Shown here: positions 1 through 64,000 of the stretch, in pieces | Layout of the letters: each line of letters starts with the position of its first letter | Position numbering within the stretch: position 1 is the stretch's first letter | Assembly: GCF_017888565.1 (NCBI RefSeq) | Contig: NZ_JAGHFX010000058.1 | Location: 62,001 to 126,000, forward strand | DNA length: 64,000 nt | Source: Clostridium sp. | GTDB taxonomy: Bacteria; Bacillota; Clostridia; Clostridiales; Clostridiaceae | Direction: 5' to 3' | Made by a program: the position numbers and the translations under genes | Notes under the pieces: generated by a model | Seen by the model: the letters and a program-made list of their open reading frames with translations, nothing else | What the model was told of the DNA's origin: nothing | Databases searched by the model: none

Positions 1-99
1 ACTCTTTTTAGGAATATAAAGATATTTTCCATCTACATATTTTTGTATTAATTCAATTATTTCATCTGGTAACACATCATTTGCTTTTGCATATTTCAT
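1..99 (-). CDS. Partial CDS, small CD3324/Mor-like family protein (N-terminus MKYAKANDVLPDEIIELIQKYVDGKYLYIPKKS)
   Basis: Reverse-strand ATG at 99 preceded by GGAG-type RBS; open to window edge; not in ORF track because truncated. Confidence 0.6.
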   Translation of the reverse strand, partial: MKYAKANDVLPDEIIELIQKYVDGKYLYIPKKS

Positions 100-195
100 T
101 TTTCTTACTCCTTAATCTCCTTAATTTTTTTATAAAGAATTAAGGCAAAGAATACAATAAACTATGTGTTACAGAACTTAAAAAGTATAAAGCTT

Positions 196-279
196 TCAGC
201 TAATTAAACAGTTTAAGCTCTAAACAAAGCATAGCTGACTTTTGTAGTCTTTGCAAAGAGCAAACTGATTTAAGGCTGA
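196..279. ncRNA. Long imperfect hairpin, candidate structured RNA or 5' leader of the minus-strand gene at 1-99
   Basis: TCAGCT..TTAAA.CAGTTT..GCTC pairs with GAGC.AAACTG.TTTAA.GGCTGA; inner CAAAG/CTTTG stem. Confidence 0.35.
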
Positions 280-572
280 ACGTATTATAACCCTTCATTA
301 AAAAACACCCCCTAATATGAAAAACTTAAAAATATTATAGCATAGTTAACAAATAATAATAAAAGCTTTTTATTAGTTAGAATATAAAACTAGAATATAT
401 TTTGAAAGAACAGATAAAAAAGTTAATTATAAAATTACGGTGATTAAGAAGTTAATCAATTTAAATTATAATATAATAGAGCCTTATCTATTTTGAAAAA
501 ATTATAGAAGTAATTTATGAATGAAAATATTATTATGTTTTAATTAAAAGATAATAAAAAATAATAAAAATG

Positions 573-586
573 TGAAAATATTTTCA
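573..586. promoter_or_regulatory. Candidate RpiR-type operator TGAAAATATTTTCA upstream of the mannoside operon
   Basis: Perfect 14-bp palindrome in the promoter region. Confidence 0.4.
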
Positions 587-689
587 ATAAAAAAAGAAAA
601 AAAGAAAACTTATACTAAAGGGATTCAAAAGGTTTACATAGAGAGTTAGTGATGGCATAATTGGAACTGTGATGAGGAGGTAATGATTT

Positions 690-2678
690 ATGAATAGAAA
701 GATTATAGCAGTTACAGCATGTGCAGCAGGTATTGCACATACATATATGGCAGCAGAAAGCTTAATTAAAGCTGGAAAGAAAAAGGGGTATAATTTAAAA
801 GTCGAAACTCAAGGATCAATTGGAGCAGAGAATGTATTAACTGAAAAAGATATAGAAGACGCAGATTTAGTAATCATAGCAGCAGATATAAATATTGATT
901 TAATGAGATTCTCAGGAAAAAGAATTTTATCAGTAAAGTCAATAGATGCAATTAAGAATCCAGAAGGTTTAATAGATAGAGCATACAAGGAAGCAACAGT
1001 TTTTGGTGCAAAGGGAACTAAAGTAGGTAAAGTTACATTAGGAAAAACAGAAAGTAGTTTTGTTAAGCATATAATGAGTGGTATATCATATATGACACCT
1101 ATGGTTATTGCATCAGGTATATTACTTGCAATTGCAAATATATTTGCATTCCAAGAAAATGAACTTGGTCAAATAGTAAATTGGGGATTTGATAAATCAA
1201 CTCAAATTGGGTTCTTCATGTCTAAGCTTTTCGAAGTTGGACAAATTGGATTTAAATTAATGATACCATTATTTGCAGCATTTGTTGCTAACTCTATAGC
1301 AGACAAACCTGCAATTGCACCAGCAATGATTGGAGCATATTTAGTTAATGATGCAACATATTTAGGAACTCAAACAGGTGGAGGTTTCTTAGGAGCAATT
1401 TTAGTTGCATTTATTGTTGGTTATTTAGTAAAAGGCTTAAAGAAAATTAAATGGCCTAAGGTACTACAACCATTATTAGCAATAATGATAATTCCATTAA
1501 TAGCTACATTGATAATAATGATTATAGTAACTTATTTAATTGGAACTCCAATAGCCAATTTAATGGATGGATTATATAGTGGATTAACTACATTAAATGA
1601 AACATTTGCAGGGGCTCCATTTATAATAGGGGCAATAATCGGAGCAATGATTGGATTTGACTTTGGTGGTCCTGTAAATAAAACAGCACTTATATTTGGT
1701 ACAGCAGTTTATACAGATACAGTTGCTAAGTTTGGTATAGCAAATGCAAATTTTGTTCCACAAACAGCATCACAAGCAGCAATTTCAGTTGCACCATTAG
1801 GAATTTGGTTAGCATCAGTATTATTTAAGAATAAATTTACTAAGGATGAAAGGATATCAGCAAGTTCAGCCTTTGGTATGGGAATGGTTGGTGTTACGGA
1901 AGGAGCTATTCCATTTGCAGCTTCTAATCCAGTTCAAATGATTACTGCATCAGTTGCAGGATCAGCATTAGCTGGTGGACTTGTTTCAATATTCGGAGTT
2001 AAATTCTATGGAGGAATTGGATCACCTTTAGGAGCAATAATTGGGTATATAGAACAACCAATTCCATTTATAACTTGGATTTTAAGTATATCAGCAGGTA
2101 TTTTAGTAACAGCATTAATAATTGGTTTCTGGAGAAAACCAGTAGAAGAGGAAGACATAGAAGAGATAGAAGAATTAAAAGAAATAGAAGTTGATACAAA
2201 AGAAATCATTGAAAGAAATATAAATTCAGACAAAGAGTTATTTGAGCAAAATCACATATATGTTGATGAAAATTCAACTACACAAGATGAAGCATTTAGA
2301 TTTATTGCTTCAATAGCTAAAAAGCATGGATATGTAAAAGATGAAGAAGCTTTTTATAATGGATTGCATGAAAGAGAAAAAGAAGCAACAACAGGGTTTA
2401 ATGATGGTATAGCTATACCTCATAGTAAAAATAAAACAGTTATTGCACCAGGAGTATTTTTAATAAAATTCAAAAATAAAATAGAATGGGATTCTTTAGA
2501 TGGGCAAGGAATAACAACAGCTTTTGCTCTAACAATTCCAGAGGATGGAGCAGAAAATCACCTTAAGGTATTAAGTACTATTGCTAAAGAATTATTAAAT
2601 GATGATTTTAGAAATAATATTACTACTGAAACTGATACTAAGCGTTTATATGACTTAGTAAAAGAAATAAAATTTTAA
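690..2678 (+). CDS. PTS fructose/mannosylglycerate-type EIIBCA fusion
   Basis: N-terminal IIB (VTACAAGIAHTYMAAE), central IIC, C-terminal IIA (GIAIPHSK); strong RBS. Confidence 0.9.
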   Translation: MNRKIIAVTACAAGIAHTYMAAESLIKAGKKKGYNLKVETQGSIGAENVLTEKDIEDADLVIIAADINIDLMRFSGKRILSVKSIDAIKNPEGLIDRAYKEATVFGAKGTKVGKVTLGKTESSFVKHIMSGISYMTPMVIASGILLAIANIFAFQENELGQIVNWGFDKSTQIGFFMSKLFEVGQIGFKLMIPLFAAFVANSIADKPAIAPAMIGAYLVNDATYLGTQTGGGFLGAILVAFIVGYLVKGLKKIKWPKVLQPLLAIMIIPLIATLIIMIIVTYLIGTPIANLMDGLYSGLTTLNETFAGAPFIIGAIIGAMIGFDFGGPVNKTALIFGTAVYTDTVAKFGIANANFVPQTASQAAISVAPLGIWLASVLFKNKFTKDERISASSAFGMGMVGVTEGAIPFAASNPVQMITASVAGSALAGGLVSIFGVKFYGGIGSPLGAIIGYIEQPIPFITWILSISAGILVTALIIGFWRKPVEEEDIEEIEELKEIEVDTKEIIERNINSDKELFEQNHIYVDENSTTQDEAFRFIASIAKKHGYVKDEEAFYNGLHEREKEATTGFNDGIAIPHSKNKTVIAPGVFLIKFKNKIEWDSLDGQGITTAFALTIPEDGAENHLKVLSTIAKELLNDDFRNNITTETDTKRLYDLVKEIKF

Positions 2679-2693
2679 TAAATAAATAAATAA

Positions 2694-2727
2694 ATCCACT
2701 GGAGATTATTAATAAGCTCTAGTGGAT
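2694..2727 (+). promoter_or_regulatory. Intercistronic hairpin ATCCACTGGAG...CTCTAGTGGAT
   Basis: Inverted repeat between PTS and mannosidase genes, no long U tract. Confidence 0.5.
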
Positions 2728-2765
2728 ATTTAATATAGGAGCATATTAAATAAAGGAGACCGATA

Positions 2766-5387
2766 ATGAAAAAAATACACGTTTATCCACATACCCATTG
2801 GGATTATGAATGGTACTTTACTTCAAATGAATCAATTATACAATTAATTTATCATATGGATGAAGTAATGGAAGCATTAGAAAATGGTGATTTAGAAACT
2901 TATCTTCTTGATGGGCAGTTAAGTATATTAGAGGAATATATAAAGTTTATACCAAGTAATTTTGAAAGAGTAAAAAAGCTTGTTGAATCTGGAAAGTTAT
3001 TAATAGGACCGTGGTATACACAAACAGATGAATTAATTATAGATGGAGAATCAATAGTAAGAAATTTATTCTATGGAATTAAGAGTGCATCAAAGTATGG
3101 TGATTATTTAAAAATAGGATATTTACCAGATTCATTTGGTCAAACTAAAGATTTACCAAAGATTTTAAATGGATTTGATATTAATAGAAGCATTTTCTGG
3201 AGAGGGGTAGCAAATGATGTTTGCCCGAGTAGAGAATTTATATGGAAAGGTGAAGATGATAGTTCACTTCTAGTTTACAACATAAAGAATGGATATTTTT
3301 ATGGTGGAAATTTAATTTATAGTGATGATGTAGAAAAGCTTGAGAAAACTATTTTAGATGGATCTCAAACTGAAAATATTCTATTACCTGTTGGGGGAGA
3401 CCAAAGGTATGTTGATTTTAACTTAAAAGAAAGAATTGCTTACTATAATGAAAGAAGTAAAAATAATTTTGAGTATATAGAAAGTGATTGTAATAAATTC
3501 TTTGATGAACTAGAGAAAGCGGATGACTTAATAGAAGTAAAAGGTGAATTTGTCAATCCATCTAATTCTAAAATCCATAGATCAATTTATTCATCAAGAT
3601 ATGATCATAAATATTTAAATGATAAGGTAGAACGAAAGTTAATTTATCATTTAGAGCCCCTTATGGTTATTGCTCAAAACTTAGGTATTGATCCAAAGAT
3701 AGAAATGATTGAAGAGATTTGGAAAAAATTATTAATGAATCATGCTCATGATAGTGCATGTGGATGTAATAGTGATAAAACTAATAGAAGTATTTTAGCA
3801 AGACTTATAGAGGCGGATCAACTATCATATTCAGCTTGTGACTATATTATAAGAAAGATAAGTGAATCCATTAATGGCATTGAAGAGGATAATATAATTT
3901 TATTTAATACATTACCACACAATAGAGAAGAAGTAAGCAAGATTATAGTAACTACAAAGACTAAAAACTTTATAATTAAAGATAAAAATGGAAATATTAT
4001 TGAACATCAACTACTTGACATAAAGAGAGAATATGCAGGAAGCCTTAAAAAGGATGAATCTCAATATGATGAGAGCTTATATTATTATGTATCTAAAATT
4101 GCTATAAAATGTTCTTTAGAGCCATTAAGTATAGAAGTATTGAAAGTAATTCAATTAGAAGAAGAAATAAATATAAAAGAAAAAACTTCTAATAATTTTA
4201 TAGAAGATAGTTTCTATAAAGTTGAAGTTGTAGATGGTAGAGTTAATATCATAGATAAAATAAATAATAGAGAACTAAAAGATTGCTTATATATTGAAGA
4301 ATCAGGTGATGATGGTGATACTTATGATTATTCACCACCAGAAGAGAAATACGATTTTAGATATAACTTAAATTTCGAAAATGCAAAAGTAGATATTAAT
4401 AATGGAGAACTTTATAAGGAAATAAAAATTTCAGGAGAATTTAAAGTTCCTATGAATCTTAAAGATAGAGAGAAAAATATAAGAAATACAGAAATACCAT
4501 ATGAACTTATATTAACTTTATCTAATAAAGAGATAATAGAATGTTATTTAGAAATAGATAATAAAGCTTGTGATCACAGAATGAGAGCTGTATTTAGAAC
4601 AGATATTACTTCTAAAGAAAGTATAAGTGATACTTCATTTGGTACAATTAGAAGAGATAATGTTCCAGCTCATATAAATGATTGGAGAGAGCTTGGTTGG
4701 AAAGAAGAGCCATCACCAATATATCCAATGTTACATTTCGTTGGTATTGAAGAAGAAAATAAATCTGTATTTATGTTAGCAAAAGGAATAAAAGAATATG
4801 AGATATTAGAAAATTCAAATATTGCATTAACATTATTTAGAGGTGTTGGATTCCTTGGTAAACCTGATTTAATTAGAAGACCTGGTATTGCTTCAGGAAA
4901 TGAATTTAGATATATAGAAACACCAGATAGTCAATTAAAACAAAAACTTAAATTTAAATTTGCTATTGCTATAAATAATGAAGTTAATATAACAAAGATA
5001 AATAAGATTTGGAAAAACTACAGCATTACTATTCCAAATTATCAAATTCAAGAAATAAATAGGTTTACTAATACATTGAAATACTTCGTTATGCATCCAT
5101 TAAAAAATAAGCTAGAAGAAGTAAAAGGTATTATAGATTGTAACGACTTGAAAGATATTGTAGTAACTTCAATAATACCAGTAGATAAGAATTCATTTAC
5201 TATAAGATTTGTGAATTACACAGATAAATTTATAGATGGCGGAAATATTAAAGCCTTAAAGGGCAAAAGCTATGAATGGGTAAATATGAACAATAAGAAT
5301 ATATCTAATAAAGAAGATATAGATGGATTTATCAATATTGGTAAATTTAAAAGTGGAGAAATTAAAACTTTAAAAATAAATATTTAG
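2766..5387 (+). CDS. mngB: GH38 alpha-mannosidase (mannosylglycerate hydrolase-like)
   Basis: N-terminal HTHWDYEWYFT motif; 873 aa; downstream of PTS. Confidence 0.88.
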   Translation: MKKIHVYPHTHWDYEWYFTSNESIIQLIYHMDEVMEALENGDLETYLLDGQLSILEEYIKFIPSNFERVKKLVESGKLLIGPWYTQTDELIIDGESIVRNLFYGIKSASKYGDYLKIGYLPDSFGQTKDLPKILNGFDINRSIFWRGVANDVCPSREFIWKGEDDSSLLVYNIKNGYFYGGNLIYSDDVEKLEKTILDGSQTENILLPVGGDQRYVDFNLKERIAYYNERSKNNFEYIESDCNKFFDELEKADDLIEVKGEFVNPSNSKIHRSIYSSRYDHKYLNDKVERKLIYHLEPLMVIAQNLGIDPKIEMIEEIWKKLLMNHAHDSACGCNSDKTNRSILARLIEADQLSYSACDYIIRKISESINGIEEDNIILFNTLPHNREEVSKIIVTTKTKNFIIKDKNGNIIEHQLLDIKREYAGSLKKDESQYDESLYYYVSKIAIKCSLEPLSIEVLKVIQLEEEINIKEKTSNNFIEDSFYKVEVVDGRVNIIDKINNRELKDCLYIEESGDDGDTYDYSPPEEKYDFRYNLNFENAKVDINNGELYKEIKISGEFKVPMNLKDREKNIRNTEIPYELILTLSNKEIIECYLEIDNKACDHRMRAVFRTDITSKESISDTSFGTIRRDNVPAHINDWRELGWKEEPSPIYPMLHFVGIEEENKSVFMLAKGIKEYEILENSNIALTLFRGVGFLGKPDLIRRPGIASGNEFRYIETPDSQLKQKLKFKFAIAINNEVNITKINKIWKNYSITIPNYQIQEINRFTNTLKYFVMHPLKNKLEEVKGIIDCNDLKDIVVTSIIPVDKNSFTIRFVNYTDKFIDGGNIKALKGKSYEWVNMNNKNISNKEDIDGFINIGKFKSGEIKTLKINI

Positions 5388-5446
5388 TTGATTAATTAAT
5401 AAGAGACATATAACATTAAGGTATAATAATTGTTTTGGAGGATACT

Positions 5447-6241
5447 ATGGAAAAAGAAATTATACTTAGAATAACTCACGCAAAGGTAAATTTCACTTAT
5501 GTAGAGGAGCAAATAGCAGAGTATTTTTTGAATAATAGAGAACCAAAATCGATAAATGAATTATCTAAATTGTTATGTGTCTCTCCTGCTTCTATAACTA
5601 GGTTTTGTAAAAAGATAGGATTAAATAATTATAAAGAACTTGTATATTTATATAGTGAACACTTAAAAGAAAATAATGGTATAAAGTCGAATAAAATATC
5701 TTCAGATTTACAAAATTCCTATTTTAAAATTTTCAATAATATTGATACAAATTTTGATAGAGATAAAGTAGAGAAAATTTGTGAAGCTATACATAATAAT
5801 AGGTTTATGCATATATTTGCATTAGGTCTTAGTGCTACTGCAGCTCAAGATTTTAAGTTTAGATTCTCAAGAATGGGTAAGCTTGTAGAAGTAATATATG
5901 ATAAAGATGCAATAGAAATGGCATCAACTTTAATAAAAGAAAATGATCTTGTATTTATCTTTACATTAAGAGGAAATAAGCATCTTCAAAAGTGTGCTAA
6001 ACTTTTAAGAGAAAAAGGCGCAAATATTATTCTTATTACTGGGAATCGAAATAGTAAGATAGTTGAATACGCAGATATTAGTATAATAACAGATAATCTT
6101 TCTGGAGAAGAATCAACAGGAATGATATCTGCACAAATACCTATATTAATTCAAATAGATCTTATTCATTATTATTATGTTAGGAAGTATAGTGAAGTTC
6201 TTGATGAGTGGGTTTCAACAGAGAAAGTATTTAATAAATAA
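5447..6241 (+). CDS. MurR/RpiR family transcriptional regulator (HTH + SIS)
   Basis: HTH SPASITRFCKKIGLNNYKE and SIS-like domain; RBS supports internal ATG at 5447. Confidence 0.9.
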   Translation: MEKEIILRITHAKVNFTYVEEQIAEYFLNNREPKSINELSKLLCVSPASITRFCKKIGLNNYKELVYLYSEHLKENNGIKSNKISSDLQNSYFKIFNNIDTNFDRDKVEKICEAIHNNRFMHIFALGLSATAAQDFKFRFSRMGKLVEVIYDKDAIEMASTLIKENDLVFIFTLRGNKHLQKCAKLLREKGANIILITGNRNSKIVEYADISIITDNLSGEESTGMISAQIPILIQIDLIHYYYVRKYSEVLDEWVSTEKVFNK

Positions 6242-6249
6242 TATAGTTA

Positions 6250-6299
6250 AAGGTCTGTCTAGCAAATGATTTAAAAATAATTGGCTAGCAGACCTTTTT
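6250..6299 (+). terminator. Rho-independent terminator
   Basis: AAGGTCTGTCTAGC...GCTAGCAGACCTTTTTT. Confidence 0.85.
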
Positions 6300-6486
6300 T
6301 ATTAGAATTAATAATATCTACTATGATATAAGGTATAGTGCGGTATATATTAAAATATATTTTGTGCAAATTAAGGTGAATTAATATAATGATAATGGTA
6401 TGATTTAAGGGAAGTGTTAATTACATAAATATAGAAACGGTCTTACTAAAGATACATGAGATTTAGGAGTGTGAAGGAGTAAATAT

Positions 6487-9400
6487 ATGAAGTCAAAATT
6501 ACTAATATGGATATTATTAATAAGTGTAATAATATACAATTTAATTCCTATCAAGGTGTCAGCAGAAACATTTAGAAAAGAGCAGTTTGAGAAGCTATCT
6601 ATTGACGATGGACTTTCAAATGAGTATGTAACCAAAATATTTCAAGATAGTAAAGGGTATATGTGGATAGGCACAGTAGATGGGCTTAATAGGTATGATG
6701 GTGAACGGATAAAAATATATAATTCTAGTTACGAAGATAAAAATTCTTTGAGTTCAACATATATAACTGAGATCGAGGAAGATTTGAAGGGGAATCTATG
6801 GATAGGAACTGATCGGGGTTTAGATTTTTTAGTTAGAGATAAAGATAATATTGTGAGAATGAAAGACCTTTCTATAGATAAATATAATTTAGGGGAGTTA
6901 AAAATAACTTCTTTATTAAAGAGTAGTTATGATGAAAATATTATGTGGGTTGGCACTGAAAATGGATTAATGAAAATAGATATTGAAAATGAAAAGGTTG
7001 AGGCTTTTTATAATGATAAAGATGATCAAAATTCATTAACTAATTCATATATAACTTGCTTAGAAGAAGGTAAAGATAACACAATATGGGTAGGAACAAA
7101 AGATGGAATAAATATTATAGATAAAAATTCAAAAATAGTCTATAGTGGTTCTAAAATGTATGCAGATAATTTATTTATCTGTCATATAGAAATTGATAAT
7201 TTAGGTAACGTATGGATTTCTACAAACTATGGCATTCTTAATTATAACATAGGTGAAGAAGAAAGAGATGTTGCATGGATATTTAATGATAGTGGAATCA
7301 AACAATATGATTTAAAAGAAAAAAAAAATTATGATGTTTATACTAATAAAAATAAAGAAAGAGAAATTTATAATAATAATTATATTCTAAGCGATAGTAA
7401 AAATAATATATGGATAGCTAGTAGTGAGGGCGTATTAAGATATTCAAATGACAGACAAGAGTTTGATATATTAAAGAAAGATAGTAATGGCGTTAATTCC
7501 CTTAATAGTAATGTTATAACATATTTTTATGAGGATTTTAATGGGACAATATGGATTGGAACAGATAAAGGCGTAAATATATTAAATAATAATAATCAAT
7601 TTGATTTCTTGCCCCAGGAAATATATTTAAGTGATAAAAATATAGTTTCTATATTGCAAGATAATCAATATATATGGTTAGCTACTAAGTATAACGGAAT
7701 ATATATATTTGATAAAACAATGGGAAATTTAGTGGATCAAATATATAAAGATGATAGTAGAATAGATTTAAGTAATCAATATATAAAGAGTTTATTTAAA
7801 ATAAATGATGAGAATATTCTTATTATAACTGATAAGAGAGCTGTATTAGTTAACACCAAAGAATCATTGTATGCTTATCAACTAATTGAAGATAGTTATT
7901 ACACAGAAATAAATTATGTATATAGTGATGGAGAGATTATTTGGCTGGCATCTACAGCAGATTTTTATAGTTATAATATTATTACTAGAGAAAAATTGTA
8001 TTATAGTAAAGAGTTAATGGAGTTTGATATAAACCCTGGGCATATAAAATATATATTGCCAGATTATAAAGACAAAGACATTCTTTGGCTGGGTGGAATT
8101 GACATAGGAGTAGTTAAATACCACAAAGAAAAGGGGGTTATAGAACAATATACCAATAAATCTCTAGATAAAAACTCCTTAATTAGTAATTATATAAATT
8201 GTATGACGTTTGATAATTCAGGAAATCTATGGATAGGAACCAATATAGGGCTTAGTAAACTTGATATAAAAACAAATAAATTTACTTCGTATACTACTGC
8301 TGATGGATTAACAAATAACTTTATAAATTCAATTTTAATAGATAATAATGATAATCTTTGGATAAGCACAAATAAAGGGTTAAATAAATTTGATATAAAA
8401 AAAGAAGAATTAATAAACTTTACAAGAATGGATGGTTTATACGGATATCAATTTAATTTAAATTCAAGCATTAAGCTTAATGATGGTATGATGATATTTG
8501 GAAGTACAAATGGTTTTTCATATTTTTATCCAGATGATATAGTTACTCCTAAGTCAAATAACAATGAAGTTGTAATTGGTGATATTTACATTGGAAAAGA
8601 TAAAGTTGTTTATGATGGTAATAATTTAGTTTTGAATTATAAAGATAAAAATTTGTCAATTGATTATTTCGTACCTAATTACGAAAATTTAAATAACATA
8701 ACTTATGAATATATGATTGAAGGAATTGATTCAGACTGGATATATATAGATTCTAAAAGTAATTTAGATTTTAAATTATTAGAACCGGGTAATTATATTT
8801 TAAAAATAAGGGCTAGAAATGGTCACGGTGAATTAACTAAAGAGACAAGTATTAATATAAGAGTTAAAAATCCAATTTGGAAAACGCCTTTTGCATATTT
8901 AGTATATATATTTATAATAATAATAGTTAGTGCTTGTATAATTTATTATGTTAAAATATTACAAAGATTAGTAGAAAAAAAGACGATAAAATTAAATAAG
9001 CAACTAGAAGAAAATAAAAAGTTAAGCGAAGAAATAATAAATAAAGAAAAGCTTAAAAATAATTACTTTGTGAATTTATCTCATGAACTTAGAACTCCAA
9101 TAAATGTTATATCCTCAACAGTGCAGTTAATAAATACACTTAGTAAAGATAAATGTATAACAGAGGAACAATCTAATAAATATATGAATATTATAAGTAA
9201 AAACTGTGGCAATCTGTTAAAAATAATAAATGATATTATAGATAGTTCTAAAATAGAGACAGGTCAGTATAAAATTAATAAAAAAAATAATGATATAGTA
9301 TATATAGTGGAAGAAGCGGCTCTTAATATGAGTGAATTTATAGAAGAAAAGGGTCTAACTCTTACAGTTGATCCTGATATGGAAGAAAAAATTATTTCTT

Positions 9401-9738
9401 GCGATGGTAATGAAATAGAAAGATGCGTAATTAATTTATTAGCAAATGCAGTTAAATTCACTCCAGAAGGTGGAGAAATTAGAGTATATATTAAAGAAAT
9501 TGAAAATAATATTGAAATTTCCGTTGAAGATACAGGGATAGGAATATCCAAAGAAGATCAAGGATTTATATTTAAAAGGTTTTCGCAAGTTGAAGGAACA
9601 GGTGTTACAAAAGTAAGTAGTAGCGGAATTGGACTTACTCTTGTTAAGTATATAGTCGAGCTTCATGATGGATATGTTAAACTTGAAAGTGAACTTAATA
9701 AAGGTAGTAAATTTACTTTAGTAATTCCCGCTATATAA
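6487..9738 (+). CDS. Sensor histidine kinase with periplasmic two-component beta-propeller repeats and Y_Y_Y domain (HTCS-like, no receiver)
   Basis: Signal peptide; many 'G.lWiGT..Gl.' repeats; HELRTPINV H-box; C-terminal HATPase_c (GIGL). Confidence 0.9.
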   Translation: MKSKLLIWILLISVIIYNLIPIKVSAETFRKEQFEKLSIDDGLSNEYVTKIFQDSKGYMWIGTVDGLNRYDGERIKIYNSSYEDKNSLSSTYITEIEEDLKGNLWIGTDRGLDFLVRDKDNIVRMKDLSIDKYNLGELKITSLLKSSYDENIMWVGTENGLMKIDIENEKVEAFYNDKDDQNSLTNSYITCLEEGKDNTIWVGTKDGINIIDKNSKIVYSGSKMYADNLFICHIEIDNLGNVWISTNYGILNYNIGEEERDVAWIFNDSGIKQYDLKEKKNYDVYTNKNKEREIYNNNYILSDSKNNIWIASSEGVLRYSNDRQEFDILKKDSNGVNSLNSNVITYFYEDFNGTIWIGTDKGVNILNNNNQFDFLPQEIYLSDKNIVSILQDNQYIWLATKYNGIYIFDKTMGNLVDQIYKDDSRIDLSNQYIKSLFKINDENILIITDKRAVLVNTKESLYAYQLIEDSYYTEINYVYSDGEIIWLASTADFYSYNIITREKLYYSKELMEFDINPGHIKYILPDYKDKDILWLGGIDIGVVKYHKEKGVIEQYTNKSLDKNSLISNYINCMTFDNSGNLWIGTNIGLSKLDIKTNKFTSYTTADGLTNNFINSILIDNNDNLWISTNKGLNKFDIKKEELINFTRMDGLYGYQFNLNSSIKLNDGMMIFGSTNGFSYFYPDDIVTPKSNNNEVVIGDIYIGKDKVVYDGNNLVLNYKDKNLSIDYFVPNYENLNNITYEYMIEGIDSDWIYIDSKSNLDFKLLEPGNYILKIRARNGHGELTKETSINIRVKNPIWKTPFAYLVYIFIIIIVSACIIYYVKILQRLVEKKTIKLNKQLEENKKLSEEIINKEKLKNNYFVNLSHELRTPINVISSTVQLINTLSKDKCITEEQSNKYMNIISKNCGNLLKIINDIIDSSKIETGQYKINKKNNDIVYIVEEAALNMSEFIEEKGLTLTVDPDMEEKIISCDGNEIERCVINLLANAVKFTPEGGEIRVYIKEIENNIEISVEDTGIGISKEDQGFIFKRFSQVEGTGVTKVSSSGIGLTLVKYIVELHDGYVKLESELNKGSKFTLVIPAI

Positions 9739-9803
9739 GAAATTACTATTTGTAATAGCTAATACTATAATTGGTTAAGATTTAAATAAAGTATATAAGA
9801 GAC

Positions 9804-9850
9804 AAGCTAGATTATGTAATTAATACTTCATCTAGCTTATTTTATTTTTT
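9804..9850 (+). terminator. Rho-independent terminator
   Basis: AAGCTAGA...TCTAGCTTATTTTATTTTTT. Confidence 0.65.
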
Positions 9851-9958
9851 ATAATTTTAAATTTTTAGTTAATATATTGCGCACAAAAATATGAATTGTA
9901 TAGATGAATTATTTCAATTAAATATCAAAAGGTAGATTTTATTCTTAATGTAAAAATA

Positions 9959-10510
9959 TTAAGGATGAAAAGAAATAATATCATTTATAATTTTAGCTAT
10001 TTCTTTAGGTGATTCCTTTAAATCTTTTTCTAGCCATGTTTGAATAACTGAAACAACTCCACCTATAGCGTATTTTATAAAATAATCTAAAAATACTTCA
10101 TTAACTTGAGAATTGTTAACAAGCTTATCAATTTGAGCCTTATTTGCTACATAGATAATACGATCCATAATATTATTTTCCATATGTTTACTAAATAATA
10201 TCTTACACAACTCTTTATTTTCTTTGATTAATTCAAGAGCTTTAAGTAATAAAACATTATTATAATCTTCAACAGGAGTTTCTTCAATATATTCGGAAAT
10301 CTGATAAAATAATTCATCTTCTATTGATTTAAGTAGGTCATAAGCATCCTTATAATGAGCATAAAAAGTGCCTCTATTAATATCTGATTTTTTACATATA
10401 TCAGTAACAGTAATTTCATGAATTTTTCTATGTTGAAGCAAATCAATTAAACTTTCTTTAATTATTTTTTTAGTATATAAAGTTCTTCTATTTCCTTTAA
10501 TTCCTGCCAT
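9959..10510 (-). CDS. TetR/AcrR family transcriptional regulator
   Basis: N-terminal HTH (TVTDICKKSDINRGTFYAHYKD); divergent from ABC exporter. Confidence 0.9.
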   Translation of the reverse strand: MAGIKGNRRTLYTKKIIKESLIDLLQHRKIHEITVTDICKKSDINRGTFYAHYKDAYDLLKSIEDELFYQISEYIEETPVEDYNNVLLLKALELIKENKELCKILFSKHMENNIMDRIIYVANKAQIDKLVNNSQVNEVFLDYFIKYAIGGVVSVIQTWLEKDLKESPKEIAKIINDIISFHP

Positions 10511-10583
10511 TTAAATCATCCTTTTAAGTATTTATTAAAAATTAAATATATGTTAATAAATAAACAAAAATAACAAAAGTGTA

Positions 10584-10597
10584 TATTTAATAACATT
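10584..10597. promoter_or_regulatory. Operator-like repeat TATTTAATAACATT, copy 1
   Basis: Identical 14-mer at 10675-10688 in the same divergent promoter region. Confidence 0.4.
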
Positions 10598-10674
10598 ACG
10601 AAAATATATGATTATTGTAACTACATTATATTTTAATTATACTAAGTATTGTAGTATTAAGCAAACAAGATGTC

Positions 10675-10688
10675 TATTTAATAACATT
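10675..10688. promoter_or_regulatory. Operator-like repeat TATTTAATAACATT, copy 2
   Basis: Identical to 10584-10597. Confidence 0.4.
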
Positions 10689-10724
10689 TAGTATTTTGAA
10701 TAGATAAGGATAAGGGAGAGAAAA

Positions 10725-11426
10725 ATGTCATATATAGAAATAAGAGATGAATATAAAAGATACAAAGTTGGAGAAAACACTATAATAGCAAATAACGGTA
10801 TTGATTTTTCAATAGAAAAAGGAGAATTTGTTATTATTTTAGGACCCAGTGGAGCTGGAAAAACAACTGTACTAAATATACTTGGAGGAATGGATACTTG
10901 TGATGAAGGTAAGGTAATTATTGATGATGTTGATATATCAAAGTTTAACAATAAACAGCTTACAAATTATAGAAGATATGATGTGGGATTTGTATTTCAA
11001 TTTTATAATTTAGTACAAAATTTAACTGCAAAAGAAAATGTGGAACTTGCTACGCAAATTACAAAAAATGCTTTAGATGTTGATAGAACTCTTGAGTTAG
11101 TTGGACTTGGTCATAGAAAAGGTAATTTTCCATCTCAGTTATCAGGAGGAGAACAGCAAAGAGTAGCAATAGCTAGAGCAATAGCAAAAAATCCTAAATT
11201 ACTTTTGTGTGATGAGCCAACTGGTGCCCTTGACTATAAAACAGGTAAGCAGATTTTAAAGACTTTGCAAGATACATGTAAAAATACAGGAACAACGGTA
11301 ATTGTTATAACACATAATTCAGCACTTGCACCAATTGCAGATAGAGTTATAAGAATTAAGGATGCAAAGGTTCAAAGTATTGAAGTAAATGAAAATCCTG
11401 TTTCAGTTGATTCTATAGAGTGGTAG
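10725..11426 (+). CDS. ABC transporter ATP-binding protein (LolD/MacB type)
   Basis: Walker [24 protein letters not shown], Walker [13 protein letters not shown]. Confidence 0.95.
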
Positions 11427-11436
11427 AGGATAAAAA

Positions 11437-14400
11437 ATGAAAAATACAGCATATAAAAAATCAATAACAAGGGAAATATTATCTTCAAAAGCAAGATTCA
11501 TTTCTATATTAGCTATAATATTTTTAGGGGTAGCCTTTTATGCTGGAATAAAATCCACTGGACCAGACTTAAAAGAGTCTATAAATGAATTTTTTAGCGA
11601 ACAAAATTTAATGGATAGCAAGATAGTATCTAGTATAGGGCTTAATGATAATGATTTAAAGTTACTTGAAAATAACGATAAAATTCTAGATTACTATGCA
11701 ACACATAGTGTAGATGTGAATTTAACTAATACAAATAATGTTGTTAGATTTATGGAATATAGTTCAAATGATTCTACCAATATGAATAATCTTATGGTTA
11801 CAGAAGGTAGATTACCTGAAAATAGTGGAGAAATAGCTTTAGATGAAAATGCTTTAAAGGAAAATAAAAATCTAAAAATAGGCGATGATTATATAATAGA
11901 ATCTGATGTAGATTTAGATGAATACTTTAATAAGAAAACTTTTAAGGTTGTTGGATTTGTACAAAGTCCTATGTATATAGAAAATATATCTAGAGGGACA
12001 ACTACTGTTGGAAAAGGAAGTATAGATTATTTTGCAATTTTAAATAGCAGTGATATATCTATGGATGTATACACTGAGATATATGTAAGATTTAAAAATG
12101 TAGAAGATATCGGATCATATAGTGATGAGTATAAAGAAAAGATGGAAGAAAATAATAAATATCTTGAAAATTTATACTCAAATAGAGTTATAGAAAGAAT
12201 TGAAGAAATAAAATTAGAAGCACAAAAAGAACTTGATAAAGCTTATAAAGAAATAGAAGATGGTGAAAAAAAGCTTGAAGATGCACAAAAAGAAATAGAT
12301 GATGGTAAGATTCAACTTAGTGACGGTAAAAATCAATATGAAGAAGCTGTAGAAAAGTACAATCAAGAAATTAAAAATGGTGAATTGAAACTAATTGAAG
12401 GTGAAAAGCAATTAGTTGATGGGCAAAATGAACTAGATAAGCAAAAAGAACAATTTTTAAATGGTGAAATAAAGCTTCAATCAGCTAAAGTTGAACTTGA
12501 TAAAGCGAAACAAGAATTTTTAAATCAAGGAATTGATCCAACTCAAAGTACAAAAGAGTATGAAAATCAAATAGAAGGATTAAATACTTTGATTAGAACA
12601 TATGATGCACTTTCTAAGGATATAAAAGAAACAGCAAGTAATCTTAAAGAAGGTGACAAAATTTCAAATGAGAAAATTCAATATTGGAAAATTGTTATAT
12701 CTAACCCTAGTTTAGGGCTAAATGGTCTAAATGAATTAGTAAATGCTTTAGAACAAAATCCAGCAAATATTTCTTTAGCACTTAATATTTCAAGTAGTAT
12801 AGAAGGTGCTAGTAAAACTTTAAGTGAAAATAAATATAAATTAGAAGTTTTAGTATCTGGAATAATTAAGTATCAGCAAGGAGTAACTGCTTATGAAGAG
12901 CAAGCTCGTATCTTTAATGATGGAAAAGTACAACTTGAAGAGGCCGAAAAGCAATTAGATAAGGCTCAAGAAGAAATTATAAAAGGAAAAGCAGATCTTG
13001 AAGAAGGTAAAAAACAAGGGCAGGTAGAACTTGATAAGGCTGAAAAAGAACTTGAAGATTCAGAACAAAAACTTCTTGACGGAGAAAAGGAGATCAAAGA
13101 AAATAGAGAAAAATTAATAGATGGACGCAAAGAAATAGATGAAGAAAAAGAGAAGTTAAATGATTTAGACGATAGTAAATATTATTTCTTTGACAGAGAG
13201 GATAATCCTGGTTATTTAACTTATAAAGGTTCAATTGACAGTTTAGATAAAATAGCCTCAGTATTTCCTGTATTTTTCTTTTTAGTTGCAGCACTTATAT
13301 GCTTAACTACAATGACTAGAATGGTAGAAGAAAATAGAGTGGAAATAGGAACACTAAAGGCTTTAGGATATAGAGATTTAGAAATAGCTAGAAAATTTAT
13401 AGTTTATGCAGCATTAGCAAGTGTTGCAGGAAGTATAATTGGAATATTAGTTGGAAGTACTATGCTTCCTTATATAATAAAACAAGCATATTCATCTGCA
13501 TTTACTTTACCAGATATAAAAATAAACTTTTATCTATCATATATAATTCAATCTTTAGTGGCATCAATAGTTTGTACAGTAGGAGCAGCTTTAATTGTAT
13601 TAAAAGGAGAATTGCTAGAAAATCCTTCTAATTTAATGAGAACAAAGGCTCCAAAGCTTGGGAAGAAGATATTGTTAGAAAGAATTACACCATTATGGGA
13701 AAGATTAAACTTTAATCAAAAAGTTACTTTTAGAAATCTTTTTAGATATAAGCAAAGAATGTTAATGACAATACTTGGTATATCAGGATGTATGGCTATG
13801 CTTGTAGCAGGGTTAGCTCTTGAAAAATCTAATTCTTCAGTTATGGATATTCAATTTGATAAATTAATAAAATATGATGCTATGGTTGTATTTAATGATA
13901 AGAATATTGAAAAAGAAACTGAAGAATACAGTGAATCTTTAAAGAACTTGAAAGGATATGAAAGTAGCTTAAATATTTACCAAGATTCAGTTACATTTAC
14001 TAAAGAAGGTATAAGTAAGCAAACTGCCACTATGTATGTACCTGAAAATACAGATGACTTAAATGATTATATATTATTAAATGATAGAGAAAGTGGTACA
14101 CAGTACAAACTATCAAATAATGGTGTAATTATAAATGAAAAACTTGCAAAAATTTTAAATGCATCTGTGGGTGATAATATAATTGTAACAGATTCGGATA
14201 ATAATGATCATGAAGTTAAAGTAGATAATATAATAGAAAATTATGCTGGACATTATATATATTTATCACCAGCATATTATAAAGAAATATTTAATAATGA
14301 TCCAATATATAATGCACAGTTACTAAAATTAAATTCAGATAGAGAAGATGATAGTAAATTATCTACTACTCTTATGGATAATGATAAAGTAATAAATGTT

Positions 14401-14844
14401 ACACTTGCTTCAAAGATGAGAAGTTTAAGTGAATCTGCTGATTTAGGATTAGTTATGATAGTAATAATAGTTGCTTCAGGAAGTTTAGCTTTTGTTGTAT
14501 TATATAACCTAATTAATATAAATGTATCTGAACGTATAAGAGAAATATCCACAATAAAGGTATTAGGCTTTTATGATAGTGAGGTAGCAATGTATATATT
14601 TAGAGAAAATATAATACTAACGATACTAGGAATACTTGCAGGTTCATTCCTTGGGAAAATATTATATGTATTTTTAGTAAGTACAGCAGAAATGGATAAT
14701 ATGATGATGATACCAACTGTAGACATTATTGGTTATATAATTTCTGGGTTAATTACAATGTTTTTTGCCATATTAGTTATGATAATGATGCATTTAAAAC
14801 TAAAAAAAGTAAATATGGTAGATGCATTGAAATCTATAGAATAA
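11437..14844 (+). CDS. FtsX/MacB-like ABC transporter permease with long extracytoplasmic coiled coil
   Basis: 1135 aa; TM segments at both ends; K/E/D-rich heptad region; cotranscribed with ATPase. Confidence 0.9.
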   Translation: MKNTAYKKSITREILSSKARFISILAIIFLGVAFYAGIKSTGPDLKESINEFFSEQNLMDSKIVSSIGLNDNDLKLLENNDKILDYYATHSVDVNLTNTNNVVRFMEYSSNDSTNMNNLMVTEGRLPENSGEIALDENALKENKNLKIGDDYIIESDVDLDEYFNKKTFKVVGFVQSPMYIENISRGTTTVGKGSIDYFAILNSSDISMDVYTEIYVRFKNVEDIGSYSDEYKEKMEENNKYLENLYSNRVIERIEEIKLEAQKELDKAYKEIEDGEKKLEDAQKEIDDGKIQLSDGKNQYEEAVEKYNQEIKNGELKLIEGEKQLVDGQNELDKQKEQFLNGEIKLQSAKVELDKAKQEFLNQGIDPTQSTKEYENQIEGLNTLIRTYDALSKDIKETASNLKEGDKISNEKIQYWKIVISNPSLGLNGLNELVNALEQNPANISLALNISSSIEGASKTLSENKYKLEVLVSGIIKYQQGVTAYEEQARIFNDGKVQLEEAEKQLDKAQEEIIKGKADLEEGKKQGQVELDKAEKELEDSEQKLLDGEKEIKENREKLIDGRKEIDEEKEKLNDLDDSKYYFFDREDNPGYLTYKGSIDSLDKIASVFPVFFFLVAALICLTTMTRMVEENRVEIGTLKALGYRDLEIARKFIVYAALASVAGSIIGILVGSTMLPYIIKQAYSSAFTLPDIKINFYLSYIIQSLVASIVCTVGAALIVLKGELLENPSNLMRTKAPKLGKKILLERITPLWERLNFNQKVTFRNLFRYKQRMLMTILGISGCMAMLVAGLALEKSNSSVMDIQFDKLIKYDAMVVFNDKNIEKETEEYSESLKNLKGYESSLNIYQDSVTFTKEGISKQTATMYVPENTDDLNDYILLNDRESGTQYKLSNNGVIINEKLAKILNASVGDNIIVTDSDNNDHEVKVDNIIENYAGHYIYLSPAYYKEIFNNDPIYNAQLLKLNSDREDDSKLSTTLMDNDKVINVTLASKMRSLSESADLGLVMIVIIVASGSLAFVVLYNLININVSERIREISTIKVLGFYDSEVAMYIFRENIILTILGILAGSFLGKILYVFLVSTAEMDNMMMIPTVDIIGYIISGLITMFFAILVMIMMHLKLKKVNMVDALKSIE

Positions 14845-14852
14845 AAGTCATA

Positions 14853-14885
14853 CTAAAGGGGGTCGCGTTTCGCGATTCCCTTTAG
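14853..14885 (+). terminator. GC-rich hairpin, possible terminator lacking a clear U tract
   Basis: CTAAAGGGGGTCGCGTTTCGCGATTCCCTTTAG. Confidence 0.6.
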
Positions 14886-15080
14886 CTATTAATATTTTAA
14901 TTTACTTATAGCCAGATTATGAGTAAGTTTTTTTATTATTTAGAGTAGATTACTTATGATATTTTTATAAGAAAATAAAAAGCTAGGATTAAATATATAT
15001 TAATTAATGGTTAGTAACATAATTATAACTGTGTAATATAATATAACATAAGGTTTTTAATAATTTTGAGGTGATTCAAG

Positions 15081-15623
15081 ATGTTAAATGATTATTGTTT
15101 TAATAATGAATTAGAATTTAAATCATTAATATTTAATGCTGGAACAATGAATGATGCCGAAGAAACTTCACCTGATACTGTACCTCTTGGAAGTGCTAAT
15201 TCAAGTATTAGGATACTAGGATGGCTTCTTCCTCAAGGGGATACAGATGAGTATTCACTAACTTTTAGTGTTCCAAGGGATGCTAGAAGGGCTAGAAGGG
15301 CTAAAGTATTTGTTCATTTATTAACTGACAACTCCAATACCCCAACTGGAAATAGGTTTGCAATCAGACTTTCATCATTATTTACTAGGGCTAATGGGGT
15401 AGTAAATATAGCAGATTTAAGGACTATTGACAGAGTTAATATTCCAATACAAAATTCACCAGGAAATTTTCAATATAATCATTATGTATTAGAGTTTGAA
15501 TTAAATAATGTTATTAGGACAGAAGATTTTGCTCTTTTAAGTGTTGCACGTATTGCATCCAATAATGACTATGCTGGTGCATTACTTTTAACAAGTATAG
15601 AATTTAGATATTTAAGCAATTAA
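15081..15623 (+). CDS. Hypothetical protein, predicted beta-rich, no recognised family
   Basis: GAGGTG RBS; 180 aa; RDARRARRAK from short tandem DNA repeat. Confidence 0.7.
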   Translation: MLNDYCFNNELEFKSLIFNAGTMNDAEETSPDTVPLGSANSSIRILGWLLPQGDTDEYSLTFSVPRDARRARRAKVFVHLLTDNSNTPTGNRFAIRLSSLFTRANGVVNIADLRTIDRVNIPIQNSPGNFQYNHYVLEFELNNVIRTEDFALLSVARIASNNDYAGALLLTSIEFRYLSN

Positions 15624-15648
15624 GAAAAAAGTTAATTAAAAATAATTG

Positions 15649-15755
15649 GGCTGTCACACAGTTAAAAATGTAGAATGTATAATGAATTTAAGTTTTTCAT
15701 TATGAAACACTAATTTCATTTTAAGTTTTACATTAAACGGCTGTCTGTGATAGCC
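15649..15755 (+). terminator. Long composite hairpin GGCTGTCACACAG...CTGTCTGTGATAGCC
   Basis: Complementary ends with nested inverted repeats. Confidence 0.55.
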
Positions 15756-15895
15756 TTTGTTATTAAATTTAAAATTTTAAATTTTAAGTTTTAATTTTTT
15801 AATCTAATTTTAATCTTTCTTATATTTTAGATTAATCTTCAGACAGTATTATATAACCATGATGAATGATTAACAAATACATGGAGGTAAATCAA

Positions 15896-16438
15896 ATGGA
15901 AAGAAATGAAATGATTGAAATTATAATTGCAAAGGCTAATGTAACTCGTGAAGAGGCAATAGAAGTATTAGAAAAGTGCAACTGGGATGTTGTAGATTCT
16001 ATTATATATTTAGAGAGAAATGGAAAAATAGAAAATAATGAAACTACTACAATAATTGAGGTTAAAGAAGAAGATCAAAAGCAAGAAAAAAAGGAAAAGA
16101 GTAAAAAGCATGAAGAAAGATATGGTGGAATTGGTGAAATAATAGGTAGAATATTTAAGTTTGTAGGTAAAGTTATAAAAAAGGGAAATGAGAATTATTT
16201 TGAGATTAAAAAAGAAAATGAAAAGCCAATAAGAATACCATTAACAATATCAATACTTTTATTAGTATTTTTATCTGTACCAACTCTGGTATTATTAGTA
16301 ATTGGATTATTCTGTGGATATAAATATTCATTAGTTGGTTCGAACATCAATTATTATGGAGTAAATAATGTTTTTGAAAAAGTATCAGAATCAGCAGATA
16401 CTATTAAAAAGGACTTTAAAGAAGGATATGAAAAATAA
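15896..16438 (+). CDS. UBA/TS-N-like N-terminus plus DUF4342-like membrane protein
   Basis: ANVTREEAIEVLEKCNWDVVDSIIYLE followed by TM; paralog of 18041-18580; RBS supports start 15896. Confidence 0.75.
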   Translation: MERNEMIEIIIAKANVTREEAIEVLEKCNWDVVDSIIYLERNGKIENNETTTIIEVKEEDQKQEKKEKSKKHEERYGGIGEIIGRIFKFVGKVIKKGNENYFEIKKENEKPIRIPLTISILLLVFLSVPTLVLLVIGLFCGYKYSLVGSNINYYGVNNVFEKVSESADTIKKDFKEGYEK

Positions 16439-16546
16439 TGGAAAAATCAAAGAGCGAAAGAATGAAAAGGTTAAGCATGTTTTGCTTTGCAAAACTAAGA
16501 TTAAATTAGTGTAAAGCACATTTTTATTCAAAAATCCTTAATTTTC

Positions 16547-16775
16547 TGATTTTTATATAATATCGAATACAATTCTAATTTAATAATCTAAATTGAAAAT
16601 ATAAGATGGAGAAAGAATCACTACTATGCCAAGGGTTTTGGTTAACTCGCTGTGTTCAAACAATTAGGCGATACTTAGGCCTAGTAGTTCTTTCTTAGCC
16701 CAGTGTTTCTACTTGCTCGCTATATGCTTAGTTCACATATCCTATTTATCCTTGCCAATTTTAAATTTAATAGTG
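16547..16775 (-). repeat. Intergenic repeat family copy A (shorter, core in reverse orientation)
   Basis: CTACTATGCC..GGTTTTGGTTAACTCGCTG.GTTCAAACAATTAGGC is reverse complement of the core of copies B/C; shared flank GATTTTTATATAATATYGAATACAATTCT. Confidence 0.75.
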
Positions 16776-17110
16776 AAAAAGGGGAGAGTATCTTATTTAT
16801 CATTATTAAACTAATGACAATTCCGTTACCTAAGCTTATAACATTTATAGATATACTAGTTCCACCTAATAATAATATATATACAGGCAATAAAAGTAAT
16901 TTATGTAGATGTAAATTTTATATTATTAAATGAATTTCATATTTCACTTAAATGGACTTGTATAAATACTAAAAACAACATTATTGTTAATGATGGCATA
17001 ATTAAATATTATGAATAAATTTGTATAGGAGCTATTTCACCAAGTAGAATTCCAAACAAAACCATCAGAAAAATAATAAAACTTTGAAACTTATTTATCT
17101 TTTCAACTAG
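16776..17110 (-). pseudogene. Decayed bile-acid:Na+ symporter/ArsB-ACR3-like transporter N-terminal fragment
   Basis: Minus-strand translation VEKINKFQSFIIFLMVLFGILLGEIAPIQIYS*YLIMPSLTIMLFLVFIQVHLSEI*NSFNNIKFTST*, with multiple in-frame stops. Confidence 0.55.
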
Positions 17111-17225
17111 CAATCTCCTTTAATTCTAATACAGTACTATTCAATTTTCAAAGCTCGAGTCTATTTATTATTTTGTATATTTAATGTCTATGCGCACAAA
17201 CTAGTTTTGAAAGGTGGTTGTTATA

Positions 17226-17540
17226 ATGAGAAAGTTTATTTTTATGCTTTTAATTTCTTTTTCTTTATCTTTTGGTATATTTACTCAATCAGCATATGCT
17301 GTAAACATATTTGATGAAGGAGTCTATCAAGTTTCTGACTTTAATTTATCACCAGAGAATAAATATATAGTACAAAATATTTCTGAAACTGATAGTATTT
17401 ACTTACAAGTATTTGATGAAAATCAAATAATCCTTCAATCTATTCGTCTTCCTCCTAAATCAGATAAATTTAACTTAACCGCTTTAAAGCCAGACTATAG
17501 AATTGTAATAGTTGGTAAAGGAAATATTTATATATCTTAG
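17226..17540 (+). CDS. Small secreted hypothetical protein
   Basis: Signal peptide MRKFIFMLLISFSLSFGIFTQSAYA; RBS AAAGGTGG. Confidence 0.65.
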   Translation: MRKFIFMLLISFSLSFGIFTQSAYAVNIFDEGVYQVSDFNLSPENKYIVQNISETDSIYLQVFDENQIILQSIRLPPKSDKFNLTALKPDYRIVIVGKGNIYIS

Positions 17541-18040
17541 TCTAGTTCTAATTTCCATTATATTTCTAACTATATAGAGTGGATTACTTATGTAGTCCAT
17601 TCAATTTTTATTTGAATTATGATCTAAAACATACCGCATACTCTTAATATTAATAATGAAGCATTTTAATACGTTATGTATTTTATTTAATATTAATTTA
17701 TAAACTATACTTTAATATTTTTCTTTTTATTTAAAGTTTAGTCCAAAATTAAATATCATACTCATACACATCTTTTATTTATAAAATTCCACTTTTATGC
17801 CTTAATTTATCTATATAATTTTATATGAATTATAACATTTTTTTATAAAGGCTGTACTATTGAATTTTCAAGGAACAAATCATATTAATTACTTAGCAAT
17901 AAATTCAAATTATCTACCAGATATTTATTTGTAAAATTATAATACAATTTATTTAAAAATTAATATACTTATAGCAAGTAAAATAGTAAAATTTAAATAA
18001 TATATGTTATTCTTTAAGCCATAGATATGGAGGTCTATTT

Positions 18041-18580
18041 ATGGAGAAAATTAAATTAATAGATAAATTAAGAGAAAAAACGAATATAAGTTATGAAGAA
18101 GCCAAAACAGTTTTAGAAAATAATAATTGGGATATATTAGATGCTTTATTATATTTAGAAGAGCTTGGGAGAGTAGAAAAACCTTCTATTAGCATTTTTT
18201 ATACTAATGAATCAAGGTATGGTGGGGAAAGTCAAGTAATTAGAAATAATAAGGAATATAAGCATGAAGCTCCAAATAGCTTTCAAGGAGTTTTTGAGAC
18301 TATATGTAAGTTTATAGATATTGGTAATAATATTTTCTTGCAAATAAAAAAGAAGGATAAAATATTTTTAAAGATTCCCCTTACAGTAGTTGCTATACTT
18401 TCATTTTTTATGTTTTGGATTATTATACCTTTAATTATTGTTGGATTATTTTTTGATATAGAATTTTATGTATATGCAAATAGCATTAATACAGATAAGA
18501 TTAATAAAGTATTAAATGAGATTTCAGAGTACGTAAAAGATATAAAAGAGAAGTTTAAAAAGGGTGTTAAGAATGATTAA
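18041..18580 (+). CDS. UBA/TS-N-like + DUF4342-like membrane protein, paralog of 15896-16438
   Basis: TNISYEEAKTVLENNNWDILDALLYLEELG; TM region; overlaps following response regulator. Confidence 0.78.
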   Translation: MEKIKLIDKLREKTNISYEEAKTVLENNNWDILDALLYLEELGRVEKPSISIFYTNESRYGGESQVIRNNKEYKHEAPNSFQGVFETICKFIDIGNNIFLQIKKKDKIFLKIPLTVVAILSFFMFWIIIPLIIVGLFFDIEFYVYANSINTDKINKVLNEISEYVKDIKEKFKKGVKND

Positions 18581-19253
18581 GATTTTAATAGTTGAAGATG
18601 AAGAAAAATTATCAAGATTTATTGAGCTTGAGTTAAAACATGAAGGATATGAAATAGTAAAAGCTAATAATGGTAGAACAGGTCTTGAAATTGCAGAAAA
18701 AGGTGAAGTGGATTTGGTTCTTCTTGATATAATGCTTCCAGAACTTAATGGACTTGAAGTATTAAGAAGGCTTAGAAAGATTTCCGATATTCCGGTTATA
18801 ATGCTTACTGCAAGAGATGCAGTTATGGATAAAGTATCAGGCCTTGATGCAGGTGCAGATGATTATATAACTAAGCCATTTGCAATAGAAGAGTTACTTG
18901 CAAGGATAAGAACAGCACTTAAAAAGAGAATACTTACAGTAAAAAAGGATGAAGACATAATAAGATGTGGTTTATTATCCTTAGATAAAATGAAACATAA
19001 AGTAATGTATGATAGCACAGAAATAGAGCTTACTAATAGAGAGTTTAATTTATTACAAATATTAATGGAAAATAAGAATATAGTTCTAACTAGAAGTACA
19101 CTTATGGAGAAGGTATGTGGATATGATTATATTGGAGAAACAAATGTTATAGATGTTTATGTAAGATATTTAAGAACAAAAATAGATGATGTTTTTAAGG
19201 TGAAAATAATAACTACAGTTCGTGGTGTGGGGTACGTAATTAAAGATGAGTAA
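18573..19253 (+). CDS. OmpR/PhoB family response regulator
   Basis: Receiver plus winged-helix output; overlaps upstream stop codon. Confidence 0.95.
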   Translation: MIKILIVEDEEKLSRFIELELKHEGYEIVKANNGRTGLEIAEKGEVDLVLLDIMLPELNGLEVLRRLRKISDIPVIMLTARDAVMDKVSGLDAGADDYITKPFAIEELLARIRTALKKRILTVKKDEDIIRCGLLSLDKMKHKVMYDSTEIELTNREFNLLQILMENKNIVLTRSTLMEKVCGYDYIGETNVIDVYVRYLRTKIDDVFKVKIITTVRGVGYVIKDE

Positions 19254-20496
19254 AAAAAGTAAAAATAAAAATGTTACATCTATTGCAATAAAGCTAAATT
19301 CTATTTTTGTACGAGATTTATTTTTCAAGTTTCTTTTAATTGATATATGCATAGTGGGTTTATTTATTGGAGTTTGGTGTATTGAAAGCGAATTAAGCTT
19401 TTATGGTGAGTTTGTAAAAAATGCTCAAAGGTCATTTAAATTTTATCCTATAGAAACAGCAAGTTATAAAGTTATTTTTGATAATGGAAAAGTGATGATA
19501 AAAGAGGCTACAACTTTTCTAAATCTTCTTATAAGAGGAATAGGTGCTATTGGAATTATAGAATTAATAATACTATTAAATGAAATGATCTTTGGTACTT
19601 CAAAAAAAAGAAGAATTTTAAAACCACTTAATGAAATAGCAGAAACTGCAAGTAGGCTTAGTGATATGGCTTTTGATGAGCAAAAGTTTCAAAGTCTTGA
19701 AGATGCTATATCTAAGATTAGTCCTATTACATCAGATGAAAGGATTCAGATTGGAGATAATGATCTTCAAGGGTTAGAGGAAGCAATTAATAATTTATTA
19801 GATAGGATGAGAGAATCTTACAGGCAACAAGCAAGATTTGTATCAGATGCATCACATGAGCTTAGAACCCCTATTTCTGTAATACAAGGTTATGCTAATA
19901 TGCTAGATCGTTGGGGAAAAAATGATGAAGAAGTATTAGAAGAATCTATTGCAGCTATAAAAAGTGAATCAGAAAATATGAAGAACTTAGTAGAGCAGTT
20001 ATTGTTTTTAGCTAGAGGCATTAATGGTAAAACTCAACTTAAGATAATAGAGTTTTCTCTAAATGATATGATGAGAGAAGTATTGGAAGAGTCTAAAATG
20101 ATAGATAAATATCACGCATACACATATATAGATTCGGAAGATATAAAAGTTTATGGTGATATATCATTACTTAAACAAACAGCTAGAATATTAATAGAAA
20201 ATGCAGCCAAATATACAGATAAAGGTGAAGATATAATACTAAGATGTGGGAAAAATGATAAAAATGAACCTTATTTTTCAATTCAAGATAATGGAATAGG
20301 AATGGATGAAAAGGACGTAGTTCACATATTTGAACGTTTTTTCAGAGCAGATACTGCAAGGGTTAGAAAGAATGGTGGTACAGGACTAGGGCTTTCTATT
20401 GCTAAATGGATTATTGATAGCCATAATGGATATTTTAGTGTTTTAAGTAGGAAGGACATAGGTACAAGAATAACTGTTATACTTCCTAGAAAGTAG
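19246..20496 (+). CDS. Sensor histidine kinase
   Basis: SHELRTPISVIQGYANML, HATPase_c GTGLGLSIAKWI. Confidence 0.95.
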   Translation: MSKKSKNKNVTSIAIKLNSIFVRDLFFKFLLIDICIVGLFIGVWCIESELSFYGEFVKNAQRSFKFYPIETASYKVIFDNGKVMIKEATTFLNLLIRGIGAIGIIELIILLNEMIFGTSKKRRILKPLNEIAETASRLSDMAFDEQKFQSLEDAISKISPITSDERIQIGDNDLQGLEEAINNLLDRMRESYRQQARFVSDASHELRTPISVIQGYANMLDRWGKNDEEVLEESIAAIKSESENMKNLVEQLLFLARGINGKTQLKIIEFSLNDMMREVLEESKMIDKYHAYTYIDSEDIKVYGDISLLKQTARILIENAAKYTDKGEDIILRCGKNDKNEPYFSIQDNGIGMDEKDVVHIFERFFRADTARVRKNGGTGLGLSIAKWIIDSHNGYFSVLSRKDIGTRITVILPRK

Positions 20497-20566
20497 TGGA
20501 ATATATAATATAACAACTAGAAAAGGCAAAAGAGGTTTATTACTTTAAATATAATATAGTATTAAT

Positions 20567-20615
20567 AAAGGAACCCAAATCAAATTATTAGATTTTTGTG
20601 GGTTCCTTTATTATA
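20567..20615 (+). terminator. Rho-independent terminator
   Basis: AAAGGAACCCAAATC...TGGGTTCCTTTATTAT. Confidence 0.8.
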
Positions 20616-20836
20616 TATTTTTTTGATTTAAGATGCAAACTATAAAATTATTAAAATTTAATTATGAGAAAAAAAATGTTATAGATGTATTTAAAAATGA
20701 GTATTCTGAATAAGATTTTATTTTGATTTTTATCAGAATAAAATACCTAAAACAAACTAAAAATATATATGGTAGATTTATAAAATAAAATTAATAAATA
20801 ACTTAAGATGATGTTGTTAAAGGAGTGTAAAGAACA

Positions 20837-21379
20837 ATGCAGAAAAAAATAGGCCGCATAATAATATACGCAATAATTTTAACATTAACTATGTCTAATA
20901 TAGCGTATGCACAACCACCAGAACAAATAGCACCAATAGCACCATATGGACCAAAAGTTGAAGATTTGAAAAATAAGGAAGAGCTTGTAAGAAGTTTACG
21001 AGAAATTGAAACAATAAGAAAAAATTTAAGTGCTATAAACATAAATGCTGATTCAACTCCAGAAGATTTGAAATCTATTAATCAAGATTTAGAATATTAT
21101 ATACAACAATTTGAGACTATTGAGAAAAATTTACAAAATCATAAAGTTTCATATAAAGATTCTTTTTCAGACGTATTCTTTTCAGAACAAATTTTATTTG
21201 TAGCTGGAAGTTTTGTTATAAGTATAAGACAACAACAAAATTTAATAAGAGAGTTGGAAAGTAATAGAGAAGAAGCAAAAAAATTATTTTATTCATCATA
21301 TTTAATACCAGTATATTATTATCTTACTTTAGGAGACAATATGATAGCTTATATCGAAACATATTTTAGGATAACTTAA
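20837..21379 (+). CDS. Secreted hypothetical protein
   Basis: Signal peptide ending AYAQPPEQ; RBS AGGAGTG. Confidence 0.7.
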   Translation: MQKKIGRIIIYAIILTLTMSNIAYAQPPEQIAPIAPYGPKVEDLKNKEELVRSLREIETIRKNLSAININADSTPEDLKSINQDLEYYIQQFETIEKNLQNHKVSYKDSFSDVFFSEQILFVAGSFVISIRQQQNLIRELESNREEAKKLFYSSYLIPVYYYLTLGDNMIAYIETYFRIT

Positions 21380-21413
21380 AAAACTTTTATATTTTAATTA
21401 TTGATATATAATG

Positions 21414-21452
21414 ATAGCCACTAAAATAAACTGAGATTTTAGTGGCTTTTTA
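21414..21452 (+). terminator. Rho-independent terminator
   Basis: AGCCACTAAAAT...ATTTTAGTGGCTTTTTATTTT. Confidence 0.85.
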
Positions 21453-21542
21453 TTTTATACAATTAAAAACAAATTTACTTTAAGTTACAATAATTTAATA
21501 TTTGTACTAGATAGAATAATTAATGAATATTTTCTATGAAAA

Positions 21543-21595
21543 AAGTGACAATAAATATAAAATAAATACTATATTTATTGTCACTTTGGTTATTA
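21543..21595. terminator. Bidirectional hairpin AAAGTGACAATAAATA...TATTTATTGTCACTTT
   Basis: Near-perfect inverted repeat between convergent units. Confidence 0.7.
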
Positions 21596-21654
21596 ATAAA
21601 AGAAGTGAAAAATTTATTAGAGTTTTTTATTAGTTGGAAGCTTTAATTCATTAT

Positions 21655-21756
21655 CTACTTTACTTGGTTGTTTCCCTTATCTTTATTATTGTTGTCCCTA
21701 TTTTTCCCAAAATTACTCTTGTTATTTTTATTTTTGTTATATTGAGAACTACCCAT
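21655..21756 (-). CDS. 33-aa Asn/Lys-rich small protein MGSSQYNKNKNNKSNFGKNRDNNNKDKGNNQVK
   Basis: ATG at 21756 with upstream AAGGTGGTG RBS; stop 21655-21657; followed by terminator hairpin. Confidence 0.5.
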   Translation of the reverse strand: MGSSQYNKNKNNKSNFGKNRDNNNKDKGNNQVK

Positions 21757-22031
21757 ATATATCACCACCTTACTTTAATACTTATTATTTGCGTAAAAAG
21801 TTCTTGATATTCACTCAAAAGCAAGTGTAAATTAAAGCAAATTAGTAATATATAGCTTATTTGTTTGTAGTAGCAATGTAAGGTAGTTGGAAGCTGGTTT
21901 TGGCATAATTATTTATTATTTTTGTATAATTAATTTAAAATAATGCTATGAATATATACTTTGATGTTAAGATTAGTTGATAGAAATTAAGTGTAAAGTT
22001 AAATATAATAAGTATGAAAGGTATGATAAAT

Positions 22032-22460
22032 ATGATTTGCGAAAATTTAAAAAGGTTAAGAAAAATATATCAGTATACTCAAGAGCAAGTAGCAGAAAAG
22101 ATAAATGTTTCAAGACAATCTATTGCAAAATGGGAAAGTGGCGAATCTACACCTGATATAATTAGTTGTACTGAACTTGCAAAATTATATAATGTAACAA
22201 TAGATAATTTAGTTAGCCATTCAGAAGAAGAGTCAGGCATTGTAATACCACCAAAAGGAAAATACTTTTTTGGAGCTGTTACAGTTGGAGAGCGGGGGCA
22301 AATTGTAATTCCTAAAGATGCAAGAGAAGTTTTTAATATTAATTCAGGAGATAAGCTATTGATATTAGGAGATGAAGATAGAGGACTTGCAATTGTGCAT
22401 CAAAGGAATTTAATAAACTTCATAGGAGAAATAGGAATTCCAAGAGAAAATAATGATTAG
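22032..22460 (+). CDS. XRE-family HTH fused to SpoVT/AbrB-like domain
   Basis: YTQEQVAEKINVSRQSIAKWESGES; AbrB-like TVGERGQIVIPKDAREVFNINSGDKLLIL. Confidence 0.88.
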   Translation: MICENLKRLRKIYQYTQEQVAEKINVSRQSIAKWESGESTPDIISCTELAKLYNVTIDNLVSHSEEESGIVIPPKGKYFFGAVTVGERGQIVIPKDAREVFNINSGDKLLILGDEDRGLAIVHQRNLINFIGEIGIPRENND

Positions 22461-22492
22461 TAGTAAAATAAATTGATAAGGGATGATTTGAG

Positions 22493-23680
22493 ATGAGTAA
22501 AATAGTATTTTTTTGTATTCCTGCAAGTGGACATACAAATCCTACTATTGAAGTAGTAAGAGAATTAGTAATTAGAGGCAATGAAGTATGGTATTATTCA
22601 TTTAATGAATTTAAAGATAAAATTCAAGATGCAGGTGCAAATTTTATAAGCTGTGATGATTATCTTCCAGAATTACGTCCACAAGATGAGAAAAAAATAG
22701 GTAAGGATTTTTCAGCTTTAATAGAAATGGTAGTGGATACAACTATAGCTTTAGATAAAAAAGTATGTGCTGAATTAGAAAGTATTAAACCTGACTGTAT
22801 TGTATCAGATTCTTTATGCTTTTGGGGGAAATTATTTGCTGAAAAATTGGATATTCCTTATATATGTTCAACAACAACTTTTGCATTTAATAAATATACA
22901 GCAAAAATGATGAAGCAAGGGCTTAAAGAAATTATCCGTATGATTTTAGGCGTGGGACGAATTAATAAAAAATTAGAATTATTAAGAAGTCATGGATATT
23001 ATGTTAAGGACTTTATTTCTATAATTCAAAATGATAATGAAACAAACACTATTGTATATACATCAAAGGAATTTCAGCCAATGGTAGACACCTTTTCTTC
23101 GAAATATTATTTTGTAGGACCATCGGTTGCAAATATTACAATTAAAAAAGAAGAAAGAAAGCGTAAGAAAATATATATTTCACTTGGAACTGTAAATAAT
23201 AAAAATATTAAATTTTATAAAAACTGTATTAATGCATTTAAAGATTGTGATTTAGACGTTGTTATGTCAATTGGAAAGGGAACTTCAATTTCGGAACTAG
23301 GTATTATACCAGGTAATTTTGAAGTGAAAAACAGTGTAGAGCAAATTAAAGTTCTTCAAAATGTAGATGTGTTTATTACTCATTGCGGAATGAATAGTGT
23401 TAATGAAAGTTTATATTATGGAGTTCCTATGGTTATGTATCCTAGGCAATCAGAACAAGGTATGGTATGTAGGAGAGTTGCTGATTTGGGTGCTGGAATA
23501 GTTTTAAAAGGTAATAACCCTAAATACATTAAGGAAGCATTATTGGAGGTTACAAGGAACAATAAATATAAAGAAAATGCAGAAAAATTAGGAAAGAGCT
23601 TTAGAAGTGCAGGAGGATATAAAGAAGCAGCAGATACAGTGATAAGTCTTATAAGTCATAGTAAATCTAATAACTTTTAA
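22493..23680 (+). CDS. MGT-type (macrolide/UDP-glucosyltransferase-like) glycosyltransferase
   Basis: PASGHTNPTIEVVRELV; THCGMNSVNESLYYGVPMVMYPRQSEQ. Confidence 0.88.
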   Translation: MSKIVFFCIPASGHTNPTIEVVRELVIRGNEVWYYSFNEFKDKIQDAGANFISCDDYLPELRPQDEKKIGKDFSALIEMVVDTTIALDKKVCAELESIKPDCIVSDSLCFWGKLFAEKLDIPYICSTTTFAFNKYTAKMMKQGLKEIIRMILGVGRINKKLELLRSHGYYVKDFISIIQNDNETNTIVYTSKEFQPMVDTFSSKYYFVGPSVANITIKKEERKRKKIYISLGTVNNKNIKFYKNCINAFKDCDLDVVMSIGKGTSISELGIIPGNFEVKNSVEQIKVLQNVDVFITHCGMNSVNESLYYGVPMVMYPRQSEQGMVCRRVADLGAGIVLKGNNPKYIKEALLEVTRNNKYKENAEKLGKSFRSAGGYKEAADTVISLISHSKSNNF

Positions 23681-23761
23681 ATATAGAATTAGACCTAATA
23701 TGAAATATAATTATAGATATAGTTATTGATTTTTTAAGTAAAAAATTAAATTAAAGTATAA

Positions 23762-23977
23762 TTTTTAGTATATGGGACTGTATAAAATAAAGTTTATACA
23801 GTCCCTAGACTTATATATTTTAAGATTATTGAATTCTTACATATTTACATTAATTCACACCATCTCTAGTACAGGTATATTTAAAAGGTGGTTGAGTTTG
23901 AAGATAAAATCCATTTCTAACTTGAGAAATCCAATTTTAAAAATTTTCTAACCAAGCGCTTCTATTAAAAAATCTTG
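23762..23977 (-). pseudogene. C-terminal remnant of a paralog of the 32223-32849 gene plus its terminator region
   Basis: Reverse translation FNRSAWLENF*NWISQVRNGFYLQTQPPFKYTCTRDGVN* matches FNSTAWLQIFQNWISQVRNGFYLQTQPPFRYACTRDGVN; in-frame TAA replaces CAA. Confidence 0.85.
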
Positions 23978-23994
23978 AGCATTCTTATTTTACT

Positions 23995-24750
23995 TTAATA
24001 TATATATTTTTCAAGGTATCTAAAAAATATATACTCTGAAACTATTAGAGCTTGAGTACGAGAAACTATGTTATAATTCTTGCGAACAAAAGATGTTGAA
24101 GTAACATAAAGGGATTTATCAGCAAGTTTTGATTGAGAATTATTGCTTAAATCGGTAAGCGATATTATTTTAACACCTCTAGTTTTAGCTATATTTAATG
24201 CCTTTAATACTTGTATAGTTTCTCCTGACATAGAGACTGCAAAGATAAGATCATTGGATGTTAAAGATGCAGCAGCTATGTACATCATACTACTATCATC
24301 ATAGTTAAAGGCTGTTTTTCCTATGGTTCTAAATTTCTTTGCTACCTCAGAGCAAACTAGTCTAGATGAGCCTTCTCCAAAAAATTCTATTCTATTTGCA
24401 TTATGTAAAAGATCTAAGATTTCTTCTAAAATATCTTCATTAATAAGTTCAATAGATTTATTTATATCTTTAAAAAGGTTAGGTGAATTTTCATTAAAGT
24501 GATTGTTAAAAGTTTCTTCGGAACTTTTTATATTTAATGCAAAAGATGCTTTAAATTCTGCAAAACCTGCAAAACCTAGCTTTTTGCAGAAACGAACTAT
24601 AGAAGCTGGAGATGTATAGGTATTTTCAGCTAAATCATTAATTTTAATTGATTTAATATCATTAGCACGTTTCATGCAAAAATTTAAAATATCTAATTCA
24701 TTTTTATTTAGTTTATCTGTATTTGTACTTATCATTTTATAGAAATCCAT
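23995..24750 (-). CDS. MurR/RpiR family transcriptional regulator
   Basis: SPASIVRFCKKLGFAGFAEFK HTH and SIS domain. Confidence 0.9.
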   Translation of the reverse strand: MDFYKMISTNTDKLNKNELDILNFCMKRANDIKSIKINDLAENTYTSPASIVRFCKKLGFAGFAEFKASFALNIKSSEETFNNHFNENSPNLFKDINKSIELINEDILEEILDLLHNANRIEFFGEGSSRLVCSEVAKKFRTIGKTAFNYDDSSMMYIAAASLTSNDLIFAVSMSGETIQVLKALNIAKTRGVKIISLTDLSNNSQSKLADKSLYVTSTSFVRKNYNIVSRTQALIVSEYIFFRYLEKYIY

Positions 24751-24786
24751 TGTTTGTCCCCTTTTAAGTTAGTGATAGCCTCGTAG

Positions 24787-24800
24787 TGAAAATTATTTCA
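24787..24800. promoter_or_regulatory. Candidate RpiR operator TGAAAATTATTTCA
   Basis: Near-palindrome in the divergent promoter between rpiR and GH4 gene. Confidence 0.35.
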
Positions 24801-24935
24801 TCAAATGAAAATTTTTTAATTTTTGAATAAAATTGATAAAGGTATAAAGAGCCTTTAAAAACATTTTCATGCCTAATATAATTATACATGTAGCTGGCAC
24901 TACAAACAATAATTTAATCTAAGGAGTTGGTAGAG

Positions 24936-26258
24936 ATGAAGAAATTTAATGTGACACTAGTTGGTGGGGGAAGTACTTGGACACCAGGTTTATTACAAAC
25001 ACTATGCAAATTGAAGGAAAGATTTCCATTAAATAAATTAGTTCTATTTGATATAAATGAGGAAAGACAAGCAGTTATAGGAGAATTTGCTAAGGTATTA
25101 TTTAAAGAAGAGTATCCTGAATTGGATTTTAAATATACAACTAAGGTTGAAGAAGCATATAATGAGGTTGATTTTGTATTTATGCAAATGAGAACTGGGG
25201 GATATGAAATGAGAGAAAAGGATGAAAAGATACCACTAAGCATGGGACTAATTGGACAAGAAACTTGTGGAGCAGGTGGATTTGCTTACGGGTTAAGATC
25301 TATTAGAGATATGATAGATACAGTTAATGATATCAGATCTTATTCAAAAGATGCATGGATATTAAATTATACTAACCCAGCAGCAATAGTGGCTGAAGCA
25401 ATTAGAAGAGAATTCCCAGAAGATAAGAGAATACTTAATATCTGTGATCAACCTGTAAACCTTTTGAGATCTTATGGAAGAATATTAGGACGAGATTCAA
25501 AGGATTTTGAACCTGTCTATTTTGGATTAAATCACTTTGGATGGTTCACTAATCTTTATGATTCAGAAGGTAATGATTTAGTACCAGAATTAAAGATTTT
25601 AATAAAAGAAAGAGGATTCTTGCCTGTTGATGCTGAACAAAGAGATCAATCTTGGTTAGATACGTATGGCATGGTTCAGAACATGTGTGAAGATTTTAGC
25701 GATTATTTACCAAATACTTATCTTCAATACTACTTATATCCAGATTACAAGGTGAAAAAATTAAATCCAGAATATACAAGAGCAAATGAGGTTATGGATG
25801 GTAGAGAAAAAAGAGTATTTGAAGAGTGCCAAAAAGTAATTGATCATGGAACTATGGAAGGATGCGAAATGGTTCATAATGATGCACATAGTGAATTTAT
25901 GATTCAAGTTGCAGAATCTATAGCATATAATCAAGGGAAAATCTTTATTGTAATAGTAGAAAATAATGGAGCAATATCAAATATTCAAGATGATGCAATG
26001 GTAGAAGTCGCTGCAGTATTAACAGCTAACGGACCAAGACCACTTAGAGTAGGAAAGATAGGAACCTTCTATAAAGGTTTAATAGAAGCACAATTAGCTT
26101 ATGAAAAGTTAGCTGTAGATGCTTATTTTGAAGGATCTTATTCAAAGGCACTTCAAGCATTAACTTTAAATAGAACAATTGTAGACGCATATAAAGCAAG
26201 AAAAATTTTAGATAAACTGATTGAAGCTAATAAAGAATACTGGCCAGAATTTAAGTAA
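24936..26258 (+). CDS. GH4 6-phospho-alpha-glucosidase-like protein (CDQP variant)
   Basis: NAD-binding VTLVGGGSTWTPGLL; ILNICDQP; NHFGWF; internal start supported by AAGGAG RBS. Confidence 0.88.
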   Translation: MKKFNVTLVGGGSTWTPGLLQTLCKLKERFPLNKLVLFDINEERQAVIGEFAKVLFKEEYPELDFKYTTKVEEAYNEVDFVFMQMRTGGYEMREKDEKIPLSMGLIGQETCGAGGFAYGLRSIRDMIDTVNDIRSYSKDAWILNYTNPAAIVAEAIRREFPEDKRILNICDQPVNLLRSYGRILGRDSKDFEPVYFGLNHFGWFTNLYDSEGNDLVPELKILIKERGFLPVDAEQRDQSWLDTYGMVQNMCEDFSDYLPNTYLQYYLYPDYKVKKLNPEYTRANEVMDGREKRVFEECQKVIDHGTMEGCEMVHNDAHSEFMIQVAESIAYNQGKIFIVIVENNGAISNIQDDAMVEVAAVLTANGPRPLRVGKIGTFYKGLIEAQLAYEKLAVDAYFEGSYSKALQALTLNRTIVDAYKARKILDKLIEANKEYWPEFK

Positions 26259-26330
26259 TAATTAAATAAATTAAAAATATTAAAAGAAGATATAAGTTAA
26301 TAAATTGACTAAATAATACAATAGTAAAAT

Positions 26331-26389
26331 TGACCTGATTGAGGTATATGTTGAATAGAAAGAGAAATGACAATATCTTAGTCAGGTCA
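26331..26389 (+). promoter_or_regulatory. Intercistronic hairpin TGACCTGATTGAGGTAT...ATATCTTAGTCAGGTCA
   Basis: Approx. 17-bp stem with G-U pairs upstream of EIICB RBS. Confidence 0.6.
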
Positions 26390-26422
26390 TATAAATATTA
26401 TAAAAAGGGAGAGACATCATTT

Positions 26423-27982
26423 ATGAAAGATTCAAAGTATTTTGCAGCCTTTCAACAGTTAGGAAAGGTTCTTATGACACCAGTTATGTTACTACCAATA
26501 GCGGGTATTTTACTTGGGATTGGAGCAGCATTTACAAGTACAAATTTAGTAAGTACATTTCCATTGCTTGCAAACGATTACTTGAGGTTATTCTTTAATT
26601 TATGTAAATCAGCAGGAAATTCAGTATTTAATTTTTTACCAATAATATTTGCTATATCTATAGCAATTGGATATGCCAAAAAAGAAAAAGGAATAGCAGC
26701 ATTAGCATCAGTGATTGCTTTTATAACTATGCATAATATTATGAGTACTTTATTAATGCATTTAGGAAAGCTTAATCCAAGTAGCTTAACTACAGGTCAA
26801 TCATTAGTTTTAGGAATACCTTCATTAGATGTTGGAGTATTTGGTGGAATTATAGTAGGTTTTATGGTAGCTTTCCTACATAATAAATTTTACAATATTG
26901 CATTACCACCAGTATTAGGGATTTTCAGTGGAACAAAATTTGTACCAATGATTTCAATATTATGTTCATTAATTTTAGGTTTTATAATGGCGGGAATTTG
27001 GCCAGCGATTCAAGGGGGATTAACTTCATTAAGTAATTTAATTAATTCTACAGGGGCATTTGGAACAGTTATTTACGGTTTATCAGAACGTGCGCTTTTA
27101 CCTTTTGGATTACACCATTTTGTTTATTTACCATTTTTCTTCACTAATTTAGGTGGATCAGCAATAATTGATGGAAATATAGTAGAGGGAGCAGTTAACA
27201 TATACCAAGCTCAATTAGCATCTCCATTAGCAATGTTTGATATTGATGTAACAAGATTTATAATGAATGGTAAAATAATTGTAGCTGCATTTGGTTTAAT
27301 AGGTGGGGCTTTGGCAATGTATAAGACTGCAAAGCCAGAAAAGAAAAATATAGTTAGAGGGTTAATAATTGCAGCAGCAATACCAGCTTTCTTTACAGGG
27401 ATTACAGAGCCGATTGAATATTCATTCTTATTTGTAGCACCAATGTTATTTGTAGTTCATTCACTTTATTCAGGACTTGCATATTTCTTAACTTATATTC
27501 TACAAGTAAACGTTCCAGGAACATCAGCGTTTGGAGGACCATTCTTAAGTACAATATTTAATGGTATAATGCAAGCTGATAAGGGTTCAAACTGGATTTG
27601 GATACCTATTTTAGGGATTATTTTCTTCTTTTTATACTACTTTACATTTAAATTTATGATATTAAAGTTTAATTATAAAACTCCAGGAAGAGAAGATGAA
27701 ATAGTAGATGAGACATCAGAAAATAATAATTTATCTAAAGCAGATGTATTATACGATATTATAGAGGGACTAGGTGGACAAGATAATATACTACATGTTG
27801 ATGCATGCTTCACAAGATTAAGAGTAAAGGTTAAGAATAAAGAAATTGTAGGAGATGCGAATCTTTGGAAAAAGCTTGGTGCCAATGGTGTTGTTCAAGT
27901 AAGTGATGGAGTACAAGTTATCTATGGTTCTAAAGCAGATGTATATAAAACTCAAATTAGAGAAGTATTAGGTGTTGAGTAA
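26423..27982 (+). CDS. PTS alpha-glucoside/glucose-type EIICB
   Basis: MKDSKYFAAFQQLGKVLMTPVMLLPIAGILLGIG; C-terminal IIB with VDACFTRLRV; GGGAG RBS before 26423. Confidence 0.9.
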   Translation: MKDSKYFAAFQQLGKVLMTPVMLLPIAGILLGIGAAFTSTNLVSTFPLLANDYLRLFFNLCKSAGNSVFNFLPIIFAISIAIGYAKKEKGIAALASVIAFITMHNIMSTLLMHLGKLNPSSLTTGQSLVLGIPSLDVGVFGGIIVGFMVAFLHNKFYNIALPPVLGIFSGTKFVPMISILCSLILGFIMAGIWPAIQGGLTSLSNLINSTGAFGTVIYGLSERALLPFGLHHFVYLPFFFTNLGGSAIIDGNIVEGAVNIYQAQLASPLAMFDIDVTRFIMNGKIIVAAFGLIGGALAMYKTAKPEKKNIVRGLIIAAAIPAFFTGITEPIEYSFLFVAPMLFVVHSLYSGLAYFLTYILQVNVPGTSAFGGPFLSTIFNGIMQADKGSNWIWIPILGIIFFFLYYFTFKFMILKFNYKTPGREDEIVDETSENNNLSKADVLYDIIEGLGGQDNILHVDACFTRLRVKVKNKEIVGDANLWKKLGANGVVQVSDGVQVIYGSKADVYKTQIREVLGVE

Positions 27983-28067
27983 TTAGATTAAAAGCTTATT
28001 ATTAAATATCTTATTATAAATTTTACAATAAAAAATCATTTTTTAACTAAGAACTATATAGATAGAT

Positions 28068-28098
28068 AAATCTCTCAATTTTAAATTGAGAGATTTTT
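28068..28098 (+). terminator. Rho-independent terminator
   Basis: AAATCTCTCAATTTTAAATTGAGAGATTTTT. Confidence 0.85.
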
Positions 28099-28186
28099 CA
28101 TATTAAGTAATAAATTTCGAATCAAATTTAGATTTTAGATAGTTTTCATCTTATATAAAAGTATGAGTAACAAAAATTTCATAATG

Positions 28187-28198
28187 TGAAATTTTTCA
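28187..28198. promoter_or_regulatory. Candidate RpiR operator TGAAATTTTTCA
   Basis: Near-palindrome upstream of second GH4 gene. Confidence 0.3.
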
Positions 28199-28268
28199 AT
28201 TTTTATTTATTTCACATGATATAGTATAAACATCAAGAGAAAACATTTACAAAAAGGAGATGATTGCA

Positions 28269-29597
28269 ATGAAAAAAAATGCAGTAGTTATTGTTGGTGC
28301 AGGAAGCACACACACACCAGGTATAATACAAAGTTTATTACAAAAAAAGGATGATTTTCCTTTAAGAAAATTAGCTCTATTTGATATTGATGAGAAGAGA
28401 CTAAATTTAGTATATGATATTATGAAACAATTTATTGAAGAAACTTATCCTGATCTTGAAGTAATTGTAACAACAGATGAAGAAAAAGCTTATACAGGTG
28501 TAGATTTTGTTTTTGCTCAAATTAGACAAGGTGGGCTAAAATTAAGAAGTTCAGATGAAAAAATTCCATTAAAATATGGAGTAGTTGGACAAGAAACTTG
28601 TGGACCTGGAGGATCAATTTCTTATGGTATGCGTTCGATTCCAGCTATAATTCATATGATAAAGATGGCAAAAAAATATTCTCCTAATTGTTGGGTATTA
28701 AATTACTCTAATCCAGCAGCTGTTGTTGCAGAAGCTACAAGAAGAGAATTTAATAATGAGAGAGTATTAAATATATGTGATATGCCAACAGCTATTCTAC
28801 TATCTTATTCTAAGATGTTAGGTTTAGAAAGCTGGCAATCTCTAGATCCATGTTATTTTGGATTAAACCATTTTGGATGGTTTACAGCTTTATTTGATAA
28901 AGATGGAAATGATCGTTTACCAGAGTTAAGAGAAATGATATTAACTTCTGGAATGACAGCTTCAAGTGATAAACATCATAAAGATCCAGATTGGCAAAAG
29001 ACGTGGAAACAGTATGCTAAGATAGTGAAGGATTATCCAGAATATTTACCAAACAGTTATCTTCAATACTATTTATATTCATCAGATATGGTAGACAAGA
29101 TGGATATAAATCGTACTAGAGCAGATATGGTTATAGAAGGCCGTGAAACAGAGATGTTTGCAGAACATAAAAAATACTTAGAATCACCAGAAACGTATAA
29201 GAGCCCATTACAAGAGTTCACAGTATTCGGAGATTTTATAGTTGATGCAGCAGCATCTATTGCATACAATAAGGGAGAACGTTTCCTAGTAATCGTTGAG
29301 AATAATGGAGCTATTCCTAATATTCGAGCTGATGCTATGGTAGAAGTACCTGCATATATACGTTCATGGGGGCCAGAGCCTATATCAATTCCTGCAATTT
29401 CAACCTTCTATAAAGGAATGATAGAAAATCAAGTAGCTTCAGAAAAATTAGCAGTTGATGCATATTTTGAAAATTCTTACGAGAAAGCTTTACAAGCTAT
29501 AGCAATAAATAAAACAGTACCATCTACAACAGTTGCAAGACAAATATTGGATGACTTGATTGAAGCAAATGGTGATTACTGGCCAGAGTTAAAATAG
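28269..29597 (+). CDS. GH4 6-phospho-alpha-glucosidase
   Basis: VVIVGAGSTHTPGII; VLNICDMP (alpha-glucosidase signature); NHFGWF; RBS AAAAGGAGATG. Confidence 0.92.
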   Translation: MKKNAVVIVGAGSTHTPGIIQSLLQKKDDFPLRKLALFDIDEKRLNLVYDIMKQFIEETYPDLEVIVTTDEEKAYTGVDFVFAQIRQGGLKLRSSDEKIPLKYGVVGQETCGPGGSISYGMRSIPAIIHMIKMAKKYSPNCWVLNYSNPAAVVAEATRREFNNERVLNICDMPTAILLSYSKMLGLESWQSLDPCYFGLNHFGWFTALFDKDGNDRLPELREMILTSGMTASSDKHHKDPDWQKTWKQYAKIVKDYPEYLPNSYLQYYLYSSDMVDKMDINRTRADMVIEGRETEMFAEHKKYLESPETYKSPLQEFTVFGDFIVDAAASIAYNKGERFLVIVENNGAIPNIRADAMVEVPAYIRSWGPEPISIPAISTFYKGMIENQVASEKLAVDAYFENSYEKALQAIAINKTVPSTTVARQILDDLIEANGDYWPELK

Positions 29598-29627
29598 TAG
29601 TGATTCAAGGATAAGGGGGAGATTTTT

Positions 29628-31187
29628 ATGGATAAGAAAAAATTATTTAGCTCATTCCAAAAGCTAGGTAAAGTTTTAATGGCACCAGTTTTATTACTTC
29701 CTATTTCAGGGATACTTGTTGGAATAGGGAGTGCATTCACTAATGCGAGTTTAGTTAAAGTAGCTCCATTTTTAAATAATAGTTTTTTCTCTTTGCTTTT
29801 TCAACTTATGAAAGATGCAGGGAACGTTGTAAATAACAATATTTCAATAATATTTGCTATATGTATTGCTTATGGATATGCAAAGTCAGAGAAAGCTACA
29901 GCAGCATTATCAGGTTTCTTAGGATATATGACAATGAATACTGTTATGGGGAGTTTTCTTATTGCTAGGGGCATTATAGATACAAGTAATTTAATAACAG
30001 GTCAAAAGGCAATTTTAGGTGTGGTAACACTAGATACAGGAGTATTTGGTGGAATAATAATTGGTCTTGTAGTAAGTTATCTTCATAATAAATATTATAA
30101 GATTCAATTACCAGCAGTATTGGGAATATTTAATGGAACTCGTTTTATACCAGCAATTACTATTATTGTAGCAAGTCTTGTGGGAATAGGGTTATCATTT
30201 ATTTTTCCACCAATTCAAAATGCTTTACAGTTATCTTCCGAATTTATTAATTCAACAGGTGTATTTGGAGCCTTTGTATACGGATTTTCTGAACGTATTT
30301 TACTACCTTTTGGTTTACATCATTTTATATATCTACCATTCTTCTTTACATCACTTGGCGGAATAATGGAGATTGGAGGACAAATAGTTGAAGGTGCAGT
30401 TAATATATATAACGCTATATTAAATACTCCAGGAGCTATGTTTGACATAAATATAAGTCGTTATGTAATGAATGGAAAGGTATTATTTGCAATGTTTGGT
30501 TTGACTGGAGCAGCTCTTGCTATATATAAAACAGCGCATAAGAAGAATAGAAAAAAAGTAGCTTCTCTTATGATAGCTGCAGTAATACCTTGTGCTTTAA
30601 TGGGAATTACAGAGCCATTAGAATATAGTTTCTTATTCGTAGCACCTATACTTTTTGGAGTACACGCATTATTATCAGGTATAGCTTATGTAATTACTTA
30701 TCTTGTTTCATTTAATGTAGCTGGACCATCAGCATTTGGAGGACCATTACTATCATGGATATTTAACGGAATACTAAATGCTGATAAGGGATCAAATTGG
30801 TATTGGTTACTTATTTTTGGACCTATATACTTTGTTATATATTATTATGTATTTAAAGTTGTAATAATTAAACTTAACTTAAAAACTCCAGGAAGAGAAG
30901 TTGAAGAAAATAGAGAGGATACATTAAGTGAAAGTAATACAGGGGATTTAATTCCTAGAATAGTAGAAGCTGTTGGTGGTAAGGAAAACATTTTAAAAGT
31001 TGAAGCATGTTTTACAAGATTACGTTTGTCATTGAAAGATACATCAATAATAGAACCAAATGAGTACTTTAAAAATGAATTGTCTGCTAATGGAATCGTT
31101 AAGGTTTCAGATGGAGTACAAATAATTTATGGAAATAAGGCTTCTGTTTATAAGACTGAAATGAGAGAATTCTTAGGATTAGAGTAA
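29628..31187 (+). CDS. PTS alpha-glucoside EIICB
   Basis: Homologous to 26423-27982; VEACFTRLRLS IIB motif. Confidence 0.92.
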   Translation: MDKKKLFSSFQKLGKVLMAPVLLLPISGILVGIGSAFTNASLVKVAPFLNNSFFSLLFQLMKDAGNVVNNNISIIFAICIAYGYAKSEKATAALSGFLGYMTMNTVMGSFLIARGIIDTSNLITGQKAILGVVTLDTGVFGGIIIGLVVSYLHNKYYKIQLPAVLGIFNGTRFIPAITIIVASLVGIGLSFIFPPIQNALQLSSEFINSTGVFGAFVYGFSERILLPFGLHHFIYLPFFFTSLGGIMEIGGQIVEGAVNIYNAILNTPGAMFDINISRYVMNGKVLFAMFGLTGAALAIYKTAHKKNRKKVASLMIAAVIPCALMGITEPLEYSFLFVAPILFGVHALLSGIAYVITYLVSFNVAGPSAFGGPLLSWIFNGILNADKGSNWYWLLIFGPIYFVIYYYVFKVVIIKLNLKTPGREVEENREDTLSESNTGDLIPRIVEAVGGKENILKVEACFTRLRLSLKDTSIIEPNEYFKNELSANGIVKVSDGVQIIYGNKASVYKTEMREFLGLE

Positions 31188-31193
31188 TATTAT

Positions 31194-31233
31194 AAAAAAT
31201 ATAGGCTAGTTTTTACTATCCTATATTTTTTAT
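31194..31233 (+). terminator. Rho-independent terminator
   Basis: AAAATATAGGCTAG..CTATCCTATATTTTTTATAT. Confidence 0.8.
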
Positions 31234-31283
31234 ATTTAAGAATGTATAATATAATTGTATACATTCAATAAGTGGAGGGAATC

Positions 31284-32090
31284 ATGTACTCATTTTTTTC
31301 TAATTTAAAAAGATGCGTAGAAGAAATAACAGAATACTCTTCTACTGATAGTTATATAGCTCAATATATTTTACATAACCATGAAAAAATACCTAAAATG
31401 ACTATATTTGATATTGCAAAAGAATGCAACACTTCAGCAGCTACGGTAACTAGATTTTGCAAGCGTGTTAATAATTCAAGCTTTAAGGAATTAAAGGAAG
31501 ATGTTATTGTTTATAATGAATTTTTAGAAGGGGAAATAAATCATAAGAGCATTGATAATTATGAAGTAGATATCAATAGTAATGATATTTTAGAAAATTA
31601 TTTCGAATCAGTTCATAAATCTTTTAATGAAACAAAAAAGCTAATTAGTGAAGAAAAATTACTTAAAGTTGTTGAGTGGATTAATAAAGCCAAAGCTATT
31701 TATGTTTTCGGAAGTTCTTTTTCTAATATTATTGCTAAAAGTTTTAGTGAAAAGTTTACTCGTTTAGATAAAACAACATATTCTTTTCCTACATTAAAGA
31801 GTCAACTATTAGCTATAGAGAATATGAAAAAAGATGACGTTGCAATAATAGTATCATTTTCAGGTACAACAAGACATATAAAACAGATACATACAATGCT
31901 AAGAGAAAAGAATATAAGAATAATTTGGATTACATCACAAAGAGAAAGTAATGACTCATTTAAGGAAATTAGATTATTAGTGAGTTCATTAAAAATGGAT
32001 CAGTTTCAAACCGCTATAATCCAAGATCATGCATTAAATAGTATAGTTGATATTTTATATATATATTATGCGTATTTATATAATCAATAA
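31284..32090 (+). CDS. MurR/RpiR family transcriptional regulator
   Basis: TSAATVTRFCKRVNNSSFKELK HTH; SIS-like C-terminus; GGAGGG RBS. Confidence 0.9.
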   Translation: MYSFFSNLKRCVEEITEYSSTDSYIAQYILHNHEKIPKMTIFDIAKECNTSAATVTRFCKRVNNSSFKELKEDVIVYNEFLEGEINHKSIDNYEVDINSNDILENYFESVHKSFNETKKLISEEKLLKVVEWINKAKAIYVFGSSFSNIIAKSFSEKFTRLDKTTYSFPTLKSQLLAIENMKKDDVAIIVSFSGTTRHIKQIHTMLREKNIRIIWITSQRESNDSFKEIRLLVSSLKMDQFQTAIIQDHALNSIVDILYIYYAYLYNQ

Positions 32091-32129
32091 ATATAGCAAA
32101 TTAAAGTAAAGTGTAGTTTTTAATATATG

Positions 32130-32185
32130 GGAGCTGTCGCACAATTTTACACTATACATTAAATAGATTTATGAGACAGCCCCCT
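32130..32185. terminator. Terminator-like hairpin GGAGCTGTCGCAC...GAGACAGCCCCC
   Basis: Inverted repeat between convergent genes. Confidence 0.55.
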
Positions 32186-32222
32186 AGATTTATATATTTT
32201 AAGATATTACTATATTTCTATA

Positions 32223-32849
32223 TTAATTCACGCCATCTCTAGTGCAAGCATATCTAAAAGGTGGTTGAGTTTGAAGATAAAATCCATTTCTAACTTGAGA
32301 AATCCAATTTTGAAAAATTTGTAACCAAGCAGTACTATTAAAAAAATCCTCTAAAGGTAAATTCGGATTCCATTCTAGCAATAAGAAAGGCCCTATTCCA
32401 AAGGACCAAATTCCAGTTTGTTCAACAGTTGATTCTCTAATTAAAAGCATAGGAAGACCAAATTGAAAAGCCATGGCAGGTTCAATTTGTGCAAAAGGAC
32501 TACCTTCCCAGGTTGTGAAGTTTAACTCTTCTCCTAAATTGTTTTCTAACGCTCTAACTTCTCTTTGAGCAAGATTAAGAGCTATAAAGCCATAGCTTGA
32601 TAATATCATCCTTCTTATATTAGTGAGTGGTGGTTCAGGATATTGTTCAGTAACAGGTAGGGTTCTAGGAAGTAACAAAGCTTTTTTGATTTCCATAATG
32701 ATAGTACTTACAAATTCTTGTTGAATTGAATTTAATCTGCTTGGATGGCTTAGAAAAACTGGTATTCTATATAAAAGACTTGAACATTCTTGTATTACAT
32801 TATTTCCTGATGGTATAAAAGGATTTTCAGTATTTAGTTTACTTAACAT
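32223..32849 (-). CDS. Orphan TIR-like/nucleoside-deoxyribosyltransferase-like protein (tentative fold)
   Basis: Clean 208-aa ORF; VFLSHP.....QQEFV, PLTNIRRMILSSYGFIALNLAQRE, SPFAQIEPAMAFQFGLPMLLIRE. Confidence 0.55.
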   Translation of the reverse strand: MLSKLNTENPFIPSGNNVIQECSSLLYRIPVFLSHPSRLNSIQQEFVSTIIMEIKKALLLPRTLPVTEQYPEPPLTNIRRMILSSYGFIALNLAQREVRALENNLGEELNFTTWEGSPFAQIEPAMAFQFGLPMLLIRESTVEQTGIWSFGIGPFLLLEWNPNLPLEDFFNSTAWLQIFQNWISQVRNGFYLQTQPPFRYACTRDGVN

Positions 32850-33079
32850 AGTTATCTCATCTCCATAATAATTATTATTTTATCTTTTGATTCATATTAC
32901 AGTATATAAAATGTGCAAATAAAATGTTAATTAAATTAAGTAATTTGTGAGATGATTATAAACAATTATTCAGATTTATATAAAAATAATAAGAAGATAT
33001 ATACTTTATAAAATAAAAGATATACAATTTAAATGTAGAACCTTAACAATTTATATTTACGTTTTTATGGAGGTATAAT

Positions 33080-34201
33080 ATGGAGTATGTAATTACTAAA
33101 GAAATGATAAAGAATTCATTAGTTAGTGAAGGGGATATGTCGAGCATTATTGAAGTTTTAAAGAAAGCTCAAAGTGGGCAAGAAATAACAGTAGCCTTTT
33201 TAGGTGGATCTATAACTCAAGGATGTAATGCAACTAAGCAGGAAGATTGCTATGCAAGTAAGATATATCTATGGTTTAAAGATACATTTAGTAATACAAA
33301 TGTCAATTTTATAAATGCAGGGGTTGGAGCAACTGGATCAATTATAGGGGTTCATAGAGTTCAAAAACAAGTATTAGATAAGAAGCCGGATATAATATTT
33401 ATTGACTTTGCTGTAAACGATAAAAGTATGATTTATGACAAGGTGGCTTATGAAAGCTTAGTAAGGAGAATACTATCAGTGAAAAATCCTCCAGCTATAG
33501 TGGAAGTATTTATGAGTAATTTCGATGGAAGCAATGTACAAGACCAGCAAATAGAAATTGGGAAAAAATATAATATTCCTATGATAAGTTTTAGAAATAC
33601 AGTGCATTCAGAAATAGAAAAAGGAAATTTTAAATGGGAAGATGTAGCTACTGACGAAGTTCATCCAAATGATTATGGTCATTTCATAATATCAGAGCTA
33701 TTAATTGATTTTATAAAAAATTTATTAGCTGATATAAATAAAACTGATAATACTAAAATTGCTAAAAAAGAAATTGATTTTGAAAGCACAGTATTTGGAG
33801 AAAAATATAAGAATGGATTTATAGAAAATAATAAGTGTTTAGAAGTCAGCAAAATAAAAGGTTTTGTTGAAGACAATAAAGGTTTCCAAATATTTCAGGA
33901 TGGATGGAAATGCAATTTAGAAAAAGGAAATACAGCTTACTTATCAGTTGATATTGAAGGTAAAAATATATTTTTATTATACAAAAAATCAGTTAAAGAA
34001 TCAGCAGGTAAAATGGAAGTAATAGTAGATGAAAATGATCCAATTATAATTGATACTTACTTTGAAGATGGATGGGGAGACTATTCAGCAACAGAGTTAT
34101 TAGTTGAATCTGAAAATATATCTAATCATAGAATTGAAATAAGTGTAGTTGATGAAGAAAATGCGACGGAAACATATATAATGGGATTTTTAGTATCTTA
34201 G
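33080..34201 (+). CDS. SGNH/GDSL hydrolase with C-terminal beta domain, possible carbohydrate acetylesterase
   Basis: Block I FLGGSITQGCN, IDFAVNDKS, block V DEVHPNDYGH. Confidence 0.82.
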   Translation: MEYVITKEMIKNSLVSEGDMSSIIEVLKKAQSGQEITVAFLGGSITQGCNATKQEDCYASKIYLWFKDTFSNTNVNFINAGVGATGSIIGVHRVQKQVLDKKPDIIFIDFAVNDKSMIYDKVAYESLVRRILSVKNPPAIVEVFMSNFDGSNVQDQQIEIGKKYNIPMISFRNTVHSEIEKGNFKWEDVATDEVHPNDYGHFIISELLIDFIKNLLADINKTDNTKIAKKEIDFESTVFGEKYKNGFIENNKCLEVSKIKGFVEDNKGFQIFQDGWKCNLEKGNTAYLSVDIEGKNIFLLYKKSVKESAGKMEVIVDENDPIIIDTYFEDGWGDYSATELLVESENISNHRIEISVVDEENATETYIMGFLVS

Positions 34202-34214
34202 GAGGAAAGAGGTT

Positions 34215-35297
34215 ATGTACTTAGAAGAATTTAATATGAAGGATTATAAATTTGTAGAAGCTGATAATTCTCATTATAAATATATGGGAAGAATTGATTT
34301 TGAAAATTCTAAGGCGCCAACAATTATTTATGCTGGTAGCATGATAAAAATTAAATTTAGCGGGACAAGTTTAAAAGTCTCTTTAAAGAATTATCATAAT
34401 CATTATGAAAATGCTATTGGATTTATTATTGATAATGAAATAGAAGGTAAAGCTGTAATAAAAGATCACTATGAAGATATAGTAATAGATATTGCAGAAG
34501 GTTTAGAGGATAAATTACATGATTTAGTTTTGTATAAAAGATCTGATTCAGCTCATTATTTTGATTTTTATGGAATCATAATAGATAAAGATTCTTATAC
34601 AGAAAAAGCACAACAAAAGTATAATAGAAGAATTGAGTGCTTTGGTGATTCAGTTTCAGCAGGAGAAGTATCTGAAGCAGTTGATTATATTGGTAAAGTA
34701 GATCCAGAAGGGCATGAAGGAATTTACTCTAATTCATGGTATTCATATTCAATGATAACAGCAAGAAACTTAGTAGCAGAAATTAATAATAATGCTCAGG
34801 GTGGAATTGCAGTAATGGATGGAACAGGTTATTTTAATCCGGATAGAGGATATTTAGGGGTAGAATTTACTTATAATAAGCTTAGATATAATCCAGAGCT
34901 TGGATATTGTAATGATTGGGATTTTTCAAGATATACACCACATGTAGTAATTATGGCACTAGGACAAAATGATGCTCATCCTGAAAATTATATAGATGAT
35001 GATAAGGGAAAGAGAGAAATATGGAAATCTAAATATGCTGAAATAATAACAGATTTAAGAAGTAAATATCCAGAGGCTCTATTTATAGTTATAACAACTA
35101 TTTTATGTCATAGTAAGGGATGGGATGATGCTCTTGATGAAATGGTTGATAAGTTAAATGATGAAAAGATAGTTAGATATAAGTTTAAAAGAAATGGGTG
35201 TGGAACTCCAGGTCATATAAGAATTCCAGAAGCAGAAGAAATGGCAAATGAATTAACTAGCTATATAGAATCTTTTGGAGAAAGTATATGGAAATAA
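34215..35297 (+). CDS. CE2-like acetylesterase (N-terminal beta domain + SGNH)
   Basis: N-terminal jelly-roll-like region, then CFGDSVSAGE, ALGQNDAHPE. Confidence 0.78.
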   Translation: MYLEEFNMKDYKFVEADNSHYKYMGRIDFENSKAPTIIYAGSMIKIKFSGTSLKVSLKNYHNHYENAIGFIIDNEIEGKAVIKDHYEDIVIDIAEGLEDKLHDLVLYKRSDSAHYFDFYGIIIDKDSYTEKAQQKYNRRIECFGDSVSAGEVSEAVDYIGKVDPEGHEGIYSNSWYSYSMITARNLVAEINNNAQGGIAVMDGTGYFNPDRGYLGVEFTYNKLRYNPELGYCNDWDFSRYTPHVVIMALGQNDAHPENYIDDDKGKREIWKSKYAEIITDLRSKYPEALFIVITTILCHSKGWDDALDEMVDKLNDEKIVRYKFKRNGCGTPGHIRIPEAEEMANELTSYIESFGESIWK

Positions 35298-35497
35298 GTT
35301 TGTTGTTTAAAAATATAACATTATTACAGAAATATAAACAATAATAAAGTATAAACAGCTTAAATATAGAAATTAAAGTTAATAGATAGTAAATTTAATA
35401 TGTAATTGTTAACAAGTTTATTTAGCTAGTAAAATTATTAATTTATATCTAATATAGGAATATTTAATTTAAAGATAGTAAGATTGGGAGGATTTTT

Positions 35498-36517
35498 ATG
35501 GAACACGTAAAGATATTTGGAGAAAAATTATGCAATATGCCTTGGCAAGACAAGCCAGAAGGCTTCGATGGAGTTATATGGAGACATGATGGTAATCCAA
35601 TTATAAACTGGAATCCTACAAAAAAATCAGCAAGAATATTTAATAGTGCAGTATTACCTTATGAAGATGGATTTATAGGAATATTTAGAGCAGACCATAA
35701 AAATGGTAAGCCACAATTACATGTTGGTAGAAGTAAAGATGGACTAGCTTGGGACATTGAGGATGAAGAAATTCGTTGGAAAGATGAAGATGGTAATGAT
35801 TACCAACCAAACTACTCTTATGATCCAAGATTAGTTAAAATTGAAGATACTTATTATATTGTTTGGTGTGCTGAATTTGGCGGAGCTGCACTTGGACTTG
35901 GAACAACAAAAGACTTTAAGGAATTTGTTAGACTTGAAAACCCATTTATTCCATTTAACAGAAATGGAGTTTTATTCCCAAGAAAAGTTAATGGAAAATA
36001 CATGCTTTTAAGCAGACCAAGTGATAGTGGACATACTCCTTTTGGAGATATATTTATAAGTGAAAGTCCAGACTTAGTTCACTGGGGAAGACATAGAAGA
36101 GTTATGAGCAAAGGTGGTTCAGGCTGGTGGCAAGGAACTAAAATTGGAGGAGGAGCAACTCCAATAGAAACATCAGAAGGATGGCTAATGATTTATCATG
36201 GTGTATCTGGAACTTGTAATGGATTTGTTTATAGCATGGGAGCAGCAATTTTAGATAAAGAAAATCCTTCAAAAGTTTTATATAGAACAAGAGATTACTT
36301 ATTAACTCCAGAAAAGGATTATGAAACAACAGGATTTGTTCCAAATGTAGCATTCCCTTGTGCAACATTGCAAGATGCTGAAACTGGAAGAATGGCTATT
36401 TATTATGGAGCAGCAGATACTTATGTAGCAGTAGCATATACACAAGTTGATGAGTTAGTTCAATATATAAAAGAAAATTCTGAGTTAGTATATGGAGATG
36501 ATATAGAATTTAAATAA
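35498..36517 (+). CDS. GH130 family beta-mannoside phosphorylase
   Basis: NPIINWNPTKKSARIFNSAVLPYEDGFIGIFRADHKNG, YSYDPRLVKIEDTYYIVWC, AIYYGAADTYVAVA. Confidence 0.9.
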   Translation: MEHVKIFGEKLCNMPWQDKPEGFDGVIWRHDGNPIINWNPTKKSARIFNSAVLPYEDGFIGIFRADHKNGKPQLHVGRSKDGLAWDIEDEEIRWKDEDGNDYQPNYSYDPRLVKIEDTYYIVWCAEFGGAALGLGTTKDFKEFVRLENPFIPFNRNGVLFPRKVNGKYMLLSRPSDSGHTPFGDIFISESPDLVHWGRHRRVMSKGGSGWWQGTKIGGGATPIETSEGWLMIYHGVSGTCNGFVYSMGAAILDKENPSKVLYRTRDYLLTPEKDYETTGFVPNVAFPCATLQDAETGRMAIYYGAADTYVAVAYTQVDELVQYIKENSELVYGDDIEFK

Positions 36518-36564
36518 TTATTAGTTAATAAAAAAATATATTTATAAATTTTGCTATACCTTTA

Positions 36565-36606
36565 TATAAGAGTCGTTATAATATTATAATGGCTCTTATT
36601 TTTTTG
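36565..36606 (+). terminator. Rho-independent terminator
   Basis: AAGAGTCGTTA...TAATGGCTCTTATTTTTTT. Confidence 0.75.
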
Positions 36607-36788
36607 ATAAAGCAACAAGCATAAGCTCTACACTGTAGCAATAGAATTTATGTTATATGATATAATTTCTAATGTGATTTAGAAGAAGTACTTAGAAAGT
36701 TTAATTCTTCATCTAAATTTATTGCTTACTAAATAAGAGAACCTACTTTAAGTATATTAAGAAATTACTACATATAGGAGGGATAAAG

Positions 36789-39029
36789 ATGGATAAAGAA
36801 TTTATAGTTTTAAAGGGCTGTAAGGAAAATAATTTAAAAGATGTTTCATTAAAAATACCTAAGAGGCAAATAACAATATTTACAGGGGTATCTGGTTCAG
36901 GAAAGTCATCTATTGTTTTTGAAACAGTTGCAAAGGAAGCACAGCGTCAATTAAATGAGACATTTAGTGCTTTCATAAGAAATTTTTTACCTAAGTATGG
37001 TGAAGCTAAGGCGGATCATATAGAAAATTTATCGACACCAATTATTATTGATCAAAGTCGACTTGGAGGTAATTCAAGATCAACTTTAGGTACTATTACA
37101 GATATAAATTCATATTTAAGAGCTTTATATTCAAGATTTGGAAGTACTTATATAGGTAAAGCCAATATGTTTTCCTTTAATGATATTAATGGAATGTGCC
37201 AAGAGTGTGAGGGACTTGGTAAAAAGTTAGTTCCTAATATGGATGAAATACTTGATATGGATAAGTCTTTAAATGAAGGAGCTATTTTACTTTCAGGTTT
37301 TGGAGTAGGTTCTTGGCACTGGAAGATATTTGTTCAATCAGGCTATTTTGATAATGATAAGAAAATAAAGGATTATTCAAAGGAAGAATTGAAAAAGTTT
37401 TTATATGGAGAGTCACATAAAATTCAAATAGATGAAACAGGTACAACAAATATAACATATGAAGGATTAATGAATAAGTTTAATAGATTATATTTAGGTA
37501 AGCAAGGAGATACATCTGAAGCAACAAAGAAAAAGTTAAGTAAGTTACTTATAGAAGATAAATGTCCTCTTTGCCATGGAAAAAGACTTCATCAAAGAGT
37601 CTATGATTGTTTAATTAATGGGTATAATATTGCAGATTTAACTAGTATGCAAATTGATGAATTAGTTAAAGTGATAAAAGAAATAAATGAGCCAGAAGCT
37701 GCACCTTTGATAAAAGGAATAACAGAAAAATTAAACAATATAATAGATATAGGACTTGGGTACTTAACTTTAGATAGAGAAACATCAACACTATCTGGTG
37801 GTGAATCCCAACGTATAAAAATGGTAAAGTACTTAAATAGTAATCTTATAGATTTAATGTATATATTTGATGAACCAAGTGTAGGGCTTCATCCAAGAGA
37901 TGTACATAAGCTAAATGATCTTTTAATAAAATTACGTGATAAAGGTAATACAGTAATAGTTGTTGAGCATGATCCAGATGTTATAAAGATTGCAGATCAT
38001 ATTATTGATGTAGGTCCAAGAGCAGGAAGATATGGTGGAGAAATTGTATATGAAGGAAGCTATGAAAATCTGCTTACATCAGGTACATTAACTGGCAATG
38101 CGTTAAATAAAGCTTTAACTATTAAGGAAAACGTAAGAGAACATAAGGGATACTTAGAAGTTATAAATTGTAATAAGAATAATTTGAAAAATGTATCTGT
38201 GACAATCCCAAAAGGAATATTAACTTTAGTAACAGGTGTTGCAGGGTCTGGAAAAAGTACATTAATTAAATATGAATTTTTAAAGCAAAATAAAGATGCT
38301 GTACTAATAGATCAAAGTCCTGTATCAGCTAATTCAAGATCTAGTTTAGCAACATATAGTGGAATTATGGATAATATAAGAAAAGCTTTTGCAAAAGTAA
38401 ATAATGTTAATATATCACTATTTAGCTCAAACTCAGAAGGAGCTTGTGAAAACTGTAATGGAACTGGGGTTATAGAAACAAATCTTGCATTTATGGAAAA
38501 TATAAAGAGTACTTGTGATGTTTGTGAAGGTAAAAAGTTTAGAAAAGAAGTTTTAGATTATAGATTCCAAGAAAAGAACATAATAGAAGTCCTTGAAATG
38601 TCAGTTACAGAAGCAATAGAATTTTTTGATATAAAACCAATAAAAACAAAGCTACAATCTATTGAAGATATGGGAATTGGATACTTAACTTTAGGTCAAA
38701 CACTTGATACGTTATCTGGAGGTGAGTGCCAAAGGTTAAAGCTTGCTAGTGAATTACATAATAAAAGTTCAATATATATTCTAGATGAGCCTACAACAGG
38801 TCTTCATATGTCTGATATTGAAAAGTTTGTTAATATAATTGAGGGGATTGTAGATAGCGGAAATACAGTTATAATTATTGAACATAATATAGATGTAATA
38901 AAAAGAGCAGATTGGATTATTGATATGGGACCTGAGGGTGGAACAAGAGGAGGAGAAATAATATTTGAAGGAACACCAAAGGAACTATGTAACTGTAAAG
39001 AATCATTAACAGCAAAATATATTTCTTAA
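36789..39029 (+). CDS. UvrA-like ABC-ATPase paralog
   Basis: GVSGSGKSS, CQECEGLGK/CPLCHGKRL and CENCNGTG/CDVCEGKKF Zn motifs, LSGGESQRIK. Confidence 0.92.
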   Translation: MDKEFIVLKGCKENNLKDVSLKIPKRQITIFTGVSGSGKSSIVFETVAKEAQRQLNETFSAFIRNFLPKYGEAKADHIENLSTPIIIDQSRLGGNSRSTLGTITDINSYLRALYSRFGSTYIGKANMFSFNDINGMCQECEGLGKKLVPNMDEILDMDKSLNEGAILLSGFGVGSWHWKIFVQSGYFDNDKKIKDYSKEELKKFLYGESHKIQIDETGTTNITYEGLMNKFNRLYLGKQGDTSEATKKKLSKLLIEDKCPLCHGKRLHQRVYDCLINGYNIADLTSMQIDELVKVIKEINEPEAAPLIKGITEKLNNIIDIGLGYLTLDRETSTLSGGESQRIKMVKYLNSNLIDLMYIFDEPSVGLHPRDVHKLNDLLIKLRDKGNTVIVVEHDPDVIKIADHIIDVGPRAGRYGGEIVYEGSYENLLTSGTLTGNALNKALTIKENVREHKGYLEVINCNKNNLKNVSVTIPKGILTLVTGVAGSGKSTLIKYEFLKQNKDAVLIDQSPVSANSRSSLATYSGIMDNIRKAFAKVNNVNISLFSSNSEGACENCNGTGVIETNLAFMENIKSTCDVCEGKKFRKEVLDYRFQEKNIIEVLEMSVTEAIEFFDIKPIKTKLQSIEDMGIGYLTLGQTLDTLSGGECQRLKLASELHNKSSIYILDEPTTGLHMSDIEKFVNIIEGIVDSGNTVIIIEHNIDVIKRADWIIDMGPEGGTRGGEIIFEGTPKELCNCKESLTAKYIS

Positions 39030-39115
39030 CTTTATTATGAAATATATTCTAGATTATAACTGAATCACATTATTTATAAAATGAGAATTAAACTTAAGGA
39101 TATGTATTAACTTTT

Positions 39116-39477
39116 CGATTTTTATATAATATTGAATACAATTCTTAATTTAACTGAGTAAAGTTGCAGAATATAAGTTGGCGAAGATAAATCGACTTTG
39201 GAATAAGCATATGGTAAGCAATTTGAAGTACTTGGTGAAGGAAGACTATTAGGCATTAGTGTTGCCTAATTGTTTAAGCATAGCGAGTTAAGCAACACTC
39301 TTGGCATAGCAGATTTTTGAAATTTAATATGAACATCTAATTCAGATAAGCTTCAGTAGATAGGCTTTCATATTAAGTTTAGCTAACTTCACTAAGTATT
39401 AAATGCATGCGTAGCTATTTAAGGTTATGGAACATATACTATTTATCTTCGCCTTTATATTGGAATTTAATATAGTG
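39116..39477 (+). repeat. Intergenic repeat family copy B
   Basis: Core bounded by perfect inverted repeat GGCGAAGATAAAT (39180-39192) / ATTTATCTTCGCC (39441-39453); homologous to copies A and C. Confidence 0.85.
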
Positions 39478-39510
39478 AGATATAAAAAACATTAGCCAAT
39501 AGTAACCTGT

Positions 39511-39960
39511 CTATTCTATACTTCTCTGTAACTTCTTTTTAAGACCATTAGCGAATACTGCAATTATTATTGAAATCAGGATAGGTAAGGCTCCTATCAG
39601 TATCGCTCCTGGTGCATCATCTTTATCTGCCAATAGAATAATAAAGGGCATCACTAATAAATACAAGGTACTGATTGTAATTGCACAATATTTTATAGTA
39701 ATTAAAGCTTTAACAGAAGCTTGTGAGGAAGCTTTGTTCTTGGAAATATAGCTTAAAAGTTTAAAAGATTTATACAATGCAATATAAAACGGTATTACTG
39801 ATGTATATATACCTATTAAAATTGGATATAGTATATAGGCATAATCTGGATTTGCTGAATTATTAGCTAAAAAATAAAAACCAAATACACATAAAGCAAA
39901 AACAGTTATACTAATAAAAATAATAGCTAATTTGAAAAAAACTGTTGTTTTTTGTTTCAT
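39511..39960 (-). CDS. DUF2975-like membrane protein
   Basis: Four hydrophobic segments; RBS GAGGTG. Confidence 0.65.
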   Translation of the reverse strand: MKQKTTVFFKLAIIFISITVFALCVFGFYFLANNSANPDYAYILYPILIGIYTSVIPFYIALYKSFKLLSYISKNKASSQASVKALITIKYCAITISTLYLLVMPFIILLADKDDAPGAILIGALPILISIIIAVFANGLKKKLQRSIE

Positions 39961-40111
39961 AATATCACCTCAATTATTCATTAATAACTTATATAATAAT
40001 ACAATGGTTATCATTAATCAATATATAAATATCATTAAACAATATATTTTTATCTTGATTTATTATATTCTCTTTACTAATTAAGAAGTAAGAAAGTTTA
40101 GAAAAATATAA

Positions 40112-40182
40112 TTAGGTACCTAAATATTTTTGTTGACAATTATAGAAATAGTAGCATATACTTTAATTAGTTAGGGACCTAA
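40112..40182 (+). promoter_or_regulatory. MarR autoregulatory promoter: TTAGGTACCTAA and TTAGGGACCTAA flanking a TTGACA/TATACT promoter
   Basis: Operators at 40112-40123 and 40171-40182; -35 TTGACA at 40133-40138; -10-like TATACT at 40157-40162. Confidence 0.7.
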
Positions 40183-40212
40183 ATAATTAAAAATAATTTG
40201 GAGGAATAAAAC

Positions 40213-40767
40213 ATGGTAGATAAGTTTTCAAGTGAATTATATGATGCAATGCAAAGATTAAATAGATATATGCATAGAAGTAGACATAAAGTGATGAAAT
40301 CAAAGGATGGAATTCATCGTGGAAAAATGAAATTATTAGCTTTGATTTCAGAAAATGATGGGATTATACAAAGGGATTTGGCAGAAATGCTGGATATGCG
40401 CCCATCATCATTAACAGAAATGTTATCTAACTTAGAGAAAAATTCATTAATTAAGCGTGAGCAAGATGAAAATGATCGTAGAATTATGCATGTTTATTTA
40501 ACTGAAGCTGGAAAGGAAGAATTAGAAGAAGTTACAAGAGTAAATAGCAAATTATCAAATTCAATCTTTAATTGTTTAACTATTGAAGAAAAAGAAGTGA
40601 TGTTAGGTATGATAAACAAAGTAAACAAAAACCTTGAGTCACTAAATAATATAGATGAAAATGATGATAAATGTGGAGGAGTTCATCATGGGCATAGAGG
40701 ACATCATAGAAACTATGAAAGAGAAGGAAGATACCATCATCATGGATGCAAGAAAAATTTATTATAG
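40213..40767 (+). CDS. MarR family regulator with His/Cys-rich C-terminal tail
   Basis: RDLAEMLDMRPSSLTEMLSNLEKNSLIKREQDENDRR wHTH; tail CGGVHHGHRGHHRNYEREGRYHHHGC. Confidence 0.9.
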   Translation: MVDKFSSELYDAMQRLNRYMHRSRHKVMKSKDGIHRGKMKLLALISENDGIIQRDLAEMLDMRPSSLTEMLSNLEKNSLIKREQDENDRRIMHVYLTEAGKEELEEVTRVNSKLSNSIFNCLTIEEKEVMLGMINKVNKNLESLNNIDENDDKCGGVHHGHRGHHRNYEREGRYHHHGCKKNLL

Positions 40768-40868
40768 TTTAATAAGAGATTAGATATTTATTGTATTTAT
40801 ATAAATTATAATTTAGGAGATTTTGTGGAGCTTTTATAATAAATAACAATATAAATGGAGGAAAATTT

Positions 40869-42677
40869 ATGGCAGGAGGATTTGGTGGACAAGGAGGCAA
40901 TAAAATGAGATTTGCCAGAGAGGAAGATAAGGAGATAAAAATAACTAAGGAAATTTTATTGAGGATAGTAAAGTACTTCAAGCCTTTCTGGAAGCAATTA
41001 TTATTAGCAATTACATTACTTTTTATTGTATCACTACTAGGGCTAATACCACCAATAATGACTAAGAATATAATTGATAAGGCATTACCACAAAGAAGTA
41101 TGTACTTACTTATAATGTTTATACTTGCATGTATTGGAGCAACGGTTTTAAAGGAGTTAGTATCTGTTTGGCAAAATTACATCAATACTTGGATATCTAA
41201 GCATATTATTTATAATATGAAAAATGAAATGTACAAGCATTTACAACATATGTCCATGAATTTCTTTTCTCTTTCAAAACCTGGAGAAATTATTACTAGA
41301 ATGACTAGTGATATTGAAGGTATTCAAGATATATTTAAAACAACTGTTGTAAATGCACTAAGTAGTATATTAACCATTCTTACTACTATGGTATTATTAT
41401 TGTCAATGAATTTTAAGTTAGCGATTATAAGCATGATAATATTGCCAGTATTTATTTTACCAACAAGGAAGGTTGGTAAATATAGATGGAAAGTTGCATT
41501 AGATAGTCAAAAAATGCTTGGAGAATTAAATCAACTAGTTCAAGAAACTTTAAGTATTAGTGGATCAACCTTAATGAAAATTTTCACTAAAGAAAAAGAG
41601 GCTTATAATCAATTTGAAAGTACTAATAAAAGGGTTATAAACTTACAAATTAAAGAATCTTTAGCTGGAAGATGGTTCTTTATGACTATGAGTATTTTTA
41701 TTACCCTTGGACCTATGATAATTTATTTATATGGTGGATATTTATTTATGCAAGATAAGATGTCTATTGGAGAAATAGTTGCTTTTGTTGCTTTATTAGA
41801 TAGATTATATAGACCAGTAACTCAATTATCTAATATTCATATTGATGTTACAAGATCATTGGCATTATTCCAAAGAATATTTGATTATTTTGATATGGAA
41901 GAGGAAAAGTCAGATAAGATAGATGCAAAGAATCTTGAAAATATAGAAGGGTATATTGAGTTTGATAATGTTTCCTTCTCATATAAGAAGGGGCTTGAGG
42001 TATTGCATAATATAAACTTTTCTATAGGGCCTGATACTATGACTGCATTAGTTGGTGCAAGTGGAGTAGGAAAAACTACTGTTACAAACCTTATACCAAG
42101 ACTTTATGAGGTCTCTAAAGGGAGTATTAAGATTGATGGAATTGATATTAGTGATATTAAGCGTCAGTCTCTTAGAAGTCAAATAGGTATAGTAATGCAA
42201 GAGCCGTATTTATTTAATGATACAATTGAGGCAAACTTAAGATATGGGAGAGAAGATGCAACTGATGAAGAAATAATTGAAGCATGTAAATCAGCATATA
42301 TTCATGATTTTATAATGTCTCTTCCAGAAAAATATAATACTATTGTAGGAAATCGTGGAATTAAGCTATCGGGAGGAGAAAAGCAACGTATATCTATTGC
42401 TAGGGTAATCTTAAAAAATCCTAAAATTCTTATTTTAGATGAAGCAACATCTTCCTTAGATTCTGTTTCTGAAATGTATATACAAAAAGCATTAGTGCCA
42501 TTATTAAAAGGTAGAGCTAGTATAGTTATTGCTCATAGATTATCTACAATTTTATCAGCAGATAACATTTTAGTTTTTGAAGATGGAAAGATAGTTCAAA
42601 ATGGAAAGCATGAGAACCTATTAGAAGAAGGTGGACTTTACAAGAAACTATATGATACTCAATTTAGAAAAGCTTAA
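40869..42677 (+). CDS. ABC exporter, fused permease/ATPase (MsbA/multidrug type)
   Basis: ABC TM domain + GASGVGKTT, LSGGEKQRISIAR. Confidence 0.95.
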   Translation: MAGGFGGQGGNKMRFAREEDKEIKITKEILLRIVKYFKPFWKQLLLAITLLFIVSLLGLIPPIMTKNIIDKALPQRSMYLLIMFILACIGATVLKELVSVWQNYINTWISKHIIYNMKNEMYKHLQHMSMNFFSLSKPGEIITRMTSDIEGIQDIFKTTVVNALSSILTILTTMVLLLSMNFKLAIISMIILPVFILPTRKVGKYRWKVALDSQKMLGELNQLVQETLSISGSTLMKIFTKEKEAYNQFESTNKRVINLQIKESLAGRWFFMTMSIFITLGPMIIYLYGGYLFMQDKMSIGEIVAFVALLDRLYRPVTQLSNIHIDVTRSLALFQRIFDYFDMEEEKSDKIDAKNLENIEGYIEFDNVSFSYKKGLEVLHNINFSIGPDTMTALVGASGVGKTTVTNLIPRLYEVSKGSIKIDGIDISDIKRQSLRSQIGIVMQEPYLFNDTIEANLRYGREDATDEEIIEACKSAYIHDFIMSLPEKYNTIVGNRGIKLSGGEKQRISIARVILKNPKILILDEATSSLDSVSEMYIQKALVPLLKGRASIVIAHRLSTILSADNILVFEDGKIVQNGKHENLLEEGGLYKKLYDTQFRKA

Positions 42678-42800
42678 GTTATAAATTTTAATTCATATTT
42701 AATAAGAATAAGGTATAGCGGGAAATTTAAAAAGTTGACGTAAAATACCTTTTTCTTTATAATTTCTTTAGCATTAAGTTTAATTAAGGAGAAATATCTA

Positions 42801-43439
42801 ATGACAAATTTGGATTTTATTTATAATCGTAAAAGCATAAGAGAGTTTAAGGACATACCAGTGAACAGGGAAGATATATTAGAGATAATAAAGGCGGGAA
42901 CTTATGCACCATCTCCAAAGCATCAACAAAATTGGCATTTTGTTGTGTTACAAAATAAAGAAGTAATAGATGAAGTAGCTAACATAGTTACTAAAAGCCA
43001 TGAAAGAATCGGACAACTTGCAAAAAATGAAAAAGATTTTAAAAGACATATGAGTGTAATAAATTATTATACATGTTTTAAAAATGCACCTGTTGTGATA
43101 TTAGTATATGGTAGTGAATATAAAATGATAGAATATAAAATATTAAAAGAAAATAATGCACCAAAAGAAGTTTTAGATGTATTATTATCACCACAATCAG
43201 CAGCACAAGGAATAGGAGCAGCAGTAGAAAATATATTATTAGCAGCAACAGAAATGGGATATGGAACTTGTTATATGACTGGACCTACACATGCAAAAAG
43301 TGAAATAGAGAGTTTAATTAACTTTAATAAAGAGGGATATGAGCTTATGTCTATGGTTGCTTTAGGAGTACCTGAAGAAAATACTCCAAAACAGCCACCA
43401 CGTAAACCATTAGAAGAAGTTATAACATTTATAGATTAA
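42801..43439 (+). CDS. Nitroreductase family protein
   Basis: RKSIREFKDIPVNREDILEIIKAGTYAPSPKHQQNWHFVV; GYGTCYMTGP. Confidence 0.9.
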   Translation: MTNLDFIYNRKSIREFKDIPVNREDILEIIKAGTYAPSPKHQQNWHFVVLQNKEVIDEVANIVTKSHERIGQLAKNEKDFKRHMSVINYYTCFKNAPVVILVYGSEYKMIEYKILKENNAPKEVLDVLLSPQSAAQGIGAAVENILLAATEMGYGTCYMTGPTHAKSEIESLINFNKEGYELMSMVALGVPEENTPKQPPRKPLEEVITFID

Positions 43440-43440
43440 T
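43410..43440 (+). repeat. Direct repeat DR1: 3' end of nitroreductase gene
   Basis: TTAGAAGAAGTTATAACATTTATAGATTAAT, identical at 46586-46616. Confidence 0.9.
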
Positions 43441-43534
43441 AACAAAAATATATTTAATCTATAATAAATAAAGTGTATGAAATTAGTATAGTTTAAATAT
43501 TAAGACTGAATAGTATACTGTGATTTTGAGAAAA

Positions 43535-43591
43535 TAGTACCCGAACTAGGATAATTTAAATTTATTTCAGTTTGGGTACTATTTTTTTATT
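43535..43591 (+). terminator. Rho-independent terminator
   Basis: AGTACCCGAACT...AGTTTGGGTACTATTTTTTT. Confidence 0.85.
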
Positions 43592-43750
43592 AAAAATTAA
43601 TGTAGATATATATTGACAAATTTTAAACAAAGTTATATAGTAGTTACTAAAGGTAGCTACTATATTCAAAATCCGATAAATAATTCGATAATGAAGTTAT
43701 GTGTTATAATAATTAATATTTAATATTTTATGAATTATTTGGAGGTAAAT

Positions 43751-44566
43751 ATGGAAAAAATTATAAATTTATTAAAGCATTTTAATTTTACTGAATCAGA
43801 ATCGAAAATCTATATTGCATTATTACAAAATGGTCCAAGAAGTGGATATGAAGTAAGTAAAATATCAGGAGTACCTAGATCTAAAGTATATAATATATTG
43901 GAAATTTTAATTCAAAAAGGTGCTGTAATGGTAACTCATGTAGAGAAGTCTTCTTTATATAAGGCTGAATCCGTTGAATGCGTTATAAATAATCTTAAAA
44001 ATCAAAATAAAAATATACTTTTAGAATTAGAATCTGAGCTAAAGCATTTTGATGAAAAAGTTGATAATGAACAAATTTGGCAAGTTAAAGGATATAGTAA
44101 CTTGCTTGCAAAATGCTTTAGTATGATAAGAAATTCACAAGAACAAGTGCTGATTCAGGTTTGGAAAGAAGATTTGTCAAAAGAACTTGAGGAGATTTTA
44201 CGTAGAAAGCAAGAAGAATTAGGAAAAGTATTAGTGGTTCTGTATGATTCTAAAGAAGAATACAGTACGAGCATCCCTTATTTCTATAGACATGGATTTG
44301 AAGTAAATAAGATTAATGATATAGGTGGAAGATGGATAACTGTTACTATTGATTCAAAAGAAATGTTTTATGCAACAATTAAAAATGATAAAGTTGCAGA
44401 AGGAATCTATACAAGTAATGATAGTATGGTTTTCTTTGCTAATGAATACATAAAACATGATGCATATTGTATCAGATTAATTGAACGAATGAGTGATGAG
44501 GAAAAAAGAAGTTTTGGTAGTAAAATGCTTGGAGTGAGAGATTTGTTTAATATTCAAAGGGAGTGA
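43751..44566 (+). CDS. TrmB-family transcriptional regulator
   Basis: N-terminal wHTH FTESESKIYIALLQNGPRSGYEVSKISGVPRSKVYNILEIL; GGAGG RBS. Confidence 0.88.
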   Translation: MEKIINLLKHFNFTESESKIYIALLQNGPRSGYEVSKISGVPRSKVYNILEILIQKGAVMVTHVEKSSLYKAESVECVINNLKNQNKNILLELESELKHFDEKVDNEQIWQVKGYSNLLAKCFSMIRNSQEQVLIQVWKEDLSKELEEILRRKQEELGKVLVVLYDSKEEYSTSIPYFYRHGFEVNKINDIGGRWITVTIDSKEMFYATIKNDKVAEGIYTSNDSMVFFANEYIKHDAYCIRLIERMSDEEKRSFGSKMLGVRDLFNIQRE

Positions 44567-44571
44567 AGTTA

Positions 44572-45465
44572 ATGATATTAAAAGTAGTATTATTATTCGT
44601 TATTATCATCAATGGTTTATTTGCAATTACATTTATAAGAGATTTAATAAAAAATAAAGGTGAATTTATGAAGGAAGATGGTAATCCAATTATAATGGCC
44701 ATTTCTTCATTCATTATATTTGTATTATCAACTTTTGGGATTTCTGATTTTGCTGTAAGTACTGTTTTTTATAGAAAAATGAAATTTGTTAATGATAAAA
44801 AATTGCCAGGTAGTCTTAATACACAATGTGTTTTACCAGTTGCAGCCATGGCACTTATATATATATCATCAATAGATGTGGAAATAACAACTTTATTAGT
44901 TTGTATAATAGCTCAAGTTATAGGAGCATATATTGGACCAAGATTTGTTGTTAAAATGAATGTTACGTCAATAAAGAAATTTATTTCAGTTGGACTGATA
45001 ATAGCAGCAATATTAATATTAATGGGTAAGTTTGGAGTATATCCATCAGGTGGAGCTGAGGTAGGGCTTACTGGTTGGAAACTTGTAATGTTAGGATTTT
45101 TATCTCTACTTTTTGGTGCATTTAATAATGTTGGCATAGGTTCATATGCTTTAACAATGGCAACAGTATATGCATTAGGATTAAATCCAGCTGTAGCATT
45201 TCCTATAATGATGGGTGCTTGCACATTTTCAGTACCAATAGGAAGTATGCAATTTATTAAATTAGATTCATATTCACGTAAAATTACATTCTTTACTTCA
45301 ACTTTTGGAGTTTTAGGAGTTATTGTAGCTGCATATGTTGTTAAAAGTTTAAATGTTAGTATGTTACAATGGGTAGTGGTTATTGTGCTATTATATAGTG
45401 CATACAATATGATTTCAGAAATACTAAAGAATAAAGCAATAAAAGAATTAAAAGAAAGTGTATAA
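44572..45465 (+). CDS. TSUP (TauE/SafE) family permease
   Basis: Multi-TM; GAYIGPRFVVKM and paired repeats typical of TSUP. Confidence 0.82.
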   Translation: MILKVVLLFVIIINGLFAITFIRDLIKNKGEFMKEDGNPIIMAISSFIIFVLSTFGISDFAVSTVFYRKMKFVNDKKLPGSLNTQCVLPVAAMALIYISSIDVEITTLLVCIIAQVIGAYIGPRFVVKMNVTSIKKFISVGLIIAAILILMGKFGVYPSGGAEVGLTGWKLVMLGFLSLLFGAFNNVGIGSYALTMATVYALGLNPAVAFPIMMGACTFSVPIGSMQFIKLDSYSRKITFFTSTFGVLGVIVAAYVVKSLNVSMLQWVVVIVLLYSAYNMISEILKNKAIKELKESV

Positions 45466-45512
45466 TATATAAATTTTATTAAAAGTTTTAGAACAGTGTA
45501 AAGGAGAAAATA

Positions 45513-46508
45513 ATGGATATAGTAATACTAAGAGAAGAGGATATGAAAAATATTTTTACAATGTCAGATGCAATTCAAGCTGATAAAGACGCACTTGAGA
45601 TATATTCAAAAAATGGAGCAGATATTCCACTAAGAGTAAATATAAATGTACCAGAGAGTGAAGGACAGAGTTTATATATGCCAGGGTATGCTGCTGATAC
45701 AAATGCTTTAGGAGTAAAAATTGTTTCTGTATATCCTAAGAATATAGAAAAGGGGCTAACATCTGTACCAGCAACTATGGTTCTTGTGAATAATCAAACA
45801 GGGGAAGTTTGTTCATTGATGGATGGAACGTTTTTAACTAGGATAAGAACAGGAGCAGTATCAGGAGCAGCTACAGATATTTTGTCTAGAAAAGATTCAA
45901 AGGTATTTGCTCTTTTTGGTACTGGAGGACAAGCTGAAACACAACTCGAAGCTGTATTGAATGTAAGAGATATAGAAGTGGTTAAAGTATATGATATTTC
46001 AGAAGAAAGAAGAAATAGCTTTGTAAAAAATATGAGTGAAAAATTTGGAGAAAAATTTTCGGTTAAGATAGTAGCGGCGAAATCATCAGATGATGCTATA
46101 TACGATGCTGATATAATAACTGTTGTAACAACATCAAAGAAGCCAGTATTTAATGGTAAGTTAGTTAAGAAGGGCGCTCATGTAAATGGAGTTGGTTCAT
46201 ATACACCAGATATGCAAGAAATAGATGAAGATTTAGTATGTACTGCAAAGGTATATGTAGATACAAGAGATGGTGTCTTTAATGAAAGTGGAGATTTAAT
46301 AGTACCAGTAAATAAAGGTATCTATTCTTTTGACAAAGTTGTTGGAGAATTAGGTGAAGTTATCTTAAGTAAAGTACAAGGTCGTGAGAATGAAGATGAA
46401 ATCACATTCTTTAAAACTGTAGGAAGTAGTGTATTAGATGTTGTTACTGCTCGTAGAATCTATGAAAAAGCGTTAGAAAATAAGGTTGGCGAGATAGTTA
46501 AATTATAG
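45513..46508 (+). CDS. Ornithine cyclodeaminase/mu-crystallin family protein
   Basis: TRIRTGAVSGAATDILSRKDSKVFALFGTGGQAETQLEA; GAHVNGVGSYTPDMQEID. Confidence 0.92.
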   Translation: MDIVILREEDMKNIFTMSDAIQADKDALEIYSKNGADIPLRVNINVPESEGQSLYMPGYAADTNALGVKIVSVYPKNIEKGLTSVPATMVLVNNQTGEVCSLMDGTFLTRIRTGAVSGAATDILSRKDSKVFALFGTGGQAETQLEAVLNVRDIEVVKVYDISEERRNSFVKNMSEKFGEKFSVKIVAAKSSDDAIYDADIITVVTTSKKPVFNGKLVKKGAHVNGVGSYTPDMQEIDEDLVCTAKVYVDTRDGVFNESGDLIVPVNKGIYSFDKVVGELGEVILSKVQGRENEDEITFFKTVGSSVLDVVTARRIYEKALENKVGEIVKL

Positions 46509-46558
46509 AAATTAAAAGAGTACTCATTAAAAATTATATAAAGATATTAATAGATTTA

Positions 46559-46597
46559 AACTTCTTCTAAGACTAAAAAATCATCTTAGAAGAAGTT
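46559..46597. terminator. Perfect 14-bp hairpin AACTTCTTCTAAGA...TCTTAGAAGAAGTT
   Basis: Right arm overlaps the direct repeat DR2. Confidence 0.6.
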
Positions 46598-46616
46598 ATA
46601 ACATTTATAGATTAAT
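46586..46616 (+). repeat. Direct repeat DR2: orphan copy of nitroreductase 3' end
   Basis: 31/31 identity to 43410-43440, continuing ACAAAA after one mismatch. Confidence 0.9.
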
Positions 46617-46674
46617 TACAAAAGGTGTAACGAAACGTGAGCCACTTTTAATAAAATTTATTATTCAAGAGTTA

Positions 46675-47328
46675 TTATTTTTCAGATACTGGAATATTTT
46701 TAATAAGCTTTATTATATAACTTAGTGTATAAAATTCTCTATTTAATTCATTAGTAATAAAATTGAATCCTTTAATTAATGTATCCTCATCAAAGTTTTC
46801 TAAAAGAATCATAATGTTTAAGTAATTAAGATCTCCGTCTTTTGTATCTAAAATTCTTGAAGCTTTTATGTATTTATTATTGAAAGTATTAAAAGCTGCA
46901 TTTTTAAGTTCTTCGCTTATTTCTATTTTAGGCATTTCATCAAAAATTCTTATCTCTGGATTATCAATATCTAAATTTTTTGCTTGACTTATGTCTGTTG
47001 ATACAAATATAGTATTTATAAATTTAGCATCTTTAAAATCAACATCTTGTAATTTGGCAGAGTCAAATATTGTATTTTCAAAGGTTGCATTTTTAAAATT
47101 ACTTTTTCTAAAATTTGTTCCTATAAATTCAGACCATTTAAAACTACATTTTAAAAAGCTAGATGATTTAAAATGTGCTCCTCTAAAATTTACATAATCA
47201 AAATTTGAACCAGCAAAATTACAGTTATAGCAATTACTCTTTTCAAGATTTTGATACATAAAGTTTTTATCTTTCTTTTCTATATTATTATAATGAAAAT
47301 TTCTTTTTACGTTTTTATTTACAGCCAT
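46675..47328 (-). CDS. Pentapeptide repeat protein
   Basis: NCYNCNFAGSNFDYVNFRGAHFKSSSFLKCSFKWSEFIGTNFRKSNFKNATF; GGAGG RBS before 47328. Confidence 0.88.
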   Translation of the reverse strand: MAVNKNVKRNFHYNNIEKKDKNFMYQNLEKSNCYNCNFAGSNFDYVNFRGAHFKSSSFLKCSFKWSEFIGTNFRKSNFKNATFENTIFDSAKLQDVDFKDAKFINTIFVSTDISQAKNLDIDNPEIRIFDEMPKIEISEELKNAAFNTFNNKYIKASRILDTKDGDLNYLNIMILLENFDEDTLIKGFNFITNELNREFYTLSYIIKLIKNIPVSEK

Positions 47329-47549
47329 TAGTGCCTCCATCTTAATCCATTTGGATATAATAAGTTTTATTTTGGACATATTCAGTCTAGTTAATATTAT
47401 CATACTGTTAAGATTATTACTAATAAATAATAAGAACAGATTAGAAAGTTAGAAATATTACATTGATACTAGAAGTAAAAAATAATTTCCAGAAGACATT
47501 TTTTTATAGTACCGTATGTACTTGAGCTATTTTCATAGAGGGGCTACTA

Positions 47550-47974
47550 TGCCAAAAGCAATTATTTTTAGATTGAACTTCATTAAATTGTAGAAGATAA
47601 TATAGGTTTCAAGCATGATAATTTTTACTCAAGAATATTAATAAAATAAGCGATGTAAACAGAAGAATGTACTTTTGATGATATTAAGAGTGTAAGTTTT
47701 ATTGCATCAATATTATAGAAAAATGGAAGCGGTATAATTATTGCAAAAAATGTTTCAATAAATAAAAGCGAGGCAAGAAATATTAATGATAAAATAAATG
47801 AATTGATTTTAAATATACATGAGTCTAAGGTAAATTTAGCGTCACAGAAAATAGGAGTGGAACAAGCTTATAGTTCAGCAGGATGAGATTTTGAAATTTA
47901 AAGAATTATTAGATATGGGTGTTATCACAGAAGAAGAGTTTAATATTAAGAAAAAACAAATCCTTGGTATTTAA
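47550..47974 (+). pseudogene. Decayed gene with C-terminal SHOCT domain
   Basis: IIIAKNVSINKSEARNINDKINELILNIHESKV...then +1 shifted EILKFKELLDMGVITEEEFNIKKKQILGI*; TAG at 47716-47718, frameshift near 47881. Confidence 0.7.
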
Positions 47975-48054
47975 TTTACTTGTAAAACTATTGTCCATAT
48001 ATAAGAATGGTTTATTAGGTATAAGTATAATTTTATATTACAGATATAAAATAA

Positions 48055-48090
48055 GCCCATGAGAATCTCAATAGTAGATTTTCATGGGTT
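48055..48090 (+). terminator. Hairpin CCCATGAGAATCT...AGATTTTCATGGG
   Basis: Inverted repeat downstream of the SHOCT pseudogene. Confidence 0.55.
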
Positions 48091-48278
48091 AAACTCATTA
48101 TTTTGATAATATTATATTAGAACTATAATTATTAATTTTAGTAAAAGCTAAGTTATTTCAGTTAAATAGAGAATAGAAAAAATATAAGATAAGAGTAATA
48201 AAAAGTTTTATTCTGTAAATTGGGAAATGGTGTATAATTTATTTATATTAATTGTTTACAAGGAGGAAGAGGATTGGA

Positions 48279-49811
48279 ATGAAAAAAAGTAAACAAATCA
48301 CGATTTTTAGTAAACTATTATCTATAATAATTAATCCAATATTTATACTTGTATATTGGATATCATTTTATGAATTATATACTCTGTGTAGGTTTGGAAG
48401 AGTTGATCATAATATTACAATTTTATTTATATGTATGTTATTCTTTTTGGCTTGCATTATTTATTCAATAATTGCTATTAGAAAGAAAAATATGATTTCT
48501 CCACAATATCCTACAGATGATTATACTTTTGATGAGAACAGTAAAAGGAAGTGGAGTAAATCTTCTCTACAAACTATTTGGACATATATAGCTATAATTA
48601 TTATGGTTATTATAACAGTATTTTACGGAGCAAAAATATATTATAGTGCAACAAACTTTAGGGGAAAGCTTTCGTGGGTTTTACATGATTTAGGTCATAA
48701 AAAAGAAATAAAACTTGAACATAATAATATATATGAAGATGGTATAGAAGGATTATTTAATGATATTAATGACAAAGTTCATATGCCTGAGACTTTATAT
48801 GTTTCTGACGACTTTAGCCTTGAGTTTGATTCTGATGGAACAATTCAGTCAATTTATGGTTTTCTTTATGGAAAAAATGATAAAGATGAATTAGAAAGTT
48901 ATTTAATTTCTTATGATAGTAACAAATCTAAAAAGATTATTATATCTTTAAATGGCTATGTTAATGCAGATTTTAATAAGGATAAGCTTTTAGAACCATT
49001 AATTGATACAATGAAAGCTATTCCCCTTAAGGAAACGGTAAGTAATTGGAATGAAAATAAATATGGTATTCTTTATTATGGGAAAAGAAGCTTTGGTTTT
49101 AACAAAGAAGGAATTGTTTATATAGACTCTGAAGGAAATATAAAGTCACCAGGTGAAATACATTCTGAAATAATAGGATATACAGTTTCAGTATATGTTC
49201 CAGGAAAAGAGGATATATATACTCCTGTTAGATATAACTTAGTAGAAGATTTAAATAATATAAAAGGCGATAAGCTAAATAAAAATGAAAATAGAAAACC
49301 TGTGAGTACAGCAAATAGTGAAGATAAAGAATTTTATTTATCTGATAGTATTGGATATAAATTAAGAGTTGTTGGGGCAGCAGCAGGTAGTAGATTTTAT
49401 TCTTTAGAAGGAACTAAGGATGGGGGAGCTACATGGGATATTATAAATGAAGATCCATTTATGGGAAGAGGTGGAGGAGCATCAGGAGTAGCCTTTATAA
49501 ATGAGAAGCTTGGATTTATAGCTTTATCTCATAGTGGTGGTAGTTATGGTGATCTATATCGTACTGAAGATGGAGGATTATCTTTTGAAGTAATAGATAT
49601 TCCTAAAAGAGATGTAACTCTTAATAATGGAAGTGTTATTTCTCCATTTGATTTTCCAGAAATGCCTTATGAAGAAAATGGAGTTCTTAATGTGTTAGTT
49701 GGGCAAGGTTCTGATGGGGACTATAATGGAAATTCTAGTGCATTATATCAATCAAAGGATAATGGAAGTACATGGGAATATGTTGAAGAAGATAAGCAAG
49801 TAAGAGAATAA
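48279..49811 (+). CDS. Membrane protein with C-terminal BNR/Asp-box-like repeats
   Basis: Three TM-like segments; KDGGATWDI, EDGGLSFEV, KDNGSTWEYV; RBS GGAGGAAGAGG. Confidence 0.75.
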   Translation: MKKSKQITIFSKLLSIIINPIFILVYWISFYELYTLCRFGRVDHNITILFICMLFFLACIIYSIIAIRKKNMISPQYPTDDYTFDENSKRKWSKSSLQTIWTYIAIIIMVIITVFYGAKIYYSATNFRGKLSWVLHDLGHKKEIKLEHNNIYEDGIEGLFNDINDKVHMPETLYVSDDFSLEFDSDGTIQSIYGFLYGKNDKDELESYLISYDSNKSKKIIISLNGYVNADFNKDKLLEPLIDTMKAIPLKETVSNWNENKYGILYYGKRSFGFNKEGIVYIDSEGNIKSPGEIHSEIIGYTVSVYVPGKEDIYTPVRYNLVEDLNNIKGDKLNKNENRKPVSTANSEDKEFYLSDSIGYKLRVVGAAAGSRFYSLEGTKDGGATWDIINEDPFMGRGGGASGVAFINEKLGFIALSHSGGSYGDLYRTEDGGLSFEVIDIPKRDVTLNNGSVISPFDFPEMPYEENGVLNVLVGQGSDGDYNGNSSALYQSKDNGSTWEYVEEDKQVRE

Positions 49812-49885
49812 ATAGTAAAAACTATATAAGTTTATAAGGAAAATGATATAATTTCAATAAAATATAAATTTTACGGAGGACAAAT

Positions 49886-50902
49886 ATGCTTACAATTGGT
49901 TATATAGGAAATGGAAAAAGTACTAATAGATATCATTTACCATTTGTTTTACAAAGAAAAAATATAAAGATTAAGACAATATATCAAAGAAATCCTAAAA
50001 ATGAGGCTTGGGATAGAATAGATGGAGTAAACTATACATCTAACTTAGATGAATTATTAAATGATAAAGATATACAGCTAATTGTCGTTTGTACAAAGCA
50101 AGATAGTCATTATAATTACGCAAAATTAGTATTGGAGCATAACAAGCATTGTTTAGTTGAAAAGCCATTTATGCAAACTTATGATGAAGCTAAAGAAATA
50201 TTTGACTTAGCAAAGAAAAAAGGACTAATAGTTCAAGCATATCAAAATAGAAGATTTGATAGTGATTTTTTAACAGTTCAAAAAGTAATAGAAGAAGGAA
50301 AGCTTGGAGAATTATTGGAGCTTGAAATGCATTTTGATTATTATCGTCCAGAGGTTCCAGAATCAACTAATAGTTTTTCACCATATGATTCATATTTATA
50401 TGGTCATGCTTGTCATACATTAGATCAAGTTATAAGTTATTTTGGTGAGCCTGGCAGAATTCATTATGATGTTAGACAATTATTAGGAAGCGGCAGAATG
50501 AATGACTACTTTGATTTGGATTTATATTATGGGGTATTAAAAGTATCTGTAAAATCTAGTTATTTTAGAATAAAGGAAAGACCTAGCTTTGTTTTATATG
50601 GTAAAAAGGGATGCTTTGTAAAAGAAACTAAAGATCGTCAAGAAGAGCATTTAAAAGTGTTCTATATGCCAACAAATAAGGATTTTGGAGTTGATACCTT
50701 TAACCATTATGGAACATTAACATATATGGATGACGAAGGAACAATTCGTGAAGAAAAAGTTAAATCTGTTAATGGTGATTATGGTAGAGTATATGATGAT
50801 TTATATGAAGCAATAGTAAATAATAAAAATAAAACTATAACAGATGAACAGACTTTACTGCAATTAAAAATATTAGAAGAAGGAATAAAGAATTTAAAGT
50901 AA
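49886..50902 (+). CDS. Gfo/Idh/MocA family oxidoreductase
   Basis: IGYIGNGKSTNRYHLPFVL Rossmann; CLVEKPFMQTYDEAKEIF. Confidence 0.9.
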   Translation: MLTIGYIGNGKSTNRYHLPFVLQRKNIKIKTIYQRNPKNEAWDRIDGVNYTSNLDELLNDKDIQLIVVCTKQDSHYNYAKLVLEHNKHCLVEKPFMQTYDEAKEIFDLAKKKGLIVQAYQNRRFDSDFLTVQKVIEEGKLGELLELEMHFDYYRPEVPESTNSFSPYDSYLYGHACHTLDQVISYFGEPGRIHYDVRQLLGSGRMNDYFDLDLYYGVLKVSVKSSYFRIKERPSFVLYGKKGCFVKETKDRQEEHLKVFYMPTNKDFGVDTFNHYGTLTYMDDEGTIREEKVKSVNGDYGRVYDDLYEAIVNNKNKTITDEQTLLQLKILEEGIKNLK

Positions 50903-50960
50903 ATAAGAATTGTAGTTTCTCATTACAATAAAATATCTAATTTAATACAGATAATTAATG

Positions 50961-51310
50961 AGGTTAATTCTTCATTTTATAAGTTTAAGTGTAGAATATA
51001 ATATGGCGAAGATAAATAGACTGCGGAATAAGCATATACAGGCATTAGAAGTAGTTGGCGTGGGAAGAACTACTAGGCATTAGTGTTGCTTAATTGTTTG
51101 AACGCAGCGAGTTAACCAAAACTATTGGCATAGTAGTTTTTTCACCAATTAACAGGAGTATCTACTTTAGGCAAGCTTCAGTAGATGGGTCTTTATACTA
51201 AGTTCAGTTATAGCTTTACTTAACTTCACTAAGGATTCAATACCTGCGTAGCTATTTAGCTTATAGAACATATCTAGTTATCGTAGCCATTATATTCGAA
51301 TTTATAATTA
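50961..51310 (+). repeat. Intergenic repeat family copy C
   Basis: Core from GGCGAAGATAAAT (51005) to ..GTTATCGTAGCC (51288); shares GGCATTAGTGTTGC.TAATTGTTT.A.C..AGCGAGTTAA with copy B. Confidence 0.85.
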
Positions 51311-51347
51311 TTTTTCATTTTTATTTGTAAGGTAGCTATTTTTCGTG

Positions 51348-51812
51348 TTATAAGATTTCTAATATCTCAACAGAGTATTTATCTTCAGGAGCATCAACTT
51401 CAACAATATCTCCAACTTTCTTTCCCTTTAAAGCTAATCCAAGATCTGATTCTATGCTTATACACATATTTTCAGGATCTGAATCCATAACAGTAACTAA
51501 AGTTATGACATCTTCAAAATCATCTTCAACAAATTTGATTTTAGCCTTACTATTTATTCCTAAAGCAGATTTATCAATTTCTTCATCATCTATAACAGTT
51601 GCTGTTGAAATCATATTTAATAAGTACTGAATTCTATTATCATTTTCTCTATAGTTTGCACAAGCCTCTTTATATTCGGCATTTTCTGATCTATCACCAT
51701 GTGCAGCTGCTATTGCTTTTTCTTTTGCTATTTCAGCCCTCTTTACTGTCATTCTATACTCTAATTCTTCTCTTAATTTCTTTATATTCTCTTCAGTTAG
51801 CGTATTATTCAT
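51348..51812 (-). CDS. GreA/GreB family transcription elongation factor
   Basis: Coiled-coil N-terminus AAAHGDRSENAEYKEA; C-terminal GKKVGDIVEVDAPEDKYSVEIL. Confidence 0.92.
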   Translation of the reverse strand: MNNTLTEENIKKLREELEYRMTVKRAEIAKEKAIAAAHGDRSENAEYKEACANYRENDNRIQYLLNMISTATVIDDEEIDKSALGINSKAKIKFVEDDFEDVITLVTVMDSDPENMCISIESDLGLALKGKKVGDIVEVDAPEDKYSVEILEIL

Positions 51813-51934
51813 AAAACTAAACCCCTCTCAAAAAATATCATGTTAATATTATATAATATATAGAAAAAAATAAAAGATTATTTAAATAAAAGCAATATAA
51901 TATATTATGTAAATAGTTATAAGGAGGAGAAATA

Positions 51935-52624
51935 ATGAATAAGAGATTAGCAATAATATTAGTTTCTATATTTTCTATTTTGATTATATTTGCAGTTATA
52001 TCATTCAACATATTTAGTCGAAGTAAAGATGAAAATGTAAATGAGAATAAAAATGAAGCAAATAATATAGAAATGATAGAAAATCAAAGTGAAATATTAA
52101 ATTTTATAAGTTCAATAGCTGGTCTTCAAGCAAATAATATAGAAGTAATAAAGGATCCAATAGGAATTAAGGGTGAGTTATTTGCTCCAGAAGAAACTAT
52201 ATTAAATGGAGTGAATTATTTTTTAGAAAAAACTAATAATGAAAAAATGAAAGATGTAAAAATAAATATAGGAGAAGGATATATAAGTATTTATGTAAAT
52301 TATGAAGCGTTAAATAACATAAAAACACCTGTTGAAGTAAAAGTTAAGCCAAGCATTAATGCTGAGGAGAATTTAGTAATAACAATAGATGAAGTAAGGT
52401 TTTTAGATTTAAAAATAGCAGATTGGGTAGTTAATTTAGCTTTAAAGAGTTTTGTAAAAGATTGGTTTCCTGAGGATGGAAAAATAAATGTAAAATTCAA
52501 TAAAGGAGATGTAATAGTATATAAAGATAATTTCAAGGGTATTAATTTAAAATCACTTTCATTAGAAGAAACTGGACTTAAAATAAATACTATTATAGAT
52601 TTAAAAGATGTTAGCAATGATTAG
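51935..52624 (+). CDS. Membrane-anchored hypothetical protein (YpmS/DUF2140-like, tentative)
   Basis: N-terminal TM; RBS AAGGAGGAG. Confidence 0.6.
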   Translation: MNKRLAIILVSIFSILIIFAVISFNIFSRSKDENVNENKNEANNIEMIENQSEILNFISSIAGLQANNIEVIKDPIGIKGELFAPEETILNGVNYFLEKTNNEKMKDVKINIGEGYISIYVNYEALNNIKTPVEVKVKPSINAEENLVITIDEVRFLDLKIADWVVNLALKSFVKDWFPEDGKINVKFNKGDVIVYKDNFKGINLKSLSLEETGLKINTIIDLKDVSND

Positions 52625-52769
52625 TTATTAAATTCTATAGTACTAACAATAAATGATAAATAAAAAATAAAAATATACACAAACTATGAGTAAGACTTTT
52701 TTGAAAGAAAGAACAATATAATATAATGTATAAATAAACTTGTACATTAAAATTATGGGAGGTATAAAT

Positions 52770-53537
52770 ATGTTTGACTTAAAGGGGAAAATAGCAGTTG
52801 TTACAGGGGCATCAAGTGGACTTGGAAGAGATGCAGCATTAGCATATGCTAATGAAGGTGCCAATGTTTGTGTATTAGCAAGAAGAAGTGAAAAAATAGA
52901 AAGTTTAGCAAAGGAAATAGAAAGCTTAGGAGTAGAATCTATTGCTGTTAAATGCGATGTCACTAATGAAGAGGAAGTTAAAGTAGCGGTAGAAACTATT
53001 GTTAATAAGTTTGGAAGAATTGATATTTTATTAAATAATGCAGGAGTAGCAGTACGTGGTGGAGTAGATACACTTAGTGAAGAAGACTGGGATAAGAGTA
53101 TGGATACCAATGTAAAGGGCATTTATTTAGTTAGTAAATATGTTATTCCAGTTATGAAAAATCAAAATTACGGGAAAGTAGTTAATATTAGCTCTATAAA
53201 CGCATTATTAGCAGATAAAGTTGATGTATTTATTAGACATTCTTATAATGCATCTAAAGCAGCAGTTTTAGGATTATCAAGAGGTATGGCAGCATCTTAT
53301 GCTCAATTTGGTATAACAGTAAATTCTGTTTGTCCAGGCTTATTTGAATCTGAAATGACTGAAAATACTTTATTTAAGTCTCAAGAATTTTTAAAGAGTT
53401 ATAATGCACTTTGTCCAGCTTCTAGACCAGCTAAAAGAGGTGAGTTAAATGGGACTATTTTATACTTTTCATCTGATGCATCAAGTTATGTAACAGGACA
53501 ACATATTGTAGTAGATGGTGGATTATCAATAGTTTAA
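52770..53537 (+). CDS. Short-chain dehydrogenase/reductase
   Basis: VTGASSGLGRDAAL, NNAGVAVRGG, YNASKAAVLGLSRG. Confidence 0.92.
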   Translation: MFDLKGKIAVVTGASSGLGRDAALAYANEGANVCVLARRSEKIESLAKEIESLGVESIAVKCDVTNEEEVKVAVETIVNKFGRIDILLNNAGVAVRGGVDTLSEEDWDKSMDTNVKGIYLVSKYVIPVMKNQNYGKVVNISSINALLADKVDVFIRHSYNASKAAVLGLSRGMAASYAQFGITVNSVCPGLFESEMTENTLFKSQEFLKSYNALCPASRPAKRGELNGTILYFSSDASSYVTGQHIVVDGGLSIV

Positions 53538-53784
53538 AAGAAAAAATTTCTGATTTTCATATCAAACACCTCTTAAATTAAGTTGTTTTATTATAATTTA
53601 TAATATTTATTTGAAATGATGTTTCTTAGGATTTTATATAATTATCTTAATCATTATATAAATAGAGAAACATATTCTTTATCAAGCTATTATGATAGAA
53701 TAATATTATTAAATTAATATTAAGGGTATATATAATAATATTTGAAAATAATAATAAAACTGTATAATTTGGGAGGAAGTTAAT

Positions 53785-54327
53785 TTGGAAAAATTATTAG
53801 TAGTTATTGATTATCAAAAAGATTTTGTTGATGGAGCATTGGGATTTGAAAAGGCTGTATCTTTAGAAAGTGGAATTTATAATAAGGTGAATGAATATCT
53901 AAGGAATAATAATAAGGTGTTATTTACTTATGATACTCATTTAGATAATTACTTGGACACTAGAGAAGGAAAAAACTTACCAGTTGTTCATTGCATTAAA
54001 GGTACTAAAGGTCATGAACTATATGGAAAGCTAAATGAGTTTTCAAATAGAGAAAATATAATTCACTATGAAAAGTACGGATTTGGAATGGCTCCAAGTG
54101 ATATGATTAAACTTGCAAGTGAAATAGGGAATGACATTAAGGAGATAGAGATAGTTGGAGTAGTCACTAATATATGTGTAATAAGTAATGTAGTAATGTT
54201 TCAATCACAATTTAGAAATGCAGAGGTAGTAGTCGATGGAAGTCTTTGTGCTAGCTTTGATGAATCATTGCATGAAAAGACTTTGGATGTAATAGAAGGA
54301 TTACAAGGTAAGGTAATAAATAGATAA
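53785..54327 (+). CDS. Isochorismatase-family cysteine hydrolase (nicotinamidase-like)
   Basis: VVIDYQKDFVDGALGF; IEIVGVVTNICVISN. Confidence 0.88.
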   Translation: MEKLLVVIDYQKDFVDGALGFEKAVSLESGIYNKVNEYLRNNNKVLFTYDTHLDNYLDTREGKNLPVVHCIKGTKGHELYGKLNEFSNRENIIHYEKYGFGMAPSDMIKLASEIGNDIKEIEIVGVVTNICVISNVVMFQSQFRNAEVVVDGSLCASFDESLHEKTLDVIEGLQGKVINR

Positions 54328-54348
54328 AAAATAATAATATAGAAATGA

Positions 54349-54396
54349 GGCTGTCGCAGAAAGCTATTTAATTGTGCGACAGCCCCATTTTTTTTA
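54349..54396 (+). terminator. Rho-independent terminator
   Basis: GGCTGTCGCAGA...TTGTGCGACAGCCCCATTTTTTTT. Confidence 0.85.
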
Positions 54397-54516
54397 GTAG
54401 AATATTAATTTTACTATAGAGTCAAAAATAGATAAATTATTTACTTATTTTATTAATTAAATGGTACAGTTGACTTTATAAGTGAATATCATAGTCATGA
54501 AAGGAGTTGGTAAAAA

Positions 54517-54867
54517 ATGTCTATGGAAAGAATTGATTATTACAGAGACTTACAACCATTACATGATAAATGCAAAAGGCTTATATCTTTTCATGTTATT
54601 ATTACACTGACAGATGGAAGTACAATTGACGGAATTATTGAGGATGTAGATAGAGAGCGTGTTATAGTATTAGTTGGAGAAGATGTAATGGAAGCAGAAA
54701 ATGAAAATGAATCTGATCCACAACGACAATTCCATGGCGGTGGCCGACCAAGAAGAAGGTTTAGACGCTTTAGAAGGAGAGGTCTTCCTCTTGGTAATTT
54801 AGCTGCATTGGCTTTATTAGGATACCCTTTCTATGCTCCACCATTTCCATTTTTATATAATTTCTAG
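54517..54867 (+). CDS. Small protein: LSm-like N-terminal segment, RG-rich linker, hydrophobic tail
   Basis: HVIITLTDGSTIDGIIEDVDRERVIVLVGEDV; GGGRPRRRFRRFRRRG; PFYAPPFPFLYNF. Confidence 0.7.
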   Translation: MSMERIDYYRDLQPLHDKCKRLISFHVIITLTDGSTIDGIIEDVDRERVIVLVGEDVMEAENENESDPQRQFHGGGRPRRRFRRFRRRGLPLGNLAALALLGYPFYAPPFPFLYNF

Positions 54868-54973
54868 ACTTATTAGAGAAAATAATAAATTAAAAAATAC
54901 TTAATTTAGAAAAAATAATTAGAAGTAGAAGAACATAAGTATTGTTGTTATACACGGACAACAGATTTTCTAA

Positions 54974-55023
54974 TAATAACTGGAAGCGATTTTTATTTAA
55001 AAATTGTTTTCAGTTATTATTTT
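54974..55023 (+). terminator. Terminator hairpin TAATAACTGGAAGCGATTTTT...AAAAATTGTTTTCAGTTATTA
   Basis: Inverted repeat followed by TTTTAT. Confidence 0.65.
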
Positions 55024-55147
55024 ATATCTAAGGTAGTTAATTTAAAAAGTTTATATAAAAGTTATTTAAATTAATTCCACATATTGACATTCTATATTCA
55101 ACAACATATAATGAGTTACAATATAACTCATAGGAGGTGAAGCATAT

Positions 55148-56016
55148 ATGAAATTTGATATGCTGTATCTAATTCAATTAGTTTCTATTTTTAGTATTGC
55201 AACTTACATATATATATGCTTTAAAGGCTATGTTTATAAGAATAAGGGAAAATTTAATAAAGTCATTTTTAATAATTCGATTAACAAAGAAAAATTGGAT
55301 TTTTCTAAAAATTTAAATTCTGATAAATATAAAACCTATGAGAAAATAGATATATGGCGGTATTGTACTTTGTTTTAAAATGATGTCTTATAAATATATT
55401 TAAATCTATGATAGAGTTTGCATTTCAAATAACAGGGGATTGGGGTATAGCTATAGTGTTGCTAACAATAACTGTAAAGTTATTAATGCTCCCTTTTTCT
55501 ATAAAGCAAAGAATTGCTATGAAAAAGCAGATAGTTTTTTCTAAGGAAATAGAGGCTGTTAAGGAAAAATATAAAAATAATAAAAAAAGGCAAGATGAGG
55601 AGTTAAATAAGCTTTACTTAAATAACTCTAAAGGAATGTTTGGATGTTTTCTTTCACTAGTGCAATTACCAATAATATCTGGATTATATATGTCTATATC
55701 AAGGCTTCCAGTTGAAGCTATGACAATGCTGATTCCTTGGGCTATGAAGATAGGTAGTACAGATGATAAGTTTATTGTTCCATTAATATATACTATAGTT
55801 TCGATATTACCAAGTATAATTTCATACTTGAAGATTTTTAATAGTAATGAAGAACCTATAAGTATAAAATCTATTATTCCAATGTTACTATTTGGATTAG
55901 TTATAACAGTAAAAGCACCTATAGGACTTGGAATTTACTTTATAACTTCAAGTATATTCACATTAGTAGAGGATATTGGTTTTAAAATATATAGTAAAAA
56001 CAAAGTTTTCGCTTAA
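55148..56016 (+). pseudogene. YidC/Oxa1 insertase, apparently split: 76-aa ORF with RBS (55148-55378) then the insertase body (55408-56016) with no RBS
   Basis: IEFAFQITGDWGIAIVLLTITVKLLMLPFSIKQRIAMKKQ is insertase-like; GGAGGTG RBS only before 55148. Confidence 0.5.
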
Positions 56017-56021
56017 ATTAA

Positions 56022-56062
56022 AAAGGATTTAAAGTTTTGCTTTAAATCCTTTTATTCTTTTA
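56022..56062 (+). terminator. Rho-independent terminator
   Basis: AAAAGGATTTAAAG...CTTTAAATCCTTTTATTCTTTT. Confidence 0.85.
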
Positions 56063-56165
56063 ACCAGCTTTTATAAAACTTAAGGTTTCGTAAGAAATTT
56101 TTATAAGAGTCGTAAGGTGTGTAATTTAAAATTAGCACTATAAGGTTAGAAGAGGAGTGTAAAAG

Positions 56166-56894
56166 ATGAAAAGAGGATTAAAAAGATTTTTATTATTTAT
56201 TTTAGTAGGTTTTGGAGCGTTATATTTATTAAAAAGTGATGTTTTATTTATAAAGGATTTAATTATTAATGAGAGTGAGAGTAATTTAAATAAGGGTGAC
56301 AAGGGGGTAGATGGAAATAATATTAATATAAAACCCGATTCTAATTCAAATGATAATTTACTTTTAGTAAATAAAGATCATGGATTAAGTAAAAACTATA
56401 AACCTAAAAATTTAACCATTCCTGATATACCATTTACTGATATAGTAAATAATGAAGAAAAACATGTGGCAGGAATCATTGTTAAACCATTAGAAAATTT
56501 AGTAAGGAAAGCTAAAGATGATGGTATAATACTATTAGGCAATTCAGGATATAGATCATATAAATCACAAAAAAATACATTTAATGATAGAGTAAAATCT
56601 CAAGGAATAGAAAATGCTGAGGCATATGTTGCTAAGCCAGGATTTAGTGAGCATCAAACAGGCTTATGTATTGATATTACTAATGAAGAAAATTATTTAA
56701 TTCAAGGAACAAAAGAAGGAGATTGGCTTGCAGAAAATAGTTATAGATTTGGGTTTATTATAAGATATCCATTAGGAAAAGAAGATATAACAGGAATTGA
56801 ATATGAACCTTGGCATATAAGATATGTAGGTGAAGAGGCTGCTAAATATATATATGAAAATGGAATTACTTTAGAGGAATATTTAGGAAAATAG
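56166..56894 (+). CDS. M15B D-alanyl-D-alanine carboxypeptidase (VanY-like)
   Basis: SGYRSYKSQKNTF; KPGFSEHQTGLCIDIT; YEPWHIRYVG. Confidence 0.92.
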   Translation: MKRGLKRFLLFILVGFGALYLLKSDVLFIKDLIINESESNLNKGDKGVDGNNINIKPDSNSNDNLLLVNKDHGLSKNYKPKNLTIPDIPFTDIVNNEEKHVAGIIVKPLENLVRKAKDDGIILLGNSGYRSYKSQKNTFNDRVKSQGIENAEAYVAKPGFSEHQTGLCIDITNEENYLIQGTKEGDWLAENSYRFGFIIRYPLGKEDITGIEYEPWHIRYVGEEAAKYIYENGITLEEYLGK

Positions 56895-56913
56895 TTATTT
56901 AGATGGAGGATAA

Positions 56914-57606
56914 ATGAATAATAATATATTAGTGATAGATGATGAAAAGGAAATAAGGGACTTACTAGAAATAAATCTTAAAAATGAGGGATATAATGTT
57001 TTAAAGGCGAGTAATGGCGAAAAAGCATTAGAAATATTAGATAAAGAAGAAATTCATTTAATGGTTTTAGATATAATGATGCCGGAGATGGATGGATTAG
57101 AAGTTTGTAGGAGAGTAAGAGAAAAGTATAATATACCAATACTTATGTTAAGTGCAAAAACAGAAGATATGGATAAAATACAAGGAATTATGACAGGTGC
57201 TGATGATTATGTATGTAAGCCATTCAATCATTTAGAGCTTACAGTTAGGATAAGGGCATTGCTTAGACGAGCATATTTTTTAAATAATAAAATGCAAGCT
57301 TCAGATAATATAATAAGAATTGAATCAATGATTATAGATAAGAGTAAGCACAAGGTAACAATAGATGATAATGATGTATCTTTAACGGCGAGAGAGTTTG
57401 AAATTTTATATTTATTAGCAACAAATAGAGGGAGAGTTTTTAGTACCGAAGAAATATTTGAGAAAGTTTGGAAGGAGAGATACTATCAATCTAATAATAC
57501 TGTAATGGTACATATGAGCAGGCTTAGAGATAAATTAGAACAATTCATGGAGGGAAATAAAATAATTCATACTGTATGGGGAGTTGGTTATAAAATTGAA
57601 AAATAA
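56914..57606 (+). CDS. OmpR-family response regulator (VanR-like)
   Basis: Receiver and wHTH; downstream of VanY-like gene. Confidence 0.93.
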   Translation: MNNNILVIDDEKEIRDLLEINLKNEGYNVLKASNGEKALEILDKEEIHLMVLDIMMPEMDGLEVCRRVREKYNIPILMLSAKTEDMDKIQGIMTGADDYVCKPFNHLELTVRIRALLRRAYFLNNKMQASDNIIRIESMIIDKSKHKVTIDDNDVSLTAREFEILYLLATNRGRVFSTEEIFEKVWKERYYQSNNTVMVHMSRLRDKLEQFMEGNKIIHTVWGVGYKIEK

Positions 57607-58705
57607 GAGAATATATAGAGCATGGTTATATTCAGTAGTTGATATAATAAAATCTTTAGCATTAACTGCTTTGATATTTTTTATTACCAAAATTATATTG
57701 GATTACTTATACAAAAATACTGATTATGAAATTTTTTGGCATATTTGGGCCTTTTGGCGGTTTATTAAATACGAATTTTTAGATGGATTTATAGCTATAA
57801 TTTTGGGGATATTAATATTTATAATCTTTTACTTATTTATAACAAATAAAAAAACTAAGAGTTTAGTAGCAATAATAAATGAGACTGAAATAATAGCTAA
57901 GGGGGATTTAGATAGATTAATACAAGTTAATTTTAAAGGTGATATGAAAGTATTAGCAGAAAATATAAATAGTATTTCAACTCAACTTAAAAATAGGACT
58001 ATAGAAGAAAGAAAAGCTCAAAAAACAAAAAATGATTTAATAACAAATGTTTCACATGATTTAAGAACTCCGTTAACTTCAATAATTGGATATTTAGAGA
58101 TTATTGATAGTGATAAATATTATGACGAAGTAAGGCTTAGATATTATGCTAATATAGCATATGAAAAATCAAAAAGTTTAAACGTACTTATAAATGATTT
58201 ATTTGAACTTACTAAAATGCAAAATAATACTATAAAATTAGATAAGAATGATATTAATTTAGTTGAGTTATTAGGTCAAGTTGTAGCTTATTTCGAAGTA
58301 CAGCTTAAAAATTCAAATATGGAATCAAGAGTTAACTTTTCAGATGATAAGCTGATTGTTAATGCAGATGGAGGGAAATTAGTTCGAGCATTTGAAAATT
58401 TACTTTCCAATGCAATCAAATATGGTCAGGATGGATATTATGTTGATATAGTTACAAAGGCTGAGGGAAAAATGGCTGTAGTTCAAGTTATAAATTATGG
58501 GCAGTCTATACCATCAGTGGATTTACCATATATATTCGATAGATTTTATAGGATAGAAAAATCAAGGAATAGTAATATAGGGGGATCTGGATTAGGTTTA
58601 TCCATAACAAAAAATATTATAGAGCTTCATAATGGAACTATATCTGCATATAGTGATGATGATAAAACTATATTCGAAGTTAGATTGCCAATAAAACTAA
58701 TTTAA
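57584..58705 (+). CDS. Sensor histidine kinase (VanS-like); TTG start uncertain (57584 or 57596)
   Basis: Two TMs; NVSHDLRTPLTSIIGYLEII; GGSGLGLSITKNI. Confidence 0.92.
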   Translation: MVIKLKNKRIYRAWLYSVVDIIKSLALTALIFFITKIILDYLYKNTDYEIFWHIWAFWRFIKYEFLDGFIAIILGILIFIIFYLFITNKKTKSLVAIINETEIIAKGDLDRLIQVNFKGDMKVLAENINSISTQLKNRTIEERKAQKTKNDLITNVSHDLRTPLTSIIGYLEIIDSDKYYDEVRLRYYANIAYEKSKSLNVLINDLFELTKMQNNTIKLDKNDINLVELLGQVVAYFEVQLKNSNMESRVNFSDDKLIVNADGGKLVRAFENLLSNAIKYGQDGYYVDIVTKAEGKMAVVQVINYGQSIPSVDLPYIFDRFYRIEKSRNSNIGGSGLGLSITKNIIELHNGTISAYSDDDKTIFEVRLPIKLI

Positions 58706-58899
58706 TAATAAATAATATTTAATTATTATGTTAATAATCTATTTTGTAAAAAAATAGTATGTGATAAAATATAGATAAGCTTAGTGAAGAACTTATATGC
58801 AACTAAAGAATATATCTAATTAATAGTGCTTAAGTATTATTAGCATTAAAAAAATATGTAATAAATAATAAAGTTTAAACGTTTAAAGGGATGAGAGTA

Positions 58900-59703
58900 A
58901 TGAAGGATTTTAAGGTTAGTGATTTTCTAAAAAGAGTTTCAGTAGTAATATTGGTAATTTTGGTTGTGAATGGACCAGTAGTTGCTTATGCTAGAGCCGG
59001 CGGAGGCGGAGGCGGAGGAGGCGGAGGTGGCGGTGGAGGTGGCGGCGGAAGCAGAAGCTCATCTCATGGTGGGGCACCAGGTGGAAGTTATAGAGGGAGA
59101 AGCAATCCAATATCTTCAATAATTAATCTTGGAATGTTTGCTATTATTGGATCAGCAGGAACAATTATTTTAAAAGTAAGACTTAGCAAAAAGAAAGCAA
59201 AAAGTATTTCTGCCATAAAGAACTTGGCTAAGAGTGATTATAATTGGGATTATGATAGTATAAAGAATGATATAGAAGAAGCATTTTATAAAGTTCAAGT
59301 TGCTTGGATGGAAAGAAATCAAGATTTAGCTAAAGAATATATGAGTGAAAAATTATACATAAGGCATAGATCAAAAACAGAATGGATGAAAGTAAGAAAA
59401 GAAAAAAACATCCTAGAAAAAATGAAATTAATAAGTGCTATTCCTATTGCATTGAAGGATCAAGATGGAACTAATGAAGATTCTTTATGGGTTCATATAA
59501 AAGCAAAATCAATTGATTATACAATAAAAGAGGAAACTAATGAAATAATAGAAGGCAATAAGTATAGAACTACTCATTTTGAAGAGTATTGGAAATTTGT
59601 AAAAAATAAAAAAAGATGGATATTAGATGAAATAAGACAAATTGATGATATTAATGATTTAGATTTTTTTGATATAAATATCAAAGATAAGGAATCCAAT
59701 TAA
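58900..59703 (+). CDS. Tim44-like domain protein with poly-Gly tract
   Basis: Signal/TM, G(17) tract, TM, then DIEEAFYKVQVAWMERNQDLAKEYMSEKLY Tim44-like domain. Confidence 0.78.
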   Translation: MKDFKVSDFLKRVSVVILVILVVNGPVVAYARAGGGGGGGGGGGGGGGGGSRSSSHGGAPGGSYRGRSNPISSIINLGMFAIIGSAGTIILKVRLSKKKAKSISAIKNLAKSDYNWDYDSIKNDIEEAFYKVQVAWMERNQDLAKEYMSEKLYIRHRSKTEWMKVRKEKNILEKMKLISAIPIALKDQDGTNEDSLWVHIKAKSIDYTIKEETNEIIEGNKYRTTHFEEYWKFVKNKKRWILDEIRQIDDINDLDFFDINIKDKESN

Positions 59704-59734
59704 TATTAAATATATTGATATTCTATCTCGTTAA

Positions 59735-59778
59735 AAAGAAGCCGCTTATAATATTTTTATTGTAGGTGGCTTCTTTAT
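59735..59778 (+). terminator. Rho-independent terminator
   Basis: AAAGAAGCCGCTTA...TAGGTGGCTTCTTTATAAT. Confidence 0.8.
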
Positions 59779-59808
59779 AATACTTTAATAAAAATCTAAA
59801 GAAATTTA

Positions 59809-59844
59809 ATGTAGTTACTTTAAATCCCTTTTTAGTAACTACAT
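59809..59844. promoter_or_regulatory. Perfect 11-bp hairpin ATGTAGTTACT...AGTAACTACAT upstream of trkA
   Basis: Inverted repeat without U tract. Confidence 0.45.
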
Positions 59845-60031
59845 TAGTTATATAAAATTTAAGCCTTAATCTAGATTATAGCGAGATCTAACTATCTTTA
59901 TTTTAAAAGCATATCAAAAATTAATATTACTAAAATTTTTATCAATTTAATGACTATGATTAATATTATTTGTAATGTATAATATGAAGTATTACACATA
60001 AGAGTAACATTAGTTAACAAGGAGAATAAAA

Positions 60032-61396
60032 ATGAACATTATTATAGTCGGTGCAGGTAAAGTAGGATATACCTTAACCAAATATCTATCTATGGATGGA
60101 GACAACATAACTATTATAGATAATAAAGATGCAGCTTTAGAACATATTAACAACAATTTAGATGTTATGTGTGTTAAAGGAAATTGTACTAGTTTAAAAG
60201 TTCTTGATGAGGCTGGCATAAGAGGAGCTGATTTATTAATTTCAGTAACTGATAGTGATGAATTGAATATGCTTTGTTCTTTAGCATCTAAGAAATTAGG
60301 AGTTAAGCATACTATAGCTAGAGTCAGAACTCCAGATTATGATGAAGATATAACTTTATTAACTGAAGCTGTAGGAATAGATTTAGTAATAAATCCAGAA
60401 AAAGCTGCAGCAATGGAAATAGCTAAGTTAATTAAGTATCCATCAGTTTGTAGTATAGATAATTTTTCCGATGGTAAAGTAAATTTAGTTGGATTCAAGA
60501 TATCTGACGATACAGCTCTTGAAGGCAAAAAAGTAAGCGATATTACCTTTATTAGAGGGAATGTACTTTTTTGTGGAGTTGAGAGAAATGATGAATTTAT
60601 AATGCCTAGAGGAGACTATATTTTCCATAAAGATGATAGAGTATATGTCATAGGTGAACATAAAGACATTCAAAATTTATTTAATAAACTAGGTAAATAT
60701 AAGAAAAAAGTAAAGAGAGCTATGATTATAGGTGGAGGCAAAATTGGATATTACCTTGCTAAAATTATTGGCGAAGTTGGCGTTAATTGTAAGATAATAG
60801 AAAGAGATTTAAACATCTGTGAAGAACTTAATAATCTTTTACCAAATTCTATAATAATTAATGGAGATGGTATGGATGAAGAGTTATTATTATCTGAAAG
60901 TTTACTAGAAGTTGATAGTTTTATTACTTTAACAGGAAGAGATGAAGATAATATAATTGCATCTCTTTTAGCAAGTAGTAAATCTGTAGATAATGTAATA
61001 ACTAAAATAACAAGAGATAATTATAGGGAAATAGGAAAAACAGTAGGAATAAACTCTATAGTAAATCCAAAGTTAGTTACTGCATATAAAATATTAAGGT
61101 ATGTAAGAACTTTAAGAAATAAGAAAAAAAGCTCTATAGAAAATATATATAGAATTTGTAATGATAAAGCAGAGTCAGTAGAGTTTATAGTTGGCAATGA
61201 CACTAAAAATATAAATATAAAATTCAAAAATGTAGAGTTTAATGAGGATATTTTAGTAGCTACAATTGTTAGAAATAATAAAATAATCATTCCAACAGGG
61301 GATGATTGCTTAAAGATAAATGATAGAGTAATTATTATAACTAAAAATATGAAGCTTTTAAATATTGATGACATCTTCGCTGGAGGTGGCAGATAA
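60032..61396 (+). CDS. trkA: Trk system potassium transport regulator TrkA
   Basis: Duplicated TrkA-N (IIIVGAGKVGYTLTKYLS; MIIGGGKIGYYLAKII) and TrkA-C domains. Confidence 0.93.
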   Translation: MNIIIVGAGKVGYTLTKYLSMDGDNITIIDNKDAALEHINNNLDVMCVKGNCTSLKVLDEAGIRGADLLISVTDSDELNMLCSLASKKLGVKHTIARVRTPDYDEDITLLTEAVGIDLVINPEKAAAMEIAKLIKYPSVCSIDNFSDGKVNLVGFKISDDTALEGKKVSDITFIRGNVLFCGVERNDEFIMPRGDYIFHKDDRVYVIGEHKDIQNLFNKLGKYKKKVKRAMIIGGGKIGYYLAKIIGEVGVNCKIIERDLNICEELNNLLPNSIIINGDGMDEELLLSESLLEVDSFITLTGRDEDNIIASLLASSKSVDNVITKITRDNYREIGKTVGINSIVNPKLVTAYKILRYVRTLRNKKKSSIENIYRICNDKAESVEFIVGNDTKNINIKFKNVEFNEDILVATIVRNNKIIIPTGDDCLKINDRVIIITKNMKLLNIDDIFAGGGR

Positions 61397-61397
61397 T

Positions 61398-62846
61398 ATG
61401 AACTATAAAATGGTTCTAAAGGTCTTAGGAAATGTATTGTTATATGAATCAATACTTTTATTAATTCCCTTTGGAATAGCACTAGGGTATGGAGATGGTG
61501 ATAGTTTTGCATTCTTAATAACAATTATTTTGATGATGCCAATAGCTTTAATTTTACGGAGGATAAAAATTAAAGAAAAAGGTATGTATGCAAAAGAAGG
61601 ATTTTTAACTGTAGGACTATCATGGATTGTAATAGCAATTTTTGGAGCAATACCATTTGTTATAAGTGGAGCAATACCATCTTTTATAGATGCATTTTTT
61701 GAAACAGTATCGGGATTTACAACAACAGGTGCATCAATACTTAAAGAAATTCAATCATTACCAAGGGGAATATTATTTTGGAGAAGCTTTACTCATTGGA
61801 TAGGTGGAATGGGATTCTTAATTTTTATATTAGCATTAGTGCCATCTTTAGGATCTAATACAATATATTTATTAAGAGCAGAAAGTCCTGGGCCAAACCC
61901 AGGTAAAATAGTTCCTAAAATAAGTGAAACTGCTAAAATTTTATACATAATATATTTTGTTTTAACTATAATACAGACTATTTTATTAATGATTTCAGGA
62001 CTTTCAGCGTATGATGCTATAATACATGCATTAGGAACTGCAGGAACAGGTGGCTTTTCTAACATGAATTCAAGTGTTGCTGCCTTTGGTAACCCTGCTG
62101 TTGAATGGATAATAACAATATTTATGATATTATTTGGAATTAATTTTGCATTATATTTTCAAGCAATAAGAGGAAATATTAAAAGTTTCTTTAAAAGTGA
62201 AGAACTAAAGTATTATTTATTAATGATTTTAGTATCTATTATATTTATAACAATAAATATTTTGGATTTTAATAATGGAAGTTTAAATGAATCAATAAGG
62301 CAATCATCATTTCAAGTTGCATCTATAATTACAACAACAGGATATGCAACTGTAGATTTTAATTTGTGGCCAACACTTAGTAAAATTATAATAATGGGGC
62401 TTATGATAGCAGGAGCAATGGCAGGTTCTACAGGTGGCGGAGTAAAAACAATAAGAATAGTTATAATGCTAAAAGCTATAAGACGTGGTATAGATAAAAT
62501 ATTGCATCCTAAAAGAATACAAAGTGTTAAAGTAGATGGAAAAGTAGTAGATGAAGAAACTATATCTGGAGTACTCTTATTTATAGGAGCTTATATTGTG
62601 ATTTCATTAATTGCCATGTTTATTGTTGCATTTGATGGGTTTGATTTAGTTACAACATCAACAGCTGTATTAACTGCCATAAGTAATGTTGGACCAGGAT
62701 TTGAAATGGTAGGGCCAACAGGTAACTTTTCAGCATTTTCACCATTAAGTAAAATAATACTATCTTTTTGTATGCTTGCTGGTAGGTTAGAAATATACCC
62801 CATGTTAATTATGTTTAGTAAATCAATTTGGAAAAAGACTTATTAA
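61398..62846 (+). CDS. trkH: Trk potassium transporter TrkH
   Basis: SGFTTTGASI, GTAGTGGFSNM, TTTGYATVDF, ISNVGPGFEMVGP filter motifs. Confidence 0.95.
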   Translation: MNYKMVLKVLGNVLLYESILLLIPFGIALGYGDGDSFAFLITIILMMPIALILRRIKIKEKGMYAKEGFLTVGLSWIVIAIFGAIPFVISGAIPSFIDAFFETVSGFTTTGASILKEIQSLPRGILFWRSFTHWIGGMGFLIFILALVPSLGSNTIYLLRAESPGPNPGKIVPKISETAKILYIIYFVLTIIQTILLMISGLSAYDAIIHALGTAGTGGFSNMNSSVAAFGNPAVEWIITIFMILFGINFALYFQAIRGNIKSFFKSEELKYYLLMILVSIIFITINILDFNNGSLNESIRQSSFQVASIITTTGYATVDFNLWPTLSKIIIMGLMIAGAMAGSTGGGVKTIRIVIMLKAIRRGIDKILHPKRIQSVKVDGKVVDEETISGVLLFIGAYIVISLIAMFIVAFDGFDLVTTSTAVLTAISNVGPGFEMVGPTGNFSAFSPLSKIILSFCMLAGRLEIYPMLIMFSKSIWKKTY

Positions 62847-62866
62847 ATAAAATTCGATATAAATTA

Positions 62867-62904
62867 AGGGTATCTAAAGTAATAGCTTTAGATATCCTTT
62901 TTTT
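62867..62904 (+). terminator. Rho-independent terminator
   Basis: AAGGGTATCTAAAG...CTTTAGATATCCTTTTTTT. Confidence 0.88.
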
Positions 62905-63046
62905 ATTAATTTAAGTTTAAAAAAGGAGAAGGGAATTTAAAATGTGAACTAGTTTACTGCAAACTGAATAGAATAATATGAAGAATATTCCTTAATATTT
63001 CTATTTAGATTTTTATCAAATGAATAATTGAAATGAGTGGTAAATT

Positions 63047-63481
63047 ATGTTTAACGAGAGAAGAATGTTTTATAAATACATTGGTTCAGGTTCATCACGA
63101 AGAGTATTTGACCTAGGAAATGGATATGTGATGAAAGTGGCAAAAAATTTAGCTGGAATAGCGCAAAATAGGGTGGAATATCAAATTTCGTCAATGGATT
63201 CCTCTGATTTGTTTGCAAAGGTTATGCAGGTCTCTTCAAATTTTAATTATCTAGTAATGCAAAAAGCAGATAAAATAAACAGTATTACTGATATTCTTAA
63301 TTATTTTAATGTTAGAAGTATTGACGAGCTCTTTAGCTTAAGAGAATTTCAGAATATTGTATATAGATATAATTTGTTGAGAAATGATCTATGCAGGATT
63401 AGTAGCTGGGGAATAGTTAAGGGTGAACCAGTCATTATTGATTATGGTTTCACAAGCGAGGTTCGCGAAAGGTATTATTAA
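63047..63481 (+). CDS. Truncated protein-kinase-like protein
   Basis: Gly-loop-like GSGSSRRVF, VMKVAK, C-terminal IIDYGF; only 144 aa. Confidence 0.65.
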   Translation: MFNERRMFYKYIGSGSSRRVFDLGNGYVMKVAKNLAGIAQNRVEYQISSMDSSDLFAKVMQVSSNFNYLVMQKADKINSITDILNYFNVRSIDELFSLREFQNIVYRYNLLRNDLCRISSWGIVKGEPVIIDYGFTSEVRERYY

Positions 63482-63489
63482 GGAGTACA

Positions 63490-63566
63490 GTTGAGAGTGT
63501 AAAATAATCGTAAGCAATTATTTTAAGAGTCTATTATATCTGTTTATGAAATTTACACTCTCTTAA
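63490..63566. terminator. Long hairpin GAGAGTGTAAA...TTTACACTCTC between convergent genes
   Basis: Inverted repeat. Confidence 0.55.
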
Positions 63567-63611
63567 ATATATAAGTATAATATCAATTAATTATTTTTTA
63601 CTAAATAAACT

Positions 63612-64000
63612 TTAACCACCAAGAGTAATATCTTGTTCATTATACCAACTCAGGGCACTATAGAAATCTTCAGAATTAAAATCAGGCCAATATGTATCTA
63701 TTACGTAAAAATCTGAATAAACAGATTGTACTGGCAAAAATCCGCTAAGGCGTCTTCTTCCCCCCCATCTTATAATAAGGTCAATTCTAGAAATATCTTC
63801 TGAATGAATATAAGGTAAAATATTTTTTTTAGAGGAGTTAGATTCTTTTAATAAATTCAAATCCCATTCCCATCCATAATGAATTAAAAAATTTACTTTG
63901 ATACCTCCATTTCCGAATTTTTGTCTTGTTATAAAAGGAAGCAACTCCTTTGGAAAGACATCAGAATCAGTATTTCCAATTACTAGTATTTCACAATTTT
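63612..64000 (-). CDS. Divergent undecaprenyl diphosphate synthase family protein, partial (runs off right edge)
   Basis: RWGGRRRLSGFLPVQSVYSDFYVIDTYWPDF; frame remains open to 64000 (..CEILVIGNTDSDVFPKELLPFITRQ). Confidence 0.85.
   Translation of the reverse strand, partial: NCEILVIGNTDSDVFPKELLPFITRQKFGNGGIKVNFLIHYGWEWDLNLLKESNSSKKNILPYIHSEDISRIDLIIRWGGRRRLSGFLPVQSVYSDFYVIDTYWPDFNSEDFYSALSWYNEQDITLGG

Follow-up and report, generated by a model that had tools for sequence, protein, structure and literature searches.

A long intergenic hairpin of Clostridium belongs to an apparently undescribed superfamily with a constant apex

The presence of a dispersed, non-coding repeat between two tail-to-tail genes of a Clostridium genome has led us to wonder what kind of element it is and how its copies came to be where they are. 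The locus, copy B, lies in a stretch of 64,000 nucleotides (hereafter the window, whose numbering we use), for which the initial annotation had proposed a repeat element of about 360 bp (39116-39477) with terminal inverted repeats, either a MITE-like element or a structured RNA. Our analyses suggest that the repeat is real but differently bordered, since the hairpin proper occupies about 39170-39466 and is preceded by the remnant of a second hairpin at about 39073-39169. The perfect inverted repeat said to bound the core is present as well, although its two arms form the foot of a single uninterrupted hairpin almost 300 nt long. The parts of the locus, its neighbors, and the two other copies of the window are as follows.

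39170-39466, plus strand: copy B, hairpin H1 in its long form, assigned by Blast family and fold (z = -5.3), apex strand plus
39180-39192, plus strand: left arm GGCGAAGATAAAT near the hairpin base, 13-bp perfect inverted repeat
39441-39453, plus strand: right arm ATTTATCTTCGCC near the hairpin base, 13-bp perfect inverted repeat
39271-39289, plus strand: apical motif TGTTTAAGCATAGCGAGTT, a variant of TGTYTRARCnnAGYGAGTT (C89:101271-101289)
39331-39411, plus strand: module M2, found in the long form only, borders approximate
39073-39169, plus strand: remnant of the second hairpin H2 (TTTATAAAATGAGAATTAAAC...), borders approximate
36789-39029, plus strand: UvrA-like gene, converging on copy B from the left
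39511-39960, minus strand: DUF2975 gene, stop codon facing copy B at a distance of about 45-49 bp beyond its right end
16614-16768, minus strand: copy A, partial H1, apex at 16644-16662 on the minus strand
50995-51297, plus strand: copy C, H1 in its long form, apex at 51095-51113

Copy B is an exact-armed repeat hairpin with converging genes on both sides, whose strand folds 5.3 standard deviations below dinucleotide shuffles and which is matched by our covariance model at C89:101211-101342. The conserved centre was found where it had been placed, the locus has no ORF of its own, and the 3'/3' junction is formed by the UvrA-like and DUF2975 genes. The order of motifs claimed for copy C holds, with equal orientation, in an alignment to copy B of 77% identity over 344 columns (50966-51310; E = 5e-64 within the window), and copy A, which an H2-like stretch adjoins at 16538-16613, is 77% identical to copy B over the aligned region (16621-16761, minus strand).

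The repeat is not confined to these three loci, as the initial annotation had considered it might be, but occupies about 35 loci in its own genome (4.26 Mb) and recurs in many relatives. A BLASTN search of the genome with copy B gave 38 matches at E <= 0.001 (best non-self E = 7.5e-89), and queries with a short copy and with the outer module gave 60 and 24; the number of loci was obtained by clustering these matches, partly by hand and partly by computation. The H1 core hairpins fall into size classes of about 60 bp (e.g., C27:24836-24936), 210 bp, and 290 bp, the longest form, to which copy B belongs, containing the inserted module M2. The second hairpin H2 adjoins many H1 copies, its intact copies elsewhere bearing an apex identical to that of H1, and TTATAAATTGnGAATATAA or its complement stands at many copy ends. 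The idea that longer forms arose by nested insertion into loops was set aside because the short forms, examined by eye, look like slippage deletions between AAC or ATATG repeats. Module M2 also occurs alone, at L038 and L040 (genomes G010 and G036) and at L041 and L051 (G020); its copies in G010 and G036 overlap the 3' end of what we take to be one rRNA-methyltransferase gene. By DNA comparison the family was found in 12 of 99 relatives, C. tertium DSM 2485 (G006) and C. sartagoforme AAU1 (G014) among them, a few of the 12 matching weakly. Within the genus, a covariance model built on the 140-nt core recognized 11 of 69 genomes, none of which had more than 24 matches; in the class it recognized 9 of 291, the own genome counted. 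The view that the repeat belongs to no named family agrees with Rfam, which gave no match at or near the gathering score for the copy B element; plasmids, phages, and IMG/VR held no match to the H1 sequence or patterns.

Copy B is also a member of a much wider group, a large superfamily of long DNA hairpins scattered in Clostridia genomes that has apparently not been described previously. The distant matches of the covariance model have stems that are little alike and an identical tip: what stays constant is the apical loop TGTYTRARCnnAGYGAGTT, inside which lies a mini-hairpin with the triloop nnA, and further internal-loop motifs of the types CTTRGYGAAG and AAGCYTAG recur. The pattern TTTGAGCGNAGCGAGTTT, for which a mirrored control is void in the case of the A variant because GAGCGAAGCGAG mirrors itself, was found in 10 of 399 genomes of the phylum, belonging to seven genera, and its matches almost without exception cap a giant hairpin. 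The looser pattern TGTYTRARCNNAGYGAGTT, whose mirrored control is valid and had no match in any of ten genomes, occurs 12 times in the own genome, 51 times in G207, 37 in G576, and 23 in G401. Apex positions 8 and 14 covary (G-C 84, A-T 19, G-T 5, A-C 4, by a hand tally that leaves out G576), with a Fisher p of 7e-14 computed from a table off by one in two cells. As H2 in the own genome shares its apex with H1 but has a different stem, at least two subfamilies coexist there, and G207 has three main ones. The 51 hairpins of one genome measure 217-318 nt and fold with energies down to -162 kcal/mol. Hairpins are dispersed singly or as inverted pairs and do not form arrays; such pairs are frequent, with members 260-900 bp apart and apex strands outward (L346-L353 in G401 and G207; C52:38.9-39.4 kb in the own genome). 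The apex motif alone was also met in six viral contigs of IMG/VR (L310-L315), in three of which the adjoining terminator-like sequence presumably recalls Bacteroidota, so that the superfamily may extend beyond its phylum. The open literature yielded neither a described clostridial family matching the hairpins nor, one unrelated match apart, the apex string, and the subscription literature could hold a description. Intergenic stem-loop repeats are a known kind; it is the apex and the superfamily that apparently lack a description in the open literature and in Rfam.

While the tip is constant, the stems vary in sequence and keep their pairing. Among the 31 distinct stems that carry the constant apex, pairing runs average 9.6 bases within a copy against 5.3 when arms are mixed between copies. 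Two hairpins that G401 and G638 share as orthologs, 69% and 81% identical and next to orthologous proteins, retain 79 of 90 base pairs in one case and 77 of 85 in the other, and 14 pairs of each owe this to double compensatory changes. The initial annotation had recommended a covariation analysis of the copies, and in the core alignment two-sided changes touch 11 of 27 pairs (a count somewhat inflated by kinship of the copies); shuffles gave 1.8 and slid controls no more than 8. One strand is favored: when both strands were folded, the apex strand proved the more stable one in 51 of 57 hairpins and, in G207, in 50 of 51, and its G-U pairs outnumbered those of the complement by 326 to 168 and by 416 to 242, respectively. 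Kinship among copies makes the computed p-value too small, but the effect recurs in separate genera. Within the family of copy B, four of the fixed pairs are G-U and none is A-C, whereas copy-specific changes are balanced (62 versus 52); accordingly, we infer that selection once acted on the spreading form and that the present copies decay.

It is also worth considering where the hairpins stand. In the lineages examined they show a preference for the position right after a stop codon, with their orientation fixed. Counting converging stops of open frames of at least 60 codons, and taking as right end the one where the apex strand has its 3' terminus, we found a stop within 30 bp for 28 of the 42 distinct right ends, with a median distance of 9 bp among the 36 that had a stop within 400 bp, as opposed to 3 of 35 left ends (median 147), a difference (Fisher p about 1e-7) whose n is inflated as orthologous copies of different species are taken separately. 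The same polarity holds in G207, where a stop lies within 40 nt of the right end in 28 of 51 hairpins and of the left end in 12 of 51; the trend is weaker in other genera, which were only sampled. Hairpins of G207 lie on the minus strand by 20 to 5 below 1.4 Mb and on the plus strand by 21 to 5 above 1.5 Mb, a switch to be expected, for an assumed position of the origin, if hairpins follow genes and genes follow replication. One copy is directly followed by an FMN riboswitch (L002:1915-2032), which suggests that hairpins can occupy the entire gap from a stop codon to the next promoter and leader.

Sister species exchange hairpins rapidly at the same sites. The orthologous C. tertium sites of 15 copies were located by queries with their flanks, which are mostly 92-99% identical. 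H1 is kept at four of them (C4:164 kb, C84, C27:95 kb, and C90, the last judged from an alignment of both copies), and the form differs at five (copy B, copy C, C99, C10, and C27:127 kb); the copy B site has only a minimal H1 with H2, and the hairpin of the C10 site is reversed. A family S hairpin or its remnants are found at four (C4:42 kb, C32, C35, and C52:41.6 kb) and no hairpin at the remaining two (C52:39 kb and copy A, the latter from computed anchors alone). At several sites both species share the same start point behind the stop, an example being TAATAGTTATAAATTG, after which one species has H1 and the other S. None of the orthologous sites compared was cleanly empty and flanked by a target duplication; they differ instead by exchange of modules. 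Family S is a second dispersed hairpin repeat, unrelated to H1 (TTATAAATTGCGAAGCAATTTATT...AAAGAATGAAAAAGTTAAGG...AAAATCCTTAAGGATTTT), present in the window at about 16440-16535 and from 16770, and in C. tertium at L194, L199, and L201; elsewhere, tandem repeats of the GTTCACAGTT type (L210 in G014) fill the site of a window-genome hairpin, L144.

The explanation that we favor, at somewhat less than an even chance, is that copy B is a non-coding copy of a modular, non-autonomous mobile hairpin recognized as a folded single strand. We lean to it because of the constant tip, the free stem, the single favored strand, the stop-codon position, the exchange of whole hairpins, and a target duplication that was nowhere seen. 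One DNA strand of the element would fold into a long imperfect hairpin with the apical loop at its tip; a putative trans-acting factor would recognize this folded apex strand, as single-stranded DNA or as RNA, and install the hairpin where a terminator-like stem-loop closely follows a stop codon; afterward, copies may be shortened, extended, or exchanged as short repeats of the arms slip or recombine with one another. Other results count against it. No clean empty site with duplicated target came to light at the sites compared, no transposase or other gene recurs beside the copies examined, the neighbors checked being host genes, and no autonomous partner with the same ends was present among the matches and neighbors examined in these draft genomes. 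Y1 transposases gave no match in C. tertium, and one broken and one partial match in the window genome; the IS1182-type DDE domain PF13751 gave none in either. The palindrome TTATAAATTGCGAAGCAATTTATAA, considered as a common genomic target, was rejected with only three near-matches in about 0.35 Mb.

A serious rival, though we think it doubtful, is a cis-acting RNA, the transcribed hairpin being a terminator, an insulator, or a 3'-end stabilizer selected at each site. The G-U bias of one strand, the compensatory changes at orthologous sites, the location behind stop codons, and the frequency of converging gene pairs all speak for it, and the orthologous hairpins that G401 and G638 have both retained in place fit a local function equally well. 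Yet the favored strand runs antisense to the gene at whose stop it lies, so that the 3' UTR of that gene carries the less stable version; sister species lose and exchange the hairpins quickly; and these are large for terminators, and the G401 sequences seen lack a U-run at their right end. Improbable, in our view, is a classical DDE MITE, with terminal inverted repeats, a target duplication, and a transposase acting on matching ends. Of the MITE-like or structured-RNA proposal, the dispersed, non-coding, and structured nature of the copies stands, and their inverted repeats suit a MITE, but neither a target duplication nor a transposase with such ends was found at the sites and among the neighbors examined, distant members conserve the tip and not the ends, and the orientation relative to genes is fixed. 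Mutation without function, template switching in quasi-palindromes keeping long palindromes paired, would yield stems that pair whatever their sequence, and also the gains and losses of length between short direct repeats; as it leaves the constant apex across genera, the G-U bias of one strand, and the stop-codon position unexplained, we consider it very improbable. Least credible of all is an attC-like integron site, in which a cassette gene is followed by a hairpin of folded single-stranded DNA, for although structure kept over free sequence, a favored strand, and a fixed orientation directly behind stop codons recall one, the copies are single or in inverted pairs rather than arrays, the conserved boxes lie at the tip and not the base, and no integron integrase exceeded the curated cut-off of 265 bits in eight carrier genomes, where the best score was 82.

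Returning to the mobile hairpin, several known systems offer comparison. Clop-1 (93 bp, C. perfringens), Efa-1 (163 bp, E. faecalis), and Bcr1 (B. cereus group) are likewise dispersed, intergenic, non-coding stem-loop repeats, compared here by description only; as they are described in the accessible part of that source, a shared apex on free stems across genera sets the superfamily apart from them (PMC2267715). Like REP and REPIN sequences with their RAYT, the hairpins are palindromic repeats outside genes, some in inverted pairs, but they are ten times longer, and C. tertium has them without any Y1 transposase. IS1272 swaps one palindrome for another at one site without target duplication (PMC5678879), and this stem-loop replacement provides a precedent for hairpin exchange, even though elements of that type are autonomous insertion sequences with ends of their own, to which the superfamily hairpins are unrelated. 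IS1182-type transposons with ends GGGGCTGTCGCA and A/T-rich inverted flanks were noted in two relatives, G010 and G018 (L222-L241), several of them just behind stop codons, as the hairpins are. Integron attC sites share the primacy of structure over sequence, the single folded strand, and the place behind stop codons, and differ in being arrayed, with a conserved base and an integrase. It is tempting to go further and suppose an ancient chromosomal superfamily spread as folded single strands by a putative enzyme that reads tip and fold, rewriting the gene ends of Clostridia, and with it an attC-like or RAYT-like system that works without integron integrase or Y1 transposase; we regard this, taken as a whole, as possible but rather unlikely.

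A constant loop on free stems, in tens of hairpins of 200-300 nt per genome in several Clostridia genera, implies that something recognizes tip and fold on one strand. The identity of this recognizer would reveal a novel route by which non-coding DNA spreads or else a novel class of RNA located where genes end. Because sister species exchange whole hairpins at shared stop codons, the pattern is testable by comparison of strains.
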